Positions 1 to 29,233 of a DNA stretch of 29,233 bases are shown here, piece by piece. The notes under the pieces were generated by a model. It made no database searches. It was not told the origin of the DNA and saw only the letters and a list, made by a program, of their open reading frames with translations. Both the position numbers and the translations under genes were made by a program. Each line of letters begins with the position of its first letter. Positions within the stretch are counted from its first letter, which is position 1. The DNA is from a virus, in IMG/VR virus record IMGVR_UViG_3300020172_001176, positions 1-29,233 of that record. One strand, 5' to 3'.

Positions 1-1092
1 AGCTGTCGAAGTTTCGTCCTTAATTAGAACACGCAGATTAAGGTCTGTAGGGCTGACAAACGTATGGCCATCAAGAACCAGCGCGCCGTTTGCGGTGGCC
101 GTAATCGTCGCTCCGACGCCAGAAGTGCCGTTATTGTAGGTGTAGGCAGGAAGCGCAGCCGTTGACCCGTAGTTGCAGGCGGCATGGAAGTTCAGGCCCT
201 GCGCAACGCTGTCAACATACTCTTTGTTGGCAATGTCAGTCCCATTGGCCGGGGTCGTGCTGATCGTGCCGGTCGTCAGGGTTACAGCATTGATGGTCGT
301 ATTAGAGACAGTTGTGATCTGCCCTTGCGCGTTGACAGTGATCGAAGGGACCGCAGAGGACGAGCCATAAGAGCCAGCCGAAGCGCCAGTATTGGCTATG
401 CTAATGGTGCCAGAGACCGTGATCGGGCCGCCTGTCAGGCCAGTGCCCGTGGCGACATTAGTGACAGTTCCCGCGCCAGAAATTGTGGCCCAGCTTGGGC
501 TTGCCCCGGTCCCTTGCGTTTGAAGCAACTGCCCAGCAGTGCCCGGCCCGAAATTTTCCCACTGGGTGCTTCCACGGACAAGCAGAGAGCCCTGAGACGA
601 GCTACCAACGGCGGCGTCTATCAAGGTGCTAAGACTGGACCAAGAAGGCGCAGAAGTTGTCCCGTTAGAGCGCAGAATGGTTGCGTTAGTGCCCGCCGCC
701 AACGCCTGCCAAGTGGAGGCGCCGCGATAGACCAGAGACCCCGTAGTCGTCCCGAACGTGTCAAGAATGGCGCTGGGGGTGACATCAGAAGGCGTAGATG
801 TAGAGCCTGACAGATTACCCTTGATCGTCCCATTCGCCATCAAGGCGAGGTAAGCATTGGCGATACTCTGGGTCGGGAGAGTAATCGTGACGGCGCCAAC
901 AGTGGTGCTGGATGTCAGGGGGGCGTCCGCCGTGACGGAAGTAATGCCCGGAGCAGGATACTGGGCATTGATGTAGGTGCCGATCTGAGTAACCGTAAGG
1001 CGAACAGACGAGCCAGCCTGAACGGCCTCAAGCTGTTCAGTGCCGTTGAGTGTAGTCGCCGGTGTGAGGTTCGGGATTTGCTCAACGCTCAT
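1..1092 (-). CDS. Tail fibre / collar-type structural protein, C-terminus beyond window
   Basis: The frame is open without a stop from the ATG at 1092 to the left edge, giving 364 residues of a longer protein. It is rich in Gly, Ser, Thr and Ala and contains segments typical of phage fibre proteins: GTGLTGGPITVSGTI-like text around residues 206-225 and ANKEYVDSVAQGLNFHAAC around residues 284-302, the latter common at the start of fibre repeat domains. Repeated blocks of the type GSLLVRGSTQWENFGPGTAGQLLQ also fit a fibrous beta-rich shaft. The likely role is host-surface recognition or tail decoration. The start overlaps the upstream stop as ATGA, so the two are translationally coupled. The receptor-binding end lies outside the window. 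Confidence 0.75.
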   Translation of the reverse strand, partial: MSVEQIPNLTPATTLNGTEQLEAVQAGSSVRLTVTQIGTYINAQYPAPGITSVTADAPLTSSTTVGAVTITLPTQSIANAYLALMANGTIKGNLSGSTSTPSDVTPSAILDTFGTTTGSLVYRGASTWQALAAGTNATILRSNGTTSAPSWSSLSTLIDAAVGSSSQGSLLVRGSTQWENFGPGTAGQLLQTQGTGASPSWATISGAGTVTNVATGTGLTGGPITVSGTISIANTGASAGSYGSSSAVPSITVNAQGQITTVSNTTINAVTLTTGTISTTPANGTDIANKEYVDSVAQGLNFHAACNYGSTAALPAYTYNNGTSGVGATITATANGALVLDGHTFVSPTDLNLRVLIKDETSTA

Positions 1093-1601
1093 GTCAGCGG
1101 CCCTGTCTTTGGAACGGTCGTGTTATTATACGGCAATCCGGGGTCATTGCCACCAGCATCGGCAGGGACAGTCGGGCTTGTGCCGGGCTCTGTGTTGAGG
1201 CCGCCCGGCGGCTCGCCAGTTTGCTGCGTGACGCGGGTGCTGTAGGTCTGCGTGATGCGCGAGGCGCCCCTGATCACAGGGATGCCCGTGACAGGATCGA
1301 CCGTGTTCGTGCCAGATGTCGTGCGCGTGTTCTGCTCCGCCGTGACGAAGTCCTGAAGACGCGGGTTCTGGATCGGGACCGGATCTGCCGGGATGACGAT
1401 GGCGCGGAGCTGTTCCTGCGGCGTGTCATAACAGGGCGAGCAGACGAGGAGGCGCTTGTTGATCAGCGAGGCGCCAGCCCAATCGAACTGCCACTTGAGA
1501 TCAACGTGATTGTAGCGAAAGCCGCAGCGGTCGCATATTGCATGAGCCTGCGGCGATGTTGCGCTTGTTCTGGCTCGACCGGCTTGTGAGGCGTATCCCA
1601 T
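1089..1601 (-). CDS. Conserved phage protein with zinc-ribbon-like CxxC pairs
   Basis: 170 residues. The N-terminal half has two Cys pairs, CDRC near residue 23 and CSPC near residue 54, separated by about 30 residues with Trp/Asp-rich text (KWQFDWAG), as in a zinc-ribbon fold. After the second pair comes QEQLRAIVIPADPVPIQNPR, a stretch I recognise from a phage protein family encoded between tail adaptor and fibre genes. The C-terminal 90 residues are Pro/Gly/Thr-rich and probably disordered. A GGAGG site lies just upstream of the ATG. Its position between the adaptor and fibre genes suggests a minor virion or assembly protein. Metal binding is inferred from the Cys spacing only. Confidence 0.72.
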   Translation of the reverse strand: MGYASQAGRARTSATSPQAHAICDRCGFRYNHVDLKWQFDWAGASLINKRLLVCSPCYDTPQEQLRAIVIPADPVPIQNPRLQDFVTAEQNTRTTSGTNTVDPVTGIPVIRGASRITQTYSTRVTQQTGEPPGGLNTEPGTSPTVPADAGGNDPGLPYNNTTVPKTGPLT

Positions 1602-1610
1602 AGGGCCTCC

Positions 1611-2312
1611 TTATGGCCGATAGTATCCAGAGATCTGGGGCGAGATATATTGCTGCGCCGTCTCGACGTTCTGTTCGGCGGCGACGGCGTAGGCCTCATC
1701 AGCAAGCGGCTTGAGGAGCTGTGCCTTGTCAGGCGCCCAGATGATCGCAAGACGAGAGGCGAGGCCGTAGGCGAACGCATCCATCCAGAGATAGGGGATC
1801 TCGACCTGTGTCCCGTTCTGAAGGCTGCTGTCCTGTATCTGGCGGACGCGATAATACTTGAGGTATTGCGCGCTCGAACCATCCGGGACGGGCCAGAGGG
1901 TGACGGTGGGATTGGGCGAGATCAGGCGGTCAAACCAGAACGTCGTCGTGAAGCCTTCAGTTTCCTTGTTCGGATAGCTCGCATATTCGGTGCGGCTCAC
2001 CGGCAGGATGATGCGGTCGATGGGCTGTCCATTGCCATCGTCGATGACCATGTAGGCATCAAGCATGGTGACGGTGTTTAAATCGACATTGTAGGTCTTC
2101 TGGCCCTGCACCAGTGCAACCGTGACGAGGTCAACAGCCCACAGGTTCACGCCACGGTTGCTCCAGTTCGCGCACAGCATGTTGGCGGCCATGCGGGCCG
2201 CTTGCATGTGTTCCTGAAGCAGGGACGTGTTCCTGAGCCCGCAGAGATTGTACGCATAAAGCGTGATCTCGCCGAGCGACGGATTGAAGGCGTAGGTGCC
2301 GCTCGTTGCCAT
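1611..2312 (-). CDS. Head-to-tail adaptor (P22 gp4 / tail tubular protein A-like)
   Basis: 233 residues. The N-terminus (LGEITLYAYNLCGLRN, then QAARMAANMLCANWSNRGVNLW) has the helical pattern of podovirus adaptor proteins that dock under the portal ring. The middle (GQKTYNVDLNTVTMLDAYMV, then FWFDRLISPNPTVTLWPVPD) resembles the beta-rich part of the gp4 / T7 gp11 class, and the C-terminus returns to helices. Its usual role is to bind the portal after packaging and create the tail attachment site. An AAGGAG site precedes the ATG. Placement downstream of the capsid gene and upstream of the fibre gene agrees. The family call rests on pattern recognition, not alignment. Confidence 0.7.
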   Translation of the reverse strand: MATSGTYAFNPSLGEITLYAYNLCGLRNTSLLQEHMQAARMAANMLCANWSNRGVNLWAVDLVTVALVQGQKTYNVDLNTVTMLDAYMVIDDGNGQPIDRIILPVSRTEYASYPNKETEGFTTTFWFDRLISPNPTVTLWPVPDGSSAQYLKYYRVRQIQDSSLQNGTQVEIPYLWMDAFAYGLASRLAIIWAPDKAQLLKPLADEAYAVAAEQNVETAQQYISPQISGYYRP

Positions 2313-2321
2313 CTTGGCTCC

Positions 2322-2642
2322 TTACGCCGGGCCAGCCTGAACGATATTAGCCGTCACCGTGCCCGCATTCGCCGACACATTGAGCGAGATGGCGCGGCAA
2401 GGGATCGTGATGGCGCCGCCAATAGCCGCCGAACCAGACGTAAAGCTGGGGGCGACAAACCATGCCGCAGACGCCGCCGAGTACCCGTCAACATTGGGGT
2501 CATCAAGGGAATACTCGACGGTAAACGTCGCGGTCGAGCTGATAGAGACGGCCACGCCGATATTGAAAGGGGTCTGGAAGTCATCGACGACGCAGATGGC
2601 GCTGCGGCCCGTTCCAGTCTTGGTGAGTGCCTTGTATTGCAT
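2322..2642 (-). CDS. Small beta-rich phage structural protein
   Basis: 106 residues, no long helix evident, dominated by alternating Thr/Ser/Val/Ala typical of a beta-sandwich (for example VSISSTATFTVEYSLDD and ITIPCRAISLNVSANAGTVTANIVQAG). Proteins of this size and style are common in phage late regions beside adaptor genes, and I recognise the general type but no characterised function. The start lies one base from the stop of the preceding 54-residue gene, implying coupled translation. A decoration, stopper or tail-related role is possible and cannot be chosen from the sequence. Confidence 0.65.
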   Translation of the reverse strand: MQYKALTKTGTGRSAICVVDDFQTPFNIGVAVSISSTATFTVEYSLDDPNVDGYSAASAAWFVAPSFTSGSAAIGGAITIPCRAISLNVSANAGTVTANIVQAGPA

Positions 2643-2643
2643 G

Positions 2644-2808
2644 TTACTTCCCCTTGCTGCGAGCCGCAGCGGCGTTGTCGATCAAGTTGGGGTATGGGCG
2701 CCCTGCGGCGCGCGCGCTGGCCTTAGCCGACTGGGTCTGCTTCCGGCTCAGATGCTTTTCCTTGGCATCCTTGGGTGCATCTTTCTCCCAGAAAGGTTTC
2801 TCAGCCAT
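2644..2808 (-). CDS. 54-residue basic protein in the late gene cluster
   Basis: A short frame of 54 codons begins MAEKPFWEKDAPKD and ends AARSKGK. About one residue in four is Lys or Arg and there is no hydrophobic core, so it is probably extended or helical and may bind nucleic acid. It is packed tightly between neighbours: one base separates its ATG from the stop of the upstream gene, and one base separates its stop from the next ATG. That continuity and the absence of other coding on either strand support it as real. Function unknown. Confidence 0.65.
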   Translation of the reverse strand: MAEKPFWEKDAPKDAKEKHLSRKQTQSAKASARAAGRPYPNLIDNAAAARSKGK

Positions 2809-2809
2809 G

Positions 2810-3049
2810 TCAGCAATCCCACTTCCTGAGCGACTTGTTGATGCGGCTGTCGGGATCTGCGGCCTTCGCCGAGCCAGTCATCTTGCGCTTCATGCCAGTC
2901 ATTCTAGCACAGAAGCTGTCCTTTCGAGAACCGCCTTCGGGCTGCGGGCGCTTGATGTCGTGACCTTCAACCTTCAGAGAAGCGCGACCCTTGGCGTTCA
3001 ATCCGCCATCGGGGTTCTTGCCTTCCTTGCGCGTCCAAGCACCAGACAT
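2810..3049 (-). CDS. Basic protein resembling the phage DUF6321 family
   Basis: 79 residues from the chosen start: AWTRKEGKNPDGGLNAKGRASLK near the N-terminus, RKDSFCARMTGMKRKMT in the middle, and a C-terminal SLRKWDC. The succession KEGKNPxGGLNAKGR, then SFCARMxGM, then LRKWxC matches a small family I recall from phages, labelled only as a domain of unknown function (DUF6321, from memory). The start at 3049 is preferred because GGAGA lies at proper distance before it. An in-frame ATG at 3061 would add META but would destroy that site's role. The protein is strongly basic and sits in a run of three small basic proteins. Confidence 0.68.
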   Translation of the reverse strand: MSGAWTRKEGKNPDGGLNAKGRASLKVEGHDIKRPQPEGGSRKDSFCARMTGMKRKMTGSAKAADPDSRINKSLRKWDC

Positions 3050-3067
3050 TGCAGTCTCCATGCGAAT

Positions 3068-3089
3068 GCGGGGGCACAGAGGCCCCCGC
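3068..3089 (-). other. GC hairpin between two small late genes
   Basis: The 8-bp arms GCGGGGGC and GCCCCCGC flank a 6-base loop. The hairpin lies in the 68-base gap between the 3118-3360 gene and the next start at 3049. No T-run follows in the minus direction, so it is more likely an mRNA-stability or processing element than a full terminator. Confidence 0.5.
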
Positions 3090-3117
3090 CGTGAACCACC
3101 AAGCCGGGGAGGCGGGC

Positions 3118-3360
3118 TTAGTAGTTCGCACCCTTGCCGCGAGGCGTACCAGACGACGCGGAAGACATGACGCTGCCGCCACTCTTGCGGGGCTTGCGAC
3201 CGGCGTGAGCTTCGGACATGACGCCCTCCGCCTTCATGCCGACCTTGCCGCCCTTTTTGAAGCCGCCGGTGGGCTTCATCATTTCAGAAGCGACGTTGCT
3301 GTTACCGCCGGAGTAGGCGGTATGCGACTTAGCTTCGCGAGTTCCAGACTTACCCTTCAT
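3118..3360 (-). CDS. Gly/Lys-rich small protein sharing a motif with the 414-residue protein
   Basis: 80 residues, rich in Lys, Gly and Ser. It contains GGFKKGGKVGMKAEG followed by HAGRKPRKSGG. The same two blocks, in the same order, recur in the protein encoded at 7790-9034 (GFKKGGKVEGDKAMTHAGRKPRKSGG), so the two share a module by duplication or common ancestry. No enzyme motif is visible. A strong site (TAGGAGATCACC before ATG) supports the start. Its basic, low-complexity nature and late-cluster position suggest a virion-associated or DNA-binding peptide, which is inference. Confidence 0.65.
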   Translation of the reverse strand: MKGKSGTREAKSHTAYSGGNSNVASEMMKPTGGFKKGGKVGMKAEGVMSEAHAGRKPRKSGGSVMSSASSGTPRGKGANY

Positions 3361-3376
3361 GGTGATCTCCTATGGC

Positions 3377-3835
3377 TTAGGCGTTGGCTGCCTGAATGTA
3401 GCGGACGACGAGAGTGCCTGTACCGGCGGTGGCGCTCAACGCGCCGGACAGAACGTAGATGATGTCATCCGTAGTCCCGGTATTGAGCCAAACACCAGTG
3501 CGGGTAGCATCTGTGCCGGGGCTAAGCGAAAGTTTGCCAATAGCATTGGCATTCGTCGCCGCAACCAGTTCAGTGGCCGTGGCGGAGGTGCCGACGCTGA
3601 TGGTGTATGTCGTCGTCGCGCTGGTCCAAGCAGCCGTAACGAACAGGTCAATCGAGGTGATCAAGCTGTTGGCTGGGATTACGATGGTTGTCGCCGCAGC
3701 GGTAGCCGACTGCGTAACGGCAGCAAATTGCGCCATCTCAACGAAGCCGACATTCTTGACCGTACCGGCAGTGGTGCCAGTCGTGTTCAGAACGTCGCCA
3801 GCCTTGATGGGGCCAGTGAAAGTAGAAGTAGCCAT
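3377..3835 (-). CDS. Ala/Thr-rich beta structural protein downstream of major capsid gene
   Basis: 152 residues from MATSTFTGPIKAGDVL. The body is almost entirely Ala, Thr, Val, Ile and Gly in alternating patterns, with TTIVIPANSLITSIDLFVTAAW in the middle and LVVRYIQA at the end, a beta-sandwich-like composition seen in phage decoration or fibre-associated proteins. The start at 3835 is chosen because AGGAGG sits 6-7 bases upstream. An in-frame ATG at 3850 would encode that ribosome site within the protein. It is separated from the capsid gene by a terminator hairpin. Role in the virion is inferred from location. Confidence 0.65.
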   Translation of the reverse strand: MATSTFTGPIKAGDVLNTTGTTAGTVKNVGFVEMAQFAAVTQSATAAATTIVIPANSLITSIDLFVTAAWTSATTTYTISVGTSATATELVAATNANAIGKLSLSPGTDATRTGVWLNTGTTDDIIYVLSGALSATAGTGTLVVRYIQAANA

Positions 3836-3910
3836 AAAGGCCTCCTGCACGATGAGATCACGCCGTCTGTGCAGAGTCCGCTAGGCCGGTCTGCGTGATC
3901 GTTTGCCTAG

Positions 3911-3940
3911 AAAGAAGGGCGGGGCCGAAGCCCCGCCCCA
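3911..3940 (-). terminator. Intrinsic terminator after the major capsid gene
   Basis: Read on the minus strand, GGGCGGGGC, loop TTCG, GCCCCGCCC, then TTCTTTCT. The 9-bp GC stem with a UUCG loop and a pyrimidine-rich tail lies 8 bases past the capsid stop codon, an excellent rho-independent terminator. Confidence 0.82.
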
Positions 3941-3945
3941 ATGGC

Positions 3946-4851
3946 TTAGGTCGGGAACGCGCCGTAGATCGAGCGCCAGTTGTAGTAACCGAAGCTGTAC
4001 CGCTCGTAGCCCTTGACCAGCAAGTTGTCTGTAGTGAAGTCGACTTGCATATCTGTTTCAAACTTGATACGTTCCATATAGGAAAGGCCATCAATGTTAG
4101 TCAACAGGAACCATGCACGGGCAGACGTAAGATAATCGTTAACCATGTAACCCTCCGGGAGACCTCCCGCAGTAGACATGATAGCGTTAACGTCATTATC
4201 TGCCGTGCCGGGGCGCAGCTCAGTCTTCGTCAGGCGGATCGCGACCGGCTCAAGAGCGGGCGGGATTACCAGACGACGACCGCGAGCAAACACCTTCAGA
4301 CCGGCCTGATCGCGGAAGTTCGTGCGGATGGCGATCATGCCAGACAGCAACGTGCTTTCGTTCAGGTCGTTGGTGGTGTAGTTCGAGATCGTGCCACCGT
4401 CGATGGGGTGATCAGAGGCGACAAGAGACTTGCCGTCACCGCCGACAGAACCGTTGTAGGTCGTCGCGGTGTTCAGCACGTTGGCGCCGTAGATCTCCTT
4501 GGTCTGCGCAAAGGACTGCGTCAGGCCGAGGTTGCTAGGCGCAAACTGGCTCTTGTAGGGGTTGTCGTCGATGGCCTTGCGAGTGATCGCGTAGCCAAGG
4601 CCGATTTCCGTATGCTCCTGATTGTACACGAAACGCTCGCCAGCGCCGTTGTCGAACGCGGTCTGGCCGCCTTCGGTCTTGAGCTGGGCGTAGCCAAGGA
4701 ATCGCATCTCAGCGGTGCGCTCCAGAGCCATCTTGGAGTCGTGCTTGGTGAAGATCTTGTCGTACTGCGACGGGATCTGCTCGTACTGACCTTCAACGCC
4801 CCGGAGGCCGGGGAGGAGAAGATCTTTGATCGCTGAAAGATTAACAGCCAT
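3946..4851 (-). CDS. Major capsid protein (Mu gpT-like, HK97-fold class)
   Basis: 301 residues. Diagnostic features are the N-terminal ALERTAEMRFLGYAQLKTEGGQTAFDNG, then ERFVYNQEHTEIGLGYAITRKAIDDN near residues 73-98, a mid-protein GDGKSLVASDHP, and KVFARGRRLVIPPALEPVA around residues 190-210. This order (induced-switch segment, 'SxxHP', then 'RxLVVPPALE') is the pattern of Mu gpT-like major head subunits. Normal function is to form the icosahedral shell. The length is close to the family's typical 300. TAAGGAG lies just before the ATG. The gene sits after the scaffold candidate and is bracketed with its upstream partner by two strong terminators, so it may be transcribed as a dedicated unit. 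Confidence 0.87.
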   Translation of the reverse strand: MAVNLSAIKDLLLPGLRGVEGQYEQIPSQYDKIFTKHDSKMALERTAEMRFLGYAQLKTEGGQTAFDNGAGERFVYNQEHTEIGLGYAITRKAIDDNPYKSQFAPSNLGLTQSFAQTKEIYGANVLNTATTYNGSVGGDGKSLVASDHPIDGGTISNYTTNDLNESTLLSGMIAIRTNFRDQAGLKVFARGRRLVIPPALEPVAIRLTKTELRPGTADNDVNAIMSTAGGLPEGYMVNDYLTSARAWFLLTNIDGLSYMERIKFETDMQVDFTTDNLLVKGYERYSFGYYNWRSIYGAFPT

Positions 4852-4863
4852 TGATCCTACTCC

Positions 4864-5448
4864 TTAGATGCCAACAAGCGTCTTGGTAGACACGCTGTTG
4901 AAGGCCACGATGATCTTGCGATAGGCGCCGGTCTCGGTGCCCGGAGCGCCCGGAGGGTCGATAACGTACCCAATGATGCGGAAGGGCAGCGTCGTCGTGC
5001 CAGCGGCAATGGTCGTGGAGTCCAGATAGGCGCCGGAGATGCCGTTGGCGGTGTTACCCGTGCCGATAGCATAACCGCAGTTGGCGCCGATGGCGGCCTG
5101 CACCCACAGAGACGTGGAGCTATCACCAGACACAACGAACTGAGCGTTGGGGTCATTGATGATGTAGGCGGTCACGTTGCCGCTGTTGTCGCTGCCGGGC
5201 CAGTAGTTGGACCAGACGGTGCGTTTCTGCGAGACCGAGAGGTACTGACAGCCGACGAAGACGCCAGCGATGGAAGCGGAGCCGGTGCCCTGAATGATGT
5301 AGCCCGCAGCATTGGGCTCTACAGGGTCGCCGAAATAAATCGAAGTGGTGGAGCTGGAGATAATGGTCGCCGGAACCTGCTCATAGGTCGGGGCGGAACC
5401 GTTTCCCTTGTACTGACTGAAACCGTTATAGGCTTGGGTATTCGCCAT
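4864..5448 (-). CDS. Putative head decoration or capsid-associated protein
   Basis: 194 residues, beta-rich and low in charge: SSSTTSIYFGDPVEP near residue 32, GVFVGCQYLSVSQKRTVWSNYWPGS around residues 63-87, QFVVSGDSSTSLWVQAAIGANCGYAIG in the middle, and FRIIGYVIDPPGAP toward the end. Many phages with this type of capsid protein carry such a gene directly upstream of it, and I recognise the general pattern, but no biochemical role is established from the sequence. AAGGAG precedes the ATG, and 12 bases separate its stop from the capsid start. Decoration or cement function is inference from position and composition. Confidence 0.62.
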   Translation of the reverse strand: MANTQAYNGFSQYKGNGSAPTYEQVPATIISSSTTSIYFGDPVEPNAAGYIIQGTGSASIAGVFVGCQYLSVSQKRTVWSNYWPGSDNSGNVTAYIINDPNAQFVVSGDSSTSLWVQAAIGANCGYAIGTGNTANGISGAYLDSTTIAAGTTTLPFRIIGYVIDPPGAPGTETGAYRKIIVAFNSVSTKTLVGI

Positions 5449-5585
5449 GACGGGTTCTCCTTTTTACGGGAAAGCTCGTCACTTCACACCGGGGAAGCTC
5501 AGAAGCCGGGGGTAGGCGAACCTCTCACGCCGGGGAGAGGTAAGGCGCAATGCGACCTTAAGGAGGCAGCATATACATAATTGCA
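5449..5585 (-). promoter_or_regulatory. Leader region of the capsid transcription unit
   Basis: The 137 bases between a strong terminator and the ribosome site of the 194-residue gene contain no gene. A promoter must lie here if the terminator is efficient, yet I see no convincing sigma70 pair, only AT-rich TTGCAATTATGTATATG at the upstream end. The transcribed leader would contain a stem-loop, ACCTCTC (5520-5526) with GAGAGGT (5535-5541). Confidence 0.35.
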
Positions 5586-5617
5586 ACAAAAGAAAAGGGG
5601 GCCGGTCAAGGCCCCCT
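5586..5617 (-). terminator. Strong intrinsic terminator upstream of the capsid unit
   Basis: Minus-strand reading: AGGGGGCC, loop TTGACC, GGCCCCCT, followed by TTTCTTTTGTT. An 8-bp GC-rich stem and a U-rich tail directly after the 5627-6166 gene are a textbook rho-independent terminator. Confidence 0.88.
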
Positions 5618-5626
5618 GATCAGTGC

Positions 5627-6166
5627 TTAGAGATCCTCGGGGATCGGCATGTCGAAGGTCTTCTTGATGCTGGGCGCCACACGGTCGAGCGTCCCTTCAG
5701 GCGTCCCGGAGAGCTGGGCCTCCTTGATGCGCACCTGTTCGCGAGCCCGGCGCTGCTCGATGCGGCGCACCTCGTCAGAGATCTCCTTCGGGCGCTCCAT
5801 CAAGATCATGCCCTTGCGCTCGATGCTGGCCTTGTCCCAGTTCGAGGGCATCCAAGTCGGGTGACGACTGACCGGAACCGGCTCCCAGCCCTCGCGCGCA
5901 AGCTGCACGGTGTAGGCAGGATCTTCTTGGTTCCAGATCGTGTGGCGCTTCCACTCGTAGTTCCACCCATCAGGGACCATGTCCTTCGGGATATAGAACT
6001 CGTCCGTGCCCTCATCCATGCCGCCATTGTCATTGCGGATCTGGGCAGCGCGGGCTGCGGCGCGAGCGCGGGGGTCTTCCCCACGAAGCTCAGGACGCAT
6101 GGCGGGGCGCTCCGGGGAGGATGTTGCGGCCTTCTCAGCGGCAACTCGTTGAAATTTCGCGTTCAT
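5627..6166 (-). CDS. Conserved phage head-region protein of unknown function
   Basis: 179 residues. The N-terminal 50 residues are Ala/Arg/Glu-rich and probably helical or disordered. The centre holds MVPDGWNYEWKRHTIWNQEDP followed by REGWEPVP and RHPTWMP, a Trp/Pro-rich block I recognise from a phage family found beside scaffold and capsid genes. The C-terminal third (KEISDEVRRIEQRRAREQVRIKEAQL) is strongly predicted coiled coil by eye. Its ATG overlaps the upstream stop as ATGA, coupling it to the scaffold candidate. It may be an assembly cofactor, but no activity can be read from the sequence. Confidence 0.7.
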   Translation of the reverse strand: MNAKFQRVAAEKAATSSPERPAMRPELRGEDPRARAAARAAQIRNDNGGMDEGTDEFYIPKDMVPDGWNYEWKRHTIWNQEDPAYTVQLAREGWEPVPVSRHPTWMPSNWDKASIERKGMILMERPKEISDEVRRIEQRRAREQVRIKEAQLSGTPEGTLDRVAPSIKKTFDMPIPEDL

Positions 6167-7041
6167 TGCAGGCGTCCTTCCTTCTTGAGGAGCATCTTGT
6201 TGCGGGCATAATCCTTCTCGGACATGCCCAGATCACGGGCGGTCTCGATCTCTTCCCGCGTGAGGCGCACCTCATTCGGGCGAGATCCCGTACCGCCGCC
6301 ACCGCGCGAGACAGGCGCAGCGGGCGGGGAACGGCGCTGGGTCACCTTGGCGGCGCCAGACATCGGGTCATCGTCCTGATCGACGTTGACGCGGCGGCTG
6401 ATGCGCAGGGTGTCCTCGACGAAACCGAAGTAGTCATCGGTGTCGGGCTGGTAGCCATCGGCGATGGCCAAGTTATGGGCCGCCACCATCTTCTGATACA
6501 TGCGCGGGTCCGTGACGCAGTGCGGATTGCGGCGCACCCAGTCAGCGGAACGAGGCGAGAGCTGCGATGCCAGAGCTTCGACCGGGTCAGAGGGACGCGG
6601 AGGCTCAGGCGCCACGATCTTTGGGGCGTTTTCCATGTGGGCACGGCCCCGCTCCAGCTCCATGAGCTTGGCGGAGTTCATGCCCATCGTCTCTTGGATC
6701 TCAGCCGCCTTGCTGTAGTCACCAACGGCCATCGCCTCAGAGTAATTGTACTTGAGGATGTCGTTGTTGCGCTTGACGGTGTCGATAGCGTTGCGGACGA
6801 GCTGCAAGTTGGTGTCCTGCACCTCGTTTTTAGCGTCCGCAGCCGTCTCGTAGGCCATTCTGGCGTGTTTCTGGGCCTCAATTCTGGCTGCGCGCTCCTG
6901 TTCGAGCTTCGCTTTCAGCTCTTGGATGCCCTCTTCAGGCTCAGAACCGCCATTCTTGGCGATTTCAGGCTGTTTTTCGACTTCAACGACCTGAATGTCG
7001 TCAATTTTGTCGTCTTCCGGCTTATTTTCGATGTCTGACAT
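6163..7041 (-). CDS. Scaffold-like capsid assembly protein
   Basis: 292 residues. An acidic N-terminus (MSDIENKPEDDKIDD) leads into a long heptad-like helical region (EGIQELKAKLEQERAARIEAQKHARMAYETA, then KNEVQDTNLQLVRNAIDTVKRNNDILK), a Pro-rich linker, a compact domain with SPRSADWVRRNPHCVTDPRMYQKMVAAHN, and a basic C-terminus ending LGMSEKDYARNKMLLKKEGRLQ. Acidic coiled-coil bodies with basic C-terminal tails are typical of phage scaffolds, which guide shell assembly through contacts of the basic tail with the capsid protein. GAGGAA precedes the ATG. The gene lies between portal and capsid genes as expected. Internal virion protein is the main alternative. Confidence 0.62.
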   Translation of the reverse strand: MSDIENKPEDDKIDDIQVVEVEKQPEIAKNGGSEPEEGIQELKAKLEQERAARIEAQKHARMAYETAADAKNEVQDTNLQLVRNAIDTVKRNNDILKYNYSEAMAVGDYSKAAEIQETMGMNSAKLMELERGRAHMENAPKIVAPEPPRPSDPVEALASQLSPRSADWVRRNPHCVTDPRMYQKMVAAHNLAIADGYQPDTDDYFGFVEDTLRISRRVNVDQDDDPMSGAAKVTQRRSPPAAPVSRGGGGTGSRPNEVRLTREEIETARDLGMSEKDYARNKMLLKKEGRLQ

Positions 7042-7050
7042 GTGATTTCC

Positions 7051-7461
7051 TCAGTAAACGCTGTCCGGGTGCGGGATGCGGGCGCGAATTGCAGTGTCAT
7101 CGAACATGCGGCAGAGGACGCCGTTGACGGTGACGTTCCAACCATCGCTGGGACGGAAAACGATCCAATCGCCCACCTTCAAATTAAGGTTGGAGAACCA
7201 TTTCCCACCCTCATCGACGAAGGCGGAGGGTCCGGTCTTGATGATCAGGCCCACTTTCGACTGGTGGCGGTCCTCATCACGGGCCTTGGTCGCCATAATG
7301 ATGCCGCCCTTGGTCTTCTCGGGGCGGATATAAACCGCCACAAGCACTTGCGTGTTCAGCAATTCGACTTTGCTGATGTCGCCAAGATCCTTGAGAAGCG
7401 CCTCCTTTGGATCGCTCTCGTGGAGCATGGCGATGTTGTGATGCGCAGACACGTTAGACAT
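7051..7461 (-). CDS. GroES-like (Cpn10-fold) phage protein
   Basis: 136 residues from MSNVSAHH. The order VLVAVYIRPEKTKGGIIMATKARDEDRHQSKVGLIIKTGPSAF, then LKVGDWIVFRPSDGWNVTVNGVLCRMFDDTAIRARI parallels GroES: an N-terminal 'VLV...E.KT.GGI' strand, a mobile-loop-like segment, 'G.V...G.G', then 'VGD.V.F....G..V.V.G......DDI.A.I'. Cellular GroES caps GroEL; phage versions can help the host chaperonin fold the capsid protein. No GroEL partner is visible. The start at 7461 follows AAGGAGG. An in-frame upstream ATG at 7527 is less likely because it overlaps the preceding gene. It lies directly before the scaffold candidate. A non-chaperone role of the same fold is possible. Confidence 0.65.
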   Translation of the reverse strand: MSNVSAHHNIAMLHESDPKEALLKDLGDISKVELLNTQVLVAVYIRPEKTKGGIIMATKARDEDRHQSKVGLIIKTGPSAFVDEGGKWFSNLNLKVGDWIVFRPSDGWNVTVNGVLCRMFDDTAIRARIPHPDSVY

Positions 7462-7474
7462 AGTCCCCCTCCTT

Positions 7475-7684
7475 TTATTCGCGGTTCTCGCGGCTACAGA
7501 TCGTCGTGGCCTCGTCGCAGGCTTCAAGAGCCATTCGGAGACCAGTGATAATTCCTACTTGGTGTTTGTAAGTTGGGAAATCAATCGTTGCCAAGCCGGT
7601 AGAAAGGTTTTCCTTCCGGTCTTCTATAGAAGCTGTGATTAATTTCTTGAGTTCGCGCTCAAAGAGCGTGTTGAACGTCAGCAT
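7475..7684 (-). CDS. Small helical phage protein, unknown function
   Basis: 69 residues: FERELKKLITASIEDRKENLSTGLATIDFPTYKHQVGIITGLRMALEACDEATTIC. Two amphipathic helices are joined by a short link, and the pattern 'YKHxVGxIxGLRxALE' recurs in small phage proteins encoded near portal and scaffold genes. A GAGGGG site stands before the ATG. It lies 13 bases upstream of the GroES-like start. It may be a small oligomerising or head-associated factor, without direct evidence. Confidence 0.68.
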   Translation of the reverse strand: MLTFNTLFERELKKLITASIEDRKENLSTGLATIDFPTYKHQVGIITGLRMALEACDEATTICSRENRE

Positions 7685-7716
7685 AAGACCCCTCTTTGCT
7701 CCCCCTCGATGTGATT

Positions 7717-7752
7717 GGGACGGCTGGTAGAGGGGGTCAAACCAGCCGTCCC
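7717..7752 (-). other. Long hairpin between 414-residue gene and the next gene
   Basis: Perfect 12-bp arms GGGACGGCTGGT and ACCAGCCGTCCC enclose a 12-base loop, in the 105-base gap between the stop at 7790 and the start at 7684. In the minus direction no T-run follows (AATCAC), although TTTAT follows on the plus side. It could attenuate or process the late transcript, or end antisense transcription. Confidence 0.6.
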
Positions 7753-7789
7753 TTTATCCGCAGGCAGTACCGATCTGCCCGCGAACTCT

Positions 7790-9034
7790 TTAAGCCTTGC
7801 GCTTCTGGATCTCGGTCTTCTCAAGACGACCAAGGCCAGAACCGGCGCCAGCATCCATGTCCTTGTAGGAGCGATAGACCTTGCCACCGGCCTTGCGAGC
7901 CATCGGAGGCATGCCGCCGCCGGGAGGAGCCATAGGAGGCATGGCCATCGGCATCTGCGGGGCAGGCGCCGGAGGAGCGCCACCGGCGGGCATGCCCATC
8001 GGGACAGGGACGCCGCCGGGAGGACGGGGAGGCATACCGGGAGGCATGCCCGGAGGCAGGCCGGGGATGCCAGCCATCGGGTCGGCGGGCTGGGGCTGGG
8101 TGTTGATCGTGATCGCCACGTTCATGCCCTTCTTGGACGCCTTGGGCTTGTCGCTGCGCTCGCCACCGTAGGCCTTGGCAGGCCCCATGTTGAGATCGCT
8201 GATGCCGCCGCCGCCATACTTCTTGGTGCGGGCCTCGGGCTTCACCATCTTCTTGATGAGCGCCTTGTCCTCGGCCACGTCCTCGTGCTTGGCCATGCCG
8301 CCCTTCTTGTAGGGCGAGCCGGTGGCGCCAGCGCCGAAGTTCATGGCGGTCTTCTTCACCATGTCATTGCGGGGATCAGCGCCCATCGACTGCATCGGGG
8401 CGGTGCTGCCGTAGGCGGTGATCTCGCCGCCGCCCTCTTTGTTCACGGCCTTGCCGCGCGTGGGCTTGGAGGCTGCTTCGCCCTTGCGCTCAATGGCGAT
8501 CTGCTCCTTCGTCGAGACGCCGGGCTTGCCGCCCACGTTCTCGGCGGGGCCATAGTTGACGTTGCCGCCAGCCTTGCGCTCAGAACGACCGCCCTTCTTC
8601 ATGCCCATCGTGGCGCCGCGAACGGCCTGCAAGACGGCTGCGGGGTTCATCGTGCCCTTCAGGGCGTCGGCGGGCATGCCACCGAGGGCCTTCTTGGCGC
8701 GGCCACCCTTCTTCATGCCGCCTTCGTGCTTGGGGCCATCGCGCTCCTCGTTCGCTTCCTTCTGGTTGCGATTGATGAGGCTGTCGGCAGTGATGGCGCG
8801 GCCACCGGACTTGCGAGGCTTGCGGCCAGCGTGGGTCATGGCCTTGTCGCCCTCGACCTTGCCGCCCTTCTTGAAGCCCTGCTTGGAGATCGGGCGCATG
8901 CCCGTCTTCACGTCCGCGTTCAACATCGGGGCGGGGGTGAAGTCGGAGCTGTCCACCTTGCTGTCCTTCTCGCCAGCGAGGCGCTTGGCCTTGCCTCTCA
9001 TGGCCTCGCGGGCCTTTTTCGCCATCTCATACAT
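7790..9034 (-). CDS. Gly/Lys/Pro/Met-rich late protein with repeated KKGG motifs
   Basis: 414 residues with no globular domain evident. KKGG-type units recur: GFKKGGKVEG (about residue 53), GGMKKGGRAKKA (about 106), GMKKGGRSERKAGG (about 145), PYKKGGMAKHED, and a final ARKAGGKVYRSYKD. Between about residues 285 and 380 is a Pro/Met/Gly-rich low-complexity region. The block FKKGGKV...HAGRKPRKSGG is shared with the small protein at 3118-3360. GAGGAG precedes the ATG. Its place between the giant protein and head-assembly genes suggests a virion-internal or DNA-associated protein, and its repeats look like short binding peptides. The strong composition bias also produces long antisense open frames that are not genes. 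Confidence 0.65.
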   Translation of the reverse strand: MYEMAKKAREAMRGKAKRLAGEKDSKVDSSDFTPAPMLNADVKTGMRPISKQGFKKGGKVEGDKAMTHAGRKPRKSGGRAITADSLINRNQKEANEERDGPKHEGGMKKGGRAKKALGGMPADALKGTMNPAAVLQAVRGATMGMKKGGRSERKAGGNVNYGPAENVGGKPGVSTKEQIAIERKGEAASKPTRGKAVNKEGGGEITAYGSTAPMQSMGADPRNDMVKKTAMNFGAGATGSPYKKGGMAKHEDVAEDKALIKKMVKPEARTKKYGGGGISDLNMGPAKAYGGERSDKPKASKKGMNVAITINTQPQPADPMAGIPGLPPGMPPGMPPRPPGGVPVPMGMPAGGAPPAPAPQMPMAMPPMAPPGGGMPPMARKAGGKVYRSYKDMDAGAGSGLGRLEKTEIQKRKA

Positions 9035-9065
9035 GCTTTTTCTCCTCGGAGTTCCGGCGTCCCGG

Positions 9066-9095
9066 TTGCCACAGCGGCGTTAGCGAGTATACACT
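9066..9095 (+). promoter_or_regulatory. Putative divergent promoter pair
   Basis: On the plus strand, TTGCCA (9066-9071) is followed by TATACA (16-bp spacing) or TACACT (18-bp spacing), suitable for the plus gene at 9135. On the minus strand the same bases give TATACT (9091-9086) as a -10 for the 414-residue gene, with only a weak -35. This is the only promoter-like text in the 100-base gap. Confidence 0.42.
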
Positions 9096-9134
9096 GAAAC
9101 GGTATTCATTAAACGCCCCCTATGGAGATCCAAG

Positions 9135-9374
9135 ATGGACGACCGCCCCCTGTCTAAAAAGCAGATAAAAGAACAGCTTAAGCTCTTAGACCCCCGTAAC
9201 CAGCTCACCATGATCGAAGACGACGGAGAGTTTATCCGCGTCCAGTTTGTCCGCAAGAACGGCGAGGTCGTGATTGGCATGTACCAGCGTTGGGGGTGGG
9301 CCTTGCCGCCGAAGAAGGTAGGGGAAAAGCTCAACAAGCTGATCACTGCTCCCCCGAAACGGATGTACCGCTGA
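9135..9374 (+). CDS. Isolated plus-strand small protein within the late region
   Basis: 79 residues: MDDRPLSKKQIKEQLKLLDPRNQLTMIEDDGEFIRVQFVRKNGEVVIGMYQRWGWALPPKKVGEKL. It appears to be a helix followed by a compact beta unit with basic C-terminus. GGAGATC precedes the ATG at good spacing, like the early plus-strand genes, and a candidate promoter lies just upstream. Its last 32 bases overlap the 3' end of the giant minus-strand gene tail to tail. It is the only plus-strand gene in the first 21 kb. I do not recognise the family. Separate transcription from the late genes suggests an early-expressed accessory (moron-like) role, which is inference. Confidence 0.68.
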   Translation: MDDRPLSKKQIKEQLKLLDPRNQLTMIEDDGEFIRVQFVRKNGEVVIGMYQRWGWALPPKKVGEKLNKLITAPPKRMYR

Positions 9375-12300
9375 CCATTTGATCGCCAAGACCGAGCGCG
9401 GCGAGAACCGGGAGAAACTCTTTCTTCCGATAGGCTGCTTGCAAGCCCTTCAATCCCTTGTCGCGCATGATCGAGAGCATGTTCAGGAAATCGGGGCGAA
9501 CCCGGTTCCCCTTCGCATTCTGCGAGGCATACATGTCATGGAGATCACCGGCGGCGCGGCGCAGTTCGACGTTGTCGAGCCTGCCAAATTCTTCCGGCGT
9601 TAGCTTGTTAAGAGATGACGTGAGCCTCTTTGCGACAGCTCGCGAACCTTCCGGCTGGGCAAATTCAGACGAAAGATCAACGTAGGATTTTTTACCGGCG
9701 ATGTTTGTGACAGGGATAGCCTCGGTGGCGCCCGCCAAGTTTTTCATCCAAGTGCGATCTGCGTCGGTGAAAGGTTCCATCTTGCCCCAAGGGAACGCAC
9801 TGAGGGTGCGCCCTGTGTCGGCTATGGCAAGAGGCTCAGTGTTCAACGCCCCAAGCATGCCGAAGCGCGCTTGCTGATCACCGGCATCAACTTTCTTGGG
9901 GAAAGTGAATGCTGTTCCTGCGCCTTTAGGATCTCCGATCAGCGCGTGATGAGGCGTTCCATGTTGGGCAGTCATGGCACCGCGAAGAGTGCTTGCCACC
10001 TCAAGAGCGCGCTCGACCGCCGGGTCTACGATCTTTTGCCCGCTCTTGTTAAGGGTCACCGGCGCTTCAACGGAAGCGGTATAGCCGCGACCAACTTCCA
10101 ACGGAGGACGGTACTCCGTCGCATGCGCGAGGCTCGTCCCCATGCCGCCCACAGGGCCTTCCATGCCGGGGCGCCATACTTCAGTGGAGGGGACTGTGGA
10201 GACGGGGCTCAGGCCAAGGTTCTTATGGAGGATGTCCATGCCAGTTGGATCTTGGAAGACGTTCGACACGCGGCTGGAGAAGTTAGCGCGCGACCCGGCA
10301 GGGGCGTCAATTAGGTCTTCAGCCACTCCGGTGCCGCGACCGGGGATGCCGCTCGTTGTGACGTGGGCGAATGTTTTATCCTGCTCAGGCGTATAGCCGG
10401 GGAACAGAGATCTGGACTCCCGCTGGCGGCGCTCGCGCAGATTGCCGAGGGTGTCCGCCGTCTTTTCAAGATTGGCGACATCAGATGCGGTCATCTCAGG
10501 AAGCTGGCGCGGGAAATTGAAGGGCTGCATTTTTTCCAATTGTTCGCCACGGCCCATTTGCTGAATTATGTTGGCATATCGAGGATCGTTTCGCAGAAGC
10601 GACGAGAAGTCGGGCGTTCCACGGATCAAGTCAGGCGTCAGCAAACCGCGCTGCAAGAACTCGCGGGGGTGCATGCCAGCCTTGGTTGCGCCTTCCATCA
10701 GCGGCATGGCCACGGACCAGATGGTCTCCTGAGCTTCGCTGGGCAGCATTCTCGCCATCTGTCCGCCTTCGCGCTGGCGGGCGCTCAGAGCAAGGTAGCC
10801 GGGCGAATATCCGGGGTTGCCAGCCGCCAATTGCTGGGCGGTCGGGCTGACGCGGAGGAGGCCTTGGTCAATGTTCGTGGCGTTCGAGATCCACGCATCA
10901 TTGGTGACGCGATAAACGTCATCCGCAAGGTTGCGGAAGAAGCTGTTCACCTTTGGGCCGGAGAGCGTGATAGCGCGCGGATCAGGCGTTGTGAGGGCGC
11001 GGATCGAATTATTGACCCATGCGTCAAGGATGCTGTCCTCGCCTTTTCCGCCTTGAACACTCGCGCCCATAACGCGCTTGATGGCCGCAGGATCTGTTGG
11101 GCGCCCGGCGGCCTCCCAGTTTTTCCAAATGTTGAGCGTATTGAGAAGGTTGCTCTCGACGCTGGTTTGAGGAGACGTGGCGGCGAGGAGGGCGGAGAAG
11201 CGGGGCGCGTCTTGAGGCCCGAAGACATCCATGAGCGCCTGAGTGCTGCCGCGATACCATCCCTGCTTGGGCGCCCCGGCCTTGGCGAGAGAGGACATTT
11301 GTTCAGCCTGCGGGATGACCTCAAGCAGGCGCATCATCGGTTCGATCTGCCGGGGATTGGCAATGACACCCTTCAGTTCTTCAGGCAGCATAAATCGCGA
11401 GGCCTGAGCGAACTCGGGGCTCTGGGCGCGCAGGGCGGTCAGCTTGTCCATTTCCTCGGGGTTTAGGGCGCGCTCTTGCATGGCCCTGATCTCAAGCCCC
11501 GTCTGGCCACGGATGGGCGCTTCCTTCGGGGCAAAGGCGCCGGTCATACCGGAAACGACATCGCTGGGGGGAGCTTCGCCGCGAGCGATGTCAAGGGCGC
11601 GCACAGACGCGGGGAGCTGCGGGAAAGCAGCTTCGCCAGACCCGGCAGTGGCAGACCTGACGATGTCGAAAGCTTTTTCAAGAGAAGGATCGACAGCCTT
11701 GGGGGCAACGCGGGAAAGCTCCCCGCGCGCAGCCCCAGCAAGGGCGCCACCAATTTTAGGAGCCCTTGCTGCTTCAGCTTCATCAGGGGCTGTAAGACCA
11801 GACGCTACAGCCAGCGGGGCAAACACGTTGCGGGCTGCGCTTGCAGGCATGCCGAAGGCGCCCATCGCAACTTGCGTGGGGCTCCCTGCGGCGATGCCTT
11901 CGGCGGTGTCGATAGCGGTCCCCAACATGGCGGCTGGGGGGAAAGCAGCACCGGCAGCATACAGCGGAGCAGTCTTCAACCCATATCCGAATTGCGCAAG
12001 GGAGGAGAGCGGGTTGGCGACGGGATATGGGGCGTTGCCAAGCACTCTTTCACGACCGAATGCGTCGATGGCTATGTTGGCGCGGGGCTCTGAAGGCCGA
12101 TGCGTCATCTCACGAGCCCATTGGGGCTGCGCGTCAATGCGAGCGTTACTCGCCTCAAAGGCCTGAATATCTCTTGCAAGTCTCGCTTTTTCCTCCGCAG
12201 CGCGCATCCGCTCTGCGTTATCAGTGGCGATTGGCGCCTGCTCGCGCTCAGGCCCAGCCGCAGGGAAGGCGACGTTTCCCATCGGATCGACATAGCTGCC

Positions 12301-15300
12301 GTCAAGCCCGTTGAAATGGCGGCGCGCAGCATGCAGAGCGCGGGAAACAATGTCGTCGTGGCTCATGTTGCCGTCTCCGTGGATTTCGCCTCCGTGGGCG
12401 TAGCGGTTCAAGATCTCGGTGTCTGCCGGGTCATAGACGACATAATTCTGGACTTTGCCCTTGCCCGCCATGTCTCTGTAGGTATTCCCGACGACACCCT
12501 GATCACGCAGGAACTGGTTTGCCTCGGGTTGCCATTCGTTCGGGTTCACGGAGCCATAGTCGCGGTGAATGCCGCCGTAGAGGTTGAGGCCGCCGATGTC
12601 TTCCGGGGCGGAGATCTTGCGAAGCTCCTCGATGCGCTCAGGCGTGAAAGGGCGGCGCGCGTAGTCAACTCCCCGCTCCAGCATTTGAGCGCGGGCCTGA
12701 TTAGCTTTCTCAGCCATCTCAACAGCCTTGGGGCGCAGGGCGTCTTGAATGAATGGGCTCTGCTCGCCGAAGGGTTTCTGCCATTGCAGGAACTGCTCAG
12801 GCTTCGCCTTTATCTCGACCTCATACAGGCCGCCGGGGGTCTTGAGCTTCGGGACAACCTTACTCTCAAACCATTCCCGAGCCTCGGGTTGATAGTTACT
12901 TGATTTGAGTATTTCTCGAAGGGCAAGGCTATCAGACGGGTCACCCACCATGTCCTCAAGGACTTGCATCTTGTCATAGATGCGCTTCGCATCTTGCGGA
13001 GGCAATTCCTTAGCTTGCCGCTCAAACTGCATGTAAAGATCCGACACTGGGACGCCGCCGATCTTAGGTTCTGGCGAACCTTTGAGGGCCATGTTCCGAT
13101 ATGTGCGCGCGAAGTTAGGCGTGTCGGTGATGTAGACGCCACGCCCGAAAAGCTCGCCAGCCCCCGAGCCCATCTTGGATGGGTCGAACTGTTTGAACTG
13201 TCTGCCGGAGCCGTGCCACCCGCGAATGGCGTCGAGGGCATGCTTCACGATCTGGCCGCCCTCGCCATAACCCTCGACCTCGCCACCCGCCTCACGGGTC
13301 TCGCGATGGAAGCGGGTCGCCCCGATGTTGAAGCCGGGGTATTTTTTCGCGAAGTCGGGGACATTGCGCCCAAGCTCGCCTTGAGGCTTCGGCGCCCAGA
13401 AGTAGGTCGAGCCACCTGTGATGTCGCCAGCGTCATACGCCCTCCGAAGGGCTGCGGCGCCAGCGTCATAGGCAGGCATGCCGGGCTTGAACTTCATAGG
13501 ATAATTTGCCTTGCTCTCATCGGACCAAGGCTCGAACTGGTTCTCAGCAAGCAAGATGTCGCGGATCGACTTGCCGTAGCGTCCACCAGCGATTGCACGG
13601 TTCAAGATCACGTTGGCAATGGCGTGAGCCTCCTCGGGGCTCTTGCCGCTCGCCTCGGCAGCGATGGTCTTCGCGATCAGGTCTTTCTCCTGATCGGTGA
13701 TCTCAGGATAGTTGACGGCGCGGTTCGTGACCTTGGGGAGTGAAGGCAGGCCATTCGGGCCGATGACGGCGGTGCCGGGCTTGAGCCCATAGACGGATGC
13801 CGGGTCGGTTGTGTGTTCAGCGCCACCGATGCGCTGAGTGCTGCCAAATTGACCGCTGAGAGCGGCTTCTGCGGCGGGCGTCCCTGCCCTGATCACCTCA
13901 TGGTGAAGGTGCTGGCCGCCAATGGTGCCGATGGGCTGGCCAGCCCGGATCTCGGTCCCCGGCGCCACGCTCACGTCTCCGCTGTGGACGGCGTAGCGGC
14001 GGATCGTGCCGTCAGGCGCCGCGATGTCCACCATGTTGCCGTAGCCGCTGTGGTTGCCAGCATAGACGACCTTGCCCGGCGTCGTGGAGTAGACGGGGGT
14101 GCCGTTGTTGGCTTGCCAGTCCGTCCCGGCGTGGAGGCGCATGTAATCGCCCAGCGTCCCGCGAGCGGCGCCATAGTGGCTTGCAGGGCCACCGACGAAG
14201 GTGCCGTTGACCGGAAAGATCTGGGGCGCAGCGACGGCGCTGTTGATGGCCGCAACCGCAGGGGCGCTGGGCGCAGCCTGCGGGGGCGCGTAGGAGAGCG
14301 CCTGAGCAGGCGGTGCTGGCGCTTCATTGCGGGCGAGAGCGACGGCGCGGTCGGCAAGAGCCTGCGGCGCGGGGGGCTTGAGAGCCGCCTCGGGGAGCGT
14401 GTACATATCAACATACTGGCCGGTTTCAACCCTTGGGCTTGCCCACGTCCTGCCGCCATCATCTTCGTTGGCGGCCTGCCCGTAGCCGGGTTGCCCGGTC
14501 GGCAGCTCGACCAAGTGGCCCGGTGTTTCATTTTCGAAATTGTGCGGCATGGCCAAGAAGGGCGAAGTGTAGGGGATGCTGATCGGCGCAGGAGCTGGAG
14601 CAGGGGCGGCGATTGCGCGCGTCTCACGTTGAGGCTCAGGGGCGGGAGCTGGTGCAGGCGCGGCTTCGGGCGCAGGGCGACGAAGCGGAAGGGGCGCGGC
14701 AACATCGGGCGCCTTGTCGAGCGCCATGCGGGCCTTGGCGGCGCGGAAGAAGTCGGCGGCGCTCTCGGGGTTGCCCCACTGCACCTCGCCATCCTTGATG
14801 ACCTTGTCGCCGGTGGACTGATAGTCGTCGCCGGAGAACAAGCTCCGCAGGCTGTCGAGGAAGCCGCCCTCATCGAAGTGCTGGCGAAGTAAATGCAGGG
14901 CGGCATCGACGTGGCCACCATCGGCATAGTTGAACTTTAGCCCGGCGTTCGCTCTTGTGCTGTGGTCACGCGGACTGTGGCTCAATCCAGCCGATATAGC
15001 GCCCTTTACTTCTTGACGAGAAGGCTGGCGCTCCCGATCCCTGCGCGTCAAAGGAACCATTGGCTGCTCTTCGCGGGAAGACGGGAGCCTGAACTGTGGC
15101 GCCTCGGGATTACGCCCAGTCGTCAACGGCACAGATCCAGACAGGTCATAAGTTATGGGGCCGCCCGTTCCTGACCAATTGGCTCCCGCACTGAGCGATG
15201 GAGATGGCGCATTGCGCTCGCCAAACTGTTTGGCGATCATAATAGCGTTCTGAGCATCACCGCGACCGCCGATCTCATTGCTGCGGCGGTAGGATGTGCT

Positions 15301-15624
15301 GAAGCCATCGGGTCCGCCAGCGGTGAGCATTGCGTTGTAGCCGGGCGTCATGCCGTCCTGCCCCGACATATCCAACATGCCGCGCAGGCGCCCCGCGTTC
15401 ATCATTGCACCAAGCTGTGAGACACCGCCGGACTGGTCAAATTCAATCGGGTTGGACTCGCCCTGCTGCAACGTGCGCGGGTTGGTCAATATGACTGGAT
15501 CTTGGCCCTGTTGCTGGGTTATCTGGCCAGATTGCAACCTCACGTCAGCGGGACGATAGGCAGGCTGATCAGGGTAAGCCTCTGACAGCTTCGCCATGAG
15601 GGCTTGGTAGGCAGCGTCATCCAT
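9343..15624 (-). CDS. 2093-residue polyvalent protein: M23 peptidase, SleB-type hydrolase, ADP-ribosyltransferase-like module
   Basis: Residues 1-230 carry beta-hairpin-like, low-similarity text; 290-465 are Ala/Pro linker. About 468-590 is an M23/LytM endopeptidase with HxxxD at H498 and D502 and an HxH pair at H572/H574. About 638-775 resembles SleB-type cell-wall hydrolases (IAAEASGKSPEEAHAIANVILNR, candidate catalytic E657, later QFEPW and GSTYFW). About 800-1065 resembles phage ADP-ribosyltransferase modules (WHGSGRQFKQFDPS at 803, FGRGVYITDTPNFARTYR). About 1455-1690 is a helical domain (WYRGSTQALMDVFG, LLAATSPQTSVE, SGPKVNSFFRNL) seen in phage polyvalent proteins; the rest is unassigned. 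Probably packaged or ejected with DNA, cutting wall and modifying host targets. Start follows GGAG and lies 4 bases past the portal stop. No frameshift is seen. Confidence 0.8.
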   Translation of the reverse strand: MDDAAYQALMAKLSEAYPDQPAYRPADVRLQSGQITQQQGQDPVILTNPRTLQQGESNPIEFDQSGGVSQLGAMMNAGRLRGMLDMSGQDGMTPGYNAMLTAGGPDGFSTSYRRSNEIGGRGDAQNAIMIAKQFGERNAPSPSLSAGANWSGTGGPITYDLSGSVPLTTGRNPEAPQFRLPSSREEQPMVPLTRRDRERQPSRQEVKGAISAGLSHSPRDHSTRANAGLKFNYADGGHVDAALHLLRQHFDEGGFLDSLRSLFSGDDYQSTGDKVIKDGEVQWGNPESAADFFRAAKARMALDKAPDVAAPLPLRRPAPEAAPAPAPAPEPQRETRAIAAPAPAPAPISIPYTSPFLAMPHNFENETPGHLVELPTGQPGYGQAANEDDGGRTWASPRVETGQYVDMYTLPEAALKPPAPQALADRAVALARNEAPAPPAQALSYAPPQAAPSAPAVAAINSAVAAPQIFPVNGTFVGGPASHYGAARGTLGDYMRLHAGTDWQANNGTPVYSTTPGKVVYAGNHSGYGNMVDIAAPDGTIRRYAVHSGDVSVAPGTEIRAGQPIGTIGGQHLHHEVIRAGTPAAEAALSGQFGSTQRIGGAEHTTDPASVYGLKPGTAVIGPNGLPSLPKVTNRAVNYPEITDQEKDLIAKTIAAEASGKSPEEAHAIANVILNRAIAGGRYGKSIRDILLAENQFEPWSDESKANYPMKFKPGMPAYDAGAAALRRAYDAGDITGGSTYFWAPKPQGELGRNVPDFAKKYPGFNIGATRFHRETREAGGEVEGYGEGGQIVKHALDAIRGWHGSGRQFKQFDPSKMGSGAGELFGRGVYITDTPNFARTYRNMALKGSPEPKIGGVPVSDLYMQFERQAKELPPQDAKRIYDKMQVLEDMVGDPSDSLALREILKSSNYQPEAREWFESKVVPKLKTPGGLYEVEIKAKPEQFLQWQKPFGEQSPFIQDALRPKAVEMAEKANQARAQMLERGVDYARRPFTPERIEELRKISAPEDIGGLNLYGGIHRDYGSVNPNEWQPEANQFLRDQGVVGNTYRDMAGKGKVQNYVVYDPADTEILNRYAHGGEIHGDGNMSHDDIVSRALHAARRHFNGLDGSYVDPMGNVAFPAAGPEREQAPIATDNAERMRAAEEKARLARDIQAFEASNARIDAQPQWAREMTHRPSEPRANIAIDAFGRERVLGNAPYPVANPLSSLAQFGYGLKTAPLYAAGAAFPPAAMLGTAIDTAEGIAAGSPTQVAMGAFGMPASAARNVFAPLAVASGLTAPDEAEAARAPKIGGALAGAARGELSRVAPKAVDPSLEKAFDIVRSATAGSGEAAFPQLPASVRALDIARGEAPPSDVVSGMTGAFAPKEAPIRGQTGLEIRAMQERALNPEEMDKLTALRAQSPEFAQASRFMLPEELKGVIANPRQIEPMMRLLEVIPQAEQMSSLAKAGAPKQGWYRGSTQALMDVFGPQDAPRFSALLAATSPQTSVESNLLNTLNIWKNWEAAGRPTDPAAIKRVMGASVQGGKGEDSILDAWVNNSIRALTTPDPRAITLSGPKVNSFFRNLADDVYRVTNDAWISNATNIDQGLLRVSPTAQQLAAGNPGYSPGYLALSARQREGGQMARMLPSEAQETIWSVAMPLMEGATKAGMHPREFLQRGLLTPDLIRGTPDFSSLLRNDPRYANIIQQMGRGEQLEKMQPFNFPRQLPEMTASDVANLEKTADTLGNLRERRQRESRSLFPGYTPEQDKTFAHVTTSGIPGRGTGVAEDLIDAPAGSRANFSSRVSNVFQDPTGMDILHKNLGLSPVSTVPSTEVWRPGMEGPVGGMGTSLAHATEYRPPLEVGRGYTASVEAPVTLNKSGQKIVDPAVERALEVASTLRGAMTAQHGTPHHALIGDPKGAGTAFTFPKKVDAGDQQARFGMLGALNTEPLAIADTGRTLSAFPWGKMEPFTDADRTWMKNLAGATEAIPVTNIAGKKSYVDLSSEFAQPEGSRAVAKRLTSSLNKLTPEEFGRLDNVELRRAAGDLHDMYASQNAKGNRVRPDFLNMLSIMRDKGLKGLQAAYRKKEFLPVLAALGLGDQMVSGTSVSGEQ

Positions 15625-15628
15625 CCAC

Positions 15629-17935
15629 CTACTCCGAAGTCAGAGGCTGCTCGTTTTGCTCAAGGCGCTGGAGCATATCATCCGGGATGATGCTCTGCAC
15701 GATGGGGATGCCAGCCGGATTGGCGGCCAGATCTTCGGCCAGCTTCACAGCCGCCAGACGCTCGCGGCTCTCCCGGTCGCGCTTGCGGTTCAGGGCGTCC
15801 ATCATGCTGTCGGTGTGCTTCTCCTGAAGCTCTTGCTGCTTGAGTTGAAGCTCCGCCATCTTGATCTGCTCCTCCATAGTCGGGGGAGCATTGGGATCGG
15901 CAGGCGCACCATCTTCGCCTTGCAGCTTGGCGGCCACCTCCTGCGCCTTGACCTGAACCATCGCGGTCTTGGCGTCGGCCTCCTGCTTCTTGATCTGCAC
16001 CATTGCCTTGGCGTACTCGACCTCTGGCGGGGGCTTGGCGGACAGGGAGTCCGGGGGCACCATGAATTGCTGCGGGTTGCTCCAGCCCATCGCCTGCAAG
16101 GCTGCGGTGTCGATGGCGATGGGGTCGTAGAGACTGGGGTTGCCTTGCTGGAGCTGCTTCAGGCCCATGATCTTCATCACGCGCTGGGCGTGACTGGCCG
16201 TGTTCGGGTCCGCCTGCGGGACCAGATCGCAGTCAGCCAAGGCGCGCAGGAACGTCTCCTCATCCCACTGGCGGGCGGGCTTGCGGTTGCGCTGCCAGAA
16301 GCTCTGGGGGTTCTCTTGGAAGCAGCGCACGAGGAGCTGGAACTCCTGAGCCTGCGCAGCATGCATCCGCTTGTGAACGGCGTTCAGCACCTTGGTGGCT
16401 TGGTCGATCATGGCCAGCGTCGTGCCCACCGGCGCGTCTGCCCTGCCCTCGCCGACTTGGCTCTCGCTCGTCCCGCCGATCCTCATTCCCGTTTCGGCCA
16501 TGTTGTTGACGAGGTTCATCAGGGCGGCGCCCGGCTCCTTGTAGGGCAGGGGCATGATGGCCTGACTGATCGGCATGCCGCCGGTCTTGACCAGAGCGCC
16601 GCCGCCGGGCGGAACGCGGAAGATGTTCGTGTTCTGGCGGGCGCCCGTGTCGGCCATCAAGAAGCCGGGGAAATTGGCGAACATGCCCGCGTCCAGCATC
16701 TCGCGCCACGCGGCGGTGATCGCGTTGGTCGTGTTGCCAAGGATGTGGAGCAGGCCAATATCGTAGAAGCCGAGGCCGGGGACGAAGGTGTACTTGACGA
16801 AATTTGTGCGCGCCTCGGGCAGCTCGTTGTCGTCCTCGTCATAGTTGCGGACGATGGACAGGATCTCGCGGGAGGACACGTCGATGGTCACCCGGTAGGG
16901 GATCTCAAGGCCCGTGACCTTGCCCTTGTACTTGTGTTCAAAGCCGTTGATGTCCAGCTCGCAATAGCACTCGTAGATCTCGCGGTCGCGGTCCTCGGGG
17001 CGAAAGCTGCCAGCCGAGATGCCCTGCACCGAGCGTTCCTCGCGCTGCGCTGCGTCGAGGTCTTGCTCCTTCGCCATCGGCAGATCCAGATCGCGGTAGA
17101 CGCCGAGGATCTGGAGGCGCTTGAGGGTCGATGAACGCATCATCGAGCGGTGCGTGATGCGCTTCGCGTTGCGCAGATCAGTCGCGGCGTTGTTGACGAT
17201 CAGGTCATCGGCGTCCACGCTCTCGGACACCGGGCGCCCGCGCAGGGGGCAGAAGTAGACTTTCTTGAAGCTGGTGCCGCCAAAGCCGAGCATGAGCAGC
17301 ATGCGGTCGGTGTCGGGGTAATACTCGGACGCCGTCACGGTCAGATAATGGTTGAGGTCCAGCTCAAGCGCATCGGCGAGCTGGTCTTCGTCCAAGGTGG
17401 CGTTCGTGTTGTCGTCGCGGATCTTCACCGGGCCATCGGTCGGGAGCAGCTCGCTCCGGGCGTTGGCTTGGAAGCGCAGGACGGCCTCAAGCAGGAGCGG
17501 GTGGCGCACCCGGCTCATCCCCTCGACAGGGGCGCCGTCAGCAGACCCGCCGAGGCCGGGGATCTCCAGCTTCAGGCCGAGCAGCTTGATGCCGGTCGCC
17601 CTGCCCTCCACCCATTCCTTGCGGCTCTCGATGTCGTCGGAGATCCCGCGCAGGAGGTCGTCGGCGATCTGGCCAAGGGAGCCTTGGTCGATGTCCTCAA
17701 CGAGATTGTCGAACCAGCCACCCTTCGCCTTGCCGGGGCGATCCTTCAAACTGTTGCCGTCGATGCTGATCGACACCGAGCCGTCTTCATGCTCGATGCG
17801 CAGCACCGGGTCGTTGTCGTTCATCTCGGGCTCAGGCCCGTCGTCCTGCACGATCACGACCTCGGGCGCCGGGATCGCTGCCTCGGGCAGGCCGGGCAGG
17901 CGGATGTTCTGAGGCGCGAGGCCGGGCAGCGGCAT
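15629..17935 (-). CDS. Portal protein (P22 gp1-like podovirus type)
   Basis: 768 residues, within the range of large podoviral portals. A disordered acidic N-terminus is followed by KEWVEGRATGIKLLGLK, EAVLRFQANARSELLPTDGPVK around residues 150-170, YYPDTDRMLLMLGFGGTSFKKVYF, and AATDLRNAKRITHRSMM, all typical of portals that thread DNA. The wing/stem part includes FVPGLGFYDIGLLHILGNTTNAITAAWREMLDAG, and a helical crown or barrel near 440-560. The C-terminal 150 residues are Gln/Glu/Lys-rich coiled coil (MVQIKKQEADAKTAMVQVKAQE). The portal sits at one capsid vertex and docks terminase, then adaptor. It lies downstream of terL with two small genes between. GAGGG precedes the ATG. Confidence 0.85.
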   Translation of the reverse strand: MPLPGLAPQNIRLPGLPEAAIPAPEVVIVQDDGPEPEMNDNDPVLRIEHEDGSVSISIDGNSLKDRPGKAKGGWFDNLVEDIDQGSLGQIADDLLRGISDDIESRKEWVEGRATGIKLLGLKLEIPGLGGSADGAPVEGMSRVRHPLLLEAVLRFQANARSELLPTDGPVKIRDDNTNATLDEDQLADALELDLNHYLTVTASEYYPDTDRMLLMLGFGGTSFKKVYFCPLRGRPVSESVDADDLIVNNAATDLRNAKRITHRSMMRSSTLKRLQILGVYRDLDLPMAKEQDLDAAQREERSVQGISAGSFRPEDRDREIYECYCELDINGFEHKYKGKVTGLEIPYRVTIDVSSREILSIVRNYDEDDNELPEARTNFVKYTFVPGLGFYDIGLLHILGNTTNAITAAWREMLDAGMFANFPGFLMADTGARQNTNIFRVPPGGGALVKTGGMPISQAIMPLPYKEPGAALMNLVNNMAETGMRIGGTSESQVGEGRADAPVGTTLAMIDQATKVLNAVHKRMHAAQAQEFQLLVRCFQENPQSFWQRNRKPARQWDEETFLRALADCDLVPQADPNTASHAQRVMKIMGLKQLQQGNPSLYDPIAIDTAALQAMGWSNPQQFMVPPDSLSAKPPPEVEYAKAMVQIKKQEADAKTAMVQVKAQEVAAKLQGEDGAPADPNAPPTMEEQIKMAELQLKQQELQEKHTDSMMDALNRKRDRESRERLAAVKLAEDLAANPAGIPIVQSIIPDDMLQRLEQNEQPLTSE

Positions 17936-17937
17936 GT

Positions 17938-18144
17938 TCAGCCCTCTTTAGACAGCAACAGGGAGATCTCCTCGCTGAAGCGGCGGAGGCCTTCTTGGGC
18001 TGCAAGTGTATCAGAAGCCGCGTTGATCGTATAGACGCGGACATAATCGTGGGGCTCCTTGCCCCAGACCTCGACCTTGAAGGCGCCCATGCCGATCAGG
18101 TTGGGCTCGCGGATCACGTCAACGATGGCGGAGCAGGGGATCAT
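17938..18144 (-). CDS. Small phage protein between terL and portal
   Basis: 68 residues from MIPCSAIVDVIREPNLIGMGAFKVEVWGKEPHDYVRVYTINAASDTLAAQEGLRRFSEEI. It looks like a small alpha/beta fold: two or three strands followed by a helix. The ATG at 18144 overlaps the upstream stop as ATGA and has GGAGAA before it, so it is preferred over an in-frame ATG at 18171 buried in the preceding gene. Small proteins with this arrangement occur between terminase and portal genes in many phages. Function unknown. Confidence 0.68.
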   Translation of the reverse strand: MIPCSAIVDVIREPNLIGMGAFKVEVWGKEPHDYVRVYTINAASDTLAAQEGLRRFSEEISLLLSKEG

Positions 18145-18581
18145 TTCGGTTCTCCAAACTGGGCGATCCACTCGTTCACCTGATCGTGCAGGCGCTGGTG
18201 GTCTTCATAGGCGCGCTTGAGCTTGTCCTGCAAGACGTTGATCTCTTTGCTTTGTTCAAGCACAGACTTCGACATCAGCGACACTTGCTCCGGGGTCGCG
18301 TTAGAGAGGCTCAAAAGCTGGTTGAGTTTCTCGTTCTCGTCATAGAGTTGGAGGCCGATGCGCCCGGCGTCCTCGCAGGCCCGCAAGGCTTCAAGCAGCT
18401 TGAGGCGCAGGTGTTCCTTTTCGCGTTGGTTCTCAAGGGCAAGGCGCAGGCCGTCAGGCCAGATCCACTTCACTAGCCGGTCGCGCCATGTGGGCTTCAC
18501 CTCTACACGGTTAAACCCGTTGTAGTAATCAGACTCGTCTGCCCATTTGGAATAGCTCTTGATTTCATTTGGCTCTGTCAT
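18141..18581 (-). CDS. Coiled-coil phage protein downstream of terL
   Basis: 146 residues from MTEPNEIKSYSKWADESDYYNGFNRVEVKPTW. The first 45 residues include an aromatic and Trp-rich segment (WRDRLVKWIWPDGL). The rest is a long heptad-patterned helix (LALENQREKEHLRLKLLEALRACEDAG, then LEQSKEINVLQDKLKRAYEDHQRLHDQV), so it is probably an extended dimer. The ATG at 18581 follows GAGGGG and lies 10 bases past the terL stop. A longer frame from 18629 overlaps terL and is less likely. No function is recognised. Confidence 0.65.
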   Translation of the reverse strand: MTEPNEIKSYSKWADESDYYNGFNRVEVKPTWRDRLVKWIWPDGLRLALENQREKEHLRLKLLEALRACEDAGRIGLQLYDENEKLNQLLSLSNATPEQVSLMSKSVLEQSKEINVLQDKLKRAYEDHQRLHDQVNEWIAQFGEPK

Positions 18582-18591
18582 GCTGACCCCC

Positions 18592-20277
18592 TCAGATCGG
18601 ATATAGAGCGGCGGGAGCCTTGCCGACATGGCGGCGCCCGGCGTCGATCTCAGCCATACGCTCTGGCGCCCGGACGAGCAAGCCGGTCTCGCGGAGGTGG
18701 CGCAGGGCTTGGCTGACGGTGTCCACCAGATCGTCGTTCTTGCCCTTGGGGAAGATCTCGCACTGGCGGATGACCATGTCTGCCCAGCTCCTGTCGGGCG
18801 CGAAGATCATGCCCTCGGAGAACAGGTGCTGGATCGAGTAGACCCTCGCCAGCTTGTCGAGCGATCCGGGGTTGATGATCTGGACGGCCCAGTCCTCGTT
18901 GCCGTGCAGGCGCCGGATCTCCTGCGCCACGCTCAGGCCCGACGCCTTGCCCTCGACGAGGAGCTTGTCCACCTTCATCTTGCGGCAGGACTTGGCCACC
19001 TTCTCGACCAGCGCCGACAGCTCCAGCTTCTCCTGCCACGCGCCCATGAGCATGACGCGCGGGACGCTCTCCGGGTTGTATTCGAGCAGATCGCGGATGC
19101 GGATGCCCTCATCAAAGCGGGCGGCCTCGTCTGCGCTGGTCTTGAACTTGCCGCGCGCGTTGACGAAGTTTTCGGCCCGCATGGTCGAGTAATCGCTGGA
19201 GAACACGCCCCACACAGTGAAGGCCGAGAAGTCATTCTCCTGCTTGGTCGTATATGCTGTGTCCAAGCTGGCAACCACATAATCGAAGGGCGGATACCCC
19301 TCCTCCATCCACGGTTCCCACCACGCGGCCTTGATGACCTCGCCGCCTCTGGGCGCCGGTTCCTGTTGGTGCTGGCCTGCGGTCGCATACGGCCCCATCG
19401 ACCGCTCGTCGCGGTCCACGACCTCGATGGGGAAGCGGGCGGGGAAGAGCAGCTCGCCTGCCTCCTGCCGGGGGTCTTCGATGCCGAGCAGGGTGGGCCG
19501 AGCCCGGACGGGGTCGAAGCGCATGGGCAGCATCACATGGTCGTAGCCGAGCTGCTTGTCGAGTATTGCGCCGCTTACGTCACCCTCATGGAGCCGCTGC
19601 ATGATGACCACTATGGCGCTCTCAATGGGGCTGGTCAGGCGCGTCGGGATCGCTTCGAGGAAGGTGTTAACCTCGGTCTCGCGCATGGCCTCAGACGCGG
19701 CGCTGTCCACGCTGTGAGGGTCGTCGATGATCACCCGGTCGCCTCTGATGCCCGTCAAGCTTGTGATGGCGGTCGCGATCCTGAAACCGCTCGCGCTGTT
19801 CACGAAGTTCAGCTTCTCGTTCTGATCGCGCGCCAGCTTGACCCGGTCGCCCCATCTCTCCTGATACCAGTCGGAGGTGATGAGCTGGCGCATGCGGCGG
19901 CTGTCGCGCGCCGAGAGGTTCTCGATCTTGTGGGCGGCGCAGACGTAGCGCAAATGCGGCATGTTGCGCGGACCCCACTCCCACGAGGGCCAAAATACGT
20001 TAGTGATCAGGGACTTAGCCGTTCCGGGCGGGATATTTATGAGCAACCGATTGTAGAGCGTCCCATCCTCCAGCTCGACGCCGTCAGAGATCGCCATGAG
20101 ATGGGCAGCGATCAGATCGACATGCCAACCATGAACGTAAGGCGCCGCAGGCTCAATGGTATGCCACGCCTGCTTGATGAACTCGACGAGATCCTCCTCC
20201 GCCTCCGCCTTGGCGATCTCCCAGAGTTGGCGATCCACGTCGATCTTCTGGCCATCGAACTCGATGAAGCGTCCCAT
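18592..20277 (-). CDS. terL: Terminase large subunit
   Basis: 561 residues, complete. The ATPase half has a Walker A variant NIPPGTAKS (residues 81-89), Walker B RVIIDDP (181-187, Asp185/Asp186) and a following MQRLHEGD motif around 226-233. The RNase H-like nuclease half shows the acidic triad in VASLDTAY (D339), LLVEGKASG (E442) and KGKNDDLVDT (D515/D516). The protein drives DNA into the prohead through the portal and cuts the concatemer. The A-site PPGTAKS, with Pro-Pro before Gly, is frequent in this family. The ATG overlaps the preceding stop as TGATG. Packaging type (cos, pac or terminal repeats) cannot be told from the sequence. Confidence 0.93.
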   Translation of the reverse strand: MGRFIEFDGQKIDVDRQLWEIAKAEAEEDLVEFIKQAWHTIEPAAPYVHGWHVDLIAAHLMAISDGVELEDGTLYNRLLINIPPGTAKSLITNVFWPSWEWGPRNMPHLRYVCAAHKIENLSARDSRRMRQLITSDWYQERWGDRVKLARDQNEKLNFVNSASGFRIATAITSLTGIRGDRVIIDDPHSVDSAASEAMRETEVNTFLEAIPTRLTSPIESAIVVIMQRLHEGDVSGAILDKQLGYDHVMLPMRFDPVRARPTLLGIEDPRQEAGELLFPARFPIEVVDRDERSMGPYATAGQHQQEPAPRGGEVIKAAWWEPWMEEGYPPFDYVVASLDTAYTTKQENDFSAFTVWGVFSSDYSTMRAENFVNARGKFKTSADEAARFDEGIRIRDLLEYNPESVPRVMLMGAWQEKLELSALVEKVAKSCRKMKVDKLLVEGKASGLSVAQEIRRLHGNEDWAVQIINPGSLDKLARVYSIQHLFSEGMIFAPDRSWADMVIRQCEIFPKGKNDDLVDTVSQALRHLRETGLLVRAPERMAEIDAGRRHVGKAPAALYPI

Positions 20278-20501
20278 CAGTAATCCGATCCCACCTGATC
20301 GACGAGGTAATGGTCACCCGTCTCCGGGTCCACCAGCTCATAGAGTAGCATGGCCTTCTCGTGCGTGAACATGCCGGTGTAGATCAGGTCGCCATCAGGC
20401 GCCTCGTAGCAATAGCCGTCGCGGTTGTCCTTCTCCCGGCGGCGCAGCCAGCCAAAAGTATGATGAAGCCCGCAGCGGACGATCATGGGCACATTGCTCA
20501 A
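20277..20501 (-). CDS. Small protein upstream of terL, probable TTG start
   Basis: 74 residues if begun at TTG 20501. That TTG overlaps the upstream stop (TTGA) and has GGAGG six bases before it, so I prefer it; an ATG at 20486 would give 69 residues with a poorer site. Sequence: MIVRCGLHHTFGWLRRREKDNRDGYCYEAPDGDLIYTGMFTHEKAMLLYELVDPETGDHYLV. One basic N-terminal part is followed by a beta-rich unit with aromatic residues. No family recognised; it is coupled to terL by a one-base stop-start overlap. A terminase accessory role is possible. Confidence 0.6.
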   Translation of the reverse strand: MSNVPMIVRCGLHHTFGWLRRREKDNRDGYCYEAPDGDLIYTGMFTHEKAMLLYELVDPETGDHYLVDQVGSDY

Positions 20502-20686
20502 AGCTTCCTCCCCATCGTGACGTTGGCCTGAGCGCGGATGTCTTGGTTGCGCCAAGACCAGCATTCGCCGTCGTCTTGGAAAACAACCCAGACGAGGTCA
20601 TGTTCGGCGCCGTAGTCGATCAGGACGTGGGCCAGACCGGGGCCACGGGGCGTCTGGACGGGCAAGGGCGGGTCGAGGCGCAGCAT
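20498..20686 (-). CDS. Conserved small phage protein next to terminase
   Basis: 62 residues. The text PRGPGLAHVLIDYGAEHDLVWVVFQDDGECWSWRNQDIRAQANVTMG is a pattern I recognise from short phage proteins encoded beside terminase genes, with Trp/Phe strands and a conserved 'GPGLAHVxIDYG' N-terminal segment. It resembles a compact beta fold. Its ATG overlaps the terS stop by one base (TGATG), and its end carries the ribosome site of the next gene. Function unknown; no metal or enzyme motif seen. Confidence 0.72.
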   Translation of the reverse strand: MLRLDPPLPVQTPRGPGLAHVLIDYGAEHDLVWVVFQDDGECWSWRNQDIRAQANVTMGRKL

Positions 20687-21207
20687 CAGCCCTGCCCCTC
20701 GTTCGGGTCATGCTCGATGGTTCTGGCGGCCAGCAAGGCCTGCTTGAACGCATCGCGCGCGGCGGCGTCGAGCTGGCGCACGTCGATGGTCGTGTGCTGG
20801 ACGTGGACGGTCGAGCTGGTGATCTCGGTGTTCACGCGCGGGCCGAGGGTGCGGGGCGCCATCTTCTCCGCCCGCCACTGCGCCGTCGAGATCTTGAGGC
20901 GCTGCGAATTGACGTTCGCCTCGGTCGTCTCGTCCGCCATCGCCTCGATCTTGTCGAGCAGGAAGTCGGCGAGCGCCTCACGCGCACGCGCGCACCGTGC
21001 ATCGAAATCGGGGCGAGACGCTCTCCACCGATACAACGCCGCACGGCTTGGCATCATCGGATCGGCGCAGATCTGGCTGAAGTTTTCCCCATTGATCATG
21101 CGATCACAGATGATGTCAGCGACCTCGTCGGTGTAAGACGACGGGCGCCCGACTGGGCGAGCGGACGCAGTTGGCGGCTTGTTCGCAGGGACTGGTTTCT
21201 TGACCAT
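20686..21207 (-). CDS. Terminase small subunit-like DNA-binding protein
   Basis: 173 residues from ATG 21207 (an in-frame TTG at 21210 is less likely). A Lys/Pro-rich N-terminus leads to GRPSSYTDEVADIICDRMINGENFSQICADPMMPSRAALYRWRASRPDFDARCARAREA, a helix-turn-helix block characteristic of one class of phage small terminases. A helical segment ADFLLDKIEAMADETTEANVNSQRLKISTAQWRAEKMAPRTLG follows. Small terminases recognise the phage packaging site and load the large subunit. Gene order directly upstream of terL supports the call. A regulator using the same fold is the main alternative. Confidence 0.8.
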   Translation of the reverse strand: MVKKPVPANKPPTASARPVGRPSSYTDEVADIICDRMINGENFSQICADPMMPSRAALYRWRASRPDFDARCARAREALADFLLDKIEAMADETTEANVNSQRLKISTAQWRAEKMAPRTLGPRVNTEITSSTVHVQHTTIDVRQLDAAARDAFKQALLAARTIEHDPNEGQG

Positions 21208-21239
21208 CAAAGATCCATTGGTAAATCGGGCTTGCAGGC

Positions 21240-21268
21240 AGTGTCTCGCAATTCGCCGAGCCGGTCAA
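21240..21268 (-). promoter_or_regulatory. Candidate late promoter upstream of terminase genes
   Basis: On the minus strand, TTGACC (21268-21263) and GACACT (21245-21240) are separated by 17 bases, with the TerS start about 33 bases further. The -35 is good, the -10 weak, so an activator may be needed. It lies in the divergent gap with the first early plus-strand promoter. Confidence 0.38.
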
Positions 21269-21321
21269 TGTCTCGGATTTCCGGGCGTTATCGCCTCCAC
21301 CGAAATTATTTTTGAAAAAAG

Positions 21322-21330
21322 TTATCCACA
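21322..21330 (+). promoter_or_regulatory. DnaA box, copy 1
   Basis: TTATCCACA is an exact match to the strongest DnaA-box sequence. It sits 14 bases upstream of the copy-1 -35 and just downstream of an AT-rich run (GAAATTATTTTTGAAAAAA). Identical boxes occur at 22321 and 23037 in the same position relative to promoters. Confidence 0.7.
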
Positions 21331-21344
21331 GGAGCTTGGAGGGC

Positions 21345-21373
21345 TTTACAGGCGAAATATCTTCGCCTATAAG
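21345..21373 (+). promoter_or_regulatory. Early promoter 1 with palindromic spacer
   Basis: TTTACA (21345-21350) and TATAAG (21368-21373) are spaced 17 bp, a good sigma70 pair. The spacer 21351-21367 is GGCGAA ATATC TTCGCC, a perfect inverted repeat with 6-bp arms that fills it exactly, so a repressor bound here would occlude polymerase. Drives the genes from 21410. Confidence 0.72.
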
Positions 21374-21409
21374 AGGGACATGGTTGCTTCTAAACAGATG
21401 GAGATTGAC

Positions 21410-21628
21410 ATGACCAACACCTACACCAGCCGCAAGATCAACACCGGCATCTACATCGTGAGCTTCGCCAACGGCGCTCAGGTTCGCGTCGTCCGTCACG
21501 AAAACGGCCTGTGGAACACCTTCCTCGTTGGCCGTGAAGAGAACGACAGGGATAGCTGGATGCAAACCTACTGCACCAAGGGTGATGCCATCGCCGAGTT
21601 GGTCACCTGCGCCCACGAGCTGATCTGA
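21410..21628 (+). CDS. Small early protein, unknown function
   Basis: 72 residues: MTNTYTSRKINTGIYIVSFANGAQVRVVRHENGLWNTFLVGREENDRDSWMQTYCTKGDAIAELV. It looks like a beta-sheet unit followed by a C-terminal helix and is not recognised. The preferred ATG at 21410 has GGAG at suitable distance. A second ATG twelve bases upstream is in frame and would add MEID, as at four other genes here. It is the first gene after early promoter 1 and is followed by a UUCG hairpin. Confidence 0.65.
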   Translation: MTNTYTSRKINTGIYIVSFANGAQVRVVRHENGLWNTFLVGREENDRDSWMQTYCTKGDAIAELVTCAHELI

Positions 21629-21630
21629 CC

Positions 21631-21646
21631 GGGGGCTTCGGCCCCC
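21631..21646 (+). other. UUCG hairpin, copy 1
   Basis: GGGGGC, loop TTCG, GCCCCC, two bases after the stop of the 21410 gene. No T-run follows, so it more likely marks mRNA processing, stability or partial termination than full termination. The same 16 bases recur at 22713 and 23460. Confidence 0.62.
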
Positions 21647-21676
21647 ACCCACCCTTCGAATTAAATGGAGATGAAC

Positions 21677-21994
21677 ATGACCAACGCTTTCGCAAACCAA
21701 GTCGGCTACTCTGACATCACCCCCTTCGAGGTCGTGCGCCACGTCAGCGGCAAGACCGTAGACATCCGCGAGATGGACGCCGTGCGCTCGAACCCCGAGG
21801 TGGACATGGGCTTCGCCCCCGGCGGCTTCGTCGGTCACTTCGCCAACCAGAGCGCGCAGGAATGGACCATCACCTCGAACCCCGAGAACCGGGTTGTCCG
21901 CATCCGCCTTGGCAAGCGCGGCTGGGCCGACAAGTGGGGCAACCGCTACGACATGTGCGGCAAACCGCGCCGCTTCTACGATTACAATTTCTGA
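21677..21994 (+). CDS. Early protein with conserved mobile-element-like pattern
   Basis: 105 residues. TPFEVVRHVSGKTVDIREMDAVRSNPEVDMGFAPGGFVGHFANQSAQEWTITSNPENRVVRIRLGKRGWADKWGNRYDMCGKPRRFYDYNF has the style of a small family I have seen in phages and plasmids, with a C-terminal 'RIRLGKRGW...KPRxFYDYNF' block and no known activity. It appears mixed beta with a basic C-terminus. GGAG before ATG 21677 favours that start over the in-frame ATG at 21665. A nucleic-acid role is suggested by basic surface residues but not shown. Confidence 0.68.
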   Translation: MTNAFANQVGYSDITPFEVVRHVSGKTVDIREMDAVRSNPEVDMGFAPGGFVGHFANQSAQEWTITSNPENRVVRIRLGKRGWADKWGNRYDMCGKPRRFYDYNF

Positions 21995-22002
21995 TCAGCG
22001 CG

Positions 22003-22025
22003 GGTCGGCAATTCAATTGCCGACC
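22003..22025 (+). other. Perfect inverted repeat between early genes
   Basis: GGTCGGCAATT and AATTGCCGACC are 11-bp perfect arms around one central base, so as RNA it forms a 9-bp stem with a 5-base loop. TTT follows, making a weak terminator possible; a protein-binding palindrome is the alternative. It lies between the genes at 21677 and 22055. Confidence 0.6.
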
Positions 22026-22054
22026 TTTGCCGACCCAACTCAATGGAGATTGAT

Positions 22055-22318
22055 ATGCAACGCCAAGTCCCCACCAAAGACACCACCATCCTCGGCATCA
22101 TGCGCAGCGGACCCTTCGTGAAGGGCTTCAGCGAGGCACGGGCGGGCAACCCGATCCGGTACGACGCTTACATCAACAACGCGAACTCGCAGTGGAATTA
22201 TGAGCGCGGGCGCCTATTCGGGCTGATCTTCAGCGGCCCCCTGAAGGTGGGCAGGGCGATCAATCGCGGCGCCGCCATCCAGTTCTCGCTGGCGATCCAC
22301 CAGAAGATCATCCTCTGA
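22055..22318 (+). CDS. Small basic early protein, unknown function
   Basis: 87 residues: MQRQVPTKDTTILGIMRSGPFVKGFSEARAGNPIRYDAYINNANSQWNYERGRLFGLIF, with a C-terminal beta stretch (AINRGAAIQFSLAIHQKIIL). The Asn/Arg/Tyr-rich centre (RAGNPIRYD, WNYERGRLFG) is typical of small nucleic-acid-associated proteins, but no family is recognised. ATG 22055 has GGAG at the right distance; the in-frame ATG at 22043 is the alternative. Its stop lies two bases before DnaA box 2. Confidence 0.62.
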   Translation: MQRQVPTKDTTILGIMRSGPFVKGFSEARAGNPIRYDAYINNANSQWNYERGRLFGLIFSGPLKVGRAINRGAAIQFSLAIHQKIIL

Positions 22319-22320
22319 AG

Positions 22321-22329
22321 TTATCCACA
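22321..22329 (+). promoter_or_regulatory. DnaA box, copy 2
   Basis: TTATCCACA, exact, two bases after the previous stop codon and 30 bases before the copy-2 -35. A hairpin lies between box and promoter. Confidence 0.7.
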
Positions 22330-22333
22330 GGGT

Positions 22334-22358
22334 GGGGTGCGAATTATTTTCGCACCCC
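22334..22358 (+). other. Stem-loop between DnaA box and promoter, copy 2
   Basis: GGGGTGCGAA and TTCGCACCCC form a perfect 10-bp stem around TTATT. It may end transcription from upstream genes before early promoter 2, or extrude as DNA. A weaker hairpin with the same AT-rich core (GAATTATTTTC) is at 23047-23073. Confidence 0.6.
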
Positions 22359-22359
22359 C

Positions 22360-22388
22360 TTTACAGGTGAATTTTCTTCGCCTATTCT
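22360..22388 (+). promoter_or_regulatory. Early promoter 2 with near-palindromic spacer
   Basis: TTTACA (22360-22365) and TATTCT (22383-22388), spacing 17. The spacer GGTGAATTTTCTTCGCC differs from copy 1 at one base of the left arm (GGTGAA in place of GGCGAA). A CGGTC/GACCG stem-loop (22396-22411) follows in the leader. Confidence 0.68.
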
Positions 22389-22429
22389 GTTTCTACGGTC
22401 ACTGATGACCGCAGCCTCTGGAGCCCGCC

Positions 22430-22708
22430 ATGTGCATCGCCCCCTACTACAACACCCCCGACATGACCCAGCCCCGCCTGCTTGGCCAGTTCGACACCGT
22501 GTTCGGCGCCCACTTCGAGTTCAGCGACCGCCCCGAGGGCGACCGTCAGGGCATGTGGGCTGGCTATCCCCACCGCATCTTCACGGTCGATGGTGACCGC
22601 GCCGCCCTCGTCCTCAAGACCGTCGCCTACGTCATCATCGACGAGAACGATGACGGCTCGCCGGTGTTCGAGAAGTGGGAAATCAAGCGCCACCGCGCCT
22701 ACGCCTGA
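22430..22708 (+). CDS. Early protein, unknown function
   Basis: 92 residues: MCIAPYYNTPDMTQPRLLGQFDTVFGAHFEFSDRPEGDRQGMWAGYPHRIFTVDGDRAALVLKTVAYVIIDENDDGSPVFEKWEIKRHRAYA. It appears beta-rich (strands at DTVFGAHFEFS, RIFTVD, AALVLKTVAYVIIDE, FEKWEIK), acidic in the centre with a basic tail. A GGAG site lies eight bases before the ATG, and unlike its neighbours it lacks the upstream in-frame ATG. First gene of the copy-2 unit, followed by a UUCG hairpin. Not recognised. Confidence 0.65.
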   Translation: MCIAPYYNTPDMTQPRLLGQFDTVFGAHFEFSDRPEGDRQGMWAGYPHRIFTVDGDRAALVLKTVAYVIIDENDDGSPVFEKWEIKRHRAYA

Positions 22709-22712
22709 AACC

Positions 22713-22728
22713 GGGGGCTTCGGCCCCC
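22713..22728 (+). other. UUCG hairpin, copy 2
   Basis: The same GGGGGC-TTCG-GCCCCC element as at 21631, here four bases after the stop of the 22430 gene. It probably acts on the transcript in the same way. No T-run. Confidence 0.62.
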
Positions 22729-22756
22729 TCCCAACCCAACCCTAATGGAGATTAAC

Positions 22757-23035
22757 ATGACCTTCACCTTCTTCCCCCTGACAGAATACGCCCCCGCCCT
22801 CACCTTCACCGCCACCGGCGAGGGTCTCTGGGACGCCATGTGCGAGGCGATTGCCGATCACGTCCTTGGCGTTGACCCTTGGTCCGAGACACCCGCCCGC
22901 GACATCATCGAGATCGTCGAGATGCAGACTGCTGACGAGAGCGAGTACGTCGAGGCGGTCTATGTGCAGGGCAAGCTCATGGGCTCACTTGGCGCCCCCT
23001 TCTGGCTCGACCCCAGCCAATATGTGAAGATCTAA
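22757..23035 (+). CDS. Acidic early protein, unknown function
   Basis: 92 residues: MTFTFFPLTEYAPALTFTATGEGLWDAMCEAIADHVLGVDPWSETPARDIIEIVEMQTADESEYVEAVYVQGKLMGSLG, ending LDPSQYVKI. Strongly acidic with a helix (LWDAMCEAIADHVLG) followed by strands. Acidic small early phage proteins sometimes mimic DNA or bind host enzymes, but nothing specific is visible here. ATG 22757 follows GGAG; ATG 22745 in frame would add MEIN. Its stop is one base before DnaA box 3. Confidence 0.63.
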   Translation: MTFTFFPLTEYAPALTFTATGEGLWDAMCEAIADHVLGVDPWSETPARDIIEIVEMQTADESEYVEAVYVQGKLMGSLGAPFWLDPSQYVKI

Positions 23036-23036
23036 G

Positions 23037-23045
23037 TTATCCACA
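23037..23045 (+). promoter_or_regulatory. DnaA box, copy 3
   Basis: TTATCCACA, exact, one base after the preceding stop codon and 30 bases before the copy-3 -35, the same spacing as copy 2. Confidence 0.7.
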
Positions 23046-23046
23046 G

Positions 23047-23073
23047 GGGGTGGCGAATTATTTTCTCCACCCC
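23047..23073 (+). other. Stem-loop between DnaA box and promoter, copy 3
   Basis: GGGGTGG pairs with CCACCCC (7 bp) around a 13-base AT-rich loop containing GAATTATTTTC. It is a looser version of the copy-2 hairpin at the same place. Confidence 0.52.
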
Positions 23074-23075
23074 AA

Positions 23076-23103
23076 TTGACAGGCGAAATAGTTTCGCTGT
23101 AAG
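23076..23103 (+). promoter_or_regulatory. Early promoter 3 with palindromic spacer
   Basis: TTGACA (23076-23081), a perfect -35, with TGTAAG (23098-23103) at 16-bp spacing. The overlapped spacer GGCGAAATAGTTTCGC has arms GCGAAA/TTTCGC, with the same dyad centre as copy 1. A CGGTC/GACCG stem-loop (23113-23130) follows in the leader, as in copy 2. Confidence 0.68.
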
Positions 23104-23149
23104 GTTCAATCACGGTCGCAATGAAGACCGCAACTTAATGGAGATCGAT

Positions 23150-23452
23150 ATGACCGCTTCCAACACCGTCGCCGCCGTCGAAGTGTTCCTCGCCGCCAAG
23201 GCTCAGTTCGAGGATGCCGAGGCCGTTCTCAAGGCCGCCAAGGCTGACATCGTCACCATCACTGGTGGCTACGGCTTCATCGAAGGCGAGACCGCCGATG
23301 TCGATGTCGCCTTGCAGTCCCGCAAGAGCATCAACGAAAAGGCCTTGCTGGCGCTGGGCCTGACGCAGGCGCAGATCGACGGCTGCAAGATCGAAGGCGA
23401 AGCCTTCCGTGTCTTCCGCGTGAAGGCCAAGAAGGTCAAGAAGGCGGCCTGA
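23150..23452 (+). CDS. Ala/Lys-rich helical early protein
   Basis: 100 residues: a long N-terminal helix (NTVAAVEVFLAAKAQFEDAEAVLKAAKADIVTITG), a short beta part (GFIEGETADVDVALQSRKSINEKALLALGLTQAQIDGCKIEGEAFRVFRVK), and a basic tail KAKKVKKAA. The tail suggests nucleic-acid contact. The middle, with 'LxLTQAQIDxxK', resembles small phage proteins I have seen without assigned role. ATG 23150 follows GGAG; ATG 23138 is in frame 12 bases upstream. First gene of the copy-3 unit; a UUCG hairpin follows. Confidence 0.65.
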   Translation: MTASNTVAAVEVFLAAKAQFEDAEAVLKAAKADIVTITGGYGFIEGETADVDVALQSRKSINEKALLALGLTQAQIDGCKIEGEAFRVFRVKAKKVKKAA

Positions 23453-23459
23453 AAGAACC

Positions 23460-23475
23460 GGGGGCTTCGGCCCCC
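23460..23475 (+). other. UUCG hairpin, copy 3
   Basis: The same 16-base GGGGGC-TTCG-GCCCCC element, seven bases after the stop of the 23150 gene and before the next ribosome site. Confidence 0.62.
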
Positions 23476-23500
23476 ACCAACCCCCTGAAGGAGAATTGAT

Positions 23501-23710
23501 ATGTATTACGTTGTCCCCAAAGACCGCTCCGTCGTCCGCAGCATCGGCAAGCTTGAGACCCTTTACGAGGCCAAGAAGTCTGCCGAGGCGGCCAAGGCCC
23601 AGACCGGCGAGAACTATGACATCATCCGCATGGAGCGCGTCTGGACCACCCAGACCCTCGACGAGGCCCACCTGATGTCCCTCGACATCCCCCACATGGC
23701 TCGCGACTGA
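23501..23710 (+). CDS. Small early protein, unknown function
   Basis: 69 residues: MYYVVPKDRSVVRSIGKLETLYEAKKSAEAAKAQTGENYDIIRMERVWTTQTLDEAHLMSLDIPHMARD. A strand, an Ala/Lys helix, another strand (YDIIRMERVWTTQTL) and an acidic end suggest a compact alpha/beta fold. GAAGGAG precedes the ATG at good spacing. It is the second gene after promoter 3 and is followed by a strong terminator, so it probably closes this unit. Not recognised. Confidence 0.65.
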   Translation: MYYVVPKDRSVVRSIGKLETLYEAKKSAEAAKAQTGENYDIIRMERVWTTQTLDEAHLMSLDIPHMARD

Positions 23711-23716
23711 TCATCG

Positions 23717-23742
23717 GAGGGGGGAAATACCCCCCTCTATTT
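23717..23742 (+). terminator. Intrinsic terminator after early unit 3
   Basis: GAGGGGGG and CCCCCCTC make an 8-bp stem around AAATA, followed by TATTT. Short gap between the 23501 gene and the 23760 gene; readthrough is likely needed for the downstream genes unless another promoter exists. Confidence 0.72.
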
Positions 23743-23759
23743 CCCCCACGGAGGCTCCC

Positions 23760-24128
23760 ATGAGTGAGTTCGACAAGATGATGAACGGCTTCAAGCGGAT
23801 GATGAACGAGGCCAATTACGATGAGGAGGAATACCTCATCGACATTGAGGACTGCGACGGTGACCGCCTCACCATCGCCAAACCCTATGGCGACGACGAC
23901 CTGATGATCCGCATCGGGAATGATGAAAGCATCACAGGCTTCATCGTCACGGCGCCCGAGGCCATGATTATCGTGGGTTGCCTGATGAGGCTCATCACGC
24001 AGTGGGATTTCCAAGGCCACATTAAGGACGTGCGCAGGGAGGCACACTACATGAACCGCTACTACGACACGCCGGACATGACCAAACCAGACCCGGAAGA
24101 CGAAGACAAGGAAGGGGGGGCCGAGTGA
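23760..24128 (+). CDS. Acidic Met/Asp-rich protein, unknown function
   Basis: 122 residues. An N-terminal helix with Met pairs (DKMMNGFKRMMNEANYDEEEY) leads to a beta-rich core (LIDIEDCDGDRLTIAKPYGDDDLMIRIGNDESITGFIVTAPEAMIIVGCLMRLI) and an acidic tail (DPEDEDKEGGAE). The alternating strands and a small hydrophobic helix (AMIIVGCLMRLI) resemble compact early phage proteins, without a family I can name. GGAGG sits six or more bases before the ATG. Its last bases overlap the next gene (TGATG). Confidence 0.66.
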   Translation: MSEFDKMMNGFKRMMNEANYDEEEYLIDIEDCDGDRLTIAKPYGDDDLMIRIGNDESITGFIVTAPEAMIIVGCLMRLITQWDFQGHIKDVRREAHYMNRYYDTPDMTKPDPEDEDKEGGAE

Positions 24129-24334
24129 TGCCGCACCCCGTTCACACGTCACGCAAGCAGCGGGATGGCTGCTATGAGGTCTATTATTTCGACCGCCTGA
24201 TCGGCTGGGTCCGCCAAGGCTCTGCCGTGACCACTGGCAAGCCTATCTGGCGAGCCCTCACCACACACGGCGACCTCCGCCACTCCCACTCACAGGCCTC
24301 CGCACGGGCCGCGCTATTGGAGATGATGCATTGA
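24128..24334 (+). CDS. Small protein, unknown function
   Basis: 68 residues: MPHPVHTSRKQRDGCYEVYYFDRLIGWVRQGSAVTTGKPIWRALTTHGDLRHSHSQASARAALLEMMH. A beta hairpin (YEVYYFDRLIGWVRQ) followed by a C-terminal helix, with a His/Arg-rich surface. ATG 24128 overlaps the upstream stop (TGATG), so it is translated by coupling. A GTG at 24125 in frame is the alternative. The gene also ends in TGATG with its neighbour. Not recognised. Confidence 0.63.
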   Translation: MPHPVHTSRKQRDGCYEVYYFDRLIGWVRQGSAVTTGKPIWRALTTHGDLRHSHSQASARAALLEMMH

Positions 24335-24528
24335 TGTACCTACCCGAAAACGCCAACGGGCTTGAGGTGGTTGTCCACGAGGCAAATCCCACGGCGACGG
24401 TCCACATGTTCATCAATGGCCAATACACGCACTGGGTTGAGTTCGACCTGCCACAGATGACCAAGATGATTGAAACACTACAACGCAAGGTCAAGGAAAT
24501 GGAACAGAACAGGGACGCCCCAAAATGA
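24334..24528 (+). CDS. Small protein, unknown function
   Basis: 64 residues: MYLPENANGLEVVVHEANPTATVHMFINGQYTHWVEFDLPQMTKMIETLQRKVKEMEQNRDAPK. Beta N-terminal half and a coiled-coil-like C-terminal helix. The ATG at 24334 overlaps the upstream stop (TGATG). It overlaps the next gene as ATGA. Three genes in a row with overlapping stops and starts form one co-translated unit ending in a DNA-binding protein, suggesting related functions. Confidence 0.63.
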   Translation: MYLPENANGLEVVVHEANPTATVHMFINGQYTHWVEFDLPQMTKMIETLQRKVKEMEQNRDAPK

Positions 24529-24746
24529 CCCCGGACAAACTCAAAGACATCATGCACAAGCTGGACTTCAGCACGGCTGACGTGGCGACCGTCATGGGCG
24601 TCACGCGCCGCACCGTCCAGCTCTGGCAGGCAGGGACCAGTCCCGTGCCGCAGTCCGCCATCATCCTTCTGGAGGGGATCTTTGAGGGCCTGCTCCCGAT
24701 GGAATGGGTCGAGGACAAGATCGTCCTCGCACTGCGGATCGCCTGA
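24525..24746 (+). CDS. Small helix-turn-helix DNA-binding protein
   Basis: 73 residues. Residues about 15-40 (FSTADVATVMGVTRRTVQLWQAGTSPVPQ) form an evident helix-turn-helix: first helix 'TADVATVMGV', recognition helix 'TRRTVQLWQAG'. It resembles Cro/XRE-like or MerR-type minimal regulators in length. As the only evident small DNA-binding regulator of the plus-strand block, it is a natural candidate to bind the GGCGAA-N5-TTCGCC palindromes at 21351, 22366 and 23082, but this is inference. The ATG overlaps the upstream stop as ATGA. The stop is followed by a GCCTGAC/GTCAGGC inverted repeat. Confidence 0.76.
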   Translation: MTPDKLKDIMHKLDFSTADVATVMGVTRRTVQLWQAGTSPVPQSAIILLEGIFEGLLPMEWVEDKIVLALRIA

Positions 24747-24775
24747 CGCCCGAGGGGGTGCTGTCAGGCAGTGGA

Positions 24776-24811
24776 GGGCCGGGGGGCTGGTTCAGCGTAC
24801 CCCGGCCCTTT
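24776..24811 (+). terminator. Terminator closing the plus-strand block
   Basis: GGGCCGGGG (24776-24784) and CCCCGGCCC (24800-24808) form a 9-bp stem with a 15-base loop, followed by TTT. It stands in the convergent gap between the helix-turn-helix gene and the minus-strand gene at 24860. Confidence 0.65.
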
Positions 24812-24855
24812 ACCATTTTCTGACGCTGTTCCCCTTCTACCATTTTCTGACGCTG
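24811..24855 (+). repeat. 18-bp direct repeat in the convergent gap
   Basis: TACCATTTTCTGACGCTG occurs at 24811-24828 and again at 24838-24855, exact, with a 27-bp period and both preceded by CCCTT-like text. The second copy forms a hairpin with downstream CGTCAGAA. Duplicated protein-binding site or remnant of duplication; no other copy seen. Confidence 0.7.
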
Positions 24856-24865
24856 ATCGTCAGAA
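24845..24865 (-). terminator. Hairpin over the stop of the 24860 gene
   Basis: TTCTGACG and CGTCAGAA are perfect 8-bp arms around 5 bases. On the minus strand AATGG follows directly, so a T-rich tail is poor, yet it lies at the gene end and could slow or stop convergent transcription on either strand. Confidence 0.45.
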
Positions 24866-25504
24866 GGGGATAGCGTCGTCGATGTGGGCCTTGCTGTCGG
24901 GGATGGCGTCCAGAGGGTCACGGGGAGGCCCAGAGACCCGCTCCACCTGACATCCGGGGAAGGACGCCTTCACGGCGGCCAGTCCGGGATAGTTAGCCAA
25001 GAGCCTTGCTACCTCTGACATCGTGTAGACCTCGACGTGCCTGCCCTCGGCCACGACCTTGCGCATGTCCAGATCGTTCCTGACTACCGCCACGACGGTT
25101 CCGTCAGGCGTCACGGCCTCCCATACCTCCGTCGCCAGTCCCCACTGCCCAGCGGCCTCCGCAGCTCGATCCAAAGCCCTCCACGCCTTCATCATCCGGT
25201 CGGCCTCGATCTTCACGTCCTGCAAGTTCCCCTTCCAGATCGCCTGATTGGTCTTGTATCGCTGCCTGTCAAATTTTTCACGCAGATCACGATCTACAAG
25301 GAGGCGCAGACGATCCCTGCCCCATTTCTCCTCCATCTGGATGGCCAGCATGTCGAGGTCATCCAGATGCTCCCGACCGGCAATATATGTGCCGGGGGTG
25401 ACGTGCCAATCGGGGAAATCCCGATCAGTCGTGGGGACGCCGAAGTGGGTGCGGGTGCCCTGCGGCCACGGCTTGAAGTCGTGCTTCTTGGGTGCCTTAG
25501 CCAT
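24860..25504 (-). CDS. Conserved phage protein of unknown function
   Basis: 214 residues. After a Lys/Pro-rich start, the centre is helical: MLAIQMEEKWGRDRLRLLVDRDLREKFDRQRYKTNQAIWKGNLQDVKIEADRMMKAWRALDRAAEAAGQ. A compact alpha/beta part follows (VWEAVTPDGTVVAVVRNDLDMRKVVAEGRHVEVYTMSEVARLLANYP). The pattern 'EEKWGRDRLRLLV..LR.KFDRQR' I recall from phage proteins of high-GC proteobacteria with no known role. The ATG overlaps the upstream gene by eight bases. The end of the gene is covered by a hairpin. Possible DNA-metabolism factor; no motif proves this. Confidence 0.68.
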   Translation of the reverse strand: MAKAPKKHDFKPWPQGTRTHFGVPTTDRDFPDWHVTPGTYIAGREHLDDLDMLAIQMEEKWGRDRLRLLVDRDLREKFDRQRYKTNQAIWKGNLQDVKIEADRMMKAWRALDRAAEAAGQWGLATEVWEAVTPDGTVVAVVRNDLDMRKVVAEGRHVEVYTMSEVARLLANYPGLAAVKASFPGCQVERVSGPPRDPLDAIPDSKAHIDDAIPF

Positions 25505-26087
25505 TGGCCACCTCCACCAGACGCAGGCCGCTGATGCGGTTGTGCTTGTCGATCATGGCGAACTCAATGACGCCACTGTCGATCAAGGCGCTCACATACG
25601 CCTTGGCCCTTGCAGGCGACACCTTGAACTCATCCGCGATCATGTCCACCACATAACGCCCCAGTTTCTTCGTCTGGGCCTTGTGTGAGAGGGGCGGCCT
25701 GAGAGCAAGCATGCGGTCCAAGATGCTACCCACGACGAAGTCCCTCACTTTGCCGGGGACAGAGATCGGCTTCGGCGCCGCCACGTCTTCCACGGGCAGC
25801 GGGACATCATTGCCGTTGGCCTGCGACACGACCCAGCCGCGCATGGCGGGGTAGAACTCGACGAGCAGGGCGCTGTCGCTCGTCCCGGCCATGTAGTCGC
25901 CCTTCACACCGAGGCGCCACACGTTCTTCTTCGCAGGACGGTCGAGGTACAGCTTGAGGCTCGTCCAACCGTTTTTCGAGTAGGCCGTACACTCAACCAG
26001 CCGCCAGTCTCCAGCCTGCCTGATCGTCACCTCATGCGAGTGGACCTTTAACGGTACACCGCCCACATTCAAGATCTCATATTTCAT
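25497..26087 (-). CDS. Protein with C-terminal winged-helix-like segment
   Basis: 196 residues from ATG 26087, which has GGAGG five to nine bases before it. The N-terminal 110 residues are beta-rich (LKVHSHEVTIRQAGDWRLVECTAYSKNGWTSLKLYLDRP). The last 85 (DRMLALRPPLSHKAQTKKLGRYVVDMIADEFKVSPARAKAYVSALIDSGVIEFAMIDKHNRISGLRLVE) look like a winged helix: helices, a wing and a final strand, as in replication or primase-associated domains of phages. An in-frame ATG at 26099 would add MEVR. DNA binding is inferred. It follows a non-coding region with repeats and a promoter candidate. Confidence 0.64.
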   Translation of the reverse strand: MKYEILNVGGVPLKVHSHEVTIRQAGDWRLVECTAYSKNGWTSLKLYLDRPAKKNVWRLGVKGDYMAGTSDSALLVEFYPAMRGWVVSQANGNDVPLPVEDVAAPKPISVPGKVRDFVVGSILDRMLALRPPLSHKAQTKKLGRYVVDMIADEFKVSPARAKAYVSALIDSGVIEFAMIDKHNRISGLRLVEVANG

Positions 26088-26118
26088 TCTGACCTCCATT
26101 TCGATTGCTAAGGTTAAA

Positions 26119-26147
26119 AGGCTAACGCAGTCTCTTCAGCACGTCAA
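26119..26147 (-). promoter_or_regulatory. Candidate promoter for the 26087 gene
   Basis: On the minus strand, TTGACG (26147-26142) and TAGCCT (26124-26119) are spaced 17 bp, with the ATG about 32 bases beyond the -10. The -35 is strong, the -10 only fair. Confidence 0.45.
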
Positions 26148-26272
26148 TCCCGCATCAAACGTCTCAAGCGGGGGAGGCCCGCAGCGACAGCGCAGGGCCG
26201 ATCCCGCCCCATCCACAATGTCCGGTCAGCAGTGGGGGCCGCGAAGCGCGCCCCTAGACCCTCCATTGACCC

Positions 26273-26449
26273 TTGCGGAACTCACACCCCGCCGAAGCGG
26301 GGGGTGTTAATGTAACACATTACACCACAACACCCCGCACGAGTTCCGCAAGTTTTTCTTCGCTTGCGGAGGTCTTGCGGAGGATGTGCGGAGGTCTGTC
26401 AATTTCTCCCGGTTTTCTGGGCTTTTCAAGTTCCGCATGAGTTCCGCAA
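26273..26449. repeat. Cluster of seven TTGCGGA/TCCGCAA repeats in non-coding DNA
   Basis: Copies lie at 26273 (TTGCGGA), 26345 (TCCGCAA), 26364, 26375 (TTGCGGA), 26387 (TGCGGA), 26432 (TCCGCA) and 26443 (TCCGCAA), in mixed orientation, several with flanking ACTC/GAGT or GGT. The region 26088-26452 (365 bases) has no convincing gene. Such iteron-like clusters may bind a replication or regulatory protein. Confidence 0.6.
26284..26324. promoter_or_regulatory. Hairpin and overlapping palindromes in the non-coding region
   Basis: CCCCGC, loop CGAA, GCGGGG (26287-26302) forms a tetraloop hairpin. It is directly followed by GTGTTA-ATG-TAACAC (26304-26318), an exact 6-bp inverted repeat, overlapping TGTAA-CACA-TTACA (26311-26324). 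Likely a terminator-like hairpin for the upstream minus operon plus an operator. Confidence 0.5.
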
Positions 26450-26452
26450 CGC

Positions 26453-26674
26453 TTATTCCCCATTCCACGCTCTTTTCGTGTCGTCGGGGTGGTAGGGGCG
26501 GTAGGAACTGAACAGCGGGAAGGCGACCTTGATGAAGTCCTCCTCCGGGTGCCAGACCAGCTTGTCGCCCTCTGGGGCGGTCAGGGAGTGGATCTCGACG
26601 ACCATGCGGGGCACCCACCGCCCCTGCTTCAGGCGGGCCTTCCAGCGGCGCTTGGAGACTTGTTTAAGGCGCAT
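26453..26674 (-). CDS. Small basic protein, unknown function
   Basis: 73 residues: MRLKQVSKRRWKARLKQGRWVPRMVVEIHSLTAPEGDKLVWHPEEDFIKVAFPLFSSYRPYHPDDTKRAWNGE. Very basic N-terminus, then a beta-type stretch. AGGAGGGG lies before the ATG, which overlaps the upstream stop (TGATG). It is the last gene of the minus operon before the repeat region. Not recognised. Nucleic-acid binding is suggested by charge only. Confidence 0.6.
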   Translation of the reverse strand: MRLKQVSKRRWKARLKQGRWVPRMVVEIHSLTAPEGDKLVWHPEEDFIKVAFPLFSSYRPYHPDDTKRAWNGE

Positions 26675-27147
26675 CAGCCCCTCCTGTTGTGCTTCGCGGA
26701 GCAGAAAACATTATCCGGCGGCGTAGTCATGTAGACGATCTCGTCGGGGCCGTAGAGGTGATCCCTCGTCTGGATGGCGAAGGGGGCGCTCTCATGGTGC
26801 AGGCGGAAGACTTGCGGCTCAGGGTGGCTGAACATCCGCCTTGCCTTCTCATCAGCCCGGCTCTCAATGGCCGCCGTCTGAAGACCGGACATGGACATGG
26901 AGCTGACCTCCTTGCCGAAGCGCCTGTAGAAGTCCTCGCTCAGGAAGGCAAAGGGGTCTCCAGCCTTTTCCATGATCTTGGCCTCCACCCATGCGCCGGT
27001 GAAGAGTGACTGGCCCCTGACGAGCATGTAGGGCTCGAAGGGAAGCACCTTGATCGGCATCAGGTTCTGGGCGCTGACGATGGCGGGCGCCGCAAACAGG
27101 GACGCCATGCCGGTGAGGAAGCCCCGGCGGCTTGTTGCTTTGATCAT
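26674..27147 (-). CDS. Tat-signal (twin-arginine) exported phage protein
   Basis: 157 residues from MIKATSRRGFLTGMASLFAAPAIVSAQ. The N-terminus has the SRRGFL twin-arginine motif, a hydrophobic stretch and a VSA|Q-like cleavage site near residue 26, a clear Tat signal peptide. The mature part (PIKVLPFEPYMLVRGQSLFTGAWVEAKIMEKAGDPFAFLSEDFYRRFGKEVSS) is not a family I can name; short Tat-signal proteins of the type '...RRGFLxGxxxLxAAPAIVxA' do occur in phages of alphaproteobacteria. GGGAGAAG precedes ATG 27147, which overlaps the upstream stop as ATGA. Export to the periplasm of a folded protein is predicted; its task there (lysis, envelope or exclusion) is unknown. Confidence 0.7.
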   Translation of the reverse strand: MIKATSRRGFLTGMASLFAAPAIVSAQNLMPIKVLPFEPYMLVRGQSLFTGAWVEAKIMEKAGDPFAFLSEDFYRRFGKEVSSMSMSGLQTAAIESRADEKARRMFSHPEPQVFRLHHESAPFAIQTRDHLYGPDEIVYMTTPPDNVFCSAKHNRRG

Positions 27148-27365
27148 GCTATCTTCTCCCATTTCAAATCGACGGAATGTTCGGGCCAGACGTGATTGAC
27201 GGCGCCGCAGTGTTCGCACGAAGAATATTCGTTCGTGTATTCATGCTCGACGTGGATGCGCCACGGCCAGCGGTTGCGGATTTCGGCCTTGTAGCGGAAG
27301 TCCATCTCGCCCGCCGAGGTCTTCGTGCAGGCGCTGCACTTAAAGCTAATGGGCTCAAGGGGCAT
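27144..27365 (-). CDS. Small zinc-ribbon-like protein
   Basis: 73 residues from MPLEPISFKCSACTKT. Two Cys pairs, CSAC near residue 10 and CEHC near residue 52, with a basic, aromatic middle (RYKAEIRNRWPWRIHVEHEYTNEYSS), suggest one zinc-ribbon module. The start overlaps the upstream gene by eleven bases and has no clear ribosome site of its own, so it depends on coupling. It ends ATGA-coupled to the Tat gene. Possible nucleic-acid or protein-binding factor; not recognised. Confidence 0.6.
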   Translation of the reverse strand: MPLEPISFKCSACTKTSAGEMDFRYKAEIRNRWPWRIHVEHEYTNEYSSCEHCGAVNHVWPEHSVDLKWEKIA

Positions 27366-27576
27366 CGTCGAGTGCTTTGCGAGCGACAAGCGCAGCTTCA
27401 CGGCAACTGTCACAGCAAGCGTTGGCAGCAATCGAACGCAGCGCCTCCTCCAACTGAATTTTCCTGACCTTGTAGCCGACAAGCTCAAGGTTCAGTCGCA
27501 TGACTTCGCTCTTGAGCTGGTCAATCCATGCGTTCTGCTCGTTGAGCATCTTCTGGACCCGCGAGGCTTCAGTCAT
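27355..27576 (-). CDS. 'ARKALE'-family short protein 1
   Basis: 73 residues from MTEASRVQKMLNEQNAWIDQLKSEVMRLNLELVGYKVRKIQLEEALRSIAANACCDSCREAALVARKALDDAP. Coiled-coil helix followed by the block 'LEEALRxI...A..ARKALD' that recurs in genes at 27569, 27822 and 29024. A Cys-rich segment CCDSC is peculiar to this copy. GGAGGAAG precedes ATG 27576, which overlaps the upstream stop. Probably a small dimeric helical protein with unknown target. Confidence 0.66.
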   Translation of the reverse strand: MTEASRVQKMLNEQNAWIDQLKSEVMRLNLELVGYKVRKIQLEEALRSIAANACCDSCREAALVARKALDDAP

Positions 27577-27829
27577 CGTCTTCCTCCAGTGCTTTGCGGG
27601 CGATGGCGCAAACGGCGTCGGTAACATGGTGGCCCATCCGGTACTCAGCGCGGTCGATGATCGCCCGCAGCGCCGTCTCCAGCTTGTCGCTGCGGATGTT
27701 CAGAGCGCGGTTTCCGACCAATAGGTTGGCGCAGCGATTTTCCAGATGCTCAATCCGGTCGGCGGCTTCTTCGATCACAGCATCGCCACACATCACGTTT
27801 TTACGCAGCCGTTTCACAAGATCAGGCAT
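27569..27829 (-). CDS. 'ARKALE'-family short protein 2
   Basis: 86 residues from MPDLVKRLRKNVMCGDAVIEEAADRIEHLENRCANLLVGNRALNIRSDKLETALRAIIDRAEYRMGHHVTDAVCAIARKALEEDDD. Features: 'DLVKRLR' start, 'EAADRIExLE' helix, 'LExALRxIIDRAE', and C-terminal 'AIARKALE'. It is the fullest version of the family, which I recall from many phages without an assigned job. GGAGG before ATG 27829. The gene overlaps both neighbours by eight bases. Confidence 0.68.
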   Translation of the reverse strand: MPDLVKRLRKNVMCGDAVIEEAADRIEHLENRCANLLVGNRALNIRSDKLETALRAIIDRAEYRMGHHVTDAVCAIARKALEEDDD

Positions 27830-28124
27830 CTTTCCCCTCCAGTGCTTTGCGGGCGACGGCGCGCATAGAGCGCGATACCGCGCAACATTCCCATCCGTCA
27901 CATAGATCCAACAGCGCCGCCGTCAGCTTCTCGATGCGATCATCGCGTATCTTCGCCGCATATTTAGCAGCGAGCCGCACAGTGGCGACCTTTGATTGCA
28001 TGTCCGCGTTTTCTTCCACCAGCTTCTCGATGCGGTCGGCGGCTTCCCCATACACCCACGGATTATAAACGGCGTCATCTATGTCAGCATAGCAGCGCAG
28101 CTGCCTCACAAGATCATCAGACAT
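27822..28124 (-). CDS. 'ARKALE'-family short protein 3
   Basis: 100 residues: MSDDLVRQLRCYADIDDAVYNPWVYGEAADRIEKLVEENADMQSKVATVRLAAKYAAKIRDDRIEKLTAALLDLCDGWECCAVSRSMRAVARKALEGKDA. It repeats the 'DLVRQLR', 'EAADRIEKL' and 'AVARKALE' elements of its neighbour with a longer coiled-coil centre. The ATG at 28124 lies in the last bases of the methyltransferase gene (8-base overlap). Likely paralogue by tandem duplication; function unknown. Confidence 0.68.
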   Translation of the reverse strand: MSDDLVRQLRCYADIDDAVYNPWVYGEAADRIEKLVEENADMQSKVATVRLAAKYAAKIRDDRIEKLTAALLDLCDGWECCAVSRSMRAVARKALEGKDA

Positions 28125-29043
28125 CCAAGGTCTCCATCAGGGCTTTGACGACTTCCGCCGCGAGGGGCGGGACGATGGCGTTGCCGTAGGCGCGCAGGCG
28201 TCCCACTCGTCCGGGAACCCCATGAGCCAGCAAGGGAAGGCCGGGTTTAAGGCGCCGGGCCTTTCGATCTGATCCTTCGACCCAGATGGCGTCGGACCAG
28301 AACGAGCGATCTCTGAGAGGGTCCAGCCTGCCTTGTGAGCGGCCTCGTGCGTCCGTTTGCCGGTCTTGCCGTTCCCGTTCTTGTGGTCCGAGGCCCTCGG
28401 CGTCGGCCACGTCGTGATGATCTTCACGACGCCCGGCAGACTGACGGTGACCTTCGTCCCGTTCGGGCGCCTGCCCGTCGCGCTCGCCTGCCCCATCCCA
28501 TGCCCACCGTCCCCGTCCGCCTTTGTCGGTGTCGGCCACGTTGACGGCACCCCAATAGAGCCGCTGACGAATATGCGGGGCTCCCACCGCGAGAGCTGCG
28601 AGATCGAATGCCCCGCTGGTGTAACCTTCCGCCGCCAAGTCAGCTCGTACTCCATCGAGCCATCTGTACCCAGCTTTGCGCGCAACTTGTTCTCCCAGCA
28701 CGACAGAGGGTCGGCAAGCGGCGATGAGGCGCCGGGCTTCTGGCCAGAGGTGGCGGGGGTCTGCTTCCCCGAGCCCTTTGCCCGCCTCGCTAAACGGTTG
28801 GCACGGGCAAGAGGCTGTCCAGACAGGGCGATGAGCTGGCCACCCCGCGAGGTGTAGTGCTTGGCTCCATCCGCCGATCCCGGCGAAGAGATGGACCTGT
28901 TGAAATCCGACAAGATCGGAAGGTCGAATATCGACAATTGATTTTGTGGAGACTTCGCCATCGGGGATCAGTCCTGCTTTGATCAGGTTGCGCAGCCACG
29001 CCGCAGCGTAGGGGTCGATCTCGTTATAGAAGGAGGGCATCAT
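28117..29043 (-). CDS. DNA cytosine-5 methyltransferase
   Basis: 308 residues. Motif I HLFAGIGGWSQAL (residues 51-63), motif IV with the catalytic PCQ (SCPCQPFSEAGKG, Cys81), a motif VI variant (VVLGEQV, where cellular enzymes have ENV), motif VIII-like HIRQRLYW near 158-164, and motif IX/X-like GRLRAYGNAIVPPLAAEVV near 281-300. It transfers a methyl group to cytosine C5, probably protecting phage DNA; target sequence unknown. The region about 170-240 is Asp/Arg/Gly-rich and less conserved, and coincides with a second open frame. GGAGGA lies before ATG 29043 or 29040. Typical cellular enzymes are longer, but phage versions of this size are common. Confidence 0.85.
   Translation of the reverse strand: MMPSFYNEIDPYAAAWLRNLIKAGLIPDGEVSTKSIVDIRPSDLVGFQQVHLFAGIGGWSQALHLAGWPAHRPVWTASCPCQPFSEAGKGLGEADPRHLWPEARRLIAACRPSVVLGEQVARKAGYRWLDGVRADLAAEGYTSGAFDLAALAVGAPHIRQRLYWGAVNVADTDKGGRGRWAWDGAGERDGQAPERDEGHRQSAGRREDHHDVADAEGLGPQERERQDRQTDARGRSQGRLDPLRDRSFWSDAIWVEGSDRKARRLKPGLPLLAHGVPGRVGRLRAYGNAIVPPLAAEVVKALMETLDV
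28137..28961 (-). CDS. Overlapping reading frame inside the methyltransferase, phage-family-like protein
   Basis: 274 codons in another frame on the same strand, covering most of the methyltransferase gene. Its text is not random: SMEYELTWRRKVTPAGHSISQLSRWEPRI, STWPTPTKADGDGG, TTWPTPRASDHKNG, and LNPAFPCWLMGFPDEWDACAPTATPSSRPSRRKS match a pattern I recall from phage proteins ('xLTWKxxVTPSGRxI...WPTPTA...NPxFxxWLMGFPxEW...CAPTATxSSR'). The ending CAPTATPSSR is encoded by the same DNA as RAYGNAIVP of the enzyme. The start at 28961 has only a weak ribosome site. It may be a dual-coding gene or a recurrent annotation artefact of the conserved enzyme frame; I cannot decide without comparative data. 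Confidence 0.45.
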   Translation of the reverse strand: MAKSPQNQLSIFDLPILSDFNRSISSPGSADGAKHYTSRGGQLIALSGQPLARANRLARRAKGSGKQTPATSGQKPGASSPLADPLSCWENKLRAKLGTDGSMEYELTWRRKVTPAGHSISQLSRWEPRIFVSGSIGVPSTWPTPTKADGDGGHGMGQASATGRRPNGTKVTVSLPGVVKIITTWPTPRASDHKNGNGKTGKRTHEAAHKAGWTLSEIARSGPTPSGSKDQIERPGALNPAFPCWLMGFPDEWDACAPTATPSSRPSRRKSSKP

Positions 29044-29233
29044 CGTCCTCCAGTGCCTTGCGGGCGATGCTGTTAGCTTTCAGCATGCAATCGACCAGCT
29101 CCATCATTGAGATAGATCCCTCTGAAGTAGCGAATGGGCCGATCTCCACGATTTCCCGCAGGGCGTTCTTCAGCGTCTCAGTGCGCGGATCAGGTGTGGA
29201 GAAGCGCCTCTCGTCCGCCACCATCTTGTTGAG
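29024..29233 (-). CDS. 'ARKALE'-family short protein 4, possibly cut by window edge
   Basis: At least 66 residues: MVADERRFSTPDPRTETLKNALREIVEIGPFATSEGSISMMELVDCMLKANSIARKALEDDDALLL, with 'LKNALREIVE' and 'SIARKALEDD' like the genes at 27355-28124. The frame is open upstream of ATG 29224 to the edge (LNK), and no ribosome site is visible, so the true start may lie outside. Its end overlaps the methyltransferase start by 20 bases. Confidence 0.62.
   Translation of the reverse strand, partial: LNKMVADERRFSTPDPRTETLKNALREIVEIGPFATSEGSISMMELVDCMLKANSIARKALEDDDALLL

Follow-up and report, generated by a model that had tools for sequence, protein, structure and literature searches.

A candidate DnaA-box promoter module repeated before small genes of an uncultured phage

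DnaA activates or represses promoters (PMC8203912), and at ori-lambda it stimulates transcription via the beta subunit of RNA polymerase (PMC3985674, PMC8203912). Sites for other host regulators are also found at phage promoters. CtrA-regulated phage promoters and 'lytic deferment' have been described in Alphaproteobacteria, and the virulent phage phi29 carries host Spo0A sites at its promoters; DnaA, GcrA, and SciP sites showed no positional bias in the complete phage genomes analysed (PMC9437464).

Here, we analyzed a stretch of viral DNA of 29,233 nucleotides (IMG/VR record IMGVR_UViG_3300020172_001176; referred to as the window), in which the exact DnaA box TTATCCACA occurs only three times, always on the + strand and always embedded in one identical 14-mer, AAGTTATCCACAGG. 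The boxes fit the R-type definition (a 9-mer matching TTWTNCACA), and the window contains no further TTWTNCACA site, so there are no weaker boxes near the three. The initial annotation judged three exact 9-mers to exceed chance, and dinucleotide shuffles bear this out: the expected number of matches is 0.03 (mean), and 0 of 100 shuffles reach three. After each box, at a distance of 14 or 30 bp, comes a sigma70-like promoter, and a leader stem-loop and small gene lie behind it.

21302..21321, + strand: A/T-rich tract GAAATTATTTTTGAAAAAAG directly 5' of the lead DnaA box, conserved in relatives
21322..21330, + strand: DnaA box 1, TTATCCACA, exact match
21345..21373, + strand: promoter 1, TTTACA-17-TATAAG, spacer GGCGAAATATCTTCGCC (palindrome GGCGAA-ATATC-TTCGCC), called from sequence and conservation
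21381..21396, + strand: degenerate leader stem of copy 1, TGGTT..AAACA, aligned with the relatives' leaders
21410..21628, + strand: 72-aa ORF, first after promoter 1, weak match to phrog_2287 (unknown function)
21665..21994, + strand: 109-aa ORF, matching phrogs of unknown function
22043..22318, + strand: 91-aa ORF (ORF list), stop TGA at 22316-22318, 2 bases before box 2
22321..22329, + strand: DnaA box 2, TTATCCACA, exact match
22334..22359, + strand: upstream inverted repeat of copy 2, GGGGTGCGAATTATTTTCGCACCCCC (core GAATTATTTTC), with a second CGAA-N5-TTCG inside
22360..22388, + strand: promoter 2, TTTACA-17-TATTCT, spacer GGTGAATTTTCTTCGCC, 9/12 consensus matches
22396..22411, + strand: leader stem-loop of copy 2, CGGTC-ACTGAT-GACCG, pairing kept in relatives
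22430..22708, + strand: 92-aa ORF after promoter 2, phrog_23785 (unknown function)
22745..23035, + strand: 96-aa ORF (ORF list), stop TAA at 23033-23035, 1 base before box 3
23037..23045, + strand: DnaA box 3, TTATCCACA, exact match
23048..23073, + strand: upstream inverted repeat of copy 3, GGGTGGCGAATTATTTTCTCCACCCC (core GAATTATTTTC), with an imperfect CGAA-N5-TTCG
23076..23103, + strand: promoter 3, TTGACA-16-TGTAAG, spacer GGCGAAATAGTTTCGC, conserved in relatives
23113..23130, + strand: leader stem-loop of copy 3, CGGTC-GCAATGAA-GACCG, pairing seen in relatives
23138..23452, + strand: 104-aa ORF after promoter 3, with a homologue in L143
24525..24746, + strand: 73-aa helix-turn-helix (Cro/XRE-like) protein, phrog_14076 transcriptional regulator (E=6e-7)

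The proposed order of a box followed by a promoter with a palindromic spacer recurs at all three copies. Coordinates also agree with the claim that, in copies 2 and 3, the box begins 1 or 2 bases after a stop codon and lies exactly 30 bases from the -35; in copy 1 this distance is 14 bases. The spacers are palindromes of the type GCGAA-N5-TTCGC. Only copy 2 passes a strict consensus promoter scan, and the promoter calls therefore rest mainly on conservation: CGAA-N5-TTCG in the spacer is near-invariant among relatives, and in the complete relative promoters carrying it are confined to this gene cluster. We speculate that the 73-aa helix-turn-helix protein, which has small counterparts in L065 and L068, could bind CGAA-N5-TTCG. 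Judged by position and gene size, the cluster probably comprises early genes; the L143 homologue of the 104-aa ORF (34% identity) likewise lies behind a boxed promoter.

We collected relatives by protein homology alone, and conservation was also seen with the box as bait. Among 56 distinct promoter upstream regions of the homology-found relatives, 34 contain the exact box, which is the commonest 9-mer there (TTATCCACA); permuted 9-mers occur in the same regions 0.02 times on average and three times at most. The initial annotation had asked whether related phages keep the promoters without the boxes, and the picture is mixed: 18 of the 21 records found by homology have a box at the lead promoter, while about half of the downstream promoters lack an exact box, as do L054 and L068, both of which still keep the A/T tract before the lead box position. 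The 59,952 bases of L054 (G005) contain no exact box, although a DnaA-like gene (described below) is present; L068 has none within its 22.6-kb fragment. Box counts per phage range from 0 to 4, and in L065 the lead box is reversed and lies 6 bp before the -35. The sequence between box and -35 varies and the box itself does not. The A/T tract shows strong column-by-column conservation in 20 lead-class promoters, and the box flanks AAG and GG are conserved as well, with exceptions in L064 (CACAAG) and L070 (TC before the box) that leave the 9-mer unchanged. A promoter-proximal box at a sigma70-type promoter, conserved in orthologues, is one feature expected of a DnaA-regulated promoter, and it was found here. 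This strong conservation supports a repeated control unit.

Of 40 boxed promoters, 20 have a gap of 14-15 bp between box and -35, and 14 have one of 25 bp (range, 14-35 bp). These two classes lie about one helical turn apart and suggest strict helical phasing; the 30-bp gap of copies 2 and 3, which differs from the 25-bp class by roughly half a helical turn, contradicts it and speaks against a strict contact geometry.

The distant TerL group (45-49% identity; L039-L053 except L048) contains no boxes; its early region is often not covered, and we excluded it as evidence either way. Nothing in annotated phage and plasmid collections matched the cassette region at the DNA level. The sole pattern match in bacterial and archaeal genomes, in Rhizobium laguerreae, has neither palindrome nor leader and was attributed to chance.

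The search of relatives that the initial annotation had called for thus recovered the exact box in front of many promoters; the hairpin sequence and the 30-bp spacing were not kept. Hairpin and spacing hold at copies 2 and 3 of the window, 30 bp is a minority distance, and the upstream hairpin is missing from the relatives' lead copies; elsewhere its core is the same and the other letters differ. The hairpins do not resemble terminators, as no T-run follows and the CGAA-N5-TTCG palindrome of the promoter spacer recurs in the copy 2 hairpin; since they occur only behind a gene, they may have a role at 3' ends. The leader stems keep a constant place among relatives, and their pairing survives letter changes (CGGTC/GACCG, TGGTT/AACCA, CGGCT/AGCCG), reaching 14 pairs in L055. 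The CGGTC/GACCG stem was correctly noted at copies 2 and 3; the degenerate stem of copy 1 had been overlooked, and in relatives' leaders aligned to it TGGTT..AACCA pairs fully. Rfam yielded no credible RNA family.

While the initial annotation presumed host DnaA as the reader of the boxes, relatives encode a DnaA-domain-IV protein of their own. Six relatives' records, including the single complete genome (61.6 kb), encode a short Bac_DnaA_C (domain IV) protein. In the 171-aa ORF of the complete genome, Bac_DnaA_C (E=2.5e-16; 59.9 bits versus a cut-off of 31.5) was the sole domain found, with no AAA+ domain detected. A model of the protein fits the crystal structure of DnaA domain IV bound to a box (1j1v) at 1.2 A rmsd. 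From 1j1v, we take E. coli R399, D433, H434, T435, and T436 to be box-contact residues. Residues matching R399, R407, D433, and H434 are conserved in the DnaA-like proteins; in the alignment of the six group proteins R399, D433, H434, and T436 are invariant, and T435 is Ser in one. The family has a conserved N-terminal LHxHYxxVRxR helix. In another lineage (L103/L119), a boxed promoter precedes the DnaA-like gene by 1.6 kb on the same strand, and the L103 protein has DHTS at the contact motif. The gene is not within the 29-kb window contig, which stops short of the corresponding region in the 61.6-kb relative; the window phage itself presumably carries one.

The stand-alone domain IV gene in these relatives appears to be a new observation. 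IMG/VR contains at least 400 places with such genes, and we found no tested function for them. Other viral loci with a stand-alone domain IV show a modest box excess (15 versus 3.7), a count that 5 of 200 permuted 9-mers reach, and a strong enrichment across all domain-IV phages is not supported beyond this; Rhizobium and Bradyrhizobium phages with the domain have no boxes. Several 'Bacteriophage sp.' MT83xxxx tblastn matches were set aside because they resemble bacterial dnaA/oriC fragments, one with a dense box cluster. Elsewhere in IMG/VR, the extended box precedes outward promoters with a good -10 in 22 of 71 cases and inward ones in 0 of 37.

We consider it most probable, at roughly 60%, that the cassette is a DnaA-box-controlled early-promoter module that host DnaA, and probably also the phage DnaA-like protein, recognizes. 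The sequence itself shows the ordered and conserved elements, the base pairing of the stems, and a DnaA-like gene in relatives; from these we infer, in the following scheme, all binding of proteins to DNA, whether it raises or lowers transcription, and when it happens. The module would have been copied before several small-gene blocks as box, inverted repeat (internal copies), promoter, leader stem-loop, and gene, with the spacer palindrome as an operator-like element within a sigma70-type promoter. Host RNA polymerase would use the promoters right after infection, and box-bound host DnaA would modulate them, most likely by raising output at the lead promoter. The phage DnaA-domain-IV protein, in which no AAA+ or RNA polymerase-contact domain was detected, could later take the same boxes and alter or end the host DnaA input. 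A dimeric regulator, perhaps the 73-aa protein encoded at 24525, may repress through the spacer CGAA-N5-TTCG, and the leader stem-loop, close to where the 5' end is predicted, may shield short messages. More tentatively, the phage protein could act as an ATPase-less DnaA mimic, a transcription factor that competes with host DnaA on DnaA-box promoters to switch early genes and perhaps host replication, as part of a widespread system.

An alternative arrangement, which we regard as somewhat unlikely, has host DnaA as the sole reader: the phage would sense DnaA level or state (host cell cycle or replication competence), and its DnaA-like protein would have an unrelated job in phage replication or interference with host oriC. 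The boxes conform to the universal DnaA consensus, stand-alone domain IV occurs both in phages without boxes and in a relative without an exact box, and CtrA offers a precedent in alphaproteobacterial phages (PMC9437464). GANTC is depleted 17-fold in the window and 11-fold in the complete relative, consistent with a CcrM-bearing alphaproteobacterial host and thereby with this arrangement; because no prophage of this phage group was seen in the bacterial and archaeal genome collection, that host remains a presumed one. The TTAA-N7-TTAA sites expected of CtrA-controlled promoters are absent from the window and the complete relative. However, a phage domain in the same genome with conserved box-contact residues would be expected to bind the boxes too, and in L103 this domain sits in an operon behind a boxed promoter.

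It is improbable that the boxes belong to a phage replication origin, at which DnaA or the DnaA-like protein would initiate and the promoters would activate the origin as at ori-lambda. The lead copy does join its box with the conserved 20-bp A/T-rich tract (lead box only), the phage encodes a prim-pol/helicase-like protein besides the domain IV protein, and the complete relative's replication region showed no iterons, so that no competing origin is evident there. However, every box copy is tied to a promoter, and the clustered boxes expected of a DnaA-dependent origin are not found in the window. The suggestion that the boxes mark an origin is therefore not favoured: they are single, 0.7-1 kb apart without weaker TTWTNCACA sites nearby in an oriC-like cluster, and number between 0 and 4 per phage, with some relatives having none. 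The complete genome's skew minimum (detrended, usual convention) lies near 30-35 kb and the cassettes at 14-16 kb, which is weak evidence; skew follows gene strand.

Several high-affinity-type boxes per multiplying genome might titrate host DnaA and slow host replication, but passive decoys with no effect on phage promoters are very unlikely, as titration needs neither narrow placement upstream of promoters nor retention of a single box at the lead promoter. Equally implausible is another conserved signal (a terminator, a packaging signal, or another protein's site) that contains the 9-mer by chance: conservation extends to the flanks AAG and GG, and the internal hairpins stand behind genes, where they could protect or end transcripts, but conservation is highest in the 9-mer while flanks vary in L064 and L070, it also precedes promoters of unrelated phages, and these genomes encode a DnaA-box-binding domain.

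If the DnaA-box-controlled module is real, these phages would plug early genes into the host replication-initiation signal and would add their own version of the DnaA DNA-binding domain to that circuit. Because the published phage survey reported no bias, the search for DnaA-site bias merits repeating on uncultured phages at promoter scale. The layout also offers a concrete test target for stand-alone DnaA domain IV genes, and, if the boxes work, the module would be a compact DnaA-responsive promoter.

Among known systems, the CtrA phages likewise concentrate sites for a host cell-cycle factor in phage promoter regions, with a different regulator. In phi29, sites for a host master regulator, Spo0A, stand at phage promoters as here, again with another regulator and without a phage-encoded domain of it. 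Phage Bac_DnaA_C proteins such as RHph_N28_2 EVB88_078 also consist of domain IV without AAA+ and are annotated as replication-initiator-like; RHph_N28_2-type phages lack boxes, whereas here the LHxHYxxVRxR helix family co-occurs with boxed promoters. Bacterial DnaA-regulated promoters (nrdAB, dnaA, and the Caulobacter regulon; PMC8203912) likewise have consensus boxes and allow activation or repression; the present ones are phage-borne, have one box per promoter, and repeat as a cassette that also includes the operator palindrome and leader stem-loop. Ori-lambda/pR shares DnaA boxes near phage promoters and host DnaA affecting phage transcription. However, lambda has weak boxes near one origin region, while consensus boxes precede repeated promoters here and a phage DnaA domain IV is encoded; the main geometric difference is that the boxes lie upstream, not downstream, of the promoters.

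The window, 29,233 bases of viral DNA, carries exactly three DnaA boxes, each TTATCCACA embedded in AAGTTATCCACAGG. Shuffled versions of the window give a mean of 0.03, bearing out the initial annotation's claim that three exact copies exceed chance. A whole-window scan for weaker TTWTNCACA boxes found none elsewhere. The repeated order that it described also holds at all three: 3′ of every box lies a promoter with a palindromic spacer, followed by a small gene with GGAG ahead of its start. Copy 2 alone passes a strict consensus promoter scan of the window; the predicted promoters of copies 1 and 3 rest on conservation rather than on that scan. The small genes are read rightward; the genes for both terminase subunits, small and large, are read leftward from just past copy 1, the lead copy. 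Three near-identical intercistronic GGGGGC-TTCG-GCCCCC hairpins, none with a T-run, are probably message ends or stabilisers.

Features of the window and of its complete relative G002 (IMGVR_UViG_3300027917_000003)
9343-15624, leftward: single 2,093-aa ORF of the structural block
21322, 22321 and 23037: starts of the DnaA boxes of copies 1, 2 and 3
21628-21654, 22710-22736 and 23457-23483: GGGGGC-TTCG-GCCCCC hairpins
G002, 32819-33334: 171-aa protein, Bac_DnaA_C (Pfam, E = 2.5e-16)

Scanning by DNA pattern turned up further viral contigs with this layout. To keep the box out of the search, relatives were also fetched with the terminase protein and the 104-aa copy-3 protein. In the 21 records found by protein homology, the exact box occurs in 34 of 56 distinct upstream windows (permuted 9-mers: average 0.02, maximum 3), and TTATCCACA is the most frequent of all 9-mers there. 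The group extends to members with only 35 to 38% identity in the copy-3 protein. One of these members is contig L068, whose TerL is 72% identical and which has lost the box. Relatives that kept the promoters and lost the boxes had been named, together with a lack of DnaA binding or effect, as evidence against DnaA control; this pattern was found in part, since 18 of the 21 records have a boxed lead promoter but about half of the later promoters have no box. In contig L065 the box is reversed, 6 bp ahead of the −35. At L055:4800-5000 and in the same region of L058, a single DnaA box with its A-tract seems to lie between two divergent cassettes, and this one box may serve both promoters. In the large terminase of L068 (2277-4883, minus strand), an intein with Hint/intein-splicing domains follows residue 518, and the sequence on either side of it aligns without a break to the terminase of the window.

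The 30-base spacing between box and −35 noted initially is true of copies 2 and 3 but is a minority class: across 40 boxed promoters the gap is 14 to 15 bp in 20, 25 bp in 14 and 30 to 35 bp in five, these two copies included; one row (45) is a script artefact at a contig edge. An A/T-rich tract ahead of the box is conserved in lead copies. In the internal copies of near relatives, an inverted repeat sits between box and promoter, its core usually CGAA-N5-TTCG, like the spacer palindrome, from which it mostly lies 28 or 30 bp upstream; in G002 such palindromes are confined to this cluster, save one imperfect match. The letters of the spacer palindrome hold across relatives, as expected at a protein-binding site. 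In the leader stem the letters change (CGGTC/GACCG, TGGTT/AACCA, CGGCT/AGCCG, CCGC/GCGG and, in L055, a stem of 14 pairs) but the pairing is kept, the behaviour expected of an RNA structure close to the 5′ end. Single leaders have a mean folding z-score of only −1.5, so this argument rests on the pair-keeping substitutions, judged by eye.

Relatives also encode a candidate reader of the box. G002, though recorded as linear, has a 99-base end repeat, and a second record (G001) spans the junction and is identical across it; it is thus a complete circular map, of 61,613 bases once the repeat is removed. Its 171-aa protein has no Pfam domain beyond Bac_DnaA_C, which is found in six records of the group. 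Residues that contact the box are conserved in an alignment with the E. coli domain, and the predicted structure (pLDDT about 90 over the domain) best matches PDB entry 1j1v (1.2 Å rmsd), a structure of DnaA domain IV on a DnaA box. The window contig stops short of that region, and we infer such a gene for its own phage. Two contigs of an unrelated-looking lineage (L103 and L119) have one boxed promoter with a CGGTC..GACCG leader stem; a DnaA-like gene follows 1.6 kb further downstream, in the same orientation. The pairing of gene and box has limits: G005, a group member, has the gene and lacks the exact box, and other phages with stand-alone domain IV genes have no or few boxes. Such stand-alone proteins turn up commonly among viral contigs, in at least 400 places.

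Across IMG/VR, 81 stretches have AAAAAGTTATCCACAG with an outward TTKACA 10 to 38 bases after it, 61 of them lacking the group's palindrome; the inward arrangement gave 31. For the reversed box the counts are 61 outward and 20 inward. With near-duplicates and the group itself taken out, 22 of 71 outward cases have a good −10 (5 or 6 of 6) at 16 to 18 bp, against 0 of 37 inward ones; about 2 are predicted from shuffles (Fisher p = 2.6e-5). IMG/VR may include some plasmid fragments; a terminase family was present in 7 of 27 sampled records. A second phage family (L143, L144, L151, L093, L096 and L136) combines an extended DnaA box, a CATG-type inverted repeat around the −35 and, in the leader, a GGGGT..ACCCC or GGCAC..GTGCC stem; in L143 the gene 3′ of this cassette is homologous to the copy-3 gene of the window.

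The elements, their order and conservation, the stem pairing and the DnaA-like gene in relatives are established at the sequence level. In the working we propose, host DnaA would bind the box and modulate host RNAP at early promoters, the phage DnaA-like protein would later take over the boxes, and a separate regulator would bind CGAA-N5-TTCG; whether this control activates or represses is guesswork. The host step is plausible because DnaA can activate as well as repress promoters, and at ori-lambda it stimulates transcription (PMC8203912, PMC3985674). TerL relatives, composition and GANTC depletion suggest an alphaproteobacterial-type host. GANTC, the CcrM site, occurs 8 times versus about 139 expected in the window (17-fold) and 25 versus 272 in G002 (11-fold), and other sites built alike show about the expected numbers or a mild depletion at most; this avoidance fits a CcrM-bearing host or restriction avoidance.

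The suggestion that the boxes mark an origin fares poorly, as the TTWTNCACA scan of the window revealed no box cluster of the kind expected at a DnaA-dependent origin. Our literature search, which covered few subscription journals, found no earlier account of a unit like this. The closest concept is the control of phage promoters by CtrA in Alphaproteobacteria; the authors of that study also tested DnaA sites and found no positional bias for them in their set of phage genomes (PMC9437464). CtrA sites are absent from both the window and the complete relative, and the origin-type box cluster is lacking in the window; we therefore file the cassettes under predicted DnaA-box-controlled promoters, as a phage-borne variant that may have its own DnaA-type reader.
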